DNA of 64,000 nt from Candidatus Gastranaerophilales bacterium. GTDB lineage: Bacteria; Cyanobacteriota; Vampirovibrionia; Gastranaerophilales; Gastranaerophilaceae. The position numbers were made by a program, and so were the translations under genes. Where the stretch lies: positions 1-64,000 of the forward strand of contig CALVAW010000005.1 of the NCBI GenBank assembly GCA_944325655.1, read 5' to 3'. Below are positions 1 to 64,000 of this stretch, in pieces (the stretch's first letter is position 1; every line of letters starts with the position of its first letter). The notes under the pieces are model-generated. The model was not told the origin of the DNA, made no database searches, and saw only the letters and a list, made by a program, of their open reading frames with translations.

Positions 1-29
1 TAAAAGCGACCAACCTATCTGCATATTTT

Positions 30-58
30 AATATATCCAAGACAAAAATCTATGTCAA
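30..58 (-). promoter_or_regulatory. Leftward sigma-70-type promoter near the window edge
   Basis: On the minus strand a consensus -35 TTGACA (plus-strand 53-58) is followed after exactly 17 bases by TATATT (30-35). Transcription would start near base 23 and leave the window to the left. An ATG at 24-22 on that strand opens a frame that stays open to the edge, too short to identify. It also lies 3' of the leftward XRE gene, so it could restart transcription for the next leftward gene. Confidence 0.45.
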
Positions 59-85
59 TAATAATTTTACAAAACTTATTTTGTT

Positions 86-346
86 TTACTCGCTTTTAAA
101 AAAATCTTTGGAAATTTCTCTGTCAAGCAATTTTCCAAATTCTTCAAAAGACATATCAAGAGCCTGTATAACTCTTGCAATTTTTGAAAAATAAGCTTGC
201 GAAGTCCCATTTTCAATAAGATTTAGAGAAGATTTTGCAATATCATTTTCGTAACAAAAAATTGTAAATTTTAATCCTTTTTCCAAACGTTTGTTTTTAA
301 GGATTTTACCTACGCTTTTATAAAATTTTTCGTCACTTGTTTGCAT
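86..346 (-). CDS. Small XRE-family helix-turn-helix regulator
   Basis: An 86-residue protein that is almost entirely one Cro/C1-type helix-turn-helix domain (about residues 10-75). The recognisable pieces are the VGKILKNKRLEKG first helix, the DIAKSSLNLIENG turn/recognition-helix region and a closing FEEFGKLLD helix. No sensor or oligomerisation domain is attached, so it is probably a stand-alone DNA-binding repressor or a phage/plasmid-style regulator. It is divergent from the prepilin gene at 429, and the space between them holds a 38-base perfect palindrome (370-407), a natural candidate for its own operator. A TATTAT box lies 7 bases before the ATG and no clear Shine-Dalgarno is visible. 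What it controls is unknown. Confidence 0.75.
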   Translation of the reverse strand: MQTSDEKFYKSVGKILKNKRLEKGLKFTIFCYENDIAKSSLNLIENGTSQAYFSKIARVIQALDMSFEEFGKLLDREISKDFFKSE

Positions 347-369
347 TAAATAAATAATAATGCTAAATT

Positions 370-407
370 ATAATCAAATATTCCATACGTATGGAATATT
401 TGATTAT
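370..407. promoter_or_regulatory. 38-base perfect palindrome between divergent genes
   Basis: Bases 370-407 read identically on both strands, centred on ACGT at 387-390, with core TTCCATACGTATGGAA. It lies between the leftward XRE regulator and the rightward prepilin gene, upstream of both starts. There is no spacer loop and no following T-run, so it looks more like a dimer-binding operator than a terminator. A cruciform or attachment site cannot be excluded. Confidence 0.6.
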
Positions 408-428
408 CTATTATTTTTTGAGGACCAT

Positions 429-1187
429 ATGAAAATAAAAGCTTTTACACTGGCTGAGATCATGATTGTACTAACGATAATAGGAGTTATTACAGCTATA
501 CTGCTACCAATAGCGATAAGCTCTGCACCGGATGAAAACATCATGAAATTTAAAAAAGCAAATAATACACTTGGAACTGCAATAAGAGAACTTGTAAATT
601 CAGATGAGTATTATCTAAATGGAGATTTAGCAACAAAAGCGGATGGTACAATTGTTGATTCCGAAACATATTTCTGTGAAACACTAGTTGATGTTTTAAA
701 CACCAAAGAACATAATTGTTCAAAATTATCTACCGTATACCCGGAATCACGAATTTCATATTTAAACACTTACGGGGAAAATAATGATATGTATGGTGTA
801 TCGGGTAAAACAATGAAACAAGCCGTGGACGACTCATGTAGAAGCAGCGATGCAGGAAAGATAAGAGAAATTGTAACCCCTGATGACGTGGTATTTTATC
901 AAGTCTGGCCAAATTCTCATTTTGGCATGAGAAAGGACTCGGGAGGCACGTGTCCTGCAGGAGTAAGCGACTGCAAAGCATTAATATTTCACGTTAAAAC
1001 CAGTGACGGGTTCTTACAAAATTATACAGTCCTTTGTATAGATGTAGACGGGGTTCCTGAATCTGCAACTGTTGATGATTGTGTTAACGAGTGCCCTTTT
1101 GGTTATGCACTTCGTGTAGACGGAAAACTAATTCCCGGTAAAAGAGCAGATGAATGGATGGCAAAAAGTATGCAAAAAGGAGACTAG
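429..1187 (+). CDS. Type IV prepilin-like protein
   Basis: The protein begins with a short basic leader followed by FTLAEIMIVLTIIGVITAI, a class III prepilin signal: a PilD-type peptidase would cut before the F, leaving the N-terminal hydrophobic helix with Glu at position 5. I set the start at 429 because GAGGA (420-424) lies just upstream and the prepilin signal then sits at the N-terminus; the in-frame ATG at 360 would add 23 residues encoded inside the palindrome. The mature part of roughly 240 residues has several cysteines (for example near FCETL, EHNCS, GGTCPAG, VDDCVNECP) suitable for disulfides, as in minor pilins/pseudopilins. It is followed two bases later by a frame-broken small ORF. 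A PilT-like ATPase gene is present at 61.4 kb. Its exact pilus role is not determinable. Confidence 0.8.
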   Translation: MKIKAFTLAEIMIVLTIIGVITAILLPIAISSAPDENIMKFKKANNTLGTAIRELVNSDEYYLNGDLATKADGTIVDSETYFCETLVDVLNTKEHNCSKLSTVYPESRISYLNTYGENNDMYGVSGKTMKQAVDDSCRSSDAGKIREIVTPDDVVFYQVWPNSHFGMRKDSGGTCPAGVSDCKALIFHVKTSDGFLQNYTVLCIDVDGVPESATVDDCVNECPFGYALRVDGKLIPGKRADEWMAKSMQKGD

Positions 1188-1188
1188 T

Positions 1189-1334
1189 ATGACTAAAAAA
1201 GAAAAAATAATTGCAGGCTGCTGTATTTAAGTATGGTGCTAGTTATAATATCTACAGTTTATACGCTGTACGCAAACAAACCTGAAGGCTATATATTTCG
1301 TTATCAAAAAATTATGAGAAATATTAATTTATAA
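1189..1334 (+). pseudogene. Frame-interrupted small membrane protein ORF
   Basis: An ATG at 1189 with an excellent Shine-Dalgarno (AGGAG at 1178-1182) reads MTKKEKIIAGCCI and stops at 1228-1230. Between about 1216 and 1221 the reading can pass to another frame, which continues LLYLSMVLVIISTVYTLYA and then about 23 polar residues to a stop at 1332-1334. The joined product would be about 50 residues with a basic N-terminus and one membrane helix, a sensible small membrane protein. Restoring the frame needs one extra base (or two fewer), so this looks like a single-base deletion, an assembly error, or, less likely, frameshifting. Its 3' end overlaps the end of pdxJ by 11 bases on the opposite strand. 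Function unknown. Confidence 0.5.
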
Positions 1335-2031
1335 GCTCAAGCATTTCTTTCACTGCTTGGCTAATTCCGACAAAAATCGAATGAGATATTATACTATGTC
1401 CGATATTTAATTCACTAATACCTGATATTTCTTTCATCAAATACACATTTTCATAATTCAAACCATGGCCGGCGTTAACTTTTAATTTTAATTCCTGTGC
1501 ATATTTTGCAGCTTCTTTTAATTTTTGAAACTGAAATTCAAATTCACCATTTTCAAAAGCATTTGAAAAACTGCCCGTATGCATTTCGATATAATCCGAT
1601 TCAACATATTTTGCAGCCTCAATTTGCCTGATGTCAGGATCTATGAATAAACTTATCAATATATTCTTTTCTTTTAAAGGCAAAATAAATTCTTTAATTT
1701 TTTCTTTCTGACTGCAAACATCAAGTCCGCCTTCCGTAGTAATTTCCAAACGTCTTTCCGGTACAAGACAAATACTATAGGGCAAAACATCAAGAGCTAT
1801 TTTTTGTATATCATAATCAACCGCCATCTCAAGATTAATCTTTGCACCGAGTTCTTTTATATCATATAAATCTTTATCCTTAATATGTCGCCTGTCTTCT
1901 CTTAGATGCATCGTCAAAGCGTGGATATCTTCTTTCAAAATGATACTTGCAGCATCAATCAAACTCGGTTCAAAACCGCCGCGAGCATTTCTTAACGTAG
2001 CAATATGATCGATATTAACTCCTAATTTCAT
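1324..2031 (-). CDS. pdxJ: Pyridoxine 5'-phosphate synthase
   Basis: PdxJ closes the pyridine ring of vitamin B6 from 1-deoxy-D-xylulose 5-phosphate and 3-amino-2-oxopropyl phosphate in the DXP-dependent pathway. The 235-residue protein is a full-length TIM barrel. Diagnostic stretches are the N-terminal MKLGVNIDHIATLRNARGG, HLREDRRHI with the catalytic-loop histidine, LVPERR, and NAGHGLNYEN near the phosphate site. It is alone on this strand, tail to tail with the frame-broken ORF. No Shine-Dalgarno precedes the ATG; instead TAAAAT lies exactly six bases upstream (2038-2043), suggesting a leaderless transcript. Confidence 0.96.
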   Translation of the reverse strand: MKLGVNIDHIATLRNARGGFEPSLIDAASIILKEDIHALTMHLREDRRHIKDKDLYDIKELGAKINLEMAVDYDIQKIALDVLPYSICLVPERRLEITTEGGLDVCSQKEKIKEFILPLKEKNILISLFIDPDIRQIEAAKYVESDYIEMHTGSFSNAFENGEFEFQFQKLKEAAKYAQELKLKVNAGHGLNYENVYLMKEISGISELNIGHSIISHSIFVGISQAVKEMLELIN

Positions 2032-2080
2032 AGTTAAATTTTACTACAATAAAAAAATTAAAATTGAAAAATTTACAAAA

Positions 2081-2109
2081 TTTACAATAAAATATTAAAA
2101 TGCTATATT
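2081..2109 (+). promoter_or_regulatory. Putative promoter of the zinc-ribbon/AAA gene
   Basis: TTTACA (2081-2086) and TATATT (2104-2109) are separated by 17 bases in the 128-base gap between pdxJ and the rightward gene. A second -10-like TATAAT lies at 2115-2120 without a well spaced -35. The region is very AT-rich, so chance matches are likely. Confidence 0.35.
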
Positions 2110-2159
2110 TGTATTATAATTTTTTTAAAATGTGATATAGCTATATTGGAATAAAGATT

Positions 2160-5100
2160 TTGATTTGTCCGAAATGTAAAACAGAAGTGTCTGACAATAC
2201 AACAATCTGTCCGACCTGTAAACTGAGACTTATCTTAAAATGTCCGAAATGCGGCTCCCCAACGCGTCTCGGTTCGGTTCATTGTGCTGCCTGCGGCTAT
2301 ACCTTGGTTAAATTTTGTCCAAAATGCAACAGCGCAAACTACTCTGCAAGCAAAAAATGCAGAAAGTGCGGCTATAACTTTGAAGAAAATAAAAATGAAA
2401 TAAAAAAGACAATTACAAAAAAAACGGAAATCAAAAACAACGCAAATCCTGCCCAGAAAAATCAAATAAACAAAAATAACGAAAATAAAAATACAACACC
2501 TCTTCTCTTTTGTATTAATTTCATAAACTTGTTAAGAACATTTGAAAAATACGACAAAGACGAATTTAAACAAAAAGTTATTGAAAATATAAAAACAACA
2601 GTTAAAATTGCCTTTGGAACTTTTTGCAAATTTATTGACAAAGAAACAGTGGTTTTTAAATTTAACTATAATAAAAACATCAAAATTCTTGATAAAATAA
2701 ACCAATTTGAAACTGAATTCTCAAAATTTAATCAAATTCTTGAAAAAACTCTTGACACAGAACTGTCATATAAATTTGCCATATTAACATTTGATGAAAT
2801 AAGAAAAAGCAAAGAAATCAAACAATTAAAACTCGGCTCCGATAAAGATGTTGTTGTATCAAACGGTGCTTACGTTAAGTTAAACAGTGAATTATCTCTT
2901 ATAAAAATATCTCCCGATTCTTATAAAATGGTTTTTCTTGACCAAAAACCCGCATTTGAGCAAAGCGAAGATAAAAAATACGATAAAGCTCTCGAAATGA
3001 TTATTAATAATCTTACAGACAATAATTCAAAAGTCAGAGCAATTTCTCTTAATGCTCCTCGCGGGGTAGGAAAAACACATCTTTTAAATGACCTGTATTT
3101 TAGGATAAATAAAGCTTCTTCGCCGAATACCATTATATTCTATGCTCAATGTTCTGCTCTAACTCAAGTCAGCCCTTACGGACTTATACAAAACTTTTTC
3201 ATAAGCCTGTTTGACTGTCCTTCTGTTTTAAAAGAAGAATTTAACATAAAAGCATTTGAAAAAAGAGTTCTTGAAAAACTAAATCTCGAAAAAATCGATG
3301 AAGAAAATCTCGAAACACTCGCAAACCTTATTTATCCTCTCAAAAAAGATTATTTTGAAAACATTCTTATAAACAAAGAAATAACATATAAATATCTTAA
3401 AGATATTTTTGATTATATTAAACAAAGAAAAAATGTATTATTTATAATTGATGATTTTGATTTAATTGATGAATCTTCTTACGGTTTCTTAAAACATCTT
3501 ATCGACGAAGACTATTTTGCAAGAGATGCAAAAATGATTTTAGGATATAAAAATCAACACGCAATAGCAATTTATTTTCAATCAAACAAGCTAAACAATA
3601 CTAATTGTCTTAATATATCTTTAAGAAGCTTAAACACATCCGAAAGTAAAATTTTTATCAAGAAAATACTTGGAGAACAATCCGATATTCCAAATGATAT
3701 ACTTTCTCAAATTGCCTATAATGCTCAGGGGAATATAGCATATATAGAACAGATTTTACAATATCTTTTTGAGAGAAAATATCTTTACGTAAAAGATAAA
3801 AAAGTCAATTTTATTAAAAACAAAGAAGATATAGAAATCCCGGAAACTCTTGAAAAATGTTTTTATGAAAGACTGGATTTCTTAAAAAATCAAAATGAAA
3901 AAGAATATGTTTTTCTCTGCACAGCATCGCTTTTGGGAGATAAGCTTGATTATAAAATCCTTGCCGGTTTATATGAATTAAGTGAAAACGAATTCTTCGA
4001 AATAGTTGAAAGATTAAGTAAAAAAGGTTATTTAAAAAGAAAATTCGACGATATATACGGATTTAAAAATTCTTTAACTTGGTCATATTGCTATATAAGA
4101 GCAAAAGAAGAAGATCTTATTAAAAAAGATGCTCAAAAGCTGTTAACCGAACTGAACGGCAAAGTTCTCTCTACTCCTTTAATTTGCCCGATTTTAGCGC
4201 AAATAATAAACAACAAAGAACTCGCATACAGTCTATGGACAAAAAATCTCCAGTATGCAAGCTTTATTGGAGATGTAAACATTTATGCAATGGCACAAAA
4301 GCAATGTCTAATATTATTAGAAAGCGTTAAACTAGACAATTTTGAATATACAAAAAATAATATATGCGAAAGATTAGGTAAATTAATATACAAAAAAAGC
4401 CCGCAAGAAGCAAAAGATTACTTATCAAATGCAATAATTGCGGCGCAAAAAAATAATGATGAAAACAAGGTGTTAGATTTATCCGGATTTTTATTAAAAA
4501 GCGCAATTTTAACCCAAGACTATACGGGTGCAATAGAAGTATGCGATAATATATTAAAGTTTTTTGATAAAAGTGATAAAAGCGAGAAAAAATCAACTCT
4601 GGAACTTCAAATTGCTCTTATTAAAGCAAGAAAACTTGAGCCGCTCTTAAAATTAGGTTCTTGGGAAGAAATAGCAAGCCTTGTCAACACAGAAATAAAT
4701 CCTGTTTTACAAAAACATTTGAATTTCTTCTCTAAGCACAAATGGATTAGTCAAAATGAAATATTTTATTGCTGGATAAATGCAAACATTATTCTGGCTA
4801 AAAGTTATTCTCAACAAGGCTCCCCTCTTGCTTTTGAATTAATTTCAGAAATAGGCAAAGTTCTTGAAAAAGAAAAAGGCTCCAGAATAGACTATCTGAA
4901 AGTATGTCTGGCATACGCTTCTGCTATGGCGAATACTTCAAAAGGATATTTTGATGAATCCGATGAGGTTTTAAAAGATTTAGTCAAAGATTATTCCTAT
5001 CTCATAGACAGTCCTGATTTTGTTTGCGAATGGAATATAATAAGTTTAATAAATAAAATCTTAAGAACGGATACGGAAACAATAAAAGATGAATTATTTG

Positions 5101-5732
5101 AAGCAACCGCTTTTGCAAATAATTGCGGAGATGAAGTATCTAAAAACCTTTTAAAAACACTGCTTGCATACGTTCTTTTGGAAGAAAAATCCTACTTAAA
5201 AGCAATTGAAATTGCCACAGAACAAATGCAATATTTTTCATCCAAAAAAATTGCATTCGGTGCGCTTCTGGCTTGGTATATAAGCGCAGCTGCAACTGCA
5301 AACAATAAAGCCGACTCATATTGTATTGAAATATGCGAAAAAGCCGTTAAAATATGCGAAAATGCTCAAAATAATAATTTCTATTTCAAAATATTGTTCC
5401 AAGAGCTTCTTGCAAAAGCCTATTTAAAACTAAATGATAAAGAAAACGCTAAAATGTATTGCGAAATGGCACTTCAAAGCGCATACAACAATGAACTTAT
5501 ATATTTACAAGTAAGATTAAGCAGACTAAAAGCACAAATTGCAAGAGAAAGATTATCTCAAGAACCGGACAATAAAAAATATGAATATGCACAAAATGTA
5601 ATAAGAATGTATAATAAAACTATAGAACAAGCTAAAAGATTAAACCTTAAAGATTTTATAAAGAAAACAGAAAAGGATTTAACCTCTTTTAGAGCTCATT
5701 GTCAACTAAACAGAATAATAGAGGACAAATAA
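2160..5732 (+). CDS. Giant zinc-ribbon / AAA ATPase / TPR-like protein
   Basis: A 1190-residue cytoplasmic protein starting at a TTG; the first cysteine pair follows at once, which supports this start although the Shine-Dalgarno is weak. Residues 1-80 hold a series of CPxC/CxxC pairs forming two zinc ribbons. After a Lys/Asn-rich linker, residues about 110-265 resemble a decayed class III nucleotide-cyclase fold (KFIDKETVVFKF sits where the active-site Asp strand would be). Residues about 280-560 are a STAND/AAA_16-type ATPase with Walker A APRGVGKTH (about 299-307) and Walker B VLFIIDDFD (Asp about 431). The remaining roughly 600 residues are helical, TPR-like. The layout matches zinc-ribbon/cyclase/AAA/TPR signalling proteins, but the cyclase part lacks recognisable metal-binding Asp residues. 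It heads a rightward run with plsC-like, ROK kinase and mfd. Role unknown; probably signal integration or scaffolding. Confidence 0.7.
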   Translation: MICPKCKTEVSDNTTICPTCKLRLILKCPKCGSPTRLGSVHCAACGYTLVKFCPKCNSANYSASKKCRKCGYNFEENKNEIKKTITKKTEIKNNANPAQKNQINKNNENKNTTPLLFCINFINLLRTFEKYDKDEFKQKVIENIKTTVKIAFGTFCKFIDKETVVFKFNYNKNIKILDKINQFETEFSKFNQILEKTLDTELSYKFAILTFDEIRKSKEIKQLKLGSDKDVVVSNGAYVKLNSELSLIKISPDSYKMVFLDQKPAFEQSEDKKYDKALEMIINNLTDNNSKVRAISLNAPRGVGKTHLLNDLYFRINKASSPNTIIFYAQCSALTQVSPYGLIQNFFISLFDCPSVLKEEFNIKAFEKRVLEKLNLEKIDEENLETLANLIYPLKKDYFENILINKEITYKYLKDIFDYIKQRKNVLFIIDDFDLIDESSYGFLKHLIDEDYFARDAKMILGYKNQHAIAIYFQSNKLNNTNCLNISLRSLNTSESKIFIKKILGEQSDIPNDILSQIAYNAQGNIAYIEQILQYLFERKYLYVKDKKVNFIKNKEDIEIPETLEKCFYERLDFLKNQNEKEYVFLCTASLLGDKLDYKILAGLYELSENEFFEIVERLSKKGYLKRKFDDIYGFKNSLTWSYCYIRAKEEDLIKKDAQKLLTELNGKVLSTPLICPILAQIINNKELAYSLWTKNLQYASFIGDVNIYAMAQKQCLILLESVKLDNFEYTKNNICERLGKLIYKKSPQEAKDYLSNAIIAAQKNNDENKVLDLSGFLLKSAILTQDYTGAIEVCDNILKFFDKSDKSEKKSTLELQIALIKARKLEPLLKLGSWEEIASLVNTEINPVLQKHLNFFSKHKWISQNEIFYCWINANIILAKSYSQQGSPLAFELISEIGKVLEKEKGSRIDYLKVCLAYASAMANTSKGYFDESDEVLKDLVKDYSYLIDSPDFVCEWNIISLINKILRTDTETIKDELFEATAFANNCGDEVSKNLLKTLLAYVLLEEKSYLKAIEIATEQMQYFSSKKIAFGALLAWYISAAATANNKADSYCIEICEKAVKICENAQNNNFYFKILFQELLAKAYLKLNDKENAKMYCEMALQSAYNNELIYLQVRLSRLKAQIARERLSQEPDNKKYEYAQNVIRMYNKTIEQAKRLNLKDFIKKTEKDLTSFRAHCQLNRIIEDK

Positions 5733-5744
5733 CAGGAACAAATT

Positions 5745-6575
5745 ATGACAATAATTGAAACTCCGAAACATTTGTACAGCGATACGCCACCTACAATACT
5801 AAGAAACAGAGAAGAAAAATTCAGAACGGCAAAAGATGTTCCTTTTTGGCTTTTTATTGCGGACTATGTTTTTCCAAAAATGATTGAAGCAAGATTTCAT
5901 TCTCTCATGTATAAAGGCATTGAAAATATTGAAAACAGAGATAAAACCAAAGCTATGCTTTTTTACACTAATCACAACAATTGGTGGGACGGAATATTGG
6001 GTTTTAACGTAGCAAGAAGAATAATGAAGGGACGTTTACGCCTGATGATTGAGGAGATGAACCGCTTTCCTCTTTTTCAATATATCGGATGTTTTCCAAT
6101 TAACAAAAAAACACCGCAAGATGCAATCAAAGCTCTAAGATATGCAGCAACAACACTAAAAGACCCTGATATAAATTTCTGGCTTTTTCCGCAAGGAATT
6201 ATAAGACCGCCACACTACAGACCCGAAGTCTTTCAGACAGGACTGGCATATTTAACAGAAAATGCAGTTAAAAATTTTGGCGGAATAAATCTCTGTCCGG
6301 TTGCGGTTAATTATACTTTTCTAAGACAAGACAAGCCTGAAATTGTCCTTGAATTCGGCAAAGTAACAACTTATCATGATTTTAAATATGACAGAAAGGA
6401 ATTTTGTCATAAACTTGAAAAAGAATTCGAAATTTTATGCGATAATCAACAAGCTCAAATTTCAAAAGGCGATTTCGAAGGATACAGATATCTCTTTAAA
6501 CAAAAACTCAGTTGGTGGCGAGACATCGAAAGAAGATTAAAAAATATAGGAATGAAAGACAAAATAGAACAATAA
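5745..6575 (+). CDS. PlsC-type lysophospholipid acyltransferase
   Basis: A 276-residue member of the glycerolipid acyltransferase family, which moves an acyl chain to lysophosphatidate or a related glycerol/lipid acceptor at the inner membrane. The HX4D catalytic motif is NHNNWWDG (His about 77, Asp about 82), and the substrate motif is FPQGIIRP (about 148-155), where most relatives have FPEG. No long membrane helix is obvious, so it is probably peripheral. An AGGA lies upstream of the ATG. Its stop codon overlaps the ATG of the following ROK kinase (TAATG), so the two are translationally coupled. The acceptor cannot be told from sequence; 1-acylglycerol-3-phosphate is only the default. Confidence 0.8.
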   Translation: MTIIETPKHLYSDTPPTILRNREEKFRTAKDVPFWLFIADYVFPKMIEARFHSLMYKGIENIENRDKTKAMLFYTNHNNWWDGILGFNVARRIMKGRLRLMIEEMNRFPLFQYIGCFPINKKTPQDAIKALRYAATTLKDPDINFWLFPQGIIRPPHYRPEVFQTGLAYLTENAVKNFGGINLCPVAVNYTFLRQDKPEIVLEFGKVTTYHDFKYDRKEFCHKLEKEFEILCDNQQAQISKGDFEGYRYLFKQKLSWWRDIERRLKNIGMKDKIEQ

Positions 6576-7537
6576 TGAAAAAGTATAACATTGGAATTGA
6601 TTTAGGCGGAACAAAAGTTCTTTGCGCAATTGTAGAAAATAATAAAAAAGCTGCTTCAAATCCAAAAATCCTATTTGAAGTCAAGAAAAAAACAAAAAAA
6701 GAAAAAGGAAACAAAAAAGTAACGGCAAAGCTTTTGGAAGCATTAGATGAACTGTTTGAAATTTCAAAAATTAAAAAAGAAGAAATTAACTCAATAGGAA
6801 TTGCGATAGCAGGTCAAATTGACAGAAAAAAAGGTGTTGTAATAAATGCATGCAATTTGGATTGCAAAAATCTTGAAATCAAAAAAATCTTAACTGAAAA
6901 ATATTCAATTAAAACCAAAGTATATAATGATGTGGAAGCAGCGGCATCCGGAGAACTTTTGTTTGGCGCCGGTCAAAACCATAAAAACATTTTATGTATT
7001 TTTATAGGCACAGGAATCGGTTCTTCAATTATAATAGATAAAAAAATATATAACGGAGCGTCAGGTTCTGCAGGCGAATTGGGTCATGTTATTGTTGATT
7101 TAAACGGAAGAAGCTGCTCATGCGGAGGAGTAGGGTGTCTTGAAGCATACGCATCCAGAAGCGCAATTGAAGCAAGAATACAAGGAGCTATAAAAAAAGG
7201 CAGAAAATCTATAATAACAGAATTAACCGAAGGGCAGAACATTTCTACCAAACATATAAAACAAGCACTTGATGCACATGATGATGTTGTAACTCAATAT
7301 GTAAACGAAGCGATAGAATATCTGTCAGGCGGAATTGCAAGCGCAATAAACTTTTTTAATCCCGAACTTGTCATTTTGGGCGGCGGTTTAATACAAGGAA
7401 TTGACGAAATATATAAAAAAACAGTTAAGCTAACTAAGGCTAAAGCTCTCAAAGTTGCAAGCGAAAATACCGAATTTAAAAAAGCAGAACTTGCAGATTA
7501 CTCAGGTGTCATCGGTGCTGCTCTAACGGAAGAATAA
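6575..7537 (+). CDS. ROK-family sugar kinase, probably glucokinase
   Basis: A 320-residue cytosolic kinase that probably phosphorylates glucose or an N-acetylated hexosamine with ATP. The N-terminus KKYNIGIDLGGTK is the phosphate-1 loop, IGTGIGSSI the second phosphate loop, and ELGHVIV followed by CSCGGVGCLE the ROK zinc-binding signature with the substrate-binding GHV. No N-terminal DNA-binding domain is present, so it is an enzyme, not a NagC-type repressor. I start it at 6575, where ATG overlaps the preceding TAA and gives the standard N-terminus; the longer open frame from 6512 would only add lysine/arginine-rich residues read out of frame with the acyltransferase. Mfd follows after one base. 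Confidence 0.88.
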   Translation: MKKYNIGIDLGGTKVLCAIVENNKKAASNPKILFEVKKKTKKEKGNKKVTAKLLEALDELFEISKIKKEEINSIGIAIAGQIDRKKGVVINACNLDCKNLEIKKILTEKYSIKTKVYNDVEAAASGELLFGAGQNHKNILCIFIGTGIGSSIIIDKKIYNGASGSAGELGHVIVDLNGRSCSCGGVGCLEAYASRSAIEARIQGAIKKGRKSIITELTEGQNISTKHIKQALDAHDDVVTQYVNEAIEYLSGGIASAINFFNPELVILGGGLIQGIDEIYKKTVKLTKAKALKVASENTEFKKAELADYSGVIGAALTEE

Positions 7538-7538
7538 A

Positions 7539-10500
7539 ATGTCTTTTGAAAATATTAATTTCAACTGCATAAATAGTTTCATTAAAAGCTCTGCTAAAAT
7601 TAATCTCGTATTATCAGGTCTTTTAAAACCTTTTAATTTATTTCTAATTAAATCATTAATAAACAATCAAAAAAAAATTATATACATAACTATCGATGAA
7701 CAAAGCGCACTTAAAACTCAAAAAGATTTAAAAAATCTTTTAAATATAGAATCGGAAATTTTTCCATCTCAAGAAATCAGCTTTTACAGCGAGCTTGAAA
7801 AAAATTATTATATCTACGAAGAACAAATTAACATTATTACAAAACAACCAAACATAATAATAATGCCGATTAAATCTGTGTTTGAAAAATTTAACAATAT
7901 TGATTTTTATAAAAATAATGTATTGAAAATTAAAAAAGGTGATAATATAGACTATTCAAACATAACTAAAAAACTCATCTCGATGGGTTACAAAAGAACC
8001 ACAACAGCAAATGATATAGGCGAATTTGCCCTGAGAGGAGATATACTTGACATATACACGCTCGACAAAAATCCGGTAAGAATTGAATTTTTTGCCGATA
8101 CAGTAGAAGATATAAGATATTTCAATCCAAACAATCAAAAAAGCTTTGAACATATAGAAAAAACAAAAATATTGCCTTTATACAAATTTATTCTTGACGA
8201 AAACAATAAAAAATATTTTAAAGAACAGATAACAAATACTCCGATTCAAAATGATGATTTTCTGCAAAATATTAAAGAACAATTAATGGAAAAAATAGAC
8301 GAAGTCGGATATTTTGAAGGTATAGAATATTATTTGAATAATTTTATAGAAAATCCAAGCTCAACTCTGGATTTCTTTAAAGATTATATTTTGATTTTTG
8401 AAGAAACTTCACAAATCCAGTCCAAATATAACTCGTTGGATGAAATTTATATACAAAATTATAATGATGCAATTGCTTCCAAATTGAAACTTCCTCTAAA
8501 AAAATTAAACCATCTTACAAAAGAAGAATTTACAAAAAAAATCAAAGAATATAAAAGAATAGGTTTGGATAATTTTCTATCGGACGAATACGATAAATTA
8601 ATTGAATTCAATGCTCAAACAGCTCCAATATTCTCATCTGACATTCAAAAAATCTCTAAATACATACAAAAAAAATTATCCGAAAACTATAAAATATTCA
8701 TTTGTTCAAATTTTCCAAACAGACTCAAAGAAATTTTTAAAGAATTTGAAATTTTTTCAAATAACATAAAATATTTCTCAGACATAACTACAGGCGGAGC
8801 AATAAGCGAAGATAATAAAATTTCTGATGATAAAATACTTTTTTTAACAGACAAAGAACTTTTTAATAAACATTCAAGAGATATAACAACAAAAAAATAT
8901 TATTCAAACAAACAAACACAAGATTTTATAGATTCCATTAATGACGTAAAAGTCGGCGAATATGTTGTTCACAGTGTCCATGGTATAGGAATATACAACG
9001 GTATTACAAAACAAACCATTGACGAAAATCAAAAAGATTATCTTGAAATCCAATTCCAAGGCACAGATAAACTTTTCATGCCCGCAGAACAAATTAACCT
9101 TTTGTGCAGATACCGAGGAAGCGGCGGTGTTAAACCAAAATTATCCAAAATGGGCGGAAGTGCTTGGGAGACAACAAAAGCAAGAGCAAAAAAAGAGGTT
9201 GAATTAATAGCCTATGATCTTCTTGATTTATATGCAAAAAGAAAAATTTCAAAAGGCATTATATTTGAAGCTGACACAACTTGGCAATATGAAATGGAAG
9301 ATAATTTTGAATACACCGAAACTCCGGATCAGATGAAAGCAATAATTGAAGTCAAAAAAGATATGGAAGATGAAAAACCAATGGACAGATTAATCTGTGC
9401 CGATGTTGGTTTTGGTAAAACAGAAATAGCTCTTCGTGCAATGTTTAAAGCCGTTATGAGCGGGTATCAAACAGCACTTATTGCTCCTACAACAATCCTC
9501 ACAATGCAACATTATGAAACTTTAAGAGAAAGGTTTGAACCTTTTGAAGTTAAAATGGCGGTTTTAAACAGATTTTGTTCAAAAAAAGAACAAAAAAATA
9601 TAATTGAAAAACTTAAATCCGGAGAAATTGATGCCGTTATAGGCACTCATCGGCTTTTATCCGATGATATAGAATTTAAAAATTTAGGACTTCTTGTTAT
9701 AGATGAAGAACATAAATTCGGAGTAAGACATAAAGAAAAACTCAAAAAATTCAAAGAAAATATCGACGTACTCTCTTTAAGCGCAACACCTATACCAAGA
9801 ACTCTAAATATGGCTCTTTCCGGACTAAAAGATTTATCGGTTATAAATACTCCTCCAAAAAACAGATTGCCCATAAAAACTTATGTGGGCGAATTTTCAC
9901 AAAATTACGTAAAAAATGCAATAAATCAAGAAATTCAAAGAGAAGGGCAAGTATTTTACCTCTATAACAGAGTTGAAACCATTCAAAGATTTAAAGAAAA
10001 ATTGCAAGAAATTGTACCGAATGCAAGAATTGCAGTTGCACACGGACAAATGCCGGAAAAACAACTTGAAGAAATTATATGTGACTTCTCCGCACGTAAA
10101 TATGATATATTACTATCCACAACCATTATAGAATCCGGACTTGATATACCAAATGCAAATACCATTATCATCCATGATGCCGACAGTTTTGGTTTAGCAC
10201 AACTTTATCAACTGAGAGGAAGAGTAGGACGCTCGGATAGACAAGCATATTGTTTTTGTTTCTATAAAAAATCCAAAGAATTAAACGAACAGGCAAGAAA
10301 AAGACTTGAATCCATTAAAGACTTTACGAGCTTGGGAAGCGGATATCAAATTGCCTTAAGGGATATAGAAATCAGAGGTGTCGGAAATATATTAGGTACA
10401 AATCAACACGGACAAATGGTTAATGTCGGATTTGACACCTATTGCAATCTATTGGCGGAATGTATAGAAGATATCAAAACAAAAAGAGAGAAAAATCCTT

Positions 10501-11015
10501 ATGAAAAACCAAAGAAAAAAATTGCACCGGCAATTATCGATATAAATGCTCAAGCTTATATTCCGGATGAATGGGCGCAAACTTATGAACAAAAAATTCT
10601 TGAATATAAAAGATTATCAGATGTAACTACAATATCCGAGCTCGAAGAAATGGAACTCAATTTTAAAGACAGATTTGGTCAAATTCCTCAATGCACAAAA
10701 AATCTTGTAAAGCTTATAAAACTTAGAATTCTTGCAACAGGTGCTGAAATTTCCTCTGTCAGACAAATTGGAAACACAATAAGAATATATATGCCTTATA
10801 CTATGCAAGAATGGAACATTTTAAAATCTAAAATTGAAACTAAAATAACAAAATTCTTTACATTTACTCAACCTCCCAAAACACTTGCAAAAACAAAAGG
10901 AATTTTGCTTATGAATAAAAATGAAGATGATTTTGATGAAATATTTAACAAACTGGCGGATTTGTTTTATTATATTTCTGAGGTAGTTTTAAATTTTAGA
11001 ACAAACAATAATTAA
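7539..11015 (+). CDS. mfd: Transcription-repair coupling factor
   Basis: Mfd binds RNA polymerase stalled at DNA lesions, displaces it by ATP-driven translocation and recruits UvrA. At 1158 residues it is full length. In order: N-terminal UvrB-like region (about 1-420), CarD-like RNA-polymerase interaction domain (VGEYVVHSVHGIGIYNG, about 470), then the RecG-type helicase with Walker A ADVGFGKTE (about 622), IDEEHKFGV as motif II (usually DEEQRFGV), SATPIPRTL motif III, QLRGRVGRS motif VI, and a C-terminal TRCF domain. It begins one base after the ROK stop and is followed 18 bases later by the PpiC lipoprotein gene. Confidence 0.97.
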   Translation: MSFENINFNCINSFIKSSAKINLVLSGLLKPFNLFLIKSLINNQKKIIYITIDEQSALKTQKDLKNLLNIESEIFPSQEISFYSELEKNYYIYEEQINIITKQPNIIIMPIKSVFEKFNNIDFYKNNVLKIKKGDNIDYSNITKKLISMGYKRTTTANDIGEFALRGDILDIYTLDKNPVRIEFFADTVEDIRYFNPNNQKSFEHIEKTKILPLYKFILDENNKKYFKEQITNTPIQNDDFLQNIKEQLMEKIDEVGYFEGIEYYLNNFIENPSSTLDFFKDYILIFEETSQIQSKYNSLDEIYIQNYNDAIASKLKLPLKKLNHLTKEEFTKKIKEYKRIGLDNFLSDEYDKLIEFNAQTAPIFSSDIQKISKYIQKKLSENYKIFICSNFPNRLKEIFKEFEIFSNNIKYFSDITTGGAISEDNKISDDKILFLTDKELFNKHSRDITTKKYYSNKQTQDFIDSINDVKVGEYVVHSVHGIGIYNGITKQTIDENQKDYLEIQFQGTDKLFMPAEQINLLCRYRGSGGVKPKLSKMGGSAWETTKARAKKEVELIAYDLLDLYAKRKISKGIIFEADTTWQYEMEDNFEYTETPDQMKAIIEVKKDMEDEKPMDRLICADVGFGKTEIALRAMFKAVMSGYQTALIAPTTILTMQHYETLRERFEPFEVKMAVLNRFCSKKEQKNIIEKLKSGEIDAVIGTHRLLSDDIEFKNLGLLVIDEEHKFGVRHKEKLKKFKENIDVLSLSATPIPRTLNMALSGLKDLSVINTPPKNRLPIKTYVGEFSQNYVKNAINQEIQREGQVFYLYNRVETIQRFKEKLQEIVPNARIAVAHGQMPEKQLEEIICDFSARKYDILLSTTIIESGLDIPNANTIIIHDADSFGLAQLYQLRGRVGRSDRQAYCFCFYKKSKELNEQARKRLESIKDFTSLGSGYQIALRDIEIRGVGNILGTNQHGQMVNVGFDTYCNLLAECIEDIKTKREKNPYEKPKKKIAPAIIDINAQAYIPDEWAQTYEQKILEYKRLSDVTTISELEEMELNFKDRFGQIPQCTKNLVKLIKLRILATGAEISSVRQIGNTIRIYMPYTMQEWNILKSKIETKITKFFTFTQPPKTLAKTKGILLMNKNEDDFDEIFNKLADLFYYISEVVLNFRTNNN

Positions 11016-11033
11016 TTTTATAAGGAGATAAAT

Positions 11034-12206
11034 ATGAAGTTTACAAAAATAGCACTGACTCTTTTTTGTTCAATGGCACTTTTTTGCGGTTGCGCTAAAG
11101 ATAGTGATGTTGTTCTTAAAATCAATGATAAAAATATAACGAGAGCAGAATTTTACGGAGATTTCAATAAAATAAAAAATATACAACTTAAAAACGCTCC
11201 CAAAGAGCTTCAAAAAGATGACAGCTACACCGTAATTGCACTAAAAGAAAGATTTTTAAATGATGTTATTGTAAGAAATTTATTAGAACAAGAATTTGAA
11301 AAACGAAAAATCGAAGCCTCAGAAAAAGAAATAAAAGATAAAAAAGCGCAGATAATCGCTCAAATAGGCTCTGAGGAACAATTTAAAAATATTTTAAAAC
11401 AAAATCAAATATCGGAACAAAGATTAAATTCCGATATGGCAAGTGAAGTTAAAATAATGAAATTGATTGATTCTCTCGGAGCAAAAGAAGCTTCGGATTC
11501 TGAAGTCGAAAAATACTACAAACAAAACAAAGCTCAATTCACCATGCCCGAAAGAATCAAAGTTTCTCATATTTTATTTGACACAAATCCTGAAAGTTTA
11601 AAAAGAAAAATAACAGATGCTGATAAAGAAGCAAAATTATCAAGTGCAAACATTGACGCAAAAGTCAAAGAAGAAATAGCAAGAAAAGAAAAGCTGGCAA
11701 AAGAAGTAAGAGAAAAAGCCATAAAAAATCCAAAGAACTTTGCTAATCTTGCACAACAATATTCAGAAGACCCCGGCTCTGCTAAAAAAGGCGGAGATTT
11801 AGGCTTCGTTACCCGCACTCAAGTTGTTAAAGAATTTGGTGACGCTGCATTTAGTCAAAAAGTAGGCACAATAAGCCCGATAGTAAAAACACAATTCGGT
11901 GAACATATAATATATGTTACAGATAAGGCTGCAGCAGGAACACAATCTTTATCAAGCGTTAAAAAAGATTTAAAAACCTATTTGTCCGAACAAAAGAAAA
12001 TTCAAACCTTACAAAATTTCATTAACGGACTTAAAAATAATGCGAAAATAGAATATGTTGATAGTTCATTAAACCCTGATAACATCAGAAAACAACTTGA
12101 AGAAGCTCTTCCAAAACAACTTGAATTCCAAAAAAAACAAGGCGCACCGAAATCTAAATTAAAAATATTAGATAAAATCAAAAAGGAAAAAGAAACTAAC
12201 AAATAA
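11034..12206 (+). CDS. PpiC/SurA-type peptidyl-prolyl isomerase lipoprotein
   Basis: A predicted lipoprotein chaperone: residues 1-20 are a signal peptide ending in the lipobox FCGC, with Cys20 or so as the lipidated residue followed by AKDSD. The N-terminal helical part (about 25-165) looks like the SurA_N/trigger-type chaperone region. A single parvulin rotamase domain (about 170-290) contains RIKVSHILF, YSEDPGSAKKGGDLGF and FGEHIIYVT. The C-terminal about 90 residues are charged and helical. It would act outside the inner membrane, helping fold exported or outer-membrane proteins. AAGGAGAT precedes the ATG. A strong terminator follows, ending the run that begins at 2160. Confidence 0.88.
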   Translation: MKFTKIALTLFCSMALFCGCAKDSDVVLKINDKNITRAEFYGDFNKIKNIQLKNAPKELQKDDSYTVIALKERFLNDVIVRNLLEQEFEKRKIEASEKEIKDKKAQIIAQIGSEEQFKNILKQNQISEQRLNSDMASEVKIMKLIDSLGAKEASDSEVEKYYKQNKAQFTMPERIKVSHILFDTNPESLKRKITDADKEAKLSSANIDAKVKEEIARKEKLAKEVREKAIKNPKNFANLAQQYSEDPGSAKKGGDLGFVTRTQVVKEFGDAAFSQKVGTISPIVKTQFGEHIIYVTDKAAAGTQSLSSVKKDLKTYLSEQKKIQTLQNFINGLKNNAKIEYVDSSLNPDNIRKQLEEALPKQLEFQKKQGAPKSKLKILDKIKKEKETNK

Positions 12207-12210
12207 ATAA

Positions 12211-12236
12211 ATGACCGCCATTAGGCGGTTATTTTT
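12211..12236 (+). terminator. Intrinsic terminator after the PpiC gene
   Basis: ACCGCC (12214-12219) pairs with GGCGGT (12224-12229) around an ATTA loop, followed by TTATTTTT. It starts four bases after the PpiC stop and lies before the Shine-Dalgarno of the heptose adenylyltransferase, so the downstream operon must have some read-through or its own promoter. Confidence 0.85.
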
Positions 12237-12249
12237 AAGGAACAAAAAT

Positions 12250-12723
12250 ATGAATAAAAAAATAATAAAAAAAGAAAACATAAAAAAAACAGCAGAAAAT
12301 TTAAAAAAAGAAAACAAAAAGATTGTTTTTACAAACGGATGTTTTGATATCCTGCATGTAGGACATGTAAGATACTTAAAAGAATCTGCAAAATTCGGAG
12401 ATGTTTTAATTGTAGGCTTAAATTCAGACTCTTCGGTTAAAAAACTAAAAGGAGACAGCCGCCCGATAAACAATGAAAACGACAGAGCAGAAATTCTGAG
12501 TGCACTGTATTTTGTAGATTATATTGTAATCTTCGAAGACAGTACCCCCGAAAAACTTTTAGACCTTATCAAACCCGACATATACACAAAAGGTGCAGAC
12601 TATACCTTAGAAACACTACCCGAAGCAAAAACAGTATTGAAAAACGGCGGAAAGGTTGAATTTATCAATCTTGTACAAGGAAAATCCACAACAAACATAA
12701 TTAAAAAAACCCAAAATTCATAA
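12250..12723 (+). CDS. rfaE2: D-glycero-beta-D-manno-heptose 1-phosphate adenylyltransferase
   Basis: A 157-residue nucleotidyltransferase equal to the C-terminal half of HldE/RfaE. It would make ADP-heptose from heptose 1-phosphate and ATP for LPS inner core (or glycoprotein) synthesis. The fold signature is [17 protein letters not shown] (HxGH nucleotide motif), with [13 protein letters not shown] and a [10 protein letters not shown] segment typical of this subfamily. I place the start at 12250 after AAGGA (12237-12241); the open frame from 12211 lies inside the terminator hairpin. The kinase half (RfaE1/HldA) is not in the window. Its place before lpxD-lpxC-fabZ-lpxA fits an LPS role. Confidence 0.9.
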
Positions 12724-12806
12724 AACTTCTAAATTTTGTTAAAAAAATTGGCAAAAAACATTTATTGTTATACAATAAGTTTAAGACTAGTACAGAGGGA
12801 GTGAAA

Positions 12807-13931
12807 ATGGGTGAAATAAATGCAGGCGAAAAAAAATTCAGCCTAGAGGAATTATCTAAACTTACCGGCGGTATATTAACAAAAGTTCAAGATGCTGTCA
12901 TCACAAGAGTTGCACCACCAAAATTAGCTGATGAGAATACATTAGCTCTTGCAATGAATGAAGAAGAAATAGAAAATATATCCGCATCAAAGGCAAAGGC
13001 TGCTTTAGTGCCCCTGGGGGTGAATTTAGAAGGCATTTCCACAATTGAAGTCGAACGTCCGAGACTTGCATTTATGAAGCTTTTAAATATTTTTTACATA
13101 GCTCCAGACACCCCGCCAGAAATACATCCTACAGCGATTATTGACGAAAGTGCTAAGCTCGGAAAAAATGTTTCAATAGGCGCAAATGTCGTTATTTCCA
13201 GAAATGTTGAAATTGGTGACAATACAGCTATAATGCCAAATGTATATATAGGTAAAAACACGAAAATCGGCTCAAATTGCTTATTTCACCCCGGAGCAAA
13301 TATAGGAGATTTTATCAAAATAGGCTCTCGCTGCATCATTCATCATGGCGCAAGCATTGGAGCAGACGGATTCTCCTTCGTAACCGAAGCACCGAATAAT
13401 ATAGAACAAGCAAGACAAGAAGGGGCTATCAAGGAAATAAATACCGAAGTTAAGGTATTTAAAATTCCTTCTCTTGGTGCTGTTGAAATAGGAGATGATG
13501 TTGAAATAGGAGCAAACACAACAATAGACAGAGGTACTATAGAAAACACCACTATAGGAAATCAAACAAAAATTGACAATCTTGTAATGATTGGACACAA
13601 TTGTAAAATCGGAAACGCATGTACAATTGTTTCACAAGTAGGAATAGCAGGAAGCTGCATAATTGGCGACAGAGTCGTAATTGCAGGTCAAGCAGGATTA
13701 AAAGATCATGTTGAAATCGGAGATGATTCAATTATTCTTGCTAAAGCAGGCGTAACAAAATCATTCCCGAAAAAATCAGTAATAATGGGTGCGCCCGCTG
13801 TTTTAAGAAAAGACTTTATAAAAAGATTAAAATATCTTGATGAAGCTGAAATTATGGTACAAAAATATAAAAAATATCAACACTTATTAGAAGATTATGA
13901 GAAATTTTTAAATGAAGACGCTAAAATCTAA
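12807..13931 (+). CDS. lpxD: UDP-3-O-acylglucosamine N-acyltransferase
   Basis: LpxD adds the N-linked 3-hydroxyacyl chain in the third step of lipid A synthesis. The 374-residue protein has the N-terminal uridine-binding domain (about 1-100), then a left-handed beta-helix of isoleucine/valine-rich hexapeptides, with the catalytic His in MIGHNCKIG, and a C-terminal helical tail. The start at 12807 follows GAGGGAG (12796-12801) closely; an ATG at 12765 would add 14 residues without a Shine-Dalgarno. An insertion (about 200-220) interrupts the helix coils as in other LpxD proteins. Its 3' end overlaps lpxC by 20 bases. Confidence 0.95.
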
Positions 13932-14736
13932 CTTAACATTAAGCGGCGCGGGACTTATGTTTGCTGCGCCCGTTGAACTGACAATAAAACCTTCGGATAA
14001 AAAAGGTATAAGATTTTTTATCCAAGACGGCATGGTCGAAGCAAAGGTTGAAAATGTTGTTTCAACAGAACACTGTGTTATCCTGGCTGATGTCGAAAAA
14101 GGAGCAAAACATAAAATAGCCCTTGTAGAGCATTTTATGGCAGCTTGTGCTATAAAAGGTATTGACGCTCTTGATGTTTATTTTAATTCACAGGGTTTTG
14201 AAATGCCGATTTTTGACGGCAGTGCAAAAATATGGACCGAAGAATTCGATAAAGTGGGTTATATGGGTGAAACAGATGAAATAATGCCACTGAACAGTAT
14301 AATAACTTTTCAAAAAAATAATTCATCAATAGTCATTATGCCAAGCGAAAATGAAACAACAATAACATATATGGTTAATTTCAATCATCCCGACTTATCT
14401 CAAAGATGGGTTAATTTAAACCAAAATAACCTTAACGAAATTATCGAAGCAAGAACATTCGGCTATTTAAAAGATCTTGAAAAATTTCAAGCAGCAGGAT
14501 ATTCAAAAGGTGTAACCATTGAAAATACTGTCGGCTTAACTGATGATGGATATACAACCGAACTAAGAAGCCCATTTGAACCTGCAAAACATAAAATTCT
14601 TGATATTATAGGAGATTTATATCTTACAGGCTACAATCCTCTTAAATTAAAGGCAAATATAATAGTGAAAGAAGCAGGACATGGCTATCATGTAAAATGC
14701 GCGGGAATTTTAAAAAAAACAATTGAAAAACAATAA
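13912..14736 (+). CDS. lpxC: UDP-3-O-acyl-N-acetylglucosamine deacetylase
   Basis: LpxC is the zinc deacetylase that makes the first committed step of lipid A synthesis. The 274-residue protein is a little shorter than the E. coli enzyme (305). Zinc ligands are visible in LVEHFMAAC (the first His) and in [13 protein letters not shown] (the second His and the Asp), with GHGYH near the C-terminus as the likely catalytic His region. The N-terminus [16 protein letters not shown] corresponds to the usual TLK...GVGLH start, with A and M replacing V and H. It overlaps the end of lpxD by 20 bases, implying coupled translation, and is directly followed by fabZ. Confidence 0.94.
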
Positions 14737-14746
14737 GGAGACAGCA

Positions 14747-15193
14747 ATGGATTCAATAATTACACCAATATCTCTTGATTATGAAGAAATACTTAAAATG
14801 CTACCACATCGTTACCCGTTTTTATTAATTGACAGAATAACAGAATGTGTTCCCGGGGAATATTCCAAAGGTTATAAAAATGTAACATTTAATGAACCTT
14901 TTTTTCAAGGACATTTTCCGGATAATCCGATTATGCCGGGGGTTTTACAAATAGAAGCATTAGCTCAAACTTCAGCTCCCATTTTAATGACAATGGAGAA
15001 ATATAAAGGCAAATTAACACTTTTTGCAGGTGTTGAAAATGCGAAATTTAAAAATATAGTAAGACCCGGTGATAAGCTTGAAATGGAAACTCAATGTTTA
15101 AAAGTTAAAGGTCCTATTGCAAAATGTTTAGGCAGAGCTTATGTTGACGGCAAATTGTGTACGGAAGCGGAATTAACTGTAGCATTAAAATAA
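14747..15193 (+). CDS. fabZ: 3-hydroxyacyl-ACP dehydratase
   Basis: FabZ dehydrates 3-hydroxyacyl-ACP in fatty acid elongation. The 148-residue hot-dog protein shows PHRYPFLLIDRI at the N-terminus and the active-site helix GHFPDNPIMPGVLQIEALAQ with the catalytic His and Glu. The start at 14747 follows AAGGAG (14735-14740), which lies over the lpxC stop; an earlier in-frame ATG at 14723 would lie inside lpxC. Position between lpxC and lpxA balances the shared 3-hydroxyacyl-ACP pool between fatty acid and lipid A synthesis. Confidence 0.95.
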   Translation: MDSIITPISLDYEEILKMLPHRYPFLLIDRITECVPGEYSKGYKNVTFNEPFFQGHFPDNPIMPGVLQIEALAQTSAPILMTMEKYKGKLTLFAGVENAKFKNIVRPGDKLEMETQCLKVKGPIAKCLGRAYVDGKLCTEAELTVALK

Positions 15194-15205
15194 AAAGGAT
15201 AAAAC

Positions 15206-16030
15206 ATGACTTCAAATAAAATTCATCCAAGTGCAATAATTGATAAAAGCGCTAAAATTGCACCTGATGTAGAAATAGGCGCATACGCAGTCATAGGAGC
15301 AGATACGATAATCGAAGAAGGATGTAAAATAGGTGAAAGTGCAAATATTCAATATGCGCACATAGGAAAAAACACCAGAATATCTCCTTTCGCTTCAATT
15401 GGCGGAGAACCGCAAGATTTAGGATACAAAAACGAAAAGACCGGAGTGATTATTGGTGAAAATTGTTGGATTAGAGAATTTGCAACGGTAAGTCGTGCTT
15501 CAGGTGAAAATCAAAATACTATTGTGGGAAATAATTGCATGTTAATGGCATATACACATGTGGCTCATAATTGCGTGCTTGAAGACAACGTAATTATGGC
15601 AAATGCCGCTACTATTGGAGGACACTGCCATGTCGGATTTGGTGCATTTCTTGGCGGAATGTCGGTATTTCATCAACATGTAAGAATTGGCGAAATGGCA
15701 ATAATATCGGGAGCTTCTGCTGCAAGAAGCGATATTATACCTTATTGCAAAGCTGAAGGCATCCCATGTTTGCCTATCGGATTAAACGCAATAGGTCTGA
15801 GAAGAAAAAATGTGGATAAAGAATCAAGAGACGCAATTCATAAAGCCATCAGACTTTTAAGAAATGAGCAGTATAATACATCGCAGGCTCTTGAATTAAT
15901 AGAAAAAGAATTTAAAGGTAATAAATACGTAGATAAACTTGTGGATTTTGTTAAATCATCCAAAAGGGGATGTACTTTAAGATTTAAAGCCGCTTATCAT
16001 GGACAAATGGAAGATAACGGAGATGAATAA
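15206..16030 (+). CDS. lpxA: UDP-N-acetylglucosamine O-acyltransferase
   Basis: LpxA transfers a 3-hydroxyacyl chain to UDP-GlcNAc, the first reaction of lipid A synthesis. The 274-residue protein opens with IHPSAIIDKSAKI, continues as a left-handed beta-helix of hexapeptide repeats, has the catalytic His in YTHVAHNCVLEDNVI (most relatives have HVAHDC), then GHCHVGFGAFLGGMSVFHQ and the C-terminal helices with LNAIGLRRKNV. AAAGGAT precedes the ATG. It finishes the lpxD-lpxC-fabZ-lpxA block, an order also seen in Cyanobacteria; lpxB is not in the window and lpxK is at 47.4 kb. Confidence 0.95.
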   Translation: MTSNKIHPSAIIDKSAKIAPDVEIGAYAVIGADTIIEEGCKIGESANIQYAHIGKNTRISPFASIGGEPQDLGYKNEKTGVIIGENCWIREFATVSRASGENQNTIVGNNCMLMAYTHVAHNCVLEDNVIMANAATIGGHCHVGFGAFLGGMSVFHQHVRIGEMAIISGASAARSDIIPYCKAEGIPCLPIGLNAIGLRRKNVDKESRDAIHKAIRLLRNEQYNTSQALELIEKEFKGNKYVDKLVDFVKSSKRGCTLRFKAAYHGQMEDNGDE

Positions 16031-17137
16031 ATGTTTAACCCGCTAATTAAAAAATATGCAGATGTTCTTGTAAATTACTCAACTAAAGTTTCAAAAGGCG
16101 ATTTGGTAATAATCTATGCAAGAGGATACGAGGCTCAACCTTTAATCAAAGAAATATACAAAGCATGCCTTTTAAACGAGGCTAATCCAATAGTAAGAAC
16201 ATCAATGGATGAATTAGCAGAAACATTTATTAAATTTGCAAATGACGAACAACTTAGCTATATAGACGAAATGTCAAAACTTGAAGTCGAAAAGGCGGAT
16301 GTAATGATATTTATAGGGGCTCCGAACAACGTAAAAAACATGGCAAATGCTGACCCTAAAAAATTAGCAAAACGTTCAAAAGCAACTCATCCGATTTTAT
16401 CAAGAAGGCTTGAGCGCTCGGCTAACAATCAAATGCGTTGGGTTATAGCAGACTATCCCACAAACGCATTGGCACAAGAAGCATCCATGAGCCTTGAAGA
16501 ATACAGTGAATTTTTAATCAATTCTTGCTATCTTGACTTGGATAATCCGGTTAAAAAATGGGAAGAAATAGACAAAGAGCAAAAAAGAATAGCTGAAATT
16601 TTAAATAAAACATCTAAAATCAGATTTGTCGGAGAAAGAACAGATGTAACTTTTTCGACCGCAGGAAGAAAATGGCTTCCTTGTTCGGGCAACATGAATT
16701 TTCCTGATGGAGAAATTTTCACTTCTCCGGTTGAAGACAGTGCAAACGGAACAATTTATTTTGATTTTCCTCAAAACTATCATGGCTCTTGTGCAAAAGA
16801 AGTATTTATTGAATTAAAAGACGGCAAAGTTGTTGAAGCAAAAGCGGAATTCGGTAATGAATTTTTGCAAAGTATGCTCAACACTGACCAAGGTGCTAAA
16901 TTCGTCGGAGAAATAGCAATTGGCACAAATGAAAGAATACAAAATGTTACCGGAAATATTCTTTTTGATGAAAAAATCGGCGGCTCCATTCATGTTGCAT
17001 TTGGCGCAAGCTACCCCGAAGCAGGCGGAAAAAATCAATCCGGCTTACATTGGGATATGATAAAAAACATGAAAAACTCAGGCAAAATATATGCAGATGA
17101 CAAGCTCATATATGAAAACGGCAAGTTTATAATTTAA
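16031..17137 (+). CDS. M29-family metallo-aminopeptidase
   Basis: A 368-residue member of the thermophilic aminopeptidase (AmpS/PepS/AmpT) family, cytosolic enzymes that remove N-terminal residues using two metal ions. The N-terminal domain runs to about 215, followed by the metal-binding domain: acidic residues in EVFIELKDGK and GEIAIGTNERI, then IHVAFGASYPEAGG and the HWDMI His/Asp pair near residue 340. The ATG follows the lpxA stop with no gap, and the next gene begins one base after its stop, so it is embedded in the lipid A operon without an obvious functional link. Confidence 0.87.
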   Translation: MFNPLIKKYADVLVNYSTKVSKGDLVIIYARGYEAQPLIKEIYKACLLNEANPIVRTSMDELAETFIKFANDEQLSYIDEMSKLEVEKADVMIFIGAPNNVKNMANADPKKLAKRSKATHPILSRRLERSANNQMRWVIADYPTNALAQEASMSLEEYSEFLINSCYLDLDNPVKKWEEIDKEQKRIAEILNKTSKIRFVGERTDVTFSTAGRKWLPCSGNMNFPDGEIFTSPVEDSANGTIYFDFPQNYHGSCAKEVFIELKDGKVVEAKAEFGNEFLQSMLNTDQGAKFVGEIAIGTNERIQNVTGNILFDEKIGGSIHVAFGASYPEAGGKNQSGLHWDMIKNMKNSGKIYADDKLIYENGKFII

Positions 17138-17138
17138 A

Positions 17139-18044
17139 ATGAATAATAATAAATCAATAAAAAATATCACATCAATTTTATCTGATGATTTAGACACTTT
17201 TGAAAATGAATTAAAGGTTATCATTAATAAAAGTAATAATTTTTTGAAAGAAGATTTATTTCTTTTTATGTTTTCAAACCCCAAAAGGCTAAGACCTTTA
17301 TTTATAATGTTATTTGCAAAAATTTTAAATATAAAAAACTCTAAACAAATTATAAATATTTCATTAGCAACGGAACTGCTGCACAACGCATCCTTACTCC
17401 ATGACGACATTTTAGACAACGAAAAATTAAGAAGAAATAATCCGACATTTTTCGATAAATATGGTGCAAAAATAGCTCTGCTTGAAGGGGACCTGCTTTT
17501 AAGCATGGCACTTGATGTTTTGAGCAAAACCAATTTGCATATTTTAAAAATATTTTCAAAAAAAATTAAAAAAACACTTGATGGTGAAATCGAACAAAAT
17601 TCAACGATATACAAACTGACAGATGAAAAAAAATATTACAAAAAAACATTTAATAAAACCGGAAATTTATTTTTAGCAGGACTTGAATCGCTTTTTGTTT
17701 TGCAAAAAACAGAGCCTGAAATTAAAAATAATCTTAAAAACTTTTTAAAAAATTATACAATTGCTTTTCAAATAAAAAATGACATAGAAAATATTAAAAA
17801 CAAAAATCATACAGATATAAAAAATGGAAACTATACTTTACCTGTGATATACTTTTGCAAGGAATATGATATAAATATTCTGAATTGCAAAAGTCAATGC
17901 TTTAAAAAATGCATAGCAAAAGCATCAAAAAAAATTGAAGAATACAGAAAAAAAGCGTTGTATTTTCTCGACAAAACAGAAGATACTCCACACAAAACAG
18001 TATTGATTGACTTATGCAACTATACTTTAAGGAGCAAATTTTGA
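17139..18044 (+). CDS. Divergent polyprenyl diphosphate synthase
   Basis: A 301-residue trans-isoprenyl diphosphate synthase relative, which would elongate allylic diphosphates with isopentenyl diphosphate. The first aspartate-rich motif is intact (LLHDDILDNEKLRR, Asp 89, 90, 93), as are GDLLLSMA, the GEIEQN region and the KT pair in NKTGNLF. The second aspartate-rich motif, normally DDxxD after FQI, reads NDIEN (214-218), losing its first and last Asp, although NGNYTLPVIYF follows as expected. Either activity is altered or it is one subunit of a heteromeric synthase. No Shine-Dalgarno is obvious; it starts one base after the M29 stop. The product chain length cannot be inferred. Confidence 0.82.
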   Translation: MNNNKSIKNITSILSDDLDTFENELKVIINKSNNFLKEDLFLFMFSNPKRLRPLFIMLFAKILNIKNSKQIINISLATELLHNASLLHDDILDNEKLRRNNPTFFDKYGAKIALLEGDLLLSMALDVLSKTNLHILKIFSKKIKKTLDGEIEQNSTIYKLTDEKKYYKKTFNKTGNLFLAGLESLFVLQKTEPEIKNNLKNFLKNYTIAFQIKNDIENIKNKNHTDIKNGNYTLPVIYFCKEYDINILNCKSQCFKKCIAKASKKIEEYRKKALYFLDKTEDTPHKTVLIDLCNYTLRSKF

Positions 18045-19372
18045 CATTTACGGCTAAAATCAAAGGGTTTTTTATAAAAAATTACAAAATAATTCTATTT
18101 TTATTTGTATTTTTATGCACTTGTCTAATCTATAACATAAACAACCCGACACTCAATTTTATTTTAAAAAGAGGAATTTTACTGGAATATTCAATTCAAA
18201 ATCCAAATAAGGAAATTTTAAACGAACTCAATACTTTAAAAATCAAACATCTTTCTTCGCAAATTTTCACCTTTGAAGAAGAAGATTACGATTTTGAAAA
18301 TGAACCGTATAAAAATGTTTTATTTGTTCAAATTCCTTTGTTAGCAAGCAAAGAAACACCTGATACCATTAATAAAATATCTGATTTTATTTTCAAAAAC
18401 AAGCCTGAAGCAAAACTCATTAATGTTAGTAGCATAGGCAGTCAATACAGTCAACCTTATGCAGCTTTTTTGAAGTTTATCGGAATCCTTTTCATCTCGC
18501 TTGCAATATTTTATATTTTACTTTATTTATTTTTTGACAAAACAATTACTCTTAAATCCGTTAAAAATTCTTTTTTGGATTTTTTAAAAAAGAGAAAACA
18601 ATCCTTTCAAAAATTAATAGAAAAAACAAAAGAAAAAGGAATAACTTATTTTTTAAAAAAAGTTCTCTTTGATGATGTTGAAGATGAAAATGAGAAAGAA
18701 ACGAGTTTCACAAAAGAAATAATAAGCACAATTATCTTTGTTTTGGTTTGCGTTATCATAATAAGATATTTCATTGGAGAACTCCGCTGGATTCCGTCAG
18801 GTTCAATGCGTCCTACTATTCTTGAAAAAGACAGGGTTTTTGTCGAAAAACTTGAATACCCTAAAAAAGAAATAAAAAGAGGAGATATTCTTGTTTTCTA
18901 TCCGCCGGAAGTACAGTTGTCAAACTCTCCCTTTGCTGTATTATCAAGACTTTCAGGCATCTTTTGCAAAGATATTGCATTTATCAAAAGAGTTGTCGGT
19001 ATGCCTAATGATAAATTTGAAATCAAAAAGGATAAAACAAGCAACCAATACAGAGTTTATATTAACGATGTAGCGTTGAATGAACCATATATAAGCTCAA
19101 AAACCAATTGGACACCCTGCATGGAAAATATGTATTGCGGACCCTTTATAATTCCTGAAAACCATTATTTCATGATGGGAGACAACAGAAACAACTCTCA
19201 AGACAGCAGATTTTGGGGATTTTTAAATAAAGACAGAGTAATAGGAAGAGCTAATTTTATGTTCTTTCCTATTAAAAGAATAAACATGCTAAAAGACAAA
19301 TATATGATTTTACACAAACAAATTTCAAAAAACTCTGTTCAAAATTACACTTATATCGTCGATAGGTATTAA
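18041..19372 (+). CDS. Signal peptidase I with an N-terminal SecF-like extension
   Basis: The C-terminal half (about residue 225 on) is a type I signal peptidase, which cuts signal peptides at the outer face of the membrane: a membrane helix leads into WIPSGSMRPT (catalytic Ser about 255), then FIKRVVGMP (general-base Lys about 316) and GDNRNNSQDSRFWG. The N-terminal about 170 residues are not part of normal LepB. They contain a membrane helix (about 16-32), LKRGILLEYSI, an alpha/beta stretch with NVLFVQIPLL, and NVSSIGSQYSQPYAAFLK running into a second helix, the same order as the first membrane segment and first periplasmic domain of SecF. I start it at TTG 18041, six bases after AAGGAG (18029-18034); this TTG overlaps the preceding TGA. 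The homology of the N-terminal half is my inference. Confidence 0.85.
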   Translation: MTFTAKIKGFFIKNYKIILFLFVFLCTCLIYNINNPTLNFILKRGILLEYSIQNPNKEILNELNTLKIKHLSSQIFTFEEEDYDFENEPYKNVLFVQIPLLASKETPDTINKISDFIFKNKPEAKLINVSSIGSQYSQPYAAFLKFIGILFISLAIFYILLYLFFDKTITLKSVKNSFLDFLKKRKQSFQKLIEKTKEKGITYFLKKVLFDDVEDENEKETSFTKEIISTIIFVLVCVIIIRYFIGELRWIPSGSMRPTILEKDRVFVEKLEYPKKEIKRGDILVFYPPEVQLSNSPFAVLSRLSGIFCKDIAFIKRVVGMPNDKFEIKKDKTSNQYRVYINDVALNEPYISSKTNWTPCMENMYCGPFIIPENHYFMMGDNRNNSQDSRFWGFLNKDRVIGRANFMFFPIKRINMLKDKYMILHKQISKNSVQNYTYIVDRY

Positions 19373-19386
19373 TTTTTATATAAAAT

Positions 19387-19416
19387 TTGACATGACTCAA
19401 ACTTTTATAGTGTAAT
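19387..19416 (+). promoter_or_regulatory. Probable promoter of the smc-scpA-scpB operon
   Basis: Perfect TTGACA (19387-19392), an 18-base spacer and TGTAAT (19411-19416) lie in the 76-base gap after the signal peptidase. The start point would be near 19423, giving a leader of about 25 bases. GGAGTAGG (19426-19433) is upstream of the smc ATG but spaced rather far from it (about 15 bases). Confidence 0.6.
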
Positions 19417-19448
19417 TAATATACCGGAGTAGGTTTAAAGATTAATCG

Positions 19449-22400
19449 ATGTATATAAAAGAAATAGAAATAGATAATTTTAAGTCTTTTGCAAATAAAG
19501 TCACCGTCCCGTTGCTTGAAGGTTTTACGGCAATATCAGGTCCGAACGGTTCAGGAAAAAGCAATATAATAGATAGTGTGCTTTTTGCGCTCGGACTCAC
19601 GACCGCAAGGACACTGCGCTCCGAACAGGGGGTTGCAGATTTAATAACTAACCACAACAAACGCGGTGAAGCATCGGTAAAAGTAACTTTTGGCGATGAA
19701 AAAGGCAATCAAGACAATGAATTTTCTATAAAAAGATATATTAAAAAGGGTAAAAACGGTGTTCAATCCAATTATTACTACAACGATAAACCCTGTACTC
19801 TAACGCAAATACATCTTGAACTCGAAAAATATAATATTTCACCAAACAGCTATAATGTGATGATGCAAGGGGATGTAACCGAAATTACAAAATGCTCGCC
19901 TATTGAAAGAAGAAAAATTATTGATGAAATAGCAGGCACCGCAGATTTCGACAGAAAAATCACTCTTGCAAGCGAGCAAATTCAAAGTGTTGAAGACAGA
20001 GTCGCCAATACAAACATTCTTATGGGAGAAATTGATAATCGTATAGAACAACTAAAAGAAGAACGAGAAGTTGCTCTAAAATATAAAAAATTTAAAGATG
20101 AAAAAATATCTCTTGAAAATCAAATACAAAGCGCAAAATATTTTGACACAGTCCGCTCATTGGAATTGGTACACCAAAATATACTTGCTGCTACAAAAGA
20201 AAAAAAAGAATTAAACCAAAGGCTAAAAGAAGCCGAGTCTAAAATCGAAGATACAAAGATAAAATACGATGAAATAAACGCTCAAGTACGCGCACAAGGA
20301 GAAGAAAAACAACTTGAAGTAAAAAAAATTGCAGAAGAGAAAAAAGGCGAAATTGAAAGAAAAAAATCCGCCATAGCTCAAGTTGAAAAAACAACTCTTG
20401 ACAACATAAAATCTATAGAAAGTTACAAAAACGGAATAGAAGTTCAAAAACAAAAAATCGAAGAATTTAAAGAAGCAATTAATAATAAAAACACGGAATT
20501 AGAAAAATTAAACAATCTTCTTAAGAATAAAAAAACAGAATTAAATAAAATAATAAATGAAATGACAGGCTTAAATAAATCCGCCGATGAACATATTCAA
20601 AACAGAAACAAATTAAGAAAAGAATTGGAAGATTTAAAAGACAAAGAAACTCAACTCATTAAAGAACAACTTCCTCTTGAAAATGAATATAAAAATAACG
20701 AAGAAAAAATTAAAGACTTTAAAGAAACAATTAATAAACTTTTAAACTCCGCAAAGATTTTTGAAAACGAGAAAGATAAACTAAACCTACAAATTGAAAC
20801 ACTGGAAAACGAAGTCAAAGATTTCAAAACTCTTCAAACAAAAACTTTTGAAGAACTCGATAAAACAAAAACTCAAAAGGAAGATTCTTTTTATAAAATT
20901 CAACAAGCTCAAAAAAGAATAGCAATATTAGATGCAAATAAAAATGCTTATAAATCAGTTGGTATGGGCTCCGGTATTGAAACAGTCATGAATGCGCACA
21001 TTCAAGGCGTACATGAAACCTTGGCGCAATTAGCAGATGTTGAAAGCGAATACATTGATGCAATAAATGTTGCAATGGGAGCAAGAGCTTTCTCGATTGT
21101 TGTAGACGATCAAGATACCGCATATAAAGCAATTCAAATTTTGCGCTCTCAAGGAAGAGACAGGGCATCTTTTATTCCGTTAAATATTATAAAAAAAGCC
21201 CCAAGCAGAATGGCTCTTCCCAAAGAAAAAGGAGTAATCGATTTTGCAATTAATTTAATTGACTTTGATGACAAATATATTGATGCATTTTATTTTGCTC
21301 TTGGCGAAACCGTTGTTGTTGAAAATGAAACAACAGCAAAAAAACTTGCAGGAAAATACAGAGTAGTAACTCTCGAAGGTGATATAACGGAAAAAAGCGG
21401 TTTAATTACAGGCGGAGCAAAGAAAAAAAATGCTTCTTTCTTTGATAAAAGCCAAGAAAAAGAGCTTGAAAAATACAAAAAAACACTTAAATCGCTTGAA
21501 GAAACAATAAAAAAATTAAGCCAGACAGAAAAAGATTTGGAAAGAAGATTGGATGATATAAGACAAAAACATTCAAATGCGCTAAATTCTTTAAATTCTG
21601 CCAAAATTGAACTTAAAAATTTAATCTCTAACAACGAACAATCATCAGACATTATTCAAAAAGGCGAAGCTGATTTAAAAGTTTTAAAAGAAAAAAATTC
21701 AAAATTATCGAAAGAGCTTGATTTATTTGAAAATCGACATATTAAACTAAATGACAAAATTCAGGCGGCTCAAGAAAAACTTGAGGAAGTTGAAAAATTA
21801 ATTGATGAAGGCGAATTAAAAAAACTCAAAGAAAGAACCAACGGCATAGAAGAAGAAATTAAAACAATTGAAAAATCAATTATGACAACAGAAAACGACA
21901 TTGAAAAAGATGAAAATCAAATTAAATTTCAACAAAGTCAAATTCTAACCCGCCAAGCTGACATTGAAAAGCTTACCAAAGACAACGAGAATTTAAAAAA
22001 TGAACGTGAACAATTTGTATCGGAAATAGAAAAAGTTAAAAATGAATTAGAAATATTAGAAAAAGAAATAGAAGAACTCGGCAAAAATTTAGTTGAGTTG
22101 CAAACAAAAAGAGATGAATTTCAAGAAATGCTCCTAAACGCCAAAGCAGATAAGAATAAAATTCAAGACAATATCGAAAGGCTTTTAGAACAAGAAGAAA
22201 GCTACAAAGCAAGAAGACGTGAGCTTGAACCGATTTTAGAAAATATATTAAAAGAATTTGAAACCGCAGGGATTAACCCAAAAACGCTGGAACAAAGCGA
22301 AATACCTCTTGAAGAAATTAATGCAAAAATATCAAAATTGCAGAAAAAAATGGACGATTTGGAGCCTGTAAATATGCGTGCGCTAACCGAATACGATGAG

Positions 22401-22955
22401 GTCATGGAAAGACAAAACTCGTACAAAGAGAAGGTTTTAACGCTTGAAAATGAGAAAAATGAAATTAAAACAAGAATGAACGGCTATCAAAATCTTAAAA
22501 AAGAAACGTTTTTAGATGCATATCATGCTATAAATAAAAATTTTAAAGAAGTATTCGGACAACTTTCAGAAGGAGAAGGAACGCTCGTTCTTGAAAATGA
22601 AAATGATCCTTTTTCGGGCGGCTTAACATTTGAAGCTAATATAAGAGATAAGAAAAACCAAAAACTTGCGGGTATGTCGGGTGGTGAAAAATCGCTTACC
22701 GCACTTGCTTTTGTTTTTGCTATACAAAAATATATGCCATCTCCTTTTTATGCGTTCGACGAAGTAGACATGCACCTAGACGGTCCTAATGTTGAAAAAT
22801 TAGCATCAATCATAACAAAACAATCCAAAACCGCACAGTTTGTGGTTGTTTCCTTAAGAAAACCCATGTTAGATAACGCAGACAGAATGATTGGAGTTAC
22901 TCAAAAAGACAAAGGGGTTACAAAAATATCCGGAATTAAATTGAAAGACGAATAA
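19449..22955 (+). CDS. smc: Chromosome segregation SMC ATPase
   Basis: SMC forms the ring-shaped condensin that loops and organises DNA near the origin. The 1168-residue protein is full length: N-terminal head with MYIKEIEIDNFKSFANKV and Walker A SGPNGSGKSN, the first coiled coil (about 170-500), a hinge (about 500-665, around GARAFSIVVDD and TGGAKKK), the second coiled coil, and the C-terminal head with signature AGMSGGEKSLTALAF and Walker B FYAFDEVDMHLD. The N-terminus matches the family start exactly. Its stop overlaps the ATG of scpA (TAATG), so SMC and its kleisin are co-translated. Confidence 0.97.
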   Translation: MYIKEIEIDNFKSFANKVTVPLLEGFTAISGPNGSGKSNIIDSVLFALGLTTARTLRSEQGVADLITNHNKRGEASVKVTFGDEKGNQDNEFSIKRYIKKGKNGVQSNYYYNDKPCTLTQIHLELEKYNISPNSYNVMMQGDVTEITKCSPIERRKIIDEIAGTADFDRKITLASEQIQSVEDRVANTNILMGEIDNRIEQLKEEREVALKYKKFKDEKISLENQIQSAKYFDTVRSLELVHQNILAATKEKKELNQRLKEAESKIEDTKIKYDEINAQVRAQGEEKQLEVKKIAEEKKGEIERKKSAIAQVEKTTLDNIKSIESYKNGIEVQKQKIEEFKEAINNKNTELEKLNNLLKNKKTELNKIINEMTGLNKSADEHIQNRNKLRKELEDLKDKETQLIKEQLPLENEYKNNEEKIKDFKETINKLLNSAKIFENEKDKLNLQIETLENEVKDFKTLQTKTFEELDKTKTQKEDSFYKIQQAQKRIAILDANKNAYKSVGMGSGIETVMNAHIQGVHETLAQLADVESEYIDAINVAMGARAFSIVVDDQDTAYKAIQILRSQGRDRASFIPLNIIKKAPSRMALPKEKGVIDFAINLIDFDDKYIDAFYFALGETVVVENETTAKKLAGKYRVVTLEGDITEKSGLITGGAKKKNASFFDKSQEKELEKYKKTLKSLEETIKKLSQTEKDLERRLDDIRQKHSNALNSLNSAKIELKNLISNNEQSSDIIQKGEADLKVLKEKNSKLSKELDLFENRHIKLNDKIQAAQEKLEEVEKLIDEGELKKLKERTNGIEEEIKTIEKSIMTTENDIEKDENQIKFQQSQILTRQADIEKLTKDNENLKNEREQFVSEIEKVKNELEILEKEIEELGKNLVELQTKRDEFQEMLLNAKADKNKIQDNIERLLEQEESYKARRRELEPILENILKEFETAGINPKTLEQSEIPLEEINAKISKLQKKMDDLEPVNMRALTEYDEVMERQNSYKEKVLTLENEKNEIKTRMNGYQNLKKETFLDAYHAINKNFKEVFGQLSEGEGTLVLENENDPFSGGLTFEANIRDKKNQKLAGMSGGEKSLTALAFVFAIQKYMPSPFYAFDEVDMHLDGPNVEKLASIITKQSKTAQFVVVSLRKPMLDNADRMIGVTQKDKGVTKISGIKLKDE

Positions 22956-23821
22956 TGACAGAAGCAGTTAGTAATTTTTACAATAATAAATTAAATTTTG
23001 ATGAAATAAAAGTGTTAGATGGAACAATTGATTTTGGTTCAAACACTGAATTTATTTCTCGTTCAGGAATAAAAAAAGATGTTCAAACAGACGCCATTGA
23101 AATAATACTTGATCTGGTTAAAGAAGGAAAGCTGGATCCATGGAACATTGATATTGTTGACTTATATGATAAATATATGACAAGAATTTCACAATTAAAA
23201 CAAGACAATTTACGTTCGGTGGGCAAGGCAATCCTTTTTTCATCAACTTTATTAAAAATTAAATCAGACATTCTGCAAGGCATTACTATCAACGATTTTG
23301 ACCCTGAGCCTTTGGATTATTTTGAAGATGATAATTTTGAAGCTGACTATGAACAACTTCAAATTCCGACAAATAATATCGTTTCTTTTGATGAAGTACT
23401 CCAAAGACGCACCTCTGTAAGATTAAACAGAAAAAGAAACGTAACCTTAAAAGATTTAATCAGACATATTCAATTTTACGAAGATTTAGAAAAGAAATAT
23501 GCAATTAAAAGTGCTCTTGACAGAAAAGAACGCAGAGTAAAAAGTTATGCAAAACTAAAAGCGGCGGAAATAAAAGAACTTGCACACGAAGAATATGTGG
23601 AAGAAGTCGTTGAAAAAATGAGACAAAATCTACGTCAAATTCTAAAAAAAGAAAAAAATATCGAATTAAGAGAACTATGTTTACTGGGGTTTGACAGAAG
23701 CTCTGCTTTTATTGCACTTTTGTTTCTTGCTCGAGAAAACGAATATGAAATTTTGCAAAAAGAATTTTATGGAAAATTATATGTCAAAAAGCCCGAAAAA
23801 AAAGGAATTGAGGCAGAATAA
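22955..23821 (+). CDS. scpA: Segregation and condensation protein A (kleisin)
   Basis: ScpA is the kleisin bridging the two SMC heads. The 288-residue protein has the N-terminal helical domain (AIEIILDLVKEGKLDPWNIDIVDLYDKY, about residues 47-75), the LLKIKSDIL helix, a long acidic middle section, and the C-terminal winged helix (about 215-280, LLGFDRSSAFIALLFLARENE). Its ATG shares a base with the smc stop, and its stop shares a base with the scpB start. Confidence 0.94.
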   Translation: MTEAVSNFYNNKLNFDEIKVLDGTIDFGSNTEFISRSGIKKDVQTDAIEIILDLVKEGKLDPWNIDIVDLYDKYMTRISQLKQDNLRSVGKAILFSSTLLKIKSDILQGITINDFDPEPLDYFEDDNFEADYEQLQIPTNNIVSFDEVLQRRTSVRLNRKRNVTLKDLIRHIQFYEDLEKKYAIKSALDRKERRVKSYAKLKAAEIKELAHEEYVEEVVEKMRQNLRQILKKEKNIELRELCLLGFDRSSAFIALLFLARENEYEILQKEFYGKLYVKKPEKKGIEAE

Positions 23822-24333
23822 TGGAAATGGAAACACTTAAAGCAAAAGTAGAAGCAGTTTTATTTATAACTTCAAAAGCTATGCAGCCGTTTGAAATAGC
23901 TGAAATTTTAGAAATTGAAGAAGAAAAAGTAACTGATGCACTGTTAGATTTAATGTTTGATTATTCATCCAGAAACGGTGCCCTTGAAATTGATGATGAA
24001 GATGGATACATTATTCAAGTTAAAGCAGAGCACATGGATATAGTAGAAAAACTTTGCCCGGTAGAATTAAAACCTGCTGTATTAAAAACTTTAACGGTAA
24101 TTGCGCTAAAAGAACCAATAAGACAAACAACTTTAAAAGAATTGCGCTCAAACGCTTACGAACACATCGCCGAATTATTGGAACAAGGATTGATTTCAAA
24201 AACAAAAGATAAGAACGGAAGAAGTTTTAATATAAGGACAACAAAAAAATTTCAGGAGTATTTTAAATTAAAAGGAGATATAAAAGCACTTGTCAAAAAA
24301 CTTGATGCGGCAGAAGATTTTAAAAATTTATGA
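23821..24333 (+). CDS. scpB: Segregation and condensation protein B
   Basis: ScpB is a dimer of tandem winged-helix domains that binds ScpA in the SMC complex. The 170-residue protein shows KAKVEAVLFITSKAMQPFEIAE at the N-terminus and LTVIALKEPIRQTTLKELRSN plus GLISKTKDKNGR in the second winged helix. In most relatives that region reads ALKQPITRAEIEEIRG, so the alignment is clear. Its stop overlaps the start of the next gene by four bases (ATGA), tying that gene to the condensin operon. Confidence 0.93.
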   Translation: MEMETLKAKVEAVLFITSKAMQPFEIAEILEIEEEKVTDALLDLMFDYSSRNGALEIDDEDGYIIQVKAEHMDIVEKLCPVELKPAVLKTLTVIALKEPIRQTTLKELRSNAYEHIAELLEQGLISKTKDKNGRSFNIRTTKKFQEYFKLKGDIKALVKKLDAAEDFKNL

Positions 24334-25670
24334 AAATAGAAAAAATTACTTTTAATAATTATAAAAAAACCAAATTTAAGTTAAAGCCATTATCCAAAAC
24401 AAAAAACATCATGTCAAACGCACAAGTGCTGCTTCTAAACCCCTGCAAATTAAATTTTTTAAGTAAAAAAATTAACATCAATCCTTTAGTTGAACGCGGA
24501 ATTTTAGAAAAAAACGAGAAATCGGAAGTTTTTTTTGAAGAAATTTCAAAAAAATTTTTTACGGAACCTCAAAAAATCAAATCCCTCACCGATCTGCTAA
24601 ATGAAGGATATATATCTCTTTCAAGTTCCATGTATAAGGGTTTAATTAATTCAACAAATATAAACAGTGCTAAAGGTGTGAATTTAAACAATAATAATTC
24701 AACCGTAAAAAATCTCGCAATTTTAGAAGATTATATTCTTGAAGAAGTTGGTGTTGGAATTAATTTTTCGAAATTTGATAATCCCAATAAAGCAATTCAA
24801 GATATAAATGCATATTTTTTATTCAGACAAAAAGAAGGAGATATTAAAAGACCTCCTGCAGGTATTGCGCTTTTAAGTATATATCACCCTAAAATTTTAG
24901 AATTTATAACCTTAAAAGATAATGAAAACTACGCAGATTGGTGTTTTGATTTGTCAGTTATAATTCCTGATGATTTTATAAAAAAAGTTGATAATAATGA
25001 AGATATAACTTTAACCGACGGCACAAAAATAAAAGCTAAAAAAATATATGAAACTCTTTTAAATTCCATGTTAAAAAAAGGCGAACCTGGAATAATATTC
25101 TCTAATAATCCTGACTATATTTGTGATTGTTGCGCAACTGCCCCGCTTAAACCTAACGAAGGATTAACCTTGGCGCATATTAATCTTGCAAAATTTTATA
25201 ATGAGGACAGCCAATTTGACTACGAAAAACTAAGAAAAGCAGCAAATATACTTTCACAAGCTATTTCGACAAAAGATAAAAACAGTTATATCGGTATTTT
25301 AGGTTTTCAAGACCTGTTAAATAAAGCCGGATTATCTTACGGAAAACAAAAAGCAAATGAATTATTGGACGAAATCTTAAAAATTATTAAAAATGAAACT
25401 CTGCAATACGGCCTAAAAATGGCAATATCACCCACAGGAACAATTTCAAGGATTTTAAAAACAACCCCATCTATCGAACCAAACAGACAAACACAAACAG
25501 ATTATCTTGATGAGCTTGAAACTATGAAAACAGCCCAAAAATACCTTGAAGGAAATATATCAAAAACCATCGAACTTAATAGCAAAACCACAACCAAAGA
25601 TGTAGATATAATTATAAGAAAAGCTCAAGAATATAATCTAAAAGGTATAAGCGTTTTCAACAAACAATAA
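24330..25670 (+). CDS. Shortened, degenerate class II ribonucleotide reductase-like protein
   Basis: Its 446 residues run parallel to the catalytic core of adenosylcobalamin-type ribonucleotide reductases, which are usually 700 or more. Visible family stretches: VGVGINFSKF (about 140-149), RPPAGIALLSIYHPKILEFI, FDLSVIIPDDF, GEPGIIFSN, HINLAKF, SPTGTISRI and SKTIEL...LKGISVF at the C-terminus. Catalytic features are altered: the family NPCGE radical-cysteine motif reads DCCAT (266-270), the resolving-cysteine position in PLxPxESCNL reads PLKPNEGLTL, and the early ACF redox cysteine appears as AKG. No ATP-cone and no C-terminal cysteine tail are present. It overlaps scpB by ATGA and its 3' end overlaps the opposite-strand ATP-grasp gene by 14 bases. 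It is unlikely to be a normal reductase; function unknown. Confidence 0.72.
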   Translation: MKIEKITFNNYKKTKFKLKPLSKTKNIMSNAQVLLLNPCKLNFLSKKININPLVERGILEKNEKSEVFFEEISKKFFTEPQKIKSLTDLLNEGYISLSSSMYKGLINSTNINSAKGVNLNNNNSTVKNLAILEDYILEEVGVGINFSKFDNPNKAIQDINAYFLFRQKEGDIKRPPAGIALLSIYHPKILEFITLKDNENYADWCFDLSVIIPDDFIKKVDNNEDITLTDGTKIKAKKIYETLLNSMLKKGEPGIIFSNNPDYICDCCATAPLKPNEGLTLAHINLAKFYNEDSQFDYEKLRKAANILSQAISTKDKNSYIGILGFQDLLNKAGLSYGKQKANELLDEILKIIKNETLQYGLKMAISPTGTISRILKTTPSIEPNRQTQTDYLDELETMKTAQKYLEGNISKTIELNSKTTTKDVDIIIRKAQEYNLKGISVFNKQ

Positions 25671-26799
25671 AATCTTTCATGTTTAATTTTAAAAGATTTT
25701 TCATTTCTCTTTCATCATTTGTTTTAGCAAATACTATTGCAAAAACAGGATTTTCAACAGGATTTATTTTTCTTATTTCAAGAGGATTAGTAATATTTGT
25801 TAAATATTTTTCATAATCGACATATTTAATGTTTTTATTCGAAATATCAGAAGGAACATCAGCTATAGTAAAATAATAATATGAATTATCAACTTCAGAT
25901 AAAATTTTACTCCAATTTGGCTTCAACTTTTTAAAATAATATTCATACACATTTATCCCCCAAGCAAATTTTGCAATGTCAGTTATACACCATCCGCAAA
26001 ATCTTAACGGGTTTATTTCTATGGGAATTATGTTATTTTCATTCACTCTTAACTCAAGGTGGAACGGAAAGTTTCTATAGCCGATACATTCACCAATTTT
26101 ATCAAGAGTGTTTTGAAATTTTTTAAGATTTTTTTCTATTATATCTGCAGAAGTATAATACAATCTGTCAGAGACATCATTTTCATCAAAAAAAGGATGT
26201 TTAAAAATGTTTAAAATAACAGCTCTTCCGTTTTCATCAAAATAAGCATCTATTGCATATTCATCACCCTCAATCATCTCCTCTATAATAAATTCATCAA
26301 AATCAACAACATTATGAGGAAAAATACCTTCAAGGTTTTTTATATCGTTTTTTAATTTTTTGCTTATTTGCAACCAATCTTCAGAATTATATATAGGATA
26401 TACACCAAAACTCAAAAAGCCCACAGAAGGTTTTAAAATCAAGGGATATTTAAATTCCTTCGGATTTAACAAATCAATATCTTTAATTGAAATTTTTTTA
26501 AAATAAAAATCAGGATATACTTTTTTTAACATATCCCGAAATAAAATTTTATTTTTACTTATTTTTATATACTTTGCAACATCACAAGCTGCATAATTCC
26601 TCAAAATCCAATCAATTGAATTTTCAGAATTTGAATAAAACAACTCATCCGAAGCGCAACTATTCTCAATAACGCAACCATTCAAATAATTATCTTCAAA
26701 AAAGGTTTTTGAAATTTGATTTTTTAGCACTTTAAAATTATTTTTTTTAATTGTTTCAATTAAAAAATCAGACACATAAGGTTTTTCTAAAATTATCAT
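25657..26799 (-). CDS. ATP-grasp domain protein of unknown substrate
   Basis: A 380-residue ATP-grasp enzyme; the family joins a carboxylate to an amine or thiol through an acylphosphate. The pre-ATP-grasp part is about 1-90; the ATP-binding section includes YPLILKPSVGFLSFGV (phosphate-loop Lys) and EFIIEEMIEGDEYAIDAYF; the metal-binding end is PFHLELRVNENNIIPIEINPLRFCG with the conserved Glu and Asn. The substrate-binding part does not match a named ligase that I recognise. AGGA precedes the ATG. It is convergent with the reductase-like gene, overlapping it by 14 bases, and separated from the upstream leftward gene by a terminator, so it probably has its own promoter. Confidence 0.75.
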   Translation of the reverse strand: MIILEKPYVSDFLIETIKKNNFKVLKNQISKTFFEDNYLNGCVIENSCASDELFYSNSENSIDWILRNYAACDVAKYIKISKNKILFRDMLKKVYPDFYFKKISIKDIDLLNPKEFKYPLILKPSVGFLSFGVYPIYNSEDWLQISKKLKNDIKNLEGIFPHNVVDFDEFIIEEMIEGDEYAIDAYFDENGRAVILNIFKHPFFDENDVSDRLYYTSADIIEKNLKKFQNTLDKIGECIGYRNFPFHLELRVNENNIIPIEINPLRFCGWCITDIAKFAWGINVYEYYFKKLKPNWSKILSEVDNSYYYFTIADVPSDISNKNIKYVDYEKYLTNITNPLEIRKINPVENPVFAIVFAKTNDEREMKNLLKLNMKDFIVC

Positions 26800-26802
26800 A
26801 CA

Positions 26803-26834
26803 AAAATCCTGATATAATTATATATCAGGATTTT
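26803..26834 (-). terminator. Strong hairpin terminator, symmetrical
   Basis: Fourteen base pairs (26803-26816 with 26821-26834) close an ATTA loop, with AAAA on one side and TTTT on the other, so it can act on either strand. It ends transcription of the leftward HD-GYP gene and lies immediately before the Shine-Dalgarno of the ATP-grasp gene. Confidence 0.8.
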
Positions 26835-26853
26835 AACACAAAAAATCTTATAT

Positions 26854-28137
26854 TTATTTTTTTATTTCTACTAAAACATCAACAATTTTAGGATCCCATT
26901 TAGTGCCTGATTCCTTTTTAATAATTTCAAGGGCTTCTGCGTTAGATAAAGCTTTTCTGTGAGCTCTATCTTGTGTCAAAGCACAATATGCACCTGCAAG
27001 CGCAATTATTCTCGAACCCAACGGAATAGAATTACCTTTTAATCCTTCAGGATAACCTTTTCCGTTATATCTCTCCTCTTGATAATTAATATAGGGAACA
27101 ACCTCTGACATAAAATTAATATTCATCAACAAATCAACACCAATATTCGGATGATTTTTAAGTTCATTCCATTCAGCATCTGTTAATTTATCTTTCTTTG
27201 TAAATAATTCTTCAGATAAAGTTATTTTTCCTATATTTTGCAATAATCCCGCATAATATATTAAATCTGTCGTTTTTTCATTTAATCCCAAGCGTTCGCA
27301 TATTTCTCTTGAAAGATTAGCGCATTCATTTGAATGTGAACGTTTATATTGTCCCTTTAAATCAACCGCATAAGCCAATTTCTCAACAAAAGTCTGTTGT
27401 TGATCGCCTAAATCGCCAATAATTGCCGTTAATTGAGCTCTTAAATTTTGCAACTCAAGAGTCGAAACATTCTCCAGAGCCACCAAACGTTTTACCTCAT
27501 CAATTAATTTTTGGAGCCCCATCGACGTAACAAAAAGACCCGCCATATTTTGAATTAAATCAGCATATTCAAACTCCAAAGGACGCTCTATTTTTCTGAT
27601 TACTTCAATTACACCGATGCATTCAAAATTATTTTTCATTGGAAAAATCGAAAACTGCATTTCATCTTTTTCAAAACAATATTCTTCTTCTTTTTGCATA
27701 ACTTCTTTAATGTAATCAGATATGTTGTCGTCTGAAAGCTCTTCATCTGACGAGCCCGCATGGCACAATGGTTCTCCTTTTTTTGCAAGAAAAATATTGC
27801 ACTCAACAAGATTCAACATGAGTTTTATTGTTTTTGCAATCGAATTATAAATTACAAAATCTTCATTATTTTCAAATCCAAGCAAACTTAAGGTGTTATC
27901 TATTGAATAAATAGAAATAAGCTCACTTAATTGCGCCTTGAGGCTTTTCTTTTTATCTTTATCTTTTACTTTTTTGGAAATTTTATCCACTAATTCCGGA
28001 TTAATTAATTGTTCTGTAAAAAAATCTCCTAAATTTAAAGCAAAAATCTCTTCCAGAGGATCATCTTCAAGGAGATTTATATTCCTTGTGTAAACCGAAG
28101 AACTGTTTTGTGTTCTCGTTTTATTTGTTTTACTCAT
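26854..28137 (-). CDS. GAF-like plus degenerate HD-GYP domain protein
   Basis: A 427-residue cytoplasmic protein. Residues about 75-215 look like a GAF sensor, a coiled coil follows (about 205-245), and about 250-425 form an HD-GYP domain, a family that normally hydrolyses cyclic di-GMP with a metal cluster. Here the HD pair of HDIGKI is Gln300-Asn301 (LLQNIGKI), and the HHExxDGxGYP motif reads QEERYNGKGYP (353-363), losing both histidines and the Asp. His267 and His329 (KNHP) and GYP remain. Loss of metal ligands predicts no phosphodiesterase activity; it may bind cyclic di-GMP or a partner. AGGATTAGG precedes the ATG. It is the only gene of its transcription unit. Confidence 0.8.
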   Translation of the reverse strand: MSKTNKTRTQNSSSVYTRNINLLEDDPLEEIFALNLGDFFTEQLINPELVDKISKKVKDKDKKKSLKAQLSELISIYSIDNTLSLLGFENNEDFVIYNSIAKTIKLMLNLVECNIFLAKKGEPLCHAGSSDEELSDDNISDYIKEVMQKEEEYCFEKDEMQFSIFPMKNNFECIGVIEVIRKIERPLEFEYADLIQNMAGLFVTSMGLQKLIDEVKRLVALENVSTLELQNLRAQLTAIIGDLGDQQQTFVEKLAYAVDLKGQYKRSHSNECANLSREICERLGLNEKTTDLIYYAGLLQNIGKITLSEELFTKKDKLTDAEWNELKNHPNIGVDLLMNINFMSEVVPYINYQEERYNGKGYPEGLKGNSIPLGSRIIALAGAYCALTQDRAHRKALSNAEALEIIKKESGTKWDPKIVDVLVEIKK

Positions 28138-28255
28138 AAATACCTAATCCTGTGCCGTTTATATTTATAATTACGACACATTTTTTAAAAACTGTAGTAA
28201 TTTTTAAAAAAATTATACAATAGTTAATATATTTTTATACTTTTGTTATAGATGA

Positions 28256-28261
28256 TAAAAT
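28256..28261 (+). promoter_or_regulatory. TAAAAT box six bases before the metX ATG
   Basis: TAAAAT sits exactly six bases upstream of the metX start with no Shine-Dalgarno, placing the expected transcription start on the A of ATG. No good -35 is visible. Confidence 0.35.
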
Positions 28262-28267
28262 AAAAAA

Positions 28268-29362
28268 ATGAAAATTGAAAATTATGCAGAAACAAAATTC
28301 TACAAATTAAATGAACCGGTTGCACTAAAATGCGGAAAAATTCTTGAGAATGTAAAAGTAGCTTATCAAACATACGGCAAATTAAATGACAATAAAGACA
28401 ATGCTATTTTAGTATTACACGCTTTGACCGGAAGTGCGCATGCAGCCTTTATCAACAAAAAAACAAATAAAACAGGCTGGTGGGATAATATGATAGGTCC
28501 CAATAAAGCTTTTGACACAAATAAATTTTTCATAATTTCATCAAACATATTAGGAGGCTGCTACGGAACAACAGGGCCAAGCTCTATCAACCCCAAAACG
28601 AATAAACCCTACGCACTGGATTTTCCGGTTGTAACCATAGAAGACATAGTTAATGTACAAAAAAAATTAATAGATTATTTTGGAATTAAAAAAATTATTG
28701 TCGCCGGCGGATCAATGGGCGGAATGCAAGCGCTGGAATGGTCCATAGCTTATCCTAATTATGTAAAATCAACAATTTTAATTGCAACAAGCGCAAGATT
28801 AAATGCGCAAGCAATTGCATTTAATGCAGTGGCACGAAATGCAATATTAAAAGATGCAAACTTTAATAACGGAGACTATTATAATTCAAAACATCCGGAA
28901 AATGGCTTAGCTATAGCAAGAATGATTGGACACATAACTTATTTATGCGAAGAAGCAATGTATAAAAAATTCGGAAGAGAATTTAAAGAAAAACCAAGTT
29001 TTGATTTTGGAATAGACTTTCAAGTAGAAAGTTATTTAGATCATCAAGGTAAAATTTTTGTTGACAGATTTGATGCAAACAGTTATTTGTATATAACCAA
29101 AGCTCTGGATTATTATGATCCGATAAAAAATCATGGAAGTTTAGAAAATGCTCTAAAAAACAGCAATTCAAAATTTCTGGTAATTTCATTTTCAACCGAT
29201 TGGCTTTTTACGACAGCGCAATCCAAACAAATTGTAAACACGCTTATTAAACTGAATAAAGATGTTTCATTTGTCGAACTTGAGAGCAAATGCGGGCATG
29301 ATGCATTTCTTTTGGAATTTGAAAAACAAACAAAAATAATTAAAAGCTTTTTAGGAGAATAA
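28268..29362 (+). CDS. metX: Homoserine O-acyltransferase
   Basis: MetX acylates homoserine (usually with acetyl-CoA) at the branch toward methionine. The 364-residue alpha/beta hydrolase has HALTGSAHA early, the oxyanion and substrate segment ILGGCYGTTGPSSINPKT, the nucleophile elbow GGSMGGMQALEW (Ser about 150), a late Asp in FSTDWLFT and the catalytic His in CGHDAFLLE. It is followed directly by metW, the usual partner in many bacteria. I searched the 131-base upstream region for a SAM riboswitch and saw none; a TAAAAT box lies six bases before ATG. Acetyl versus succinyl specificity cannot be decided by eye. Confidence 0.94.
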   Translation: MKIENYAETKFYKLNEPVALKCGKILENVKVAYQTYGKLNDNKDNAILVLHALTGSAHAAFINKKTNKTGWWDNMIGPNKAFDTNKFFIISSNILGGCYGTTGPSSINPKTNKPYALDFPVVTIEDIVNVQKKLIDYFGIKKIIVAGGSMGGMQALEWSIAYPNYVKSTILIATSARLNAQAIAFNAVARNAILKDANFNNGDYYNSKHPENGLAIARMIGHITYLCEEAMYKKFGREFKEKPSFDFGIDFQVESYLDHQGKIFVDRFDANSYLYITKALDYYDPIKNHGSLENALKNSNSKFLVISFSTDWLFTTAQSKQIVNTLIKLNKDVSFVELESKCGHDAFLLEFEKQTKIIKSFLGE

Positions 29363-29977
29363 ATGACACTAAAAGAATTCAACCTGAATTATAAAACCGT
29401 TTGCAATTTAATACCTGAAAATGTAAGGATTTTAGACCTTGGTTGCGGTGATGGCAAACTGTTAAAGATTTTAAAAAATGAAAAAAATGTCAAAGGCTTG
29501 GGAATTGAAATAAATCAAGATTGTGTAATCGAAGCTCTACAAAAAGGTTTAAGTATAGTACAAGGCGATTTGGACAAAGGTTTAGATGAATTTCAAGATA
29601 AAAGTTTTGATTTTGCAATATTAAATAAAACACTGCAATCAACAAAAAATCCCGAATTTGTAATTTATGAAATGTTAAGGGTCGCAAAAAAATGCATTGT
29701 TTCATTTCCTAATTTTGGATATTGGAGAGTCCGATTTTACTTATTTCTAAAAGGAAAAATGCCTAAATCAAAAATGCTGCCTTATGAATGGTATAACACC
29801 CCCAATGTCCATCTTTTGACTATAAGCGATTTTTTTGAATTTTGCAAAAAAAGAAATATACAAATTGAAAAATCAATTTATTTAACCAAAAGAAAAGTGT
29901 CAAGCGGATTTAAAATTAAAAACATTGCAAACTTGTTAACAGAGGAAGTAATTTTTGTAATATCAAAAAATAAATAA
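29363..29977 (+). CDS. metW: Methionine biosynthesis protein MetW
   Basis: A 204-residue class I SAM-dependent methyltransferase-fold protein of the MetW family, which partners MetX. The SAM-binding motif is ILDLGCGDGKLLKIL near residue 25; typical MetW segments follow: DLDKGLDEF, NKTLQSTKNPEFV, SFPNFGYWRVR and PYEWYNTPNVHLLTISDF. It starts directly after the metX stop, so the pair is coupled. In other bacteria MetW is needed for full MetX activity; its methyltransferase chemistry is unproven. Confidence 0.92.
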   Translation: MTLKEFNLNYKTVCNLIPENVRILDLGCGDGKLLKILKNEKNVKGLGIEINQDCVIEALQKGLSIVQGDLDKGLDEFQDKSFDFAILNKTLQSTKNPEFVIYEMLRVAKKCIVSFPNFGYWRVRFYLFLKGKMPKSKMLPYEWYNTPNVHLLTISDFFEFCKKRNIQIEKSIYLTKRKVSSGFKIKNIANLLTEEVIFVISKNK

Positions 29978-30071
29978 TCTAATTTATATAAATTAAATTT
30001 ATATTATTTATATAAATATTATTTATTTTTTTTGAATTTTATAGTAAAATTATTTTAATTTAACGTACTAC

Positions 30072-30773
30072 ATGAAAAAGATTGCAATGAAACCACAAAC
30101 TAAAAAAGATGAATTTTTAGCTAAAATTATTCACGATTTAAAAACACCGACTATAGCACAAATCAAAGCTCTTGAATCATTTTTATCAACTTCTTCCGAC
30201 AAAATAAACGAAGAAGAAAAAGACTTAATTGAATTAACTCTAAATTCTTGCAATTATATGCAAAAGTTAATTGACACCTTCAGTATGGTACATAAATTAG
30301 AATACGAGGACATTATCCTTAATTATGAAAAATTCAATTTTAACGAATTGATTAAAAAAACAGTAAGTGAATTAAATATTTTGCTTAAATATTACAATTT
30401 AAAAGTAGAATTTATATGCAATGAAGAAATAGTTGTTAATGCTGATAAACTGCAAATAAAACGCGTATTGGAAAATCTGATTGCAAATGCAATAAACTAT
30501 GCATTTGAAAACAGTGTAATAAATATAAGCGCAAAATTAAGCAGAGGCGATATAATTGTAGAAATCAAAAATAACAGTAATTTTATAGAACCCAAAATAC
30601 TTAAAGAAATCTTTGAAAAATATAAAACATATCCTTCAAATTATAATAAAGCAGGGGTTGGTCTCGGATTATATCTTTCAAAAGAAATCATTCATGCACA
30701 TTTTGGAAAAATGATTGCAAAAAGCTATCCGGATAACATTAATATATTTGGATTTGCCATTCCTGAAAAATAA
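30072..30773 (+). CDS. Orphan sensor-less histidine kinase
   Basis: A 233-residue soluble kinase with no sensor or membrane segment. The HisKA dimerisation helix begins at once, with the phosphoacceptor His21 in AKIIHDLKTPT, and the ATPase domain shows ENLIANAINYAF (N box), a poor G1 segment and AGVGLGLYLSKEII (G2 box). No response regulator is adjacent; the nearest REC protein is the REC-STAS gene at 46.5 kb. It could be regulated by a partner protein or act as a phosphotransfer hub. No Shine-Dalgarno is clear, and an alternative in-frame ATG lies at 30087. Confidence 0.82.
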   Translation: MKKIAMKPQTKKDEFLAKIIHDLKTPTIAQIKALESFLSTSSDKINEEEKDLIELTLNSCNYMQKLIDTFSMVHKLEYEDIILNYEKFNFNELIKKTVSELNILLKYYNLKVEFICNEEIVVNADKLQIKRVLENLIANAINYAFENSVINISAKLSRGDIIVEIKNNSNFIEPKILKEIFEKYKTYPSNYNKAGVGLGLYLSKEIIHAHFGKMIAKSYPDNINIFGFAIPEK

Positions 30774-30776
30774 AAA

Positions 30777-30803
30777 AATGCAAGCATATAAAATACTTGC
30801 ATT
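30777..30803 (-). terminator. Hairpin between convergent genes
   Basis: AATGCAAG (30777-30784) pairs with CTTGCATT (30796-30803). On the minus strand it is followed by a run of seven T, so it mainly ends the leftward gene at 30840. Confidence 0.6.
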
Positions 30804-30839
30804 AAAGTAATTAAGTTAAGCGGAATGTGGGTTTATAGG

Positions 30840-32072
30840 TTAAGCAAATGTTTTGAATGAACCGTCAATATTGTCATCAATTACTTTTTGTACTGATTCA
30901 ACCTCGGTTGTTACAGCACTTCTTTGAGTTTCAATATTATCAAGTTCTAATTCTAATTTTTTATCTTGATTTTGAATTTGGGTTTGTAATCTGTCATATT
31001 TTGCTTTTGCTCTGTCATCATCTTCTGTATAATAAGCATCGGAAATATTTGCCGTTGAATCCCAAGATAAACTGTTCCATTTTATTTTATTTGTTTCAGA
31101 ATCAATACTGCCTTTTTCGATTAAATATTTTCCGTTTCTCAAACATTCCTGAAGATAATTAGGACCGTCTGTTGAGCCATCCACATCAGTTGTACCGTAT
31201 TTCAGAGTTTCATCAATAACGTATCTTTGAATAACAACCCCGTTAGCATCAACCAAGCTGTATTTTCCATCTGCACCTTCAATCTTATTAACATTAGATA
31301 TTGTTTTTAATGTTGAAGAAGGAATGGAAGAAGAGTCATTAACAAGACTTGCTGTTTCAGAACTTGAAAAACTATTTTTTTGAGATTCATCAGTTATCTC
31401 AGCACCTGTTCTGTAGTTATAATAAGCAGTTGTTCCATCAACTTTTACAACAGCTATCATTCCATGTTGAGTATCTATTTGCAAACTTTTTGTATTAATA
31501 TTATTTGAAGAATTTAACAAATTGCCTAATGCAGTTGCGGTACCGTTAGGTTCTTTCGGAATAACTATATAATTATCACCGCTATTTTGCTTGGTTCCGT
31601 CGGATGAAGTTGTTCCTACTCTATACACACCATCAGAATCTTGTGCCGTTGCAATATTGGAAGTTTTTGTTTGCGTTCCGGGGATTTCTTCTTCGCTTGA
31701 TACAACAATTGCACCATAAGCATCAACCAAACGATAAGCCGAGGTGCTTGCATATTCTTGACCTGCTGTTCTGTCATAAGCTTGAATTCCACTGTCATCT
31801 GAAGAAAATTGATTTAAAGTTCCGCTTATTAATGTAGCATAAGTTAAATTTGATGTTCTATTTACAACATCACTTCCTGAAGCCGTAGAAGCCAATGACA
31901 ACGAAATCTTCATTTGTCTGTTTGAAGTTGCATCTTCATAATCAACAGCGATTTCTTCGAGTTGTTGAGCTAAAACTAATCTTTTTTGTGAAATTTGCTG
32001 CGCCCTGTATTCCAGGTCGCTCTTTCTGGCAGTTAATAATAACATTCTGCCTTGACTTGCCGATAATCCCAT
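30840..32072 (-). CDS. Uncharacterised protein with flagellin-like helix/variable/helix layout
   Basis: I do not recognise the family. The 410 residues begin with a conserved-looking amphipathic helix (about 1-60, MGLSASQGRMLLLTARKSD then many Gln/Glu/Arg) and end with a coiled coil (about 345-400, RLQTQIQNQDKKLELELDN). The middle 280 residues are rich in Ser, Thr, Asn, Gly and Asp and look like beta-rich, surface-type sequence. There is no cleavable signal peptide. Conserved helices at both ends around a variable Ser/Thr-rich middle is the layout of flagellins, hook-associated and some translocated proteins, but no flagellar gene is near. AGGTGG lies 6 bases before the ATG. It may be a surface or exported structural protein of this lineage; that is inference. 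Confidence 0.6.
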   Translation of the reverse strand: MGLSASQGRMLLLTARKSDLEYRAQQISQKRLVLAQQLEEIAVDYEDATSNRQMKISLSLASTASGSDVVNRTSNLTYATLISGTLNQFSSDDSGIQAYDRTAGQEYASTSAYRLVDAYGAIVVSSEEEIPGTQTKTSNIATAQDSDGVYRVGTTSSDGTKQNSGDNYIVIPKEPNGTATALGNLLNSSNNINTKSLQIDTQHGMIAVVKVDGTTAYYNYRTGAEITDESQKNSFSSSETASLVNDSSSIPSSTLKTISNVNKIEGADGKYSLVDANGVVIQRYVIDETLKYGTTDVDGSTDGPNYLQECLRNGKYLIEKGSIDSETNKIKWNSLSWDSTANISDAYYTEDDDRAKAKYDRLQTQIQNQDKKLELELDNIETQRSAVTTEVESVQKVIDDNIDGSFKTFA

Positions 32073-32217
32073 TTTTTACCACCTTTGCTTTTAATTACTT
32101 TACAGATTTTTGACATCAAAACTAAGATGTTCCTTTATCCATTTAAATAGTTCCCAAAAGTTTTTTACGGTAACAAAATATTTTTTTAATATTTACATAT
32201 CTTTACAAATTATATAA

Positions 32218-32255
32218 AAAAACACTCTTTTCTAATGAAAGAAAAGAGTGTTTTT
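32218..32255 (-). terminator. Strong terminator after rplI
   Basis: A 16-bp stem (32218-32233 with 32240-32255) closes a six-base loop and has A and T runs at its ends, so it can stop transcription in either direction. It ends the leftward min-rplI region. Confidence 0.9.
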
Positions 32256-32270
32256 ATAATTATTAAAAAC

Positions 32271-32765
32271 TTAAGCTTCTTCAGTCGTTTCTTCTTCAAA
32301 AACTTCCTTAATTGTTTCAGAAGCGCTAACTTCAACGTTCAACTGAGCTTTAACTTTTGAAGATAATTTAATTGTCATAACAAAATTACCGACATGATTT
32401 ATAGGACTATCAAGAATTATTGCTTTTCTGTCAATTTCTTTGCCTGTTTTTGCAAGCAATTCCTCAGCTAATTTCTTAGTAGTAATAGTTCCAAAAAGTT
32501 TACCCGATTCACCTGCTTTAGCAGACAATTGAATTACATTAATTTTTTCAATTTCTTCCTTAGTGCTTAGTGCTTCTTGGTGTAACTTTTCAGCTTTAGC
32601 TTTAATTCTTGCAATGTTTCTCTCTCTTTGAGCCAGTGCGCCTGCAGTTGCAACTTCTGCTAAAGAATTAGGAATAAGATAATTTCTTGCATAACCATCT
32701 TTTACGTTTACAAGATCTCCCATTTCACCTATATTTTGTACATCTTTTTTTAATATAACCTGCAT
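32271..32765 (-). CDS. rplI: 50S ribosomal protein L9
   Basis: L9 binds 23S rRNA at the base of the L1 stalk. The N-terminal domain has the family pattern MQVILKKDVQNIGEMGDLV followed by KDGYARNYLIPNSLA, then the long connecting helix (about 40-75) and the C-terminal domain (about 80-150). A glutamate-rich tail brings it to 164 residues, slightly longer than the usual about 150. AAAGGAG precedes the ATG. It is downstream of minE, with 82 bases between. Confidence 0.96.
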   Translation of the reverse strand: MQVILKKDVQNIGEMGDLVNVKDGYARNYLIPNSLAEVATAGALAQRERNIARIKAKAEKLHQEALSTKEEIEKINVIQLSAKAGESGKLFGTITTKKLAEELLAKTGKEIDRKAIILDSPINHVGNFVMTIKLSSKVKAQLNVEVSASETIKEVFEEETTEEA

Positions 32766-32847
32766 TTGGTTTTCTCCTTTTGCTTAATTTATTTTTGTGA
32801 TGAGCTAAGAAATATAATATTTAAAACATATTCAAATTTCAAGCATG

Positions 32848-33399
32848 CTAATTTGTTTTATTTTTTTTGTTTGTTTTTTTTACTTCTTTTTCTTTTGGTT
32901 CGTTATTTTTTTGAGTATCTTCTTTTAAATCTTCGCTGTCTTCATCTTGCGTCTCTTCCGATTCAACTTCATCACTGTTTGAATCAGCTTCGCTCATTTG
33001 ATCTGCAAGTTCTTGAGCCTTCTCTTTTACCAGCTCTTTAAGTTCTCCAACAATTTCTTCAGTCTTTTCTATTTTAGCTTTTTCTTGAATAGACAACGCT
33101 TCATCAATTTCTTCATCTGTTTTTGGTCTTAAAACAGGAATACTTAAATTCAAAATTGTAGCATTTTCATTTGCATCTATACTTAAATCAAAAGAATCGA
33201 CATCAATCTCAAGATATTTAGATATGCTATCAATCATATCATCTTTAAGCATTTGCATTGCACGTTCGGAAAAACCGACCCTATCTTGCATTAATACTGT
33301 TTTCAGTCTGCTTTTTGCAACAACTTTTGTATCATCAGAACTCTGAGCTGTAAAAAAGCTCAAAACCTTATCGTATAAATCTGAAAAAATATCTTTCAT
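32848..33399 (-). CDS. minE: MinE topological specificity factor with a long acidic tail
   Basis: MinE stimulates MinD ATPase at the membrane and drives Min patterning so that division occurs mid-cell. Residues 1-95 are standard MinE: membrane-targeting FSDLYDKVLSFF, the MinD-binding VAKSRLKTVLMQDRV, then a topological domain with ERAMQMLKDDMIDSISKYL. A further about 90 residues follow, first helical (IEKTEEIVGELKELVKEKA), then a Glu/Asp/Ser run, ending in a Lys/Asn-rich tip. Known MinE proteins are about 85-100 residues. I start at ATG 33399, one base after the minD stop; the open frame extends to 33423 inside minD but lacks support. Confidence 0.93.
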   Translation of the reverse strand: MKDIFSDLYDKVLSFFTAQSSDDTKVVAKSRLKTVLMQDRVGFSERAMQMLKDDMIDSISKYLEIDVDSFDLSIDANENATILNLSIPVLRPKTDEEIDEALSIQEKAKIEKTEEIVGELKELVKEKAQELADQMSEADSNSDEVESEETQDEDSEDLKEDTQKNNEPKEKEVKKTNKKNKTN

Positions 33400-33400
33400 T

Positions 33401-34210
33401 CTAGCCCTGCGCTTTCTTAGCAAAGAATTTCTTTATTTTATCTAACAATGTTTTTGGCTCGTCTATATCCAATAACGGTACATCTTCGCCCATTATTCTT
33501 CTTGCAACATTCAAATATGCTTGTCCTGCTAATGATTTTTCATCATTTACAACAGGTTCACCTTTATTAGTTGATGTAATAATATTTGTATCTTCCGGAA
33601 TTACACCTATTAAATCACAAGACAATATTTCAACTACATCATCAACGCCCATCATATCATTTGATTTTATTAATTTAGGACGTACACGATTTACAAGCAG
33701 ACGATATTTTTCAACACCTTCTTTTGACTCAAGCAGACCTATAATTCTATCCGCATCACGAATAGCACTCATTTCCGGTGTTGTTACCACTATTGCTTCA
33801 TTAGCTCCCGCCACAGCATTTTGAAAACCTTGTTCAATTCCCGCAGGACAATCAACAAGAACATAGTCAAAATCTTTTTTAAGCTGCTCACATATATCTT
33901 TCAACTGCTCAGCGTCAACTGCAGATTTATCTCTTGTTTGAGCAGCAGCTAAAAGACATAGATTTGGATTTTTCTTATCTTTTACGAGAGCTTGTTTTAA
34001 CTTACAACGCTCTTCCACTACATCAACAATTGTATATACGATTCTATTTTCCAAACCCAACAATAAATCTAAATTTCTTAATCCTATATCAGTATCGATT
34101 AAAACAACCTTATTTCCCATATGGGCTAAAGCTGTACCAATATTAGCAGAGGTTGTGGTCTTTCCGACTCCGCCTTTTCCGGATGTAATAACAATAACAG
34201 AACCAGCCAT
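33401..34210 (-). CDS. minD: Septum-site ATPase MinD
   Basis: MinD is the membrane-cycling ATPase that recruits MinC and is released by MinE. The 269-residue protein has the deviant Walker A SGKGGVGKTTT (about 10-20), LIDTDIGLRNLDLLLGLE, DYVLVDCPAGIE, and a C-terminal amphipathic membrane-targeting helix (LLDKIKKFFAKKAQG). It lies between minC and minE with gaps of 12 bases and one base, so the three are one operon. A GGAGCAAAT Shine-Dalgarno precedes the ATG. Confidence 0.97.
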   Translation of the reverse strand: MAGSVIVITSGKGGVGKTTTSANIGTALAHMGNKVVLIDTDIGLRNLDLLLGLENRIVYTIVDVVEERCKLKQALVKDKKNPNLCLLAAAQTRDKSAVDAEQLKDICEQLKKDFDYVLVDCPAGIEQGFQNAVAGANEAIVVTTPEMSAIRDADRIIGLLESKEGVEKYRLLVNRVRPKLIKSNDMMGVDDVVEILSCDLIGVIPEDTNIITSTNKGEPVVNDEKSLAGQAYLNVARRIMGEDVPLLDIDEPKTLLDKIKKFFAKKAQG

Positions 34211-34222
34211 TTATTTGCTCCT

Positions 34223-35308
34223 TTAATTTTGATTAATCTTAAATAACATAATTTCGTTATCTACAATACGCGCTTCCTCGGGCGTAAATATAGATGACCT
34301 TATAATATAAGGTATGTTTGTACCATCCGGACGTCTTGAATAACAATTTGCAATTCTGAGTTGAACCGCATTCATTTTCAATGCCCTTACTTTAGCATTC
34401 TTATTGCCTTTATAACCCGCATGAGCAATTCCGGAGAGAACTCCCCAAACCGTTATATCGCCAATAGCTCTAACTTCACTTCCCGGATGGCAATCTCCAA
34501 TGATAACAACATTTCCTTCAGATTCCAGAATTTGACCCGAACGAAGTGTTTGATTTATATAAGTAGTACTTTTAGTATCCGAAACTACAGGCTCATTTGT
34601 CGGGGTTTCATAAAAGTCAACCTCTTCCCAATCATCCGCAGTTACATCATTTTCATCGTACGCCTTCTTATATACACCGATGGAATTTTTTTCAGCATCA
34701 AGATATTCTTCTTGGTTATCTTGTTGATTTTCAAAAACTTTATTTTGATTTATAAAATTATCTTCTAAAACATTATTTTTGGCCGGATTTTGAAATTGAG
34801 AAATGACCTGTTTTTCAATAGAATCAAAATCTTCCTGAGGATTAATTCCTGCTTGTCTTAAATCAGATTTTATATCAATATTTTCCTGTTGATTTTTAAT
34901 AGCATCCAAATCCGCCTCAAAATGAAGTCCGTTTACATCTTTGAGCGCTATTGAATTATTGTCTTCAGTATTTAAACTGAACTGCTTAAATCCGTCATTC
35001 GAAACATCCGAAGCAACCGATTCAACTCTTTTTTCGATAGGTTTTTGTGTAGCGATATTCATATTTTCTGCAATTCTTGCAGTACTTTCATTAAGAGTTT
35101 CTATTGTATCCAAAATACAACCATAACTCGTAATAAGAGATTGTATGCTTAATAATTGCGATTGATTTAAATTGCTGTCATTTAATTTTAATATTATTCT
35201 CTTTCCGGAATGGTCAAGAGTTTCTAAAGCCAATGAAAGACTGTTTATTATTTCCCCCGTAGAAGAACATGATGACATATCTACAACAAAAAATTCATTA
35301 TCATACAT
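34223..35308 (-). CDS. minC: Septum-site inhibitor MinC
   Basis: MinC blocks FtsZ assembly away from mid-cell when held at the membrane by MinD. The C-terminal beta-helix domain (about 255-355) is clear: TLRSGQILESEGNVVIIGD, GSEVRAIGDITVWGVLSG, AHAGYKGNKNAKVRALKM and LRIANCYSRRPDG. The N-terminal FtsZ-interacting domain (about 1-110) is weakly conserved. Between them lies a long linker (about 110-250) rich in Gln, Asn, Asp and Glu, making the protein 361 residues compared with about 230 in E. coli. AGGGTAAAG precedes the ATG. Confidence 0.93.
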   Translation of the reverse strand: MYDNEFFVVDMSSCSSTGEIINSLSLALETLDHSGKRIILKLNDSNLNQSQLLSIQSLITSYGCILDTIETLNESTARIAENMNIATQKPIEKRVESVASDVSNDGFKQFSLNTEDNNSIALKDVNGLHFEADLDAIKNQQENIDIKSDLRQAGINPQEDFDSIEKQVISQFQNPAKNNVLEDNFINQNKVFENQQDNQEEYLDAEKNSIGVYKKAYDENDVTADDWEEVDFYETPTNEPVVSDTKSTTYINQTLRSGQILESEGNVVIIGDCHPGSEVRAIGDITVWGVLSGIAHAGYKGNKNAKVRALKMNAVQLRIANCYSRRPDGTNIPYIIRSSIFTPEEARIVDNEIMLFKINQN

Positions 35309-35448
35309 ACAACTTTACCCTAATTTTCCATTAATATTATTTTAAGACTACCTTAAAAAATATATGACTACAATTATTTATAAAGGAATGTAAAAAATTT
35401 TTATAAGATGTAAATTTTTTTTATTCACCATGGTTTAATAAATCACCT

Positions 35449-36228
35449 ATGCTACAAATAACGAAAAAAGAAGCAAATATTTACAAAAATTTTAACTTTC
35501 CGGATGAACATGCGCTTGCAGTAATAAGAAAAGAAGAAAAAATTAAAAAAGCAAGCTCAATCGGAAGCTTAATTGGTGTCAGCTTGGGTTTTATCGCTTC
35601 CGTCGCAATATCAAGAAAAAACCAACCCCTTAAAGATGTTTTTGTTAAAGGCAAAACAAAAGAAACATTAAAAAACATAGCAAAATACACAAAAGTTGAT
35701 TATGAAGGCTTAAAAGGATATCTGTATATGTTGTTGCAAGCAGGCGGAGCAACAATAGGAAGTTTTCTTGCAGGATCTTTGGTCGACAAACACAATGAAA
35801 ACAGAATAGAAAAATTAAAAGAAGCAATATTTGTTGTAAATAACGTTGCAATTCCTGCAGCTGTTGCAAAAACAGTCGAACATTTACTAAATATCTGTAA
35901 AAAAACAGACGAAAAATCAGTGTTTAAAACTATTGCAAACAACAAAATATTGAAAAATGTAGCAACACTTGTCGGTCTTGCCGTCGGAATGATGGCAAGT
36001 ATTAGTGTAACAAATACAATTAATACTAAAATAGTCGACCCGAAAGATCCGAAGAAAAAGACAATCAAACCAAAAGACTTTCTGATACACCTTGACGACG
36101 TCATCCCCATTCTGATTTCTTCAAAAGACAGCATGCTTGCCGGCTTGCCTCTGGATAGGGCATTGCCTCTAATTTACTATATTATCGGCTCAAAAGTTGG
36201 CGATAAAAACTATTACACTTACGAATAG
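35449..36228 (+). CDS. Uncharacterised glycine-zipper membrane protein
   Basis: I do not recognise this family. The 259-residue protein has at least three segments with small-residue (Gly/Ala/Ser) spacing: SIGSLIGVSLGFIASVAIS (about 37-55), LLQAGGATIGSFLAGSLV (about 94-111) and VATLVGLAVGMMASISV (about 173-189), plus a less certain one near residue 135. Charged Lys-rich loops separate them. There is no signal peptide. It is divergent from minC, with 140 bases between. The start has no strong Shine-Dalgarno. Function unknown; closely packed helices suggest a pore-like or scaffold membrane protein. Confidence 0.55.
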   Translation: MLQITKKEANIYKNFNFPDEHALAVIRKEEKIKKASSIGSLIGVSLGFIASVAISRKNQPLKDVFVKGKTKETLKNIAKYTKVDYEGLKGYLYMLLQAGGATIGSFLAGSLVDKHNENRIEKLKEAIFVVNNVAIPAAVAKTVEHLLNICKKTDEKSVFKTIANNKILKNVATLVGLAVGMMASISVTNTINTKIVDPKDPKKKTIKPKDFLIHLDDVIPILISSKDSMLAGLPLDRALPLIYYIIGSKVGDKNYYTYE

Positions 36229-36242
36229 GTAAATTATTGATA

Positions 36243-36264
36243 AAAAAAAGGGGCTTATAGCCCC
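36243..36264 (-). terminator. Hairpin with T-run on the minus strand
   Basis: GGGGC (36250-36254) pairs with GCCCC (36260-36264) around TTATA. Plus-strand A8 just before it becomes a T8 tail on the minus strand, so it works leftward; on the plus strand no T-run follows. The same design occurs at 56688-56710. Confidence 0.6.
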
Positions 36265-36485
36265 AAACTGTCTGGAATTAAGAATAGCTGGAAGTATGAA
36301 AAAGATTAATTATATAATTAAATACTCGCAAGTGAAAAGCAATTACACACATGGGTAATATTTGCGTATATATAGATAAGTGCCTGATAAATAATAAGTG
36401 TAAAATTAACAGTTATTATATTAATTTTTAAAAAAATCGCTAAAACGCTGTTATAGCTTGATAAAAAAATATTTTAAAATAGGGG

Positions 36486-36514
36486 TTGACAAATATAATT
36501 TTTGGGTACATAAT
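36486..36514 (+). promoter_or_regulatory. Strong promoter of the 85-residue gene
   Basis: TTGACA (36486-36491), a 17-base spacer and CATAAT (36509-36514). Start expected near 36521. The downstream AGAGGTGAG (36565-36573) is a strong Shine-Dalgarno for the ATG at 36583. Confidence 0.7.
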
Positions 36515-36582
36515 AAGAACATAAAGATAAAGTGTTAATGAAACACTAAAAACTAAATTAAACAAGAGGTGAGACGACCAAA

Positions 36583-36840
36583 ATGTTAATGATAACTCCA
36601 ATAAAAAATGTACAAAATACAATTAATAAAAATATAAGTTTTAAAGCAGGTGTAAGAACCAACTTTGGAGCAGATGTAATAAATGAAACTGCGGATATCA
36701 AAAATGAAGGAAGATTCTTAACAGACTTCTTGGGAACAATTAAACAATCTCCGTTATTTTATGAAACATTCTTCCAAAGACAAAAAAGTATTGAAAACGG
36801 TTTAAATACCGAAAAAAATAAGATTAACGCAATTGCGTAA
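36583..36840 (+). CDS. Small 85-residue protein of unknown function
   Basis: Signals around this small gene are the clearest in the window: a consensus promoter, a good Shine-Dalgarno and a strong terminator, so it is likely a single, well expressed gene. The protein has no signal peptide or membrane helix. It has a short N-terminal NISFKAG segment and a Phe-rich middle (GRFLTDFLGTIKQSPLFYETFF) that could form an amphipathic helix. I recall similar NISFKA-type beginnings in small proteins of gut Melainabacteria, but cannot verify this. The 946-residue EF-hand gene follows 193 bases later. Confidence 0.6.
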   Translation: MLMITPIKNVQNTINKNISFKAGVRTNFGADVINETADIKNEGRFLTDFLGTIKQSPLFYETFFQRQKSIENGLNTEKNKINAIA

Positions 36841-36895
36841 AATAAGCATTATCAACACCTAACAACACAATCTCGAAGCATAAACAACAAACAAC

Positions 36896-36922
36896 AGCCT
36901 TATCAATTTGATAAGGCTTTTT
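36896..36922 (+). terminator. Intrinsic terminator after the 85-residue gene
   Basis: AGCCTTATC (36896-36904) pairs with GATAAGGCT (36910-36918), loop AATTT, followed by TTTT. Confidence 0.9.
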
Positions 36923-37033
36923 AATTAATTGTAAAAAAATGTAAATATGCCCTTAAAAATTATAAAGTTGCTTGCAAAAATTGCCGTTAGAGAATTTGAA
37001 CAAAAATTTTATTTTTGAAAGGGACAATGGAAT

Positions 37034-39874
37034 ATGGGTAACGACTTATCATCATCTAACAATGAACTTCTCAAAAAATTAAGTTCAACAATTATGAATG
37101 ATACTTGGCTGCAAAATCTTTATGGTTCTAAAAGAGCAGAGCAGCAGAGCGAATTAAAAAAAATTTTTACTGTTGTTGCTTCAAATGATGTGACAACAAA
37201 CGAAAAGAAAATGCTTTTATCAAGAAAAGAAGTTCTTGAAGACAAAGTTGAACGACTGGAAGCAAAGATGGCTGTTCTTGAAGAAGAATTAGCTAAAAAC
37301 CAAGAAGAAATTGCAAAAAAAGCAAACGAAATAACTGATTTAATCACATCAGTGGAAGATAAGTCGGAAGCAATGGAGGAACAACAAAAAAGAAACGTTA
37401 AAAACGCAATAGAAGATGTGTTTTACGAATATGAACAAGGTATAATAGGAAAAGATGCTGTCTCCGGTGAAATTAAAAAAAGAGTAAAAGACAGCACTTA
37501 TAAAGACAATCAATCCGTAGCAATTGAAAAATTGCTGGGAAAATTAGATGCAAAAGAAGCAGAAGTGTCTGCTCTTGTGAACGATGCAACCAAATGGATT
37601 GATCAAAAGAATCTCCTGAAATCACAATACGGAGCAACAAAATCCGCATACGACTTAATTAATACTAATCTTAAACAAATAGGAAACACCGAAACAAATT
37701 ACACAAATTCCGATTATGATACCCTTGTTCCGGTTTATTCTCTTGAAAAAACGGATATTGTAAGTGATTTATTTGAAAATCCCGCATTAAACACAGAAGC
37801 GGGCAAAAATAAAAATTATATTGCAAACGCCGAAATACCCGGTATTGATTCAATAAACAAAAATTTTGGACAATATTTTTCAAAAGATGCAACTGCAAAC
37901 ACAGATGCATACAGTATTCAAAATGAAGCAGTTAAAAAACTGGGGGAAGCAATTGACAACGGGCTGCTTGATGAGCTCAACAGCGCCGGAATATTTGGAA
38001 AACAATTAACCGATTTTCTTGTTAATAATTTTTCAGGAGCGCAAATTAAATATTCAAACAATGGTAAATTGCAAATACCCTACGGACACGGACAAGAAGC
38101 AAGTAATATTTATTCAAAACTTACAAATTATTTAAATAATAATAAGCTTTCCGACAACCCTAATGAATGGAGCAAGGAAAGCTTCAAAGGAGCGCTAAAC
38201 ACTTGGGATGAATATTCAGGCAATACAATATCCGGCAATAAGCAAATAGCGGCACTTTCTGAAAATTATGTTCAAATTTTAGACAAAATGAGCACCGAAG
38301 AACCTAAATTCACTTTCAAAGAAGCAATGTATGCATTATTTGATTCCAAAAATGGTTTATTTAAAAATAGCGGCATTATTTATGATTCAAGCTTGCAAAA
38401 CGGCAATCCGAACTATTTTATTGAACTTGCAGGTGATGATGAAACTGCTGAAATGTACAAAAATCTTGCAACAAAAATATATGATATTTGGGGCATAAAA
38501 CCCTCAAGAGGGGCCGATGTTGAAGGATACGACGGAACAAACGGAGCAATTGATGACGATGCAGAAACTCCTAACGTTGAAAAAACAGATCCGATAACTT
38601 TCAAACTTAATAATAATGAATATGCATTCATTATTGACAGAAATAAAGACGGTGCATTTAGCGGCAAAGAAGATTTTGTCGGAGGGCAGCAAGAAAAAAG
38701 CTGGCTCGAAGATCTAAAATCACTCGATATAAATAATGACGGAAAATTAACCGCAGAAGAACTGGAAAATTTGAAAATTCTCGGTTCGTCATACACCGAT
38801 AATGCTCAAACCACATACACCGGCGGAAAATATTTAAATGAAGAAACAACAAACATACAATATACTCTAACCGATGCAAAAGCAATGGGAATTGAAGAAA
38901 TAAATCTTCAAGGGCTTGAAAATCAAGTAAATCAATCTCAAAATAAAACAGATATAAACAACTCAACACTTTACAATGATAATTTTAAGTTCACTTTAAA
39001 CGGTGAAGAACTGACTGCAACAAGAAAAGATGATACTGATTATTTCATGAATGCGGTATATAAAGACGCTTATGGTAAAAATTTCAAACTCGGAATGAGC
39101 GAAGACGACATCCAATCCATAATGGATAAAGATTACGGCGAATTTGATAAATTCAGCTCAATCTATGGTGATGTATTTAGCAATATAAATATTTTAGCTA
39201 ATGCAGGACAATCGGCACAAGAAGCAAGAGCATTATTTAACAAAGCTCTCGACAGAATAGAAAAAGACGAAAATGCACAACTTTTGCGTGCAAGCAACAA
39301 AGCGGCAGCATTAAGTAATGCGGCAAGTTGGAACTCCATACAAAAGCAAATAACGGAAATTGCCTCACAAGAAGGTATAGTAATTGATATGGAGCAAGCA
39401 AAAGGCATTTATATAACAAACGGAAGCCTTTCAGCTCAAGGAGTTATCGAAGCATATAAAAACATGATAGCTCAAGAAAATGCAATTGCAGATGAAAAAG
39501 CTGCACAAAAAGAAGCTTGGAGCGCAATAGTTCTTTGCGCTAAAAGCGGAATAGCTCCAAATGCCGATAAAATTATGGAGATGTTAACAAATGGAGAGGC
39601 AAAAACCGCACAAGAAGTTGTCGATATTTTATTGAAGGCTCAAGAAGAAGCTAATGTAAATGTGACCATAAACGAAGTTGATTTTGACAGCGAAAGAGAA
39701 GAAGCAATCTATAACGCATTCAACGAAGTTTTTAACAACGCAGGATTAAACGACAAAGTTGTAAATGCGCTTGCCGATTTATGTGTCGAGCAGCAAAACG
39801 ACAGAAATTTCATGCCGGATAAAACAGCAGAAGAATTAGCTCAAGAAATGTTAAAAAGATACACCGAAAATTAA
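37034..39874 (+). CDS. 946-residue coiled-coil/EF-hand protein of unknown function
   Basis: I do not recognise the family. Residues about 45-125 form a long coiled coil (KVERLEAKMAVLEEELAKN). About 140-220 are helical. The centre is mixed, with many Asn, Asp, Thr and Tyr. Two EF-hand calcium loops are evident: DRNKDGAFSGKED (from about 535) and DINNDGKLTAEEL (from about 565), both with Asp/Asn at the ligand positions and Glu or Asp at the end. The C-terminal third (about 725-946) is helical and Ala/Glu-rich. There is no signal peptide. Tandem EF loops suggest calcium-dependent folding outside the cell or a calcium sensor; secretion would need a signal-less route. GAAAGGGA precedes the ATG. 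Confidence 0.6.
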   Translation: MGNDLSSSNNELLKKLSSTIMNDTWLQNLYGSKRAEQQSELKKIFTVVASNDVTTNEKKMLLSRKEVLEDKVERLEAKMAVLEEELAKNQEEIAKKANEITDLITSVEDKSEAMEEQQKRNVKNAIEDVFYEYEQGIIGKDAVSGEIKKRVKDSTYKDNQSVAIEKLLGKLDAKEAEVSALVNDATKWIDQKNLLKSQYGATKSAYDLINTNLKQIGNTETNYTNSDYDTLVPVYSLEKTDIVSDLFENPALNTEAGKNKNYIANAEIPGIDSINKNFGQYFSKDATANTDAYSIQNEAVKKLGEAIDNGLLDELNSAGIFGKQLTDFLVNNFSGAQIKYSNNGKLQIPYGHGQEASNIYSKLTNYLNNNKLSDNPNEWSKESFKGALNTWDEYSGNTISGNKQIAALSENYVQILDKMSTEEPKFTFKEAMYALFDSKNGLFKNSGIIYDSSLQNGNPNYFIELAGDDETAEMYKNLATKIYDIWGIKPSRGADVEGYDGTNGAIDDDAETPNVEKTDPITFKLNNNEYAFIIDRNKDGAFSGKEDFVGGQQEKSWLEDLKSLDINNDGKLTAEELENLKILGSSYTDNAQTTYTGGKYLNEETTNIQYTLTDAKAMGIEEINLQGLENQVNQSQNKTDINNSTLYNDNFKFTLNGEELTATRKDDTDYFMNAVYKDAYGKNFKLGMSEDDIQSIMDKDYGEFDKFSSIYGDVFSNINILANAGQSAQEARALFNKALDRIEKDENAQLLRASNKAAALSNAASWNSIQKQITEIASQEGIVIDMEQAKGIYITNGSLSAQGVIEAYKNMIAQENAIADEKAAQKEAWSAIVLCAKSGIAPNADKIMEMLTNGEAKTAQEVVDILLKAQEEANVNVTINEVDFDSEREEAIYNAFNEVFNNAGLNDKVVNALADLCVEQQNDRNFMPDKTAEELAQEMLKRYTEN

Positions 39875-39878
39875 CAGT

Positions 39879-39909
39879 TAAAGACCTGTCTGTTATCGAC
39901 AGGTCTTTA
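39879..39909. terminator. Bidirectional terminator between convergent genes
   Basis: A 12-bp stem (39879-39890 with 39898-39909, core AAGACCTGTC/GACAGGTCTT) separates the rightward EF-hand gene from leftward bioB. The last six codons and stop of bioB lie within the stem and loop. Confidence 0.88.
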
Positions 39910-40822
39910 ATTTTCTATTCACCATAATAACTTTTTTCTTGTCATCTTGCGGACTATAACCTGTAGTAGTTAAATAATTTCCTACTATTGCACTGTCCAA
40001 AACATTTTTCATGGCTAAAATTAAGTTCTTTTCGCTTAATCTTGCTTTTTTGCCTCCTGCAATGCGGATGCTTGATTTTGGATTTGCAATTTTAAACACT
40101 GCCAATGTTCTCAATATATTTTCTTCATCAATTTTATCAAAATAATTCTCAAAAGGAGTGCCTTGAATTGGGGTTAAAATGTTAACGGGAATACTTTGCG
40201 GATTTATTTCAGCTAATTCCAGTGCCATTTCAATCCTTTGCTCAACCGTCTCACCCATTCCTATAATCACACCGCAACAAAGCTCGATACCTGCTTCTTT
40301 TACATATTTACATGTATTAATTCTATCCTGATAAGTATGAGTAGTGCAAATTTCACTATGATAACTTCTGCAAGTGTTGATATTGTGGTGAAATCTATTC
40401 AATCCGGCTTCTTTTAGCTGCATTGCCTGCGTTTTATTTAAAATCCCGATACTTGCACAGCTTTTTAATCCTAACGAATTAATTTCCTTAATCATTTTTA
40501 AAAGTTCACCAAAATCTTTCGCTTCGTCGGGAGTTTTTCCCGATGTAACGATTGCAAAATTAATTGCGCCGTTTTTCTTGGATTCCTCAGCGGCTTTTTT
40601 TACCTCTTGCAAACTAACAAGCGGATGAGTTTGAATATTTGTATTGTATCGGGTAGATTGAGCGCAATACTTGCAATCTTGCGAACACTTACCCGTTCTT
40701 GCGGAAATTAAAGAACAAAATTCAAACTCCTTAAAAATATATTTTTTTGAAATCTCAAAAAGTTCTTCTAGCGGTAAGTTATATAGTTCCAAAAGTTTTT
40801 CTTTGTTTAATTTTTCATTCAT
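39893..40822 (-). CDS. bioB: Biotin synthase
   Basis: BioB is the radical-SAM enzyme that inserts sulfur into dethiobiotin. The 309-residue protein has the cluster motif CSQDCKYCAQS (about 46-56), CASIGILN, HHNINTCRSYHSEICTTHTYQDR, CCGVIIGMGET and NILTPIQGTPFE, all typical of BioB. It is divergent from bioD across a shared dyad at 40834-40871. Its coding end runs into the terminator stem. Confidence 0.97.
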   Translation of the reverse strand: MNEKLNKEKLLELYNLPLEELFEISKKYIFKEFEFCSLISARTGKCSQDCKYCAQSTRYNTNIQTHPLVSLQEVKKAAEESKKNGAINFAIVTSGKTPDEAKDFGELLKMIKEINSLGLKSCASIGILNKTQAMQLKEAGLNRFHHNINTCRSYHSEICTTHTYQDRINTCKYVKEAGIELCCGVIIGMGETVEQRIEMALELAEINPQSIPVNILTPIQGTPFENYFDKIDEENILRTLAVFKIANPKSSIRIAGGKKARLSEKNLILAMKNVLDSAIVGNYLTTTGYSPQDDKKKVIMVNRKLKTCR

Positions 40823-40833
40823 GTTTATCTGTG

Positions 40834-40871
40834 ATCCTTCTTTATTTTATAATTATACAATAAAGAAGGAT
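40834..40871. promoter_or_regulatory. Shared bioB/bioD divergent promoter dyad
   Basis: Arms of 13 bases (ATCCTTCTTTATT at 40834-40846, its complement at 40859-40871) flank a TATAATTATA palindrome (40848-40857), which gives a TATAAT -10 box in each direction. The right arm carries AAGAAGGA, the Shine-Dalgarno of bioD (7 bases before ATG); the left arm gives the same for bioB, though about 12 bases from its ATG. Leaders would be very short. The dyad is a good candidate operator for a biotin repressor, but its arms do not resemble the BirA operators I know. Confidence 0.65.
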
Positions 40872-40877
40872 TGAAAT

Positions 40878-41540
40878 ATGACAAACGTTTTTATCACAGG
40901 CACAGATACCGATATAGGAAAAACATTCATTTCAATAGGTTTAGCTCTGCTAAAACAAAATGAAGAAAAAAAAGTAGGCTATTTTAAACCGCTTCAAAGC
41001 GGTGCCGTTGAAGAAAACGGAATTTTAAAAGCACCGGACTTATACGAATTGAGTAAATATGCAAATATACCTTCTAAATATTCTTATCTGCTTAAAGGAG
41101 AGGTTTCGCCTTATCTTGCAAGTTTTTTAAGCAATTCAAAGATTGATATTAATAAAATTAAATCCGATTTTGAAGAATTTTCAAAAAACAAAGATTTCGT
41201 TATAACAGAAGGTGCCGGCGGACTTATGTGTCCTGCAGCCAAAAATATATTATTTGTTGACATCATAAAAAAACTTGATTTAGAAACAATAATAGTAACA
41301 ACACCCTTTTTAGGAAGAATAAATCATACTTTAATGACAATTAAATGTGCAAAAAACTATAATATCAAAATTAAAGGATTAATTATAAATAAAATGCCAA
41401 AACTGCCTTCCTTATCAGAAAAAAACTTTACAAAAGAATTACAAGCATTTACAAATATAAAAATACTGGGAATATTGCCTGAAATAGAAAATCCCACAAA
41501 AGAAAATATTATAAATGTTTTCAAAAATCTTGATATATAA
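40878..41540 (+). CDS. bioD: Dethiobiotin synthetase
   Basis: BioD closes the ureido ring of biotin from 7,8-diaminopelargonic acid, CO2 and ATP. The 220-residue protein has the P-loop FITGTDTDIGKTF, the substrate segment YFKPLQSGA, and VITEGAGGLMCPA. Its 3' end overlaps bioC on the opposite strand by 20 bases with no terminator between. Confidence 0.95.
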   Translation: MTNVFITGTDTDIGKTFISIGLALLKQNEEKKVGYFKPLQSGAVEENGILKAPDLYELSKYANIPSKYSYLLKGEVSPYLASFLSNSKIDINKIKSDFEEFSKNKDFVITEGAGGLMCPAAKNILFVDIIKKLDLETIIVTTPFLGRINHTLMTIKCAKNYNIKIKGLIINKMPKLPSLSEKNFTKELQAFTNIKILGILPEIENPTKENIINVFKNLDI

Positions 41541-42240
41541 CATATAAAGGGCAATAGGTTAATCTGTTGTTGTATTTTATTTCATAATTTTTCATTTTTT
41601 CTTTTATTTCCGCTACAGAAAAATTATGTCTTCTTATGGCATTTACTCCGGTATTTCTTAAATGTCTTAAAACCTCAAAAGAATTTTCAAATTTAAGTTC
41701 ATATTTTTTCTCGCATATTACAGCTTGTTCGTTAAATAATGAATTTAATTCTTTTATTGAAAGATAATTTAATCCGACATTAAAAACATCTTTTATTTCA
41801 AAAAAATTATCTTGCGAAAAAACAGAAAATGCTATAACGCCCCGATAAGATAAAAAACTCTGTAATTTTTTAATAACCTTTTTTATATCATTGCACCACT
41901 GCAAACTTGCATTTGCAATTATTAAATCGAATTTTTTTTCTGTTTTAAAATTTTCAACATCTTCGTTTAAAAATATTATTTTTTTATTTATTTTTTTAAT
42001 ATATTCTTCAGATTCAGATATAATATCAATCGCTGTGTAACTAATAAAATCAGGATATTTTTCAACAAGTTTTTCTGTTAAAATTCCCGTATATGAACCG
42101 ATTTCCAAAATATTTTTAAATTTTTTTTCTCCTAAAAGCAATACAAGCTCTTCTGCGGCAATTTTTTGAACAGACGCATTAGAATTATATGTTTTTATAC
42201 TCTTCTTAAATCTTTTTTTAATTAATTCTTTGTCAAGCAT
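41521..42240 (-). CDS. bioC: Malonyl-ACP O-methyltransferase
   Basis: BioC methylates malonyl-ACP so that fatty acid synthesis can build pimeloyl-ACP methyl ester. The 239-residue class I methyltransferase has the SAM motif ILEIGSYTGILTEKL (near residue 45), DLIIANASLQWCND and YRGVIAFSVF. The N-terminal KKRFKKSIKTYNSNASVQ region is typical of BioC. It overlaps bioG by 19 bases, consistent with coupling in the bioF-bioG-bioC order. Confidence 0.92.
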   Translation of the reverse strand: MLDKELIKKRFKKSIKTYNSNASVQKIAAEELVLLLGEKKFKNILEIGSYTGILTEKLVEKYPDFISYTAIDIISESEEYIKKINKKIIFLNEDVENFKTEKKFDLIIANASLQWCNDIKKVIKKLQSFLSYRGVIAFSVFSQDNFFEIKDVFNVGLNYLSIKELNSLFNEQAVICEKKYELKFENSFEVLRHLRNTGVNAIRRHNFSVAEIKEKMKNYEIKYNNRLTYCPLYVIYQDF

Positions 42241-42872
42241 AACAACTCCCGCCAGCTTGAATAATTTTTAAACGGACAATGCGTAGCGTTTATTATTTCA
42301 ATTTTTGTTTTTTTATTCCAAAAATTTATTTGATTTTTTGTCGGGATTATTCTGTCATCATTTGAAATAATCGCTTTATTAAATTCAATTTCATTTTTAA
42401 ATGATATTTTTTGAATTTCAATTAATTCATCTTTTATTTCATTTAAAGATCTTGTGATTGTTATTTCAGGATTTACAACCCCGCCTTTAAACATATTTTT
42501 TATAAACTTATCCAAAGATTCCTCATTTAAAAATTTTGCGGTAATTTTAAATATTTTCTCAGGAATCCCAAACTCATCGCTAATAAGACTTGTTGTGCCA
42601 TTGATTGCAATTTTATAATCAAAATTCTCAAAAACATCATAGAACTTATTTACCGCAAAAACTCCCATAGACCAACAAATCAAATATTTTTTTTCATATT
42701 CTGTAAAATCATATTTTGAAAAATCAAAATCAAAATTCCTATAATCATGTACAACAAGAATATCAAAACTCTCTTTTTCAAGATGGATTATCGGAGATTC
42801 ATTCATCGCCCAACCGTTAAAAAAAACTATCAAGTCTTTATTATTTTTTTTATTTAACCAATAGCTTTGCAC
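42222..42872 (-). CDS. bioG: Pimeloyl-ACP methyl ester esterase, BioG type
   Basis: BioG removes the methyl ester from pimeloyl-ACP, the job done by BioH in E. coli. The 216-residue DUF452-type alpha/beta hydrolase has LIVFFNGWAMNE near the N-terminus, the nucleophile elbow CWSMGVFA (Ser about 70), an Asp in ISNDDRIIP and the His in NATHCPF near the C-terminus. It overlaps bioF by 19 bases upstream and bioC by 19 bases downstream. Confidence 0.9.
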   Translation of the reverse strand: MQSYWLNKKNNKDLIVFFNGWAMNESPIIHLEKESFDILVVHDYRNFDFDFSKYDFTEYEKKYLICWSMGVFAVNKFYDVFENFDYKIAINGTTSLISDEFGIPEKIFKITAKFLNEESLDKFIKNMFKGGVVNPEITITRSLNEIKDELIEIQKISFKNEIEFNKAIISNDDRIIPTKNQINFWNKKTKIEIINATHCPFKNYSSWRELLCLTKN

Positions 42873-44005
42873 TGCACCTTCTCCAATAAACTTTTTATTT
42901 CATTAAATTCAATATCAGATGTAAGAGACAATCTTAATCTCGATGTTCCAACAGGAACAGTCGGCGGATTTATGGGAAGCACATAATATCCTTCATTTTG
43001 AAGATAGTTTGCAACGTTTTTTGTTCTTTCAGCCTCATTTAAAATAACGGGAATAATTTGAGAAGAACTTACAGTCGGATAAAACTCATGTACTTTTTTA
43101 AAAAGAGAATTTAATTTTTCTTTTTGTTTTACCAGAAAATCAAATTTTTCTTCAAGCAAAAACATACTCCATAAAACATTAACAGATGGCAATGCGGTTG
43201 AAAAAATAAACCCCGGCGCTTTATTTATCAAATAATCAATAATTATATTGTTAGAAACAGCAACAGCGCCAACCGATGCTAGCGATTTTCCCAAGGTAAC
43301 CGTAAAAATATCAACATCGTCGCACAAATTTAGCTCACTTGATACTCCTGCCAAATTATCTCCAAAAACCCCGAAAGCATGTGCTTCATCAATCATAAGA
43401 AAACAATTATATTTCTTTTTTAATTCAACCAGTTTTTTAATATCTGCAATATCTCCATCCATTGAAAAGACCGATTCTGATATAATTATTGCATTTTTAT
43501 ATGAGCTCCTGTGGGTTATCAGCATTTTTTCAAGCATATCATAGTCATTATGTTTGTATCTAAAATGCTTTGCTTCAGAAAGTTTTAAACCCGAGACAAT
43601 ACTTGCATGATTTAATTTATCCGAAAATATACAGTCAGCTTTTGTAAATAAAGTGCTAACAATACTCTGGTTACATTGGTATCCCGTATTAAAAAGGAGC
43701 GCACTTTCTTTATTAAACATCGAAGCAATTTTTCTCTCAAAATCCTTATAGCATAACAGATTTCCGGTTAATAAACGAGCAGAGGCCGATGAAAATAAAA
43801 ATTCCGGACTGTTTTTATATTTTTCGCAAAATTCTAAAATAAGCTCTCTATTGGTACTTATATTCAAATAATCATTGGAAGAAAAATTAAGCATTTTCTT
43901 GCCTTCAAACATTATATATTTCGAAGATTTTTCTTCTATATTCTTGATTGAACGAAAGCACGAATTTCTTTTTAATTCTTGAAGTTCAGCGACATAATTT
44001 TGCAT
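42854..44005 (-). CDS. bioF: 8-amino-7-oxononanoate synthase
   Basis: BioF condenses pimeloyl-ACP (or CoA) with alanine using PLP. The 383-residue enzyme has LNFSSNDYLNIS, SASARLLTGN, LLFNTGYQCN, the PLP Asp/His stretch IDEAHAFGVFG and the Schiff-base Lys in TVTLGKSLAS, with GFIFSTALP. I chose ATG 44005; a TTG at 44023 would add six residues (MCYDNF). Neither has a clear Shine-Dalgarno. It follows the 21-residue-repeat gene by about 24 bases on the same strand. A bioA (or bioK/bioU) gene is not in the window. Confidence 0.94.
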   Translation of the reverse strand: MQNYVAELQELKRNSCFRSIKNIEEKSSKYIMFEGKKMLNFSSNDYLNISTNRELILEFCEKYKNSPEFLFSSASARLLTGNLLCYKDFERKIASMFNKESALLFNTGYQCNQSIVSTLFTKADCIFSDKLNHASIVSGLKLSEAKHFRYKHNDYDMLEKMLITHRSSYKNAIIISESVFSMDGDIADIKKLVELKKKYNCFLMIDEAHAFGVFGDNLAGVSSELNLCDDVDIFTVTLGKSLASVGAVAVSNNIIIDYLINKAPGFIFSTALPSVNVLWSMFLLEEKFDFLVKQKEKLNSLFKKVHEFYPTVSSSQIIPVILNEAERTKNVANYLQNEGYYVLPINPPTVPVGTSRLRLSLTSDIEFNEIKSLLEKVQCKAIG

Positions 44006-44029
44006 AAAATTATCATAGCACAAACTTTT

Positions 44030-44881
44030 TTATAAAATTAAAGCTAAAATCATAAGAATAATTGAACCTATTTGAAGTCCCGTGGAAGTAAATTTTTGAA
44101 TTTTATTTGCCTCATACAATCTGGCAGTCTGTTGAGCATTTGCCGCCGCTTGCAATCTTTGCATTCTCAAATAATCATCGTCTGATGAAAAGTCTCTTTG
44201 AAAAATTTTTCTCTCAAGTCTGTTTAATCTTAAACCTACAGGGTCTTGAGAATATGTTTTAGAAAACAAGAGAGTTTCAAGACCGGAGAGCTGAATATGC
44301 ATATCAGAATTTTCATATTTATTTTGAGAACCCATATAAGGTTCAATGTCTTTTGTGGTACTGTAGGGTTGCTCCACATGATAAGAAGGATTTTGTGCAA
44401 CAACATCTTTTCTTACATAGGCCTTCAATCTGTCTGTTCTTGAAGCCAAGTCACCTTCTTGAGGCGAACCAAATATCTTTTTTTCTAATCTTTCAAGTCT
44501 TTTATATATGTTTTCCTTTTCGTATGTAGAGTTAAAAAGTTGATACTCCAATGTGTCTATTTGAGGATAGTTAATTCCTGCAACCTCATCAGAATTTATC
44601 TCATAAGCAGGTTTAACGCTATCTTCATAGCTTTCAAAACCCATTGCTTCGTTTAATTTTTTAATTCTCTGTTCAACCGAAAGTTTAGAATATGTTGTTC
44701 CAAAAACATTGTTTTCAATTCTTGAAATTCTTTTTTGAGTATCATCTTTAGCATATTCAAATCCCCAAATTGAATTTTCAATTTTTGAAATTTGCAAATT
44801 AACAGGACTTTGAGCGCCAAAACAAAAATCAACGCTCAAAAATAGAATTGTTATAAAAATTATTAAATTTCTGCTAATCAT
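44030..44881 (-). CDS. Exported protein with repeated 21-residue units
   Basis: A 283-residue protein with a signal peptide (1-23, hydrophobic core ending FCFGAQ) and a C-terminal membrane helix (about 266-283, ending at the last residue). Between them, a 21-residue unit recurs in three pairs: 31-51 and 52-72, 108-128 and 129-149, 198-218 and 219-239. The pattern is aliphatic-x-x-aliphatic-Glu, then a Trp/Phe with Gly or polar, a Tyr, and an Arg at the end (for example ISRIENNVFGTTYSKLSVEQR). Each unit is probably a helix with a loop. Function unknown; it would be anchored in a membrane facing the periplasm. Perfect TATAAT lies exactly six bases before ATG and no Shine-Dalgarno is seen. Confidence 0.65.
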   Translation of the reverse strand: MISRNLIIFITILFLSVDFCFGAQSPVNLQISKIENSIWGFEYAKDDTQKRISRIENNVFGTTYSKLSVEQRIKKLNEAMGFESYEDSVKPAYEINSDEVAGINYPQIDTLEYQLFNSTYEKENIYKRLERLEKKIFGSPQEGDLASRTDRLKAYVRKDVVAQNPSYHVEQPYSTTKDIEPYMGSQNKYENSDMHIQLSGLETLLFSKTYSQDPVGLRLNRLERKIFQRDFSSDDDYLRMQRLQAAANAQQTARLYEANKIQKFTSTGLQIGSIILMILALIL

Positions 44882-44882
44882 A

Positions 44883-44897
44883 CTGATATTATATCAG
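44883..44897 (-). promoter_or_regulatory. TATAAT box within a small dyad, six bases before ATG
   Basis: Minus-strand TATAAT (44888-44893) lies exactly six bases before the ATG at 44881 and sits inside the 15-base palindrome CTGATATTATATCAG. This predicts a leaderless transcript, possibly controlled by a protein binding the dyad. Confidence 0.5.
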
Positions 44898-44948
44898 GTC
44901 TTTAATGATTTTTTCTTGGAAGTAAGTATTAGAATTAAAGTATATTTT

Positions 44949-46451
44949 TTACACTCTTTGAGAAATCATTTCTTCTACTAAACTGCAAGTCAAATCAACC
45001 AATGCATTTTTATATTGTTCGCATTTTTCTTTTGTTTTTGCTTCGAATCTTAAAGTAAAAACAGGTTCCGTATTGCTTTTGCGAATCAAAGCAAAACCGT
45101 CTTCAAAAATTATTCTAAGCCCGTCTATCGTGATTATTTGTTTAATTTTTGAATTAAATAAATCATCATTTATTAATGACTCAAGTCTTTTTAAAATTTC
45201 ACTTTTAAATTCATTAGGACATTTAAGACGAACTTCATCCGAAAGATGAACAGATTTAAAAGGTTCTAATAAATCCGTTAATTTAAAATCCGGATTATTT
45301 ATCTTATTTTTTGCAACTATTTCTATAAGACGGCATCCGGCATAAATTGCATCATCATACCCGTAATATCTGTCTTTAAAAAATGTATGACCTGACATTT
45401 CCCCTGCCAAAAGCGCTTTTTCTTCTCTCATTTTTTGTTTTATATAACCATGCCCTGTTTTTGTCATAATTGCTGTTCCGCCCAATTCATCAATTTTATC
45501 GTATAAAACTTGCGAACACTTAACCTCAGAAATGACAACAGGCTTTTCACCTCGTAAAGCAAGAGTTTTAATTAAATCCTGCGCATAAATATACAACAAT
45601 TTATCGCCCGAAATTATAGTACCGTCACTTGCAATAGCACCAATCCTATCTGAATCTCCGTCAAAAGCAATTCCTAAATCTGCGTTTTTCTCTTTCACTT
45701 TTTTTGTTATGAAATTTAGAGTCTTTATATCGGAAGGATTAGGATGATGATTTGGAAAAGTACCGTCAGGTTCCGAAAAAAGCTCGATAACTTCACAACC
45801 TAAATCTCTGTATAATTGAGGAGCGACAATTCCTCCTGTTGCATTTGCGCTATCAACAACAACTTTTATTCCTTTTCCTATTTTTCCGAACATATCATAA
45901 ATTTTATTTTGATAATTTGAAATTATATCGTACTTTTTTACAAATCCGGAGATAACTTGTCTATAACCGGAACTTTTTTTATAAAGTTCTTCAGTTAGCT
46001 TTTTAACTTCCTTTATTTGTTCCTCATTTAAACTTTGTTTATTAAAAGTCATTTTTAAACCGTTATATTCGGGAGGATTATGAGACGCAGTAACTATCAA
46101 GGCGCCCATAACTTTTTTATTTTCGGTAATTTCAGAATCAATTTTTGCAAATTCCGAAAAATAACCCAGAGGAGTAGGAGCCAATCCTAAATCTAAAATA
46201 TTTGCTCCCATTGAATTTACACCTTGAATTATTGCTTTTTTTAATTCTTCAGAATGTACTCTTGCATCGCAACACACAGTAAACAACAAATCACGAGAGG
46301 TTTTTTCCTGATTCATCTTTTTTAATTCCTGCAATACAAAAGCCACATAACCTTTTGCGGCACAAAAAAATATTTCCGAATTTACCTGCGAAGGAAATAT
46401 TCCTCTTATATCATTTTTTCCGAAAGCTTGCGTATCTATAGAATTATTCAT
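44949..46451 (-). CDS. Phosphomannomutase/phosphoglucomutase
   Basis: A 500-residue alpha-D-phosphohexomutase that interconverts hexose 6- and 1-phosphates (mannose or glucose) for nucleotide-sugar synthesis. The phosphoserine loop is VTASHNPPEYNGLK (Ser about 123), the metal loop FDGDSDRIGA, the sugar-specificity loop GEMSGHTFF (GEMSGH pattern fits ManB/AlgC-type enzymes), and the phosphate-binding loop near the C-terminus is RKSNTEPVFTLRFEA. The ATG at 46451 follows GAGGGAG by five bases; a TTG one codon earlier is less likely. It is a single leftward gene. Confidence 0.9.
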   Translation of the reverse strand: MNNSIDTQAFGKNDIRGIFPSQVNSEIFFCAAKGYVAFVLQELKKMNQEKTSRDLLFTVCCDARVHSEELKKAIIQGVNSMGANILDLGLAPTPLGYFSEFAKIDSEITENKKVMGALIVTASHNPPEYNGLKMTFNKQSLNEEQIKEVKKLTEELYKKSSGYRQVISGFVKKYDIISNYQNKIYDMFGKIGKGIKVVVDSANATGGIVAPQLYRDLGCEVIELFSEPDGTFPNHHPNPSDIKTLNFITKKVKEKNADLGIAFDGDSDRIGAIASDGTIISGDKLLYIYAQDLIKTLALRGEKPVVISEVKCSQVLYDKIDELGGTAIMTKTGHGYIKQKMREEKALLAGEMSGHTFFKDRYYGYDDAIYAGCRLIEIVAKNKINNPDFKLTDLLEPFKSVHLSDEVRLKCPNEFKSEILKRLESLINDDLFNSKIKQIITIDGLRIIFEDGFALIRKSNTEPVFTLRFEAKTKEKCEQYKNALVDLTCSLVEEMISQRV

Positions 46452-46527
46452 CAAAACTCCCTCAAATTATTGTATGAGTTAATTATATAATAAAAATTTA
46501 GTTGTAGCATTTTTCTAAAATTAATTG

Positions 46528-46533
46528 TATAAT
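46528..46533 (+). promoter_or_regulatory. TATAAT box six bases before the REC-STAS ATG
   Basis: Perfect TATAAT with exactly six bases to the ATG at 46540 and no Shine-Dalgarno; expected transcription start on the A of ATG. No good -35 at the ideal distance. Confidence 0.5.
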
Positions 46534-46539
46534 TTCGTT

Positions 46540-47454
46540 ATGGAAAAAGAAATTAGAATTACACAGGAACAATTTGACAACCTTTTAAAATTGTCTGACA
46601 TAGAAATAGCGGCGGATACACAAGAAGATACACAAGATTTGGTATCAAGGGCATTAATTTCACTCGAAAGAAAACTTAATTATTTTAACTATCCTCTAAG
46701 CTTCTTTACTGCAGAAGTGACAAATGTTTTAATTGTTGATGACACTGAACTTTCAATCTTTCAACTGTCTGTTATGCTTGAAAAAATCGGCATGAATGTA
46801 TATGTTGCAAGGAGCAAAGAGGAAGCTCTTGCAGAATTTAAAAAGAAAAATTTTGATTTTCTGATTTTAGATTTATATATGCCTGATTACCAGGACGGCT
46901 TTGATTTAATCATTGAAGCCAACAGAATGAGAAATGAAGAAGGTAGAGACTTCAGAATTGTAGCCATTTCCGGAACGGATAACCCAAAAATAATACAAGA
47001 TGCTTACAAACTTGAAATTGATGAATTTATCTCTAAAGCTCCAATGTGGCACGAAAAAGTATTAAAATTCATCTCAAATTCGACGAACAAAATGACAAAC
47101 GAAGAATTTACAAGATACTACGTAAATGATAATATTTGTTCTTTAACTTTGTATAAAATTAATAATGAAAAATATGTAGATAAAATAATAAAAGAAGTAA
47201 ATGCAAATGTTTTGACAGGAAAACAAAATATAATTTTCAACATGGAACATATTAAAATATTTTCTGACAGTTTTGCCAACCTGTTTGCCGAAGTGTATAA
47301 AGCCACAAGCTTAAAAGAAGGCATGTTTATTCTGGTAAAACCATGTGAAGATGTTTTAAAAGCTCTTGAATACGTCTTTTTAAACGATGCTATTCCTATT
47401 TTCAATACAATGGAAGAAGCTGTTGAATATATTGAAATGAACAATCTTATTTAA
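46540..47454 (+). CDS. Response-regulator receiver fused to a STAS-like domain
   Basis: A 304-residue protein. After a short N-terminal helical segment, residues about 60-180 are a REC domain: acidic pair VDD (67-68), phosphoacceptor Asp111 in LILDLYMPD, a Ser/Thr at AISGT (about 144) and Lys166 in ISKAP. Residues about 190-304 resemble a STAS/anti-anti-sigma domain: NIIFNMEHIKIFSDSFANLF, then FILVKPCEDVLKALE and FNTMEEAVEYI. Such fusions usually act through partner switching with an anti-sigma kinase rather than by DNA binding. The ATG at 46540 is preferred over TTG 46525, which lies inside the TATAAT box. It ends with an eight-base overlap with lpxK on the other strand. Confidence 0.82.
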   Translation: MEKEIRITQEQFDNLLKLSDIEIAADTQEDTQDLVSRALISLERKLNYFNYPLSFFTAEVTNVLIVDDTELSIFQLSVMLEKIGMNVYVARSKEEALAEFKKKNFDFLILDLYMPDYQDGFDLIIEANRMRNEEGRDFRIVAISGTDNPKIIQDAYKLEIDEFISKAPMWHEKVLKFISNSTNKMTNEEFTRYYVNDNICSLTLYKINNEKYVDKIIKEVNANVLTGKQNIIFNMEHIKIFSDSFANLFAEVYKATSLKEGMFILVKPCEDVLKALEYVFLNDAIPIFNTMEEAVEYIEMNNLI

Positions 47455-48508
47455 TTTCTTCTATTATGTTTTGCAGCTCCAAAACATTAAAAGAATAGCC
47501 TTTTATATCTTTTATCAAATTTAACAACTTTGTTTCATCCTTTTGGGTTGTAACAAAAGTTCTTACATTTTTAGACTTTGCGATTTTAATTAAATTTTTA
47601 ATATCTCCTTTTGAATATTTATGATGATCTTCAAAAGAAATTTTATCAGCCAAAATATAATTTTTTTTCAAAAAATCAAAAAACTGCTCGGGTTGTCCTA
47701 TTGCACAAAAAGCTATTATTTTTTCTTGTTCTTCCTGATTTTGAATAATTTGCGCTTTTGTTAGTGCATTATAGATTTTTTTAGGAACCATTTTACATAT
47801 TTTCATCGGTAAGCCGAATTTTTTTATATAATCTGCCGCCTCTTGTATATTGCTGTCCCCTTTATCAACAAGAATTATTTCATCAGCACGTTTAATTTCC
47901 TTTATTGGTTCCCTGAGGGGGCCCGCCGGAAGCAGTCTGCCGTTTCCAAAGCGCATTTTTGAATCTATTGCTAATATAATTTTATCTTTTTTCAAACTTC
48001 GATTTGAAAATCCGTCATCTAAAATTATAACCTCACTTGCATATTTTATAATAGCTTCTTGTGCCGCTATGTATCTATTTGAGCATGTTAAAACCACCAC
48101 ACTTTTTTTAACCTTCTTTGCCAATTGAAAAGGTTCATCTCCGCATACAAGACCGTTTTCAAATTTAATGTTCTTGTAATCTTTAATAACATTCACGGTT
48201 TTATTTGAAAGCTTTGATTTATAACCTCTGGAGATTATCGCAACTTTCTTTTCTGCAGAAATCTTATTCGCAAGTTCAACTACAACAGGGGTTTTGCCAA
48301 CACCGCCCGTTGTGAGGTTTCCAACACAAATAACATAAGCATTAACTTTTTTTTCTTTTAAAACATTTTTTCTATACAATAAATTTTTCAAATTAATAAT
48401 AATACTATAAAAAAATTCACCGATTAATAAAGCGCAATTCAAGGCAAAATTTGCCTTTTGCCTTGAATAGTGTATATTTTGAAAATAATTTTTTATATTA
48501 TATGACAT
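47447..48508 (-). CDS. lpxK: Tetraacyldisaccharide 4'-kinase
   Basis: LpxK phosphorylates the 4' position of the lipid A disaccharide at the inner face of the inner membrane. The 353-residue protein has an N-terminal membrane-associated helix (about 20-40), the P-loop VGNLTTGGVGKTP (about 62-74), IISRGY, CGDEPFQLA and the DDGFSNRSLKKD stretch typical of LpxK, then LLPAGPLREP. It follows mlaD by two bases, joining lipid A synthesis to the Mla transport operon. Confidence 0.94.
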   Translation of the reverse strand: MSYNIKNYFQNIHYSRQKANFALNCALLIGEFFYSIIINLKNLLYRKNVLKEKKVNAYVICVGNLTTGGVGKTPVVVELANKISAEKKVAIISRGYKSKLSNKTVNVIKDYKNIKFENGLVCGDEPFQLAKKVKKSVVVLTCSNRYIAAQEAIIKYASEVIILDDGFSNRSLKKDKIILAIDSKMRFGNGRLLPAGPLREPIKEIKRADEIILVDKGDSNIQEAADYIKKFGLPMKICKMVPKKIYNALTKAQIIQNQEEQEKIIAFCAIGQPEQFFDFLKKNYILADKISFEDHHKYSKGDIKNLIKIAKSKNVRTFVTTQKDETKLLNLIKDIKGYSFNVLELQNIIEEIK

Positions 48509-48510
48509 AT

Positions 48511-49875
48511 CTAAAACATTAATCTAAATAACAAAAATCGTTTGTTTAATTTTTCCGAGAATTTTTTAACATTTCTTGTAATTATAAGAACATCTTTAAC
48601 AGTACTTTTCAACTTTAATTTTTCCGTATCTTCAAGTTTATTATATTCATTAATCAGCTGCGAAATATTTTCCGTTATATTAGCAAGATTATTTATAGTT
48701 GAGGTAATATCTTCCTTTAATTTTTCATCTTTTGTATATTCGTTTATATAAGTTGTTATTTCAGAAAGATTTCTCATTGTTTCATCAGTATTTGAAATTA
48801 TTTCCTGAGTTTGAGAATCCTCAAGAATTTTGTTGATATTATCAGACATTTTACCTACAGATTTTATGCTTGAAATAACATCATTTTTTAATGTTTCATC
48901 TGAAATAATTGCATTAATATTATCAGACAATTTAGTTAAGCTTTTAATTAAATCATCAGATTGAGCAATCAAAGACTCAATTTCTTTTCTGCTTGAATCA
49001 ATTAAAATTGTCGCTTTATCTAAAGTTGTATTTGCACTTGCAGTTAAAATTCGAATATTATCTACAGAACTCTTGAGACTGCCGATAAATTCATCCGAAA
49101 GAATTTCCGATACTCTATCATTAGTTTCTGCAAGTGAACGTGCTGCTCTAAATTGCAAATCCATAAAATCCGATAATCTCATTGGCTCAATTACCGTATA
49201 TTTTAAATTTTTACTGGGTGTAGTCGGAATTTCACCATCTAATATATAAAACATCAACTTGCCGTCAGATATTTTTAAGCCAAGCATATCTTCTTCAAGA
49301 ATTAATCCCGGTAAATCAATTATATATGCAACTTTTACAACATTTTTTGACTTTAATTTTTGTCTTATTTGATAAGGTAATTGAGATTTTTTCAAAACCT
49401 CAACTTCCACAACTTTTCCTATTTCTTGAACACCTTCCGACAACTGCATAAAAATAGGTTGGTTTTTATATATATCCGTAGATGTTTTATCAATTTCTCC
49501 GTATATATATTCCGTCTCTGGAGGAGTAACCTCAAGGAATTGTTCTCCTATAATTCCGGATTGTTGAATTGAAATTGTTGATGCATAAGGAATCTTAACA
49601 CCCTTTTCAGTTACAACAAATCTTAATTTAACATAACTGTCTTTTCCTTGAATAACAGGGGTTATTTCTTCAACTTGTCCGATTCTGAGCCCCATCATCT
49701 GAACAGCAGAACCCGCACGCATTCCGTTAACATCCTTAAATGCTAAATCTATACGCTCGCCACCTGATAAACTTCTGCCTTTTACCCACAATACAGTGAA
49801 AATCAATATTGAAATTGCAGCTAACGTTAAAATTCCGACCTTTAAAGATGATGTATACTTTCCTTTTTTATCCAT
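48511..49875 (-). CDS. mlaD: MCE-domain lipid-transport protein, MlaD type
   Basis: MlaD is the periplasmic, membrane-anchored lipid-binding ring of the MlaFEDB phospholipid transporter. Residues about 11-30 are a membrane anchor (VGILTLAAISILIFTVLWV); about 38-120 are one MCE domain (DLAFKDVNGMRAGSAVQMMG, IGEQFLEVTP). A long C-terminal region (about 250-440) is helical with repeated LSDNIN/ISQL-like heptads that may form a needle or tube. At 454 residues it is much longer than E. coli MlaD (183) and more like cyanobacterial or chloroplast TGD2-type proteins. It sits between mlaF and lpxK. Confidence 0.88.
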   Translation of the reverse strand: MDKKGKYTSSLKVGILTLAAISILIFTVLWVKGRSLSGGERIDLAFKDVNGMRAGSAVQMMGLRIGQVEEITPVIQGKDSYVKLRFVVTEKGVKIPYASTISIQQSGIIGEQFLEVTPPETEYIYGEIDKTSTDIYKNQPIFMQLSEGVQEIGKVVEVEVLKKSQLPYQIRQKLKSKNVVKVAYIIDLPGLILEEDMLGLKISDGKLMFYILDGEIPTTPSKNLKYTVIEPMRLSDFMDLQFRAARSLAETNDRVSEILSDEFIGSLKSSVDNIRILTASANTTLDKATILIDSSRKEIESLIAQSDDLIKSLTKLSDNINAIISDETLKNDVISSIKSVGKMSDNINKILEDSQTQEIISNTDETMRNLSEITTYINEYTKDEKLKEDITSTINNLANITENISQLINEYNKLEDTEKLKLKSTVKDVLIITRNVKKFSEKLNKRFLLFRLMF

Positions 49876-49886
49876 TTCAATTCCTT

Positions 49887-50612
49887 TTACCTTGTAGCAA
49901 TATTCATAGGACCATTTATAGATGCGCTAACAAATTGTCTTGCATAGTCATTTTGACCCGACAACAATTCACTTACCGTACCTTTAAAAACAATAATGCC
50001 CTGATATAACATAATTACATAATCAACAGCTCTTTTAATTGTTGAAAGTTGATGGGTTACAACAACACAAGAAGCGTTTAATTCTTTTTTCAATTGAACA
50101 ATATAATCCTCAATCATAGTGGATGTAACAGGGTCAAGCCCTGCAGTAGGTTCATCATATAAAATTATTTTAGGGTCAGTAACTATTGCCCTTGCAAAAC
50201 CGACTCTTTTTTGCATACCTCCTGACAATTCCGAAGGATATAAGTCTTCAATTCCTTGCAGTCCGACCATTTTCAACTTTTCGCTTACAATTTGCGAAAT
50301 TTGCTCTTTTGTATATTTTGAGCGAAATTCCTTTCTTTCTACCAAAGGAAAGGCAATATTATCATATACGTCAAGAAAATCAAACAAAGCACTATATTGA
50401 AAAGACATAGCAATTTCAGAATCTTTAGGATATATAATCTCTCCTGAATCTTTTTCAAGTATTCCTGAAATTATCTTTAAAAGCGTAGATTTTCCTGAAC
50501 CGGAAAAACCAATTACACCAAGTGTTTGACCATTTTCAATCTTAAAAGAAATGTTATTTAAAACTTTTTTTCCTTCAAAGGATTTTGATAAATTTTTTAC
50601 CTCTAATGACAT
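49887..50612 (-). CDS. mlaF: ABC transporter ATP-binding protein, MlaF type
   Basis: The ATPase subunit of the Mla-type phospholipid transporter, 241 residues from the chosen start. Walker A is GFSGSGKSTLLK, the Q-loop is MSFQYSALFD (the FQxxALFD pattern is typical of this family), the signature is LSGGMQKRVGFARAI, Walker B is IILYDEPTAGLDP and the H-loop VVVTHQL. ATG 50612 follows AGGCGGAT closely; the longer frame to 50645 would overlap mlaE and lacks support. Confidence 0.93.
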   Translation of the reverse strand: MSLEVKNLSKSFEGKKVLNNISFKIENGQTLGVIGFSGSGKSTLLKIISGILEKDSGEIIYPKDSEIAMSFQYSALFDFLDVYDNIAFPLVERKEFRSKYTKEQISQIVSEKLKMVGLQGIEDLYPSELSGGMQKRVGFARAIVTDPKIILYDEPTAGLDPVTSTMIEDYIVQLKKELNASCVVVTHQLSTIKRAVDYVIMLYQGIIVFKGTVSELLSGQNDYARQFVSASINGPMNIATR

Positions 50613-50622
50613 AATCCGCCTG

Positions 50623-51420
50623 CTACAGATAAAATACCGATGCAAATATAAAATCCCACAGTGCTATAGCCAAAAATGACCATACCACAGCTTTTGTGGT
50701 TGCAATACCGACCTCTTTTGCACCACCTCTTGTTGAATAACCGCAAGAGCAGCTAATCAGCGCAATCGTTCCGCCAAAAAACGAAGCTTTTAAAATTGCG
50801 ATAAATATATCTCTGACATAAAGACCATGCCACAAAGAAGTATAATAATTAAGCAAACTTAAATCAGCAGTAATTTTTGAAACATAACCCGCACAAATTA
50901 ACCCAAAAGTAGCAGATAAAATAAAAACCGCAGGCATAAAAAGAAAACCCGCAACAAATCTTGGTACAATTAAATACTCAATAGGATCGACTTTTAAAAC
51001 CTTCATCGCATTAAGCTGTTCTGTAACAGACATTGAAGCGATTTCAGATGCAAAAGATGAGCCGACCATTGAAATAATTGCAAAACCGCTCATTACAACC
51101 GCTAATTCTCTCACCATAACCAAAGCCGATAACATTCCCGTATAATCGGCACCACCCTGTTTTGCAAGTTCAGGCGCTAACTGCATGGCAATAATAGCAG
51201 AAGTCATACCGACAATTGTTAAGCTAATCGGAATACTGTCATAAGCAAAACGCTTTGATTGCTCTATCGTCTCTTTGCAATTTATTTTTAACTTTAAAAT
51301 ATACTTTAAAACACCACAAAAATCACATCCCATTCTACCCAATGTGATTAAAAAATCTCTAATCTCATCCCAAAGCAAAGCAAGAGCTTGCCAAGTGAGT
51401 GTTTTATTTAGTTCGAACAT
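50623..51420 (-). CDS. mlaE: ABC transporter permease, MlaE type
   Basis: MlaE is the inner-membrane permease of the phospholipid transporter. The 265-residue protein has five or so membrane helices and the family segments FAYDSIPISLTIVGMTSAI, MVRELAVVMSGFAI and SFASEIASMSVTEQLNAM (the coupling EQxxAM region), plus a C-terminal GGAKEVGIATTKAV. It leads the leftward mlaE-mlaF-mlaD-lpxK operon. TAAAAT lies exactly six bases before the ATG and no Shine-Dalgarno is visible. Confidence 0.93.
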   Translation of the reverse strand: MFELNKTLTWQALALLWDEIRDFLITLGRMGCDFCGVLKYILKLKINCKETIEQSKRFAYDSIPISLTIVGMTSAIIAMQLAPELAKQGGADYTGMLSALVMVRELAVVMSGFAIISMVGSSFASEIASMSVTEQLNAMKVLKVDPIEYLIVPRFVAGFLFMPAVFILSATFGLICAGYVSKITADLSLLNYYTSLWHGLYVRDIFIAILKASFFGGTIALISCSCGYSTRGGAKEVGIATTKAVVWSFLAIALWDFIFASVFYL

Positions 51421-51487
51421 ATACTTATTTTATATTAAAAAAATTTAAAAACCATAATATATATAATTTTTAAACCATTTAAACTAG

Positions 51488-51515
51488 AAAAGCTTTTCAT
51501 TTTGAAAAGCTTTTT
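51488..51515 (-). terminator. Terminator between serA and the mla operon
   Basis: AAAAGCTTTTC (51488-51498) pairs with GAAAAGCTTTT (51504-51514) around a five-base loop. It lies downstream of the serA stop on the minus strand. Confidence 0.82.
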
Positions 51516-51548
51516 GTTGTTAATTTACGGTTGTTTTGCTAAAAAAAC

Positions 51549-53126
51549 TTAAAGCCCTATGTATTTAGCTTCATCAACACCATCTATCATAATAATCTTA
51601 TCAAGCGTTTCATTTCCTACTTCGCTATCTGTATTAATAATCATAATAGATTTTTCAGCATCATTTGCAGATTGATTAACCTGCATGCCCGATATATTAA
51701 TCTCATCTGCACCCAATATACTTGCCACCTTTGCAACCATGTTAGGTTTATTAATGTGAGGTACTAAAAGCAGATGTTTTTTCGGCTCGATAGAAACTTT
51801 ATAATTATTAATTCGCACAATATGTTTTATATCTTTTGCAATAAGTGCACCTTTTACAAAAGATGTGAATTCATCCGTTTGTATGCTTAAAGCTATTGAA
51901 TTTTCACTATCATTTGTTTTTGAAGTTCTAACTTCTATTCCCCTTTGTTTTGCAACAACAGGAGCATTTACATAATTAATCCCGACCATATTAGTGCTTA
52001 ATACGCCTTTTAAAATAGCTATTTCCAATGGGGATACATCCAACTCGGACAACCTGCCGCCAACTGCTACAGAAATTTCCTTAATTGCACCTTTAGATAA
52101 CTGCGATGCAATTTGAGCAATATTTAACGCTAAATCCATATATTCCTTGACCGCTTCAAGCTTCTGCGGCTTCATAGCAGGAATATTAATAGCACTTGTA
52201 GCATTTCCGCCGGATAAAACCTCTGCAACCTGATTTGCAACATCCAAAGCAACATTTATTTGTGCCTCATCCGTACTTGCACCCAAGTGCGGCGTTAAAA
52301 TTGCCTTCTCATTAAGCTCTAAAAGAGGAGAATTTGAAACATTTTTCTCATCTTCATACACATCAATGGCACATTGAGCAACCTGCCCGCATTTAATAGC
52401 ATCACAAAGAGCATTTTCATCAATTATTCCGCCACGGGCACAATTTATGATTCTGACACCTTTTTTCATTCTGTTTAGAGTGTTAACATTTATCAAACTT
52501 GCGGTTTCTTTTGTTTTTGGAGTATGAATTGTAATATAATCACACAATCCCCAAAAATCATCCAAATGTTTAATATATTTTGCTCCCATTTTTTCAACTA
52601 TTTCAGGGTTTGCATAGGGATCAAAAACAACAACTTTCATTCCCAATGAAAGAGCAACACTTGCAACATGAGAACCGATTTTTCCAAGCCCGATAATTCC
52701 TAAAGTTTTATTATATACTTCAACTCCTATAAATTTAGAGCGTTCCCAGAGACCTTTTTTAACTGAAGCATCCGCAGCCGGAATATTTCTTGACATCGCC
52801 ATCATCATGGCAATTGTATGTTCTGCTGCCGCATGAGTATTGCCATCCGGTGAGTTGACAACTATTATACCTTTTTCAGTAGCATAATTTACATCTATAT
52901 TATCAACCCCAACACCTGCACGAGCGATAATTTTTAATTTTTTACCAGCATCAATTATTTTTTTAGTAATTTTTGTTTGAGAACGAACCAAAATAGCATC
53001 ATATTCGCCAATAATCTTACAAAGCTCATCTTCATCCATTGTAGGTAAACTGTCCGCCTGTGCAACTCGCGCTACAATCTTGACGGCTAAATCATTAATT
53101 TTATCCGTAATTAATACTTTATACAT
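51549..53126 (-). CDS. serA: D-3-phosphoglycerate dehydrogenase
   Basis: SerA oxidises 3-phosphoglycerate, the first step of serine synthesis. The 525-residue protein is of the long type: catalytic/NAD-binding core (about 1-310) with LVRSQTKI, ARAGVGVDNID, the Rossmann GLGKIGSHVA and the catalytic Arg/Glu/His set (CARGGIID, HLGAST), then an intervening ASB domain (about 320-450) and a C-terminal ACT domain (about 453-525, HLLLVPHINKPNMVAKVA), which usually binds serine for feedback control. AGGAGG precedes the ATG. The GNAT gene lies eight bases upstream in the same operon. Confidence 0.96.
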   Translation of the reverse strand: MYKVLITDKINDLAVKIVARVAQADSLPTMDEDELCKIIGEYDAILVRSQTKITKKIIDAGKKLKIIARAGVGVDNIDVNYATEKGIIVVNSPDGNTHAAAEHTIAMMMAMSRNIPAADASVKKGLWERSKFIGVEVYNKTLGIIGLGKIGSHVASVALSLGMKVVVFDPYANPEIVEKMGAKYIKHLDDFWGLCDYITIHTPKTKETASLINVNTLNRMKKGVRIINCARGGIIDENALCDAIKCGQVAQCAIDVYEDEKNVSNSPLLELNEKAILTPHLGASTDEAQINVALDVANQVAEVLSGGNATSAINIPAMKPQKLEAVKEYMDLALNIAQIASQLSKGAIKEISVAVGGRLSELDVSPLEIAILKGVLSTNMVGINYVNAPVVAKQRGIEVRTSKTNDSENSIALSIQTDEFTSFVKGALIAKDIKHIVRINNYKVSIEPKKHLLLVPHINKPNMVAKVASILGADEINISGMQVNQSANDAEKSIMIINTDSEVGNETLDKIIMIDGVDEAKYIGL

Positions 53127-53134
53127 TTTACCTC

Positions 53135-54109
53135 CTACCCTTTAGGTAAATAAGCCTGTGAATATCTGTAAGCCTGAGTAAAACCGACCGACTCATACAT
53201 TCTTACAGCACTGGTTAAACTCAAATCCAAACTTGCATTTAATTCATTTAATTCAATTATGCTGCCTTGATGGAGTTTAATAACATCTGACACAACTGCC
53301 TTTACCAAAGGCTTTGATAATTTTTTCGCTCTATGCTCCGGCAATAAACCTATTAAAGGTAAATTAGCTATGCCATCTCCGGTAACATTTGCTAAACAAA
53401 AACCGGCAAGCCTGTTTTCATATAATAAAATTTTACTCGCTTGAGGCAAAAATCTGCCGTATATTGAAGTTGTTATTTTATGAGCAATATCTCTGCAACC
53501 GTCAATAGAAGCAAATCTTACATCAAAATTAACATCGGAAGAATCTCTAAAAGAGTTATAAATTGCATCAGATAATTCTTCAAAATAAATGTCTCTATAT
53601 GGAGTTAATTTATACCCTATAGGTAAATCCATAAAATTAAATTGCGTAAGCTCTTTAATTAACTGTTTATTTTTAATATCAAAAACAACAACACCGGTAT
53701 CAATAAAGCTATATCCGTATTCAGCAACATCCTTTCTAAAAGGTTCTTGTATGCCGAGCATTGCATAGCTGACAACCGAATGTTTTCTTATACTTTTAGT
53801 TAATTCCATGAATTTATCAAAAAGCATTCTTCTTTTTTCATTTATTCCTTCGTTTCCAAGGCAATGTATTACAAATAATTCAATAACATCCTTAGGAACC
53901 GTAGTATAAGCTAAAAAACCAGTAGGGATTGAATCTTCTAACAATACTATACAATTAATCAAACCGCTTTTAAAAGATTCAATAAAATCCTCGTACAACA
54001 GAGGGTCAATTTCAAATTTATAATCAGTTCTGGCTTTAAGGCGAAAATCGTTATACGCCCCTTGAAATACCCTAAAATATTTTTCTTCTAATACAACAAC
54101 ATCATACAT
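53135..54109 (-). CDS. Tandem GNAT acetyltransferase-like protein
   Basis: A 324-residue protein with two GNAT-like halves. The first (about 1-150) includes INCIVLLEDSIPTGFLAYTTV; the second (about 160-320) includes SKILLYENRLAGFCLANV, then NLPLIGLLPEHRAKKLSKPLV, which resembles the acetyl-CoA-binding segment, and TSAVRMYESVGFTQAYRY near the C-terminus, a typical GNAT ending. The first half lacks a clear acetyl-CoA loop. I prefer ATG 54109 after AAGGGAAG; the longer start at 54148 would lie across the promoter at 54141-54170. It precedes serA by eight bases, so it may modify a related metabolite or a protein; the substrate is unknown. Confidence 0.7.
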   Translation of the reverse strand: MYDVVVLEEKYFRVFQGAYNDFRLKARTDYKFEIDPLLYEDFIESFKSGLINCIVLLEDSIPTGFLAYTTVPKDVIELFVIHCLGNEGINEKRRMLFDKFMELTKSIRKHSVVSYAMLGIQEPFRKDVAEYGYSFIDTGVVVFDIKNKQLIKELTQFNFMDLPIGYKLTPYRDIYFEELSDAIYNSFRDSSDVNFDVRFASIDGCRDIAHKITTSIYGRFLPQASKILLYENRLAGFCLANVTGDGIANLPLIGLLPEHRAKKLSKPLVKAVVSDVIKLHQGSIIELNELNASLDLSLTSAVRMYESVGFTQAYRYSQAYLPKG

Positions 54110-54140
54110 AAAAGCAATACTTCCCTTAGTTTTTACAAAT

Positions 54141-54170
54141 TGTACCATGGAAACATTACCTTTATCAAAT
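54141..54170 (-). promoter_or_regulatory. Promoter of the GNAT-serA operon
   Basis: On the minus strand TTGATA (54165-54170), an 18-base spacer and TACAAT (54141-54146). The start would be near 54134, which supports ATG 54109 for the GNAT gene rather than 54148. Confidence 0.5.
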
Positions 54171-54211
54171 AATTATGTAGAAATGTATCATTTAATGTTT
54201 GAAATACACTT

Positions 54212-55411
54212 TTATCCTATTAAATGGTGCATTTTTTCGATTTTTGTTTTTATATATTTTTCGTTATATTTATTTATAATAGGTTCAATCGGAATTCTTT
54301 CATGGATTTCAAGCCCATATCCTTCAAGTCCTACAATTTTTTTCGGATTATTTGTCAAAAGATTAAATTTTTTATATCCTAATTGTCTTAATATTTGAGC
54401 TCCCGTACCATAGTCCCTCAAATCCGGAGCAAAGCCCAAAGAAACATTTGCCTGAACAGTATCTTCACCTTTATCCTGAAGCGCATAAGCTTTAATTTTA
54501 TTAATAAGACCTATTCCTCGACCTTCTTGCCCTCGCATATATACCAATGCTCCTTTGCCGTATGCATTTATCATAGACAAAGCTGTATGCAACTGATAAT
54601 TGCAATCACATCTCAAACTATGAAAAACATCACCCGTCAAACACTCGGAATGAACTCTTACCATAGGAATTTTATCAGAACCGTCATCTTTCACAAGTGC
54701 TACGTACTCATCATTATTCAAGATATTTCTGTATCCTAAAATTGTGAACTCTCCAAATTCGCATGGCAGTTTAGCACTCGCTTCCATTTTTACCGTAGTT
54801 TCTCTTGAAATACGATATTTAACCAAATCGGCAACCGTTACCACCTTAATATCGTTATTTTTTGCAAAATCCAAAATATAATCTCTGCGGGCCATATGTC
54901 CGTCAGGAGTCATAATTTCGCACATTGCACCGGCATGCGGCAAATTTGTAAGCTTTGCAAAATCAACTACCGCTTCAGTATGTCCGATTCGCTCCAAAAC
55001 ACCGCCCTCTCTTGAAACACAAGGAAAAAGATGACCCGGTCTCCTCAGGTCCTGTGGAAGAGAATCTTCATTAATCAAAACTTCTATTGTTTTTGCCCTG
55101 TCATAAGCAGAAATACCTGTTGTAACACCGAATTTTTCATCAGCATCAATAGAAACCGTAAAAGCTGTCTTCATACTTTCCGTATTCTGAGCAACCATTT
55201 GATTAAGTTCCATTTTGTCTGCAATATTTTTATCAATAGCAACACAAATAAGACCCCGCGCATTTTGTGCCATATAATTAATCACACTCGGGGTAACAAA
55301 TTTAGCATTACAAATCATATCCCCTTCGTTTTCACGATTTTCATCATCTACAACGATAATTATTTTACCTTTTGAATAATCTACAAGAGCGTCTTCTATT
55401 GAACTAAACAT
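54212..55411 (-). CDS. ribBA: Bifunctional DHBP synthase / GTP cyclohydrolase II
   Basis: RibBA supplies both precursors of riboflavin: 3,4-dihydroxy-2-butanone 4-phosphate and the pyrimidine from GTP. The 399-residue protein has the RibB half (about 1-200) with [12 protein letters not shown] and [18 protein letters not shown] and [13 protein letters not shown], and the RibA half (about 205-395) with [20 protein letters not shown], the zinc cysteines, and [12 protein letters not shown]. The ATG at 55411 follows GAGGTGA. ribE is 23 bases upstream in the same operon; ribD and ribH are not in the window. Confidence 0.96.
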
Positions 55412-55434
55412 AAAATCACCTCGCACCAACAAAT

Positions 55435-56067
55435 TTAAAATCCGTTCTTCTTTAAAAACTCAATTGTTATTCCTTTTTTTTGCGGCACATTAAAAAATTT
55501 TTTAATATATTTCGCAAATAAATCATACTCAATATTAACTATATCACCAACTTTTATTTTTTTTAAATTAGTATTATTTATTGTTTCGGGTATTAATGAA
55601 ACTTCAAAACAATCCTTCCGCAAGTCGCTTACTGTCAAACTGACGCCATTAATTGCAATCGAGCCTTTTTTTACGATTAAATCAGTATCGCAAGCAAAAA
55701 TAATTTTTTTAGAAAAACCCTCTTTAACAATAGATTTAACTTTTGCAATTGTATCTATATGTCCCGAAACAATATGCCCGTCAAGTCTTGAATTAAGTTT
55801 TAATGAACGCTCAAGATTTATTTCATTCCCCTTTTTTAAATTTTTTAGATTTGTCAATTTAAGCGTTTCATTCATAATATCTGCTTCAAAAAAGGGTAAA
55901 TCTACAGCAGTAACGCTCAAACAAACACCATTTACAGCAATTGAATCCCCGACTTTCACATCAGAAAAGTCACAGTCGCTGCCGCATCTGAATTTTATTC
56001 TGGCGCCGACATCATTTAAAAAAAATTTTTCAACTTCGCCCACTGCTTCAATTAAACCGGTAAACAT
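55435..56067 (-). CDS. ribE: Riboflavin synthase alpha chain
   Basis: RibE dismutates two molecules of 6,7-dimethyl-8-ribityllumazine to riboflavin. The 210-residue protein has two internally repeated lumazine-binding halves: [25 protein letters not shown] and [13 protein letters not shown], then [14 protein letters not shown]. The family almost always begins MFTGLIE, so I start at 56067, not at the longer frame to 56094. No Shine-Dalgarno is visible, but TATTTT lies exactly six bases before the ATG. I saw no FMN riboswitch in the short upstream region. Confidence 0.95.
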
Positions 56068-56097
56068 AATAATAAAATAACACAAAAAACGCAAAAT

Positions 56098-56122
56098 AAA
56101 AGCCGGTTATAAGCCGGCTTTT
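56098..56122 (-). terminator. Terminator upstream of ribE
   Basis: AAAAGCCGG (56098-56106) pairs with CCGGCTTTT (56114-56122) around TTATAAG, with T-rich sequence after it on the minus strand. It ends the RipA-like gene and separates it from ribE-ribBA. Confidence 0.85.
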
Positions 56123-56139
56123 AAAATTTATCTTTTTCA

Positions 56140-56607
56140 TTACATCACTTGATATCTAATCATATTTGTAATGCAATATGTACAAACAACAAAATATACA
56201 CATGCAATTATCAAAGTTAAGCTTTTTTGAAAATCTCCAAACACAATTAAATTATTTTTCTTTTTCATTTGACTATAATCAACAAATTCCTTATGATACG
56301 GTTGTTCAGGAAGCTTTGTTTCCAAATATTCCAAAACCTTTGAATATTTAACTTTAATTAATAACTGGTATGAGTCAATATTCATCCACCACATTAATGT
56401 TGCCGCAATTCCTATTATACAAAGTACTATAACAGGCGGATATTGAGGAGTTAAAGTACTCAATACATAAGTCGTTACCAAAATAATTATATTCAAAACA
56501 AGATAAAATCTATTAGTTGAAAATTGTCTGTCAATAAATTTTTCTTTTGCTTCCGAATATATTCTGTATTGTTCCAGTATTAAATATTTCTCGTCTTTCG
56601 GATCCAT
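56140..56607 (-). CDS. RipA-family octameric membrane protein-like
   Basis: A 155-residue inner-membrane protein. The N-terminal soluble helix (YLILEQYRIYSEAKEKFIDRQ) leads to helices at about 33-53 and 57-76; WWMNIDSYQLLIKVKYSKVLEYLETKLPEQPYHKEF follows as a soluble segment, and a last helix is at about 127-147. This arrangement and the WW...SYxxL...K...LE..LP pattern resemble the RipA octameric membrane protein family. The role is poorly known. AAAGGAGC precedes the ATG. It is flanked by terminators on both sides and so is a single gene. Confidence 0.6.
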   Translation of the reverse strand: MDPKDEKYLILEQYRIYSEAKEKFIDRQFSTNRFYLVLNIIILVTTYVLSTLTPQYPPVIVLCIIGIAATLMWWMNIDSYQLLIKVKYSKVLEYLETKLPEQPYHKEFVDYSQMKKKNNLIVFGDFQKSLTLIIACVYFVVCTYCITNMIRYQVM

Positions 56608-56687
56608 TAAAATATGCTCCTTTCATATATGGTTAAGTTTAGCACATTTTAAAAACATGTGTTTAGTTTAAAAGTATGATTTTGAGG

Positions 56688-56710
56688 AAAAAAAATGGGG
56701 TATTACCCCA
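56688..56710 (-). terminator. Terminator after the M16/aroH/fmt/def operon
   Basis: TGGGG (56696-56700) pairs with CCCCA (56706-56710), loop TATTA; plus-strand A8 becomes a T-run on the minus strand. It ends the leftward run from def to the second M16 gene. Confidence 0.75.
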
Positions 56711-56750
56711 ATTCGCATACTAGCCGAAGCATTAACAACACAATAATAAT

Positions 56751-56782
56751 ACAATCTATTTTACCAAAAGAAAATAGATTGT
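56751..56782. repeat. Inverted repeat, 12-bp arms
   Basis: ACAATCTATTTT (56751-56762) pairs with AAAATAGATTGT (56771-56782) around an eight-base loop, between the second M16 gene and the terminator at 56688-56710. No T-run follows directly, so it may be an RNA 3'-end stabilising hairpin or a second terminator element. Confidence 0.5.
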
Positions 56783-56812
56783 TAAGAAATGTAATATAAA
56801 TGTAGTAGATTA

Positions 56813-58039
56813 TTAAAAATTATTCGGTTTATATACTTCAGGAGCAATTATTGCCGTCACTTTATGAGCTTCGAGAAGCTTTTGAGCCATTTCTGAAACA
56901 CTTTTTGCTTCAACTTTGTTTATTTCAGCAATAAACTCCTCATTATAATCCAAACCAAGCCCCATGATATAATTATAACCATACACGGAAGCAATTTGTG
57001 CATTATTTTGAGTAAAATATTTCATCCTTCCCGAAAGATTTTCTTTTGCTCCTTGTAATTCAATTTCATCAGGCGGAGTTTGCGCTAATTTCCTAAGTTC
57101 ATCCTCAAAACCCTTAAGAGATTTTTCAATATTTGTCGGTGCAGTACCAATATACATATTAAAAATACCGCTGTGTAATAATGTCTCATATTGACTTCTG
57201 ACAGTATATGCCAGCCCTTGCTTATCTCTTAAATTAACAAATAATCTGGAGGATAATCCGGAAGAACCCAAAATATTATTCAAAACCGCATATTTTGCAC
57301 ATTTATCGCTTTTAAATGATTCAATAATCCAACCTTGAATAATCTGAGCCTGTGAAGCATCATTTTTTGTTAACCATATATTTTTGTCTTCGTTTAATTC
57401 AAAAATATCTTCCACTTCATCTTTACTTTGACTTGTCGCCATAAAAGAATATTCACTCTTCAAATACTCCAAAACATCATTTTGATTAATATCTCCGACA
57501 ATTGAAACCGCTTTTTGAGAGTTTAAAATATCCTGATGAGCGCTAATTATATCATTCTTTGATATTTTATCTATATCTTCCAATATTCTTGTATGCACAG
57601 AGCCGTATGGATGAATAGGATACATATTTCTTATCAAAGCATCCGTAAGCTTCATTTTTGGATTATCTAAATCAGATATTATCTCGCCTTTAATTTTTAT
57701 TATTTCCTTTTCAAAATCATCGAATGTTGAATTTAACATTAACTCTTTAAAAAGCACCATTGCCTTTTTAAAATCTTCATTCAAAAAAATCAAACTTGCC
57801 TTTATATAATCCTGTTTAGCTTTAAAAGTAATATCGATACATTCCTCTTCAAATTCTTTTGATAATTCTACCGCACTATATTTTTTTGTTCCTTGCAATA
57901 ACAATCTTGCCAACAGCGCATTTACGCCAAAAAACTTTTCTTTTTTATCTGTTTTAAAAAAGAAATTTACCGCAATTCTCGGGGTCTTTGGTGTTTTTTC
58001 AAGAAGTACATTTATTCCGTCAACGTTATGATATTTCAT
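56813..58039 (-). CDS. M16 peptidase-family protein lacking the zinc motif
   Basis: A 408-residue member of the pitrilysin/insulinase family. Where active partners have HxxEH, this one reads FFGVNALLARLLLQGTKKY (about 40-58), so no zinc site is present. The rest matches the family: SVHTRILEDIDKISKNDI, SGLSSRLFVNLRDKQGLAYTV and a FDDFEKEI-type segment. Noncatalytic M16 subunits usually pair with an active one to form the peptide chamber, and the active gene is immediately upstream, overlapping by 14 bases. The start at 58039 follows AAGGAGA. Confidence 0.9.
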   Translation of the reverse strand: MKYHNVDGINVLLEKTPKTPRIAVNFFFKTDKKEKFFGVNALLARLLLQGTKKYSAVELSKEFEEECIDITFKAKQDYIKASLIFLNEDFKKAMVLFKELMLNSTFDDFEKEIIKIKGEIISDLDNPKMKLTDALIRNMYPIHPYGSVHTRILEDIDKISKNDIISAHQDILNSQKAVSIVGDINQNDVLEYLKSEYSFMATSQSKDEVEDIFELNEDKNIWLTKNDASQAQIIQGWIIESFKSDKCAKYAVLNNILGSSGLSSRLFVNLRDKQGLAYTVRSQYETLLHSGIFNMYIGTAPTNIEKSLKGFEDELRKLAQTPPDEIELQGAKENLSGRMKYFTQNNAQIASVYGYNYIMGLGLDYNEEFIAEINKVEAKSVSEMAQKLLEAHKVTAIIAPEVYKPNNF

Positions 58040-59375
58040 TAATTTTCTCCTTGGGTAAAAGCAAACTGATTGATACTTTATTCGGATTAAGATATTTCTT
58101 TGCAATTTCTTGTAAATATGAACAATTTATCTCTTCCAAAACCGACAAATAACGATTTGCAAGAGATATATCGTCACAAACAGTACTCCAATAACCTATT
58201 GCATCCGCAATATCTGCAACCATTTCCGAATCTTGAGCAAAATTAACTTTAGCACGTTTTTTTGCTTTTATTAATTCATTTTCTTCTATTTTTTCAAGCT
58301 TCTTCAAATGAGACTTAAGCTCTTGAATTACAATATCTTTTTTCGAGGCTTCGAAATTAGCTTCAATAAAGAAATTATCACCATCTTTAAATTGATAATG
58401 GCAGCTCTCAAGTTGATAATAATAAGGCTCTTGTTTACTTTCTATTAAATCCGTATATAACCTTGAACTTTTACCGTCCCCCAAGATTGTTGAAAGCAAA
58501 TCAAGCGCTATTGTTTCTTTTAAATTTTTTGCACTGTCTGCTAAAGCTCCAATCATAATATAGCCTGTATTAATTTCAGCATAATCAACAATTGTTCTTG
58601 GAGACTTAATTGTAATTTCTCTTATTCTCTCATCGGGTACACATTTTTCAAAATTAAAATCTTGCTTAAAAACAAAATTTTCTTGAATTAATTTAATGAC
58701 ATTTTCTTCGTCAAACTCTCCGACAACAATTGTAGTAATATTTGAAGGAATATAAAATGTTTTATAATATCTCAATATCTCCTTTTGGGAAATATTTGCA
58801 ATTATTTCTTTTGTACCTATTACTTCACGTTTATACGGATGCTTTTCATATAGAGAAGAATTAAGATTTTTATACACTTTTCGCCAATTATTATCTTCTC
58901 CCATTCTGATTTCTTCAATTACAACATATCTTTCCCTTTTTTCTTTTGGAGATTCGCCTTCAGGATTGAACTTTGGACCTATCTCTTCCGTAGGAAAAAT
59001 TGCATCCACCATCATATCTGCATGCATTTCAAGTGCTATATTGAAATGTTCCTTCGGAATATTTATGTAATAAAAAGTATAATCTTTCCAAGTTGCAGCA
59101 TTAATTATGCCGCCTTTTTGTTCCATTGTTCTGTCAAAACATCCGGCAGGGTATTTTGTCGTACCTTTAAAAAGCAAATGTTCTACAAAATGTGAAACGC
59201 CGTTATTTTCACTGTTTTCATTAATTGAACCTGTTTTAACCCATGAACTTATATTTATCATCGGGCTTTTCTTGTATGCTAAAACCGCTTTATGTCCGTT
59301 TTCAAAAGTATAAACACTGAGCGGTTTTTCCAAATAAGGATAATCTATGTATTCTTTTTTAATAATATCACTCAT
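58026..59375 (-). CDS. M16 zinc peptidase, catalytic subunit
   Basis: A 449-residue M16-family zinc peptidase. The inverted zinc motif is in GVSHFVEHLLFKGT (HFVEH near residue 65), with the second Glu about 80 residues later in the VVIEEIRMGED region. DGKSSRLYTDLIESKQEPYY is the family substrate/Arg-Tyr region. It lies six bases downstream of aroH and overlaps the noncatalytic partner by 14 bases. Such pairs degrade peptides or signal peptides; no signal peptide is present here, so it probably acts in the cytoplasm or is membrane-associated. Confidence 0.93.
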   Translation of the reverse strand: MSDIIKKEYIDYPYLEKPLSVYTFENGHKAVLAYKKSPMINISSWVKTGSINENSENNGVSHFVEHLLFKGTTKYPAGCFDRTMEQKGGIINAATWKDYTFYYINIPKEHFNIALEMHADMMVDAIFPTEEIGPKFNPEGESPKEKRERYVVIEEIRMGEDNNWRKVYKNLNSSLYEKHPYKREVIGTKEIIANISQKEILRYYKTFYIPSNITTIVVGEFDEENVIKLIQENFVFKQDFNFEKCVPDERIREITIKSPRTIVDYAEINTGYIMIGALADSAKNLKETIALDLLSTILGDGKSSRLYTDLIESKQEPYYYQLESCHYQFKDGDNFFIEANFEASKKDIVIQELKSHLKKLEKIEENELIKAKKRAKVNFAQDSEMVADIADAIGYWSTVCDDISLANRYLSVLEEINCSYLQEIAKKYLNPNKVSISLLLPKEKINEIS

Positions 59376-59381
59376 TTTTAC

Positions 59382-59744
59382 CTACTTTAAATCCTGCCTT
59401 AATCTTTCTGCACCTTTAAGATAAATATGCTTTATTTCTTCTTGTTTCTTATTTGTATTAAAATTTACCAAAATACGGAGACACATATTTATAGCCCCGT
59501 CTATATCCGCTTCGTTATAACACATCATAGGAACATATTTAAAATCAAAACTCTCTCTTGCATATTTAGCCGGAAAATCCGCATTAATATCTCTTGTTAA
59601 AGTAAATATAACAAAAGATATATCTTCGATATTAACGTCATTTCTTTTTAAAATTTCGCCCAAAAGCTCAACTGTAGCACTTTTTATATTTTCTTTCGTG
59701 TTTTCTTCAAGAGTTATTGCGCCTCTAATTCCTCTTTGAAACAT
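59382..59744 (-). CDS. aroH: Monofunctional chorismate mutase, AroH class
   Basis: AroH-type chorismate mutase rearranges chorismate to prephenate for phenylalanine and tyrosine. The 120-residue protein has the N-terminal RGIRGAITLEENT with the active-site Arg, a central YNEADIDGAINMCLRILV (Glu and Arg), and a C-terminal KHIYLKGAERLRQDL carrying the Tyr and Arg. All the Bacillus AroH active-site residues that I can align are present. Its ATG overlaps the fmt stop (TAATG). Confidence 0.88.
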   Translation of the reverse strand: MFQRGIRGAITLEENTKENIKSATVELLGEILKRNDVNIEDISFVIFTLTRDINADFPAKYARESFDFKYVPMMCYNEADIDGAINMCLRILVNFNTNKKQEEIKHIYLKGAERLRQDLK

Positions 59745-60679
59745 TATTTAAAAAAATCTCCTTCTTTAATTCTGGCTCCGTTTGCCCAGTCGAAAGAATT
59801 CATTTCGCCTTTTCCTTCCGGCTTTACGATAATCAATCTTAATGCATCTTCCAAACATTTAACAACCACACCGTTTTTCGATATTTCTATAATTTCACCT
59901 GCTGAACCTTTATTTTCTTTTAAAACTTCTGTTTTTAAAACTTTAACAACTCTACCCTTAAAACACGCATGATTAGTATTTATCATATACATTCCTCTAA
60001 TTTTATCATGCAATTTTTGAGCGGAATTTTGCCAATTAATTTCTTTTTCTTCTTTTTGCAATTTTTTTGTAAAAGTAGCCTTGCTGTTATCTTGTGCGGT
60101 TGTTTTTAAAGTACCTTGAAACAACCCTTTTAATGTCTTATCCAATATATTCGGAGAAAGTTCAGAGATTTTTTCCATAAGTTCAACCACGTTCATCTCG
60201 GGAGCAATCTCAATTTTTTCTTGCAAACATATATCTCCAGCATCAAGCTCAAGAACGGTTTTCATGGTTGTAATACCTGTTTCTTTTTTGCCTTCAATAA
60301 TCGCAGATGCAATTGGATTTGCGCCTCTGTATTCAGGAAGCAAGCTTGCATGCAAATTAATTGTAGCAAATTTTGGAATATCTATAACTTCTTGAGATAA
60401 AATTTGACCGAAAGCAAAAGTAACAAAAAAATCAGGCTGCATTAATTTCAATCTTTCAATAATCTCCGGTTCTTTTGAAATTTTATCAGGTTCAAAAACA
60501 ACTATATTGTTTTCTTTTGCCATTTTTGTTATTTCACGTTCAACAATTCTTTTTCCTCTGTTTTGCGGCTTTGCTTTTTGCGTAACTAAAGCTAAAACCT
60601 CATAATCAGGTGATTTTATGAAAAAATCAAAACTTTTAAGAGCAATATTCGGGGTTGCAAAAAAAACGATTTTTATCAT
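59744..60679 (-). CDS. fmt: Methionyl-tRNA formyltransferase
   Basis: Fmt formylates the initiator methionyl-tRNA with 10-formyl-tetrahydrofolate. The 311-residue enzyme has the N-terminal Rossmann-like domain with VFFATPNIALKSF, the catalytic stretch INLHASLLPEYRGANPI (Asn, His), a TGITTMKTVLELDAGD segment (catalytic Asp) and the C-terminal tRNA-binding OB-like domain (about 205-311). def lies two bases upstream and aroH overlaps downstream. Confidence 0.96.
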   Translation of the reverse strand: MIKIVFFATPNIALKSFDFFIKSPDYEVLALVTQKAKPQNRGKRIVEREITKMAKENNIVVFEPDKISKEPEIIERLKLMQPDFFVTFAFGQILSQEVIDIPKFATINLHASLLPEYRGANPIASAIIEGKKETGITTMKTVLELDAGDICLQEKIEIAPEMNVVELMEKISELSPNILDKTLKGLFQGTLKTTAQDNSKATFTKKLQKEEKEINWQNSAQKLHDKIRGMYMINTNHACFKGRVVKVLKTEVLKENKGSAGEIIEISKNGVVVKCLEDALRLIIVKPEGKGEMNSFDWANGARIKEGDFFK

Positions 60680-60681
60680 TT

Positions 60682-61302
60682 TTATTGATTTTCCTCCAGC
60701 TCTTTTTTCAATTTTTCCACAACTTCAGGGTGCTCTTGTTCATATTTTACTATCTCTTCTTCAAGCTCTTGTTCGTCTAAAAGCTTGTCTACTTCGACAG
60801 GAGGAAGATTAAATTTCTTCAATACACTATCCGCTTCAAATCTGTTTCTGCAATGATCTATAAAAAGCTTGCCGTCTAAATGGTCAAATTCGTGTTGTAT
60901 TGCTCGCGCTAAAAGTTCACCGTCACGAGCTTCTTTAATAAATGGTCTGCCGTTAATATCAAGCGCTTTTACCATGACATTTGCATACCTTCGAACATTT
61001 GTATAGGCTTTCGGAAAACTCAAGCAACCCTCGTAGCTGTTTATTGCACCCGATTTTTTTATTATTTTCGGATTAACAAAAACCAAAGGATTAATAGGCC
61101 CCGAAGGATCCGATACATCAATTACAAATATTCTTAAATTTTCCCCGACTTGAGGAGCGGCAAGTCCAACTCCATTTGCACTATACATAGTATCCAACAT
61201 ATCGGTTATTAAGGTTTTGATTTTTTTGGAAACTTTTGTAACTTCTTTAGATTTTTCCCTTAAAATAGGATTCCCGTACTCAATTATTTTTAATATAGAC
61301 AT
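60682..61302 (-). CDS. def: Peptide deformylase with an acidic C-terminal tail
   Basis: Def removes the formyl group from nascent proteins. The 206-residue protein has the three motifs GVGLAAPQVG, YEGCLSFP (metal-binding Cys) and QHEFDHLDG (two metal-binding His and catalytic Glu). After about residue 160 there is an extra helical, Glu/Lys-rich tail (LLDEQELEEEIVKYEQEH) beyond the usual end. It is the first gene of def-fmt-aroH-M16-M16. No Shine-Dalgarno is visible; TAATAT lies exactly six bases before ATG. Confidence 0.96.
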   Translation of the reverse strand: MSILKIIEYGNPILREKSKEVTKVSKKIKTLITDMLDTMYSANGVGLAAPQVGENLRIFVIDVSDPSGPINPLVFVNPKIIKKSGAINSYEGCLSFPKAYTNVRRYANVMVKALDINGRPFIKEARDGELLARAIQHEFDHLDGKLFIDHCRNRFEADSVLKKFNLPPVEVDKLLDEQELEEEIVKYEQEHPEVVEKLKKELEENQ

Positions 61303-61408
61303 AGTTTAATATTAACACATTTAATATTTTTAGTAAAATTAACAATTTTACATAAATTGCATAATTAAAAAATACAATATAGAATATAATATTAAGGAGT
61401 TTACATTA

Positions 61409-62506
61409 ATGACATTCAATTTAGATGATTTTTTAATAAAGTCACAAAAGGCTCAAGCATCTGATATACATATAAATTGCAATAAAATACCTTCTTTAAG
61501 AATAAACGGGGAAATTTATAAAATTTCAACAGACATAATAACTTATTCTGACATTCAGGCAATTCTTGAAAAAACACTGCCTTTTGAATATAAAGACACA
61601 ATAGAAGAAAAAAAAGATTTTGATTACATATACGAAATCGAAGGGGTATCCAGATACAGAGTCAATTATTGCAAAGACATATACCATGGTAAGTTCACCT
61701 TCAGGACAATTCCTTATTATATAAAATCCTTAGAAGAGCTTGCTTTACCGGAATATTTAAAAGAATTCACAAAATTCAACAACGGCATTGTTCTTGTCTC
61801 CGGTGCAACGGGTTCCGGAAAATCAACCACCCTTGCAAGCATGATAGAAATAATCAACCAAACCAGAAAAAATCATGTGGTAACAATTGAAGACCCCGTA
61901 GAATTTATATACGAAGATAAAAAATCTATAATCACCCAAAGAACTCTCGATATAGACGTTAAAGATTTTAAAACCGGAATAAAATATGCACTCAGACAAG
62001 ACCCTGACGTTATTCTTGTCGGAGAAATACGCGATAAAGACACCCTTTTAAGTGCCATACAAGCTTCCGAAACAGGGCATCTGGTCTTTTCAACCGTCCA
62101 CACAAACGGAACAATTCCTTCAATTAACCGCCTGAAAGGGTTTATAGAAGAATACGGTCAAGGTCAATTTATGAAAAGACTTGCAAATTGCATCAGAGGA
62201 ATAGTGCATCAACAGCTTGTTCCAACTACAAACAACGGCGCACTTACTCCTGCAGTCGAAATTTTAACTTTTACTTCAACTGTTATAGATTATGTAAAAG
62301 ACGGAAAATTCAATGAAATATACCATTTAATGCAAATGAGTAAGCAACCTAATTTGACAACAATGAATACATCGTTATTTGACTTATATGAAAAAGGCAT
62401 AATAACAAAAGAGGTAGCGCTTGAATACAGCCTTGAGAAAGTCGAAATGGACCAAATGCTAAGAGGTATTTACAGAAATAATGTTGTAGATGAAACAATT
62501 TTATAA
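61409..62506 (+). CDS. pilT: Type IV pilus retraction ATPase, PilT-like
   Basis: A hexameric cytoplasmic ATPase that would drive pilus retraction or twitching. The 365-residue protein has an N-terminal PAS-like domain (about 1-115, with ASDIHIN at the start), Walker A VSGATGSGKSTT (about 131-142), the Asp box VTIEDPVEFIY, Walker B DVILVGEIRD and the His box GHLVFSTVHTNGT, followed by the C-terminal helical domain. This order matches PilT rather than PilB, which has a longer N-terminal domain and tetracysteine zinc site. AAGGAG precedes the ATG. Prepilin-like protein is at 429. The AIRNEG motif of classic PilT is not obvious. Confidence 0.88.
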   Translation: MTFNLDDFLIKSQKAQASDIHINCNKIPSLRINGEIYKISTDIITYSDIQAILEKTLPFEYKDTIEEKKDFDYIYEIEGVSRYRVNYCKDIYHGKFTFRTIPYYIKSLEELALPEYLKEFTKFNNGIVLVSGATGSGKSTTLASMIEIINQTRKNHVVTIEDPVEFIYEDKKSIITQRTLDIDVKDFKTGIKYALRQDPDVILVGEIRDKDTLLSAIQASETGHLVFSTVHTNGTIPSINRLKGFIEEYGQGQFMKRLANCIRGIVHQQLVPTTNNGALTPAVEILTFTSTVIDYVKDGKFNEIYHLMQMSKQPNLTTMNTSLFDLYEKGIITKEVALEYSLEKVEMDQMLRGIYRNNVVDETIL

Positions 62507-62539
62507 TATACGGTTATAACACAATAAGGAGTAGAAAAT

Positions 62540-63916
62540 ATGACGCCATTTCCGGAATCAGAAATAATGACAATTAAAAGACTTGAAGTTGCTTTGAGAA
62601 AAACCGACTATAAACTCTTAAAAGACGGAGCATATAAACTGCATGAAAAATATCACAGCGGGCATAAATTCGAATATTTAGATTTACTGAAGGAAATTTT
62701 TATGGAAGTTTCAAATAACGCTTCAATTCCGCAAGACATAAAAGACCTATTAACCCCCACAATAGAAGATATCTTATCAGAGCGAGGAATAAACGCAGAC
62801 ACTTCTACTTCACCTTATGAAGCATTAAATCAAAACAGGGTTTCAAGTTTAACTTCTCTGAGCTACAACTCAAACAATGTTCAAGAAAAAGAAGTGCAAC
62901 AACCTGAAGAACAAAAAATGAGTGCTTTTGATGCTTTTAGCGCAAAAACAGTGCAAACAAGTTATGAACCGAATTTTGAAAATTCATTTGAAACAAAACC
63001 TTTTGAAGAATTTTCAACACCAACAATTTCAACAACAGAAAATTTTTCTCAAGAACATAACTCCTATGAAGAAAACTCCGAAAATGAAACACAACAAATT
63101 CAACAAGACACTCAACAAAACCAACATGAAAACATTAATAAAGAAAATACTCAATATGAACAAATGCCGATAAAAGCAAAAACTGTTGCAATATATTACG
63201 GACAGGATAACTCAAACGAAAAAGCAAAAAACATTATAAAATACAGGGAATTGATTTCAAAATCCCAAAACAGTGAAATGAAAGAAGTATTAAGACTCCT
63301 ATGCGAGATAAATACCCAAACAAACACAAATGTATCCGAGTTAAAAAATCTTTTGGAACAATTAAAAACAACCTCACACAAAATAAACTTAATTACAAAT
63401 TCATCAAGCAAAAATTTAATTGAACTTTTTGAAAAAAATGAACTTTCATATTCTCTTATGGGAAAAAACGAATCAGCTCAAACGAAGCTCATTCCTCTGT
63501 TTGGTCTTTCGAACTTGTTTGTTTGCAACGATTGCAAAGAAAAATATTTAAATAAAAACAACGAAATAACATCAATTGTTTTAGAATGTCCAAAATGCAA
63601 AAATCCAATGTTCGCCGATTTTTATGCCAATACATATAATTGCGAACTTAATTTAGATTATTACAATGAAGCTCTTATTTCACTTGCTAATTCAGATGTT
63701 TGGTTTATAGTGCATCCGAATACAGACGAAAAAACAACGGCAAATCTACTCTTAAGCGCATTAAAATTAAATAATAAAGTAGAAGACATATTTATTTTAG
63801 ACAAAGATATTAACGTCAGAGAAAATTTCAGAAGCTTATTTGCTTCTATAAATCAATCTGCAAGAATTAATATACAAATGAGTGCTTTGGAAGATTTTTT
63901 AAATTTGGTGAGATAA
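62540..63916 (+). CDS. Protein with Gln/Asn-rich linker and C-terminal zinc ribbon, possibly sirtuin-related
   Basis: A 458-residue protein directly after pilT. The N-terminal about 80 residues are helical (KDGAYKLHEKYHSGHKFEY). About 110-210 are low-complexity, rich in Gln, Asn, Glu, Ser and Thr. About 235-300 are helical with a region that suits a Rossmann-like fold, and at 329-353 two cysteine pairs, CNDC and CPKC, form a zinc site, followed by YNEALISLANSDVWFIVHPNT and ILDKD. This order, a short loop after LFGLSNLFVC, a four-Cys zinc site, then alternating beta/helix, resembles the small zinc domain and C-terminal Rossmann half of sirtuins, but I see no GAGxS NAD motif. The function is unknown; position suggests a pilus or surface-motility connection. 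AAGGAG precedes the ATG. Confidence 0.6.
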   Translation: MTPFPESEIMTIKRLEVALRKTDYKLLKDGAYKLHEKYHSGHKFEYLDLLKEIFMEVSNNASIPQDIKDLLTPTIEDILSERGINADTSTSPYEALNQNRVSSLTSLSYNSNNVQEKEVQQPEEQKMSAFDAFSAKTVQTSYEPNFENSFETKPFEEFSTPTISTTENFSQEHNSYEENSENETQQIQQDTQQNQHENINKENTQYEQMPIKAKTVAIYYGQDNSNEKAKNIIKYRELISKSQNSEMKEVLRLLCEINTQTNTNVSELKNLLEQLKTTSHKINLITNSSSKNLIELFEKNELSYSLMGKNESAQTKLIPLFGLSNLFVCNDCKEKYLNKNNEITSIVLECPKCKNPMFADFYANTYNCELNLDYYNEALISLANSDVWFIVHPNTDEKTTANLLLSALKLNNKVEDIFILDKDINVRENFRSLFASINQSARINIQMSALEDFLNLVR

Positions 63917-64000
63917 TTGAGAAAAAATTTTACGACAGAAGCAATAAATTTAAAAAATTATCCCTTAAATGATAATGATAACATTGTTATAATGTTTTCC
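63917..64000 (+). CDS. recO: DNA repair protein RecO, N-terminal fragment
   Basis: The frame opens at TTG 63917, soon after GGTGAG, and runs to the window edge, giving 28 residues with TTEAINLKNYPLNDNDNIV. This closely follows the usual RecO beginning (TEAIVLKxxxxxESDxIVxLFT), the OB-fold domain that anneals DNA with RecF and RecR. The gene is cut by the window edge. Confidence 0.65.
   Translation, partial: MRKNFTTEAINLKNYPLNDNDNIVIMFS

Follow-up and report, generated by a model that had tools for sequence, protein, structure and literature searches.

A predicted sirtuin-fold pseudoenzyme encoded beside a pilT paralogue in Candidatus Gastranaerophilales

Directly downstream of a pilT paralogue in Candidatus Gastranaerophilales, a group of gut relatives of cyanobacteria, lies a gene whose product, here called X, is predicted to be a sirtuin-fold pseudoenzyme rather than a functional sirtuin. 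Because the sirtuin shape comes without the catalytic motifs, X is probably a regulator or adaptor and not an enzyme. Within the window, the whole stretch of 64,000 nucleotides analysed here, X occupies positions 62540–63916 of the + strand as a 458-residue open reading frame (ORF) with an ATG start. A probable ribosome-binding site, AAGGAG (62526–62531, + strand), is positioned 8 bases 5′ of this ATG, and 33 bases separate the ATG from the end of the preceding pilT ORF (61409–62506, + strand), which encodes a paralogue of the retraction-ATPase family (PilT2; Pfam T2SSE, E 4e-45) with the Walker A sequence GATGSGKST. On the 3′ side, a recO-like gene (63917–64000, + strand) abuts the X stop codon with a gap of 0 and is cut by the window end; the name recO is our reading of the sequence and draws on a 257-aa ORF at 5918–6691 of locus L040. 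X is more than a chance ORF, since it has relatives in many genomes and retains four cysteines in all 43 family members compared.

X is divided into three regions. The N-terminal domain (residues 1–83; 62540–62788, + strand), delimited by the AlphaFold2 model and the alignment, comprises helices at residues 8–20, 24–39, 47–59 and 65–81, with pLDDT of 90–93 in blocks spanning residues 11–80. It is followed by a linker (residues 84–213; 62789–63178, + strand) that is rich in Gln, Glu, Ser and Thr and predicted from pLDDT and composition to be disordered, with block means of 32–48 over residues 91–210, and by the C-terminal sirtuin-fold domain (residues 214–458; 63179–63913, + strand), which is supported by AlphaFold2, Foldseek and VIA. 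An earlier note, made from the sequence, had described a 458-residue protein 33 bases after pilT, with CNDC and CPKC motifs and a disordered, Gln/Asn-rich linker. The ORF is confirmed at 62540–63916, the motifs are found as Cys329/Cys332 and Cys350/Cys353, and residues 90–127 and 136–210 of the linker have pLDDT below 50. The compositional label is half right: the linker contains 12.3% Q, 14.6% E, 12.3% S, 10.0% T and 12.3% N, so that the glutamine part stands, while the asparagine part does not, its share lying no higher than the 13.5% of the folded C-terminal part.

Among the 43 members, mean pairwise identity amounts to 59% in residues 1–83, 22.5% in 84–213 and 35% in 214–458, making the N-terminal domain the best conserved region of X. 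Residues E6, E8, K13, R14, V17, A18, L26 and K33 are identical in 43/43 members, five of them being charged. With this domain as query, 32 of the 289 genomes of the class give a match at E ≤ 0.01; the clear matches (30 genomes, E 1.3e-32 or better) lie in genomes that also yielded X, with equal frame lengths, and are confined to X throughout the 289 genomes. Two weak matches in the same search (E 0.004 and 0.009) were regarded as chance, as were profile matches of the N-terminal domain to de novo TIM barrels (E 0.0041) and, over 40 residues, to DCN1-like proteins (E 0.0095).

The C-terminal domain is predicted to adopt the sirtuin architecture, with a Rossmann-like large domain and a four-cysteine small domain, on the strength of four converging lines: the structure model, a viral library, family profiles and hhalign. 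The AlphaFold2 model of residues 206–458, built from 30 sequences, reaches a pLDDT of 88.9 and a pTM of 0.87. All 50 PDB matches listed by Foldseek for this model are sirtuins or entries with a SIR2 domain, SIR2/HerA entries being taken as SIR2 chains. Among the matches listed, Sir2Tm ranks first (E 1.1e-7, probability 1.00), the alignments span the whole domain with 253–343 columns, TM-scores by model length range from 0.46 to 0.60, and identities range from 8 to 17%. The best VIA match is SIRT5 (Z 14.0, rmsd 3.5, 206 residues aligned, model range 6..250), and the model of full-length X gives a similar list of sirtuin type in the structure search. In the viral library, two matches fall at E ≤ 0.001, both annotated as sirtuins, and the next follows at 7e-3.

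The sequence profiles point to a kinship to sirtuins that is remote. The homologue in genome G065 aligns with positions 94–153 of Pfam SIR2, the zinc module, at E 6.6e-4 and 20.1 bits, which is the best score seen in the family and lies under the curated cut-off of 24 bits. In hmmscan against Pfam, SIR2 is matched by four of 21 members (best 0.002), fewer than match HypA (9/21, best 0.021) or Zn_ribbon_8 (5/21, best 0.0047), and the NCBIfam deacylase model NF001753 is matched by 10/21 at E ≤ 1 (best 5.1e-4). Against eight sirtuins of the phylum, hhalign returns a probability of 62% (P 7.8e-5), with further runs at 77% (P 2.1e-5) and 58% (P 9.8e-5); these alignments cover only the zinc module and the strands that follow it, with the sirtuin site matched by C329/C332 and C350/C353. 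Searched against PDB sequences, the X profile again finds Sir2Tm as its best match, short of significance (E 0.034). Taken singly, the window protein finds no significant match in Pfam or among PDB sequences, SIR2 being unlisted at E ≤ 10, and in PHROGs X and one relative give weak matches (best E 0.025) and another relative gives none. A phmmer match to acetyl-CoA carboxylase beta (E 0.51) was rejected as its alignment is restricted to the zinc-ribbon region, and HAD, abhydrolase, HypA and zinc-ribbon identities for X were set aside with their weak matches. The guess of a degenerate sirtuin made in the earlier note is thus borne out by the resemblance of the modelled domain to sirtuins and by the weak SIR2 match of a remote relative, and the structure search it had proposed returns a sirtuin fold and no clear non-sirtuin fold.

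The presumed zinc module (63524–63598, + strand) is formed by Cys329 and Cys332 (63524–63535) together with Cys350 and Cys353 (63587–63598), in a CxxC...CxxC arrangement. Because all four cysteines are present in 43/43 members, X presumably binds zinc; the strict pattern itself fits only one of the eight sirtuins used as a yardstick. Across the C-terminal domain, the columns identical in 43/43 members are limited to G322, C329, C332, C350, C353, W388 and P393, leaving the domain with no invariant acid, base or histidine.

The catalytic motifs of sirtuins are missing. The position of the GAGxS loop after the first strand, as placed by strand order, would be taken by GQDNS (residues 221–225; 63200–63214, + strand), which is variable in the family. 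GAG is found in the last 290 residues of 0/43 members, in keeping with the absence of GAGxS that had been claimed for the window protein and that extends to 43/43. The position of the catalytic His-Gly pair, assigned by hhalign column match, is occupied by Phe321-Gly322 (63500–63505, + strand). At the histidine column His occurs in 0/43 members (F in 28, L in 6, G in 6, and N, Y and V in one each), the glycine after it is kept in 43/43, and an HG string stands elsewhere in two members, away from the aligned column. Over the TQNxD columns 286–290, Thr is present in 40/43 members, Gln287 in 0/43 and Asp290 in 1/43; elsewhere in the last 290 residues, QN[IVL]D occurs in one member and TQN in six. 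Within the same 290 residues G[ST]S, representing the GTS motif, is found in 0/43, and the invariant Pro393 lies near its expected place. All eight yardstick sirtuins carry all four motifs, GAGxS included, a control that is partly circular because they were picked beforehand from ORFs filtered by GAG/QN-D strings; L046, excluded by this filter, has GAGAG, and the sirtuin loci omitted from the yardstick alignment are L042, L043, L044, L046 and L130. With GAGxS, TQNxD, the catalytic histidine and GTS all absent from the aligned family, NAD-dependent deacylase activity of X is very unlikely.

Conservation around the presumed former active site is modestly raised. Residues Y220, T286, S288, S290, P393 and K422 are well conserved, lie at or just past strand ends and, by analogy with sirtuins, would line the NAD/peptide crevice. 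Conservation of the crevice loops, which were chosen by hand, averages 0.57 vs 0.45 for the rest (one-sided p 0.011), with the strands higher at 0.61. Such a crevice would leave room for a changed ligand and is no proof of one.

Other sirtuin-like proteins of these genomes depart from the canonical form in different ways. The small sirtuins at L043 1462–2025 (genome G015, same genus) and L042 1480–2037 (G070), of 187 and 185 aa, contain GAGIS, MNVD and HG and have zero cysteines, hence no zinc ribbon, so that they form a mirror image of X, in which the ribbon is kept and the motifs are gone. A 169-aa sirtuin-like ORF at L044 352–861 (G082) carries ENLD, lacks the zinc cysteines and scores above the SIR2 cut-off (30.9 bits), and a 171-aa ORF at L130 1429–1944 (G103), with GAGVS and TTNYD, falls under that cut-off and is apparently a different kind of SIR2 protein.

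The distribution of X is patchy. With the window protein as query, 36/97 genomes give a match at E ≤ 0.001, its own genome counted; X is present in 28/28 genomes of the window's genus, while 28/30 from the family's other genera show no match. The family profile detects X in 36/241 genomes of the order and in 9/50 genera. The alignment of 43 members was obtained by reducing 96 profile matches to one per genome, with removal of sequences under 360 aa (the cut copy of G009) and of repeated sequences. Linkage was scored in 43 of the 47 carriers seen, leaving out G009 (contig end), G150, G215 and G239. Related contigs of named origin are mostly labelled Candidatus Gastranaerophilales, the others uncultured bacterium or similar, and the closest named relative of the window's genome shares 70% identity in the best segment.

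The pairing of X with pilT, whose conservation the earlier note had proposed to check, holds in most carriers: X lies directly after pilT in 40/43 genomes with enough upstream DNA, namely in 27/27 of the window's genus and 13/16 outside it, with seven genera linked. Where the two genes are linked (40 genomes), they lie between −20 and 34 bases apart, −20 reflecting an upstream in-frame start under the ORF rule. Named contigs, largely of the same species, contribute 29 loci, with 27 linked and two (L073 and L074) unlinked. The pair is also kept in families f7 and f4, though recO is not next to it there. In three genomes of family f3 (G065, G074 and G079) X lies away from pilT, and at the corresponding loci L031, L034 and L035 it adjoins a gene that we read as a PlsC-type acyltransferase-like gene. 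Of the 16 fetched genomes without X, 11 have a gene read as recO-like immediately after the second pilT and five have a different gene there; the 11 cases point to a common layout pilT2-(X)-recO in which X is present or absent as a unit.

PilT2 itself does not depend on X. A match to TIGR01420 is found in 97/97 genomes and exceeds the cut-off in 89/97, so that a lack of PilT does not account for the lack of X. At least 16 genomes lacking X, the 16 fetched, contain a second PilT-type gene, and with many relatives having a second PilT and no X, PilT2 does not need X. The window's genome has its other PilT-type gene on contig C3, set apart from PilT2 in the tree, and PilB-type and PilC-type genes on contig C18. 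The PilT tree, which includes 31 of the 40 linked genomes, 16 genomes lacking X and two unlinked ones and carries a long-branch warning, places 28/31 X-linked sequences in a single strongly supported clade and three, from f7 and f4, elsewhere. The linked PilT2 sequences displayed in the alignment retain the Walker A pattern. NLIRE, part of the PilT motif called AIRNLIRE, is absent from the window PilT2 (61409–62506) and kept in the other PilT (L121 2603–3694); it is also absent from second PilTs lacking X in the same alignment. Mirror-tree comparison over 35 loci gives raw correlations of 0.89–0.93 between X distances and those of PilT2 or RecO, and the partial values (N-terminal domain with PilT2 0.46 and with RecO 0.25; C-terminal domain with PilT2 0.38 and with RecO 0.46) single out no partner.

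These observations can be read in several ways. That X is a sirtuin-fold pseudoenzyme regulating the adjoining pilus motor is a proposition for which we hold the chances to be even. It is favoured by the predicted fold, the loss of the catalytic motifs, the linkage to pilT, the conservation of an N-terminal domain clearly matched only in X across the 289 genomes, and the PilB- and PilC-type genes of the genome. Against it weigh the remoteness of the kinship to sirtuins, the modest excess of crevice conservation, the many relatives whose second PilT has no X, and the three f3 genomes with X apart from pilT, which bear equally on the adaptor between retraction motor and signal that the earlier note had thought possible. 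A substantial possibility, although short of even, is that the pseudoenzyme has a role unrelated to pili and has passively inherited its pilT2-X-recO operon neighbourhood. The acyltransferase-like neighbour in the three f3 genomes fits passive inheritance, as does the direct succession of pilT2 and the recO-like gene in 11/16 genomes lacking X, since X may have entered or left an existing operon, and the rates of X track RecO as well as PilT2. Linkage in seven carrier genera argues against it, as do the persistence of the pilT-X pair in f7 and f4 with recO not next and the short spacing across all 40 linked genomes.

Two further readings concern the protein rather than its neighbourhood. X might be an active NAD-dependent enzyme with diverged motifs, a deacylase, ADP-ribosyltransferase or NADase, for example one that deacetylates PilT. 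The predicted fold would suit such an enzyme, a review table reports acetylation of Neisseria gonorrhoeae PilT at Lys117 (PMC6640162), and the window's genome, having no Pfam SIR2 match, shows no other evident deacylase of that family; this reading is nonetheless quite improbable, with GAGxS, GTS and the catalytic-column histidine absent in 43/43 members and the invariant columns of the domain limited to the four cysteines, Gly322, Trp388 and Pro393. Least credible, to the point of being hardly tenable, is an origin unrelated to sirtuins, with X as another Rossmann-like protein bearing a zinc ribbon. It would accord with the lack of a significant family or PDB match for the window protein alone, the weak matches to zinc-ribbon families and the profile alignments that reach only the zinc half, whereas both Foldseek (253–343 columns in the 50 matches listed) and VIA (6..250) cover the whole domain, the sequence profiles favour sirtuins across the zinc module, and a gap in the viral library separates two sirtuins from all else.

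For the regulation of the motor by X, a mechanism can be outlined. The docking site of the N-terminal domain would be PilT2 or the pilus platform engaged by PilT2, and the long flexible linker would give the dead sirtuin domain reach to a ligand or partner. The old NAD/peptide crevice would hold, with no turnover, either an altered ligand or a lysine carrying an acyl group, and ligand binding would then raise or lower the use of PilT2 in retraction. A more specific version, which we regard as doubtful, has the dead sirtuin recruited as a regulatory subunit of PilT2 that reads a metabolite or the acylation of the motor and signals through the four-helix docking domain; the acetylation listed for PilT of N. 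gonorrhoeae at Lys117 (review table, PMC6640162) makes an acyl-lysine reader on the motor conceivable. The fold, the loss of motifs and the linkage are computational results, and from them we infer the partner, the ligand and the effect.

With the sirtuins CobB, Sir2Tm and SIRT5 (Pfam SIR2, PF02146), X shares the fold, the placement of CxxC...CxxC and the glycine after the catalytic-His position. It differs from them in lacking GAGxS, GTS, the aligned TQNxD and the catalytic histidine (43/43), in adding a four-helix N-terminal domain and a long linker, and in the location of its gene beside pilT. The SIR2-HerA anti-phage complexes (8w9l and 8wld) are a structural match as well (VIA Z 12.8–12.9). 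HerA and PilT are both hexameric P-loop ATPases, and the likeness is one of arrangement only, a SIR2-fold protein with a P-loop ATPase; unlike SIR2-HerA, X has lost the catalytic motifs and its neighbour is PilT-like. In PADLOC, X and two relatives match 0 defence families at E ≤ 1, and the P-loop region of PilT2 matches mad8 (4.6e-7) and HerA models (2.8e-4 or weaker).

To our knowledge, PilT itself has few known regulators. A review passage describes many cyanobacteria as having a second PilT that may resemble PilU, and the PilB motor as a hub for cyanobacterial proteins (PMC12288463). Cyanobacterial PilT2 is described there with a proline-rich N-terminus, which the window PilT lacks, and the passage on it names no sirtuin (PMC12288463). 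A review states that sirtuins are missing from the majority of Cyanobacteria/Melainabacteria species (PMC8603916), and the window's genome, where Pfam SIR2 finds no match, fits this statement. Neither a pilT with a sirtuin partner nor a dead sirtuin beside a pilus motor was met among the papers listed from the open-licence literature, from which the printed literature may differ, and the phrase "catalytically inactive sirtuin" had no match in the open-licence literature. The fold is thus already known, and the pairing of a dead sirtuin with a pilus motor was not met in the portion of the literature searched. Work on sirtuins treats them as enzymes, and a bacterial lineage in which the fold persists after its chemistry has been lost would reveal the other uses of that fold.

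Elsewhere in the window, at 56813–59375 (− strand), two neighbouring ORFs with overlapping frames, which we take to be M16-like peptidases, resemble active/inactive M16 pairs: one contains HFVEH, of the HxxEH type, and the other seemingly has no such motif.
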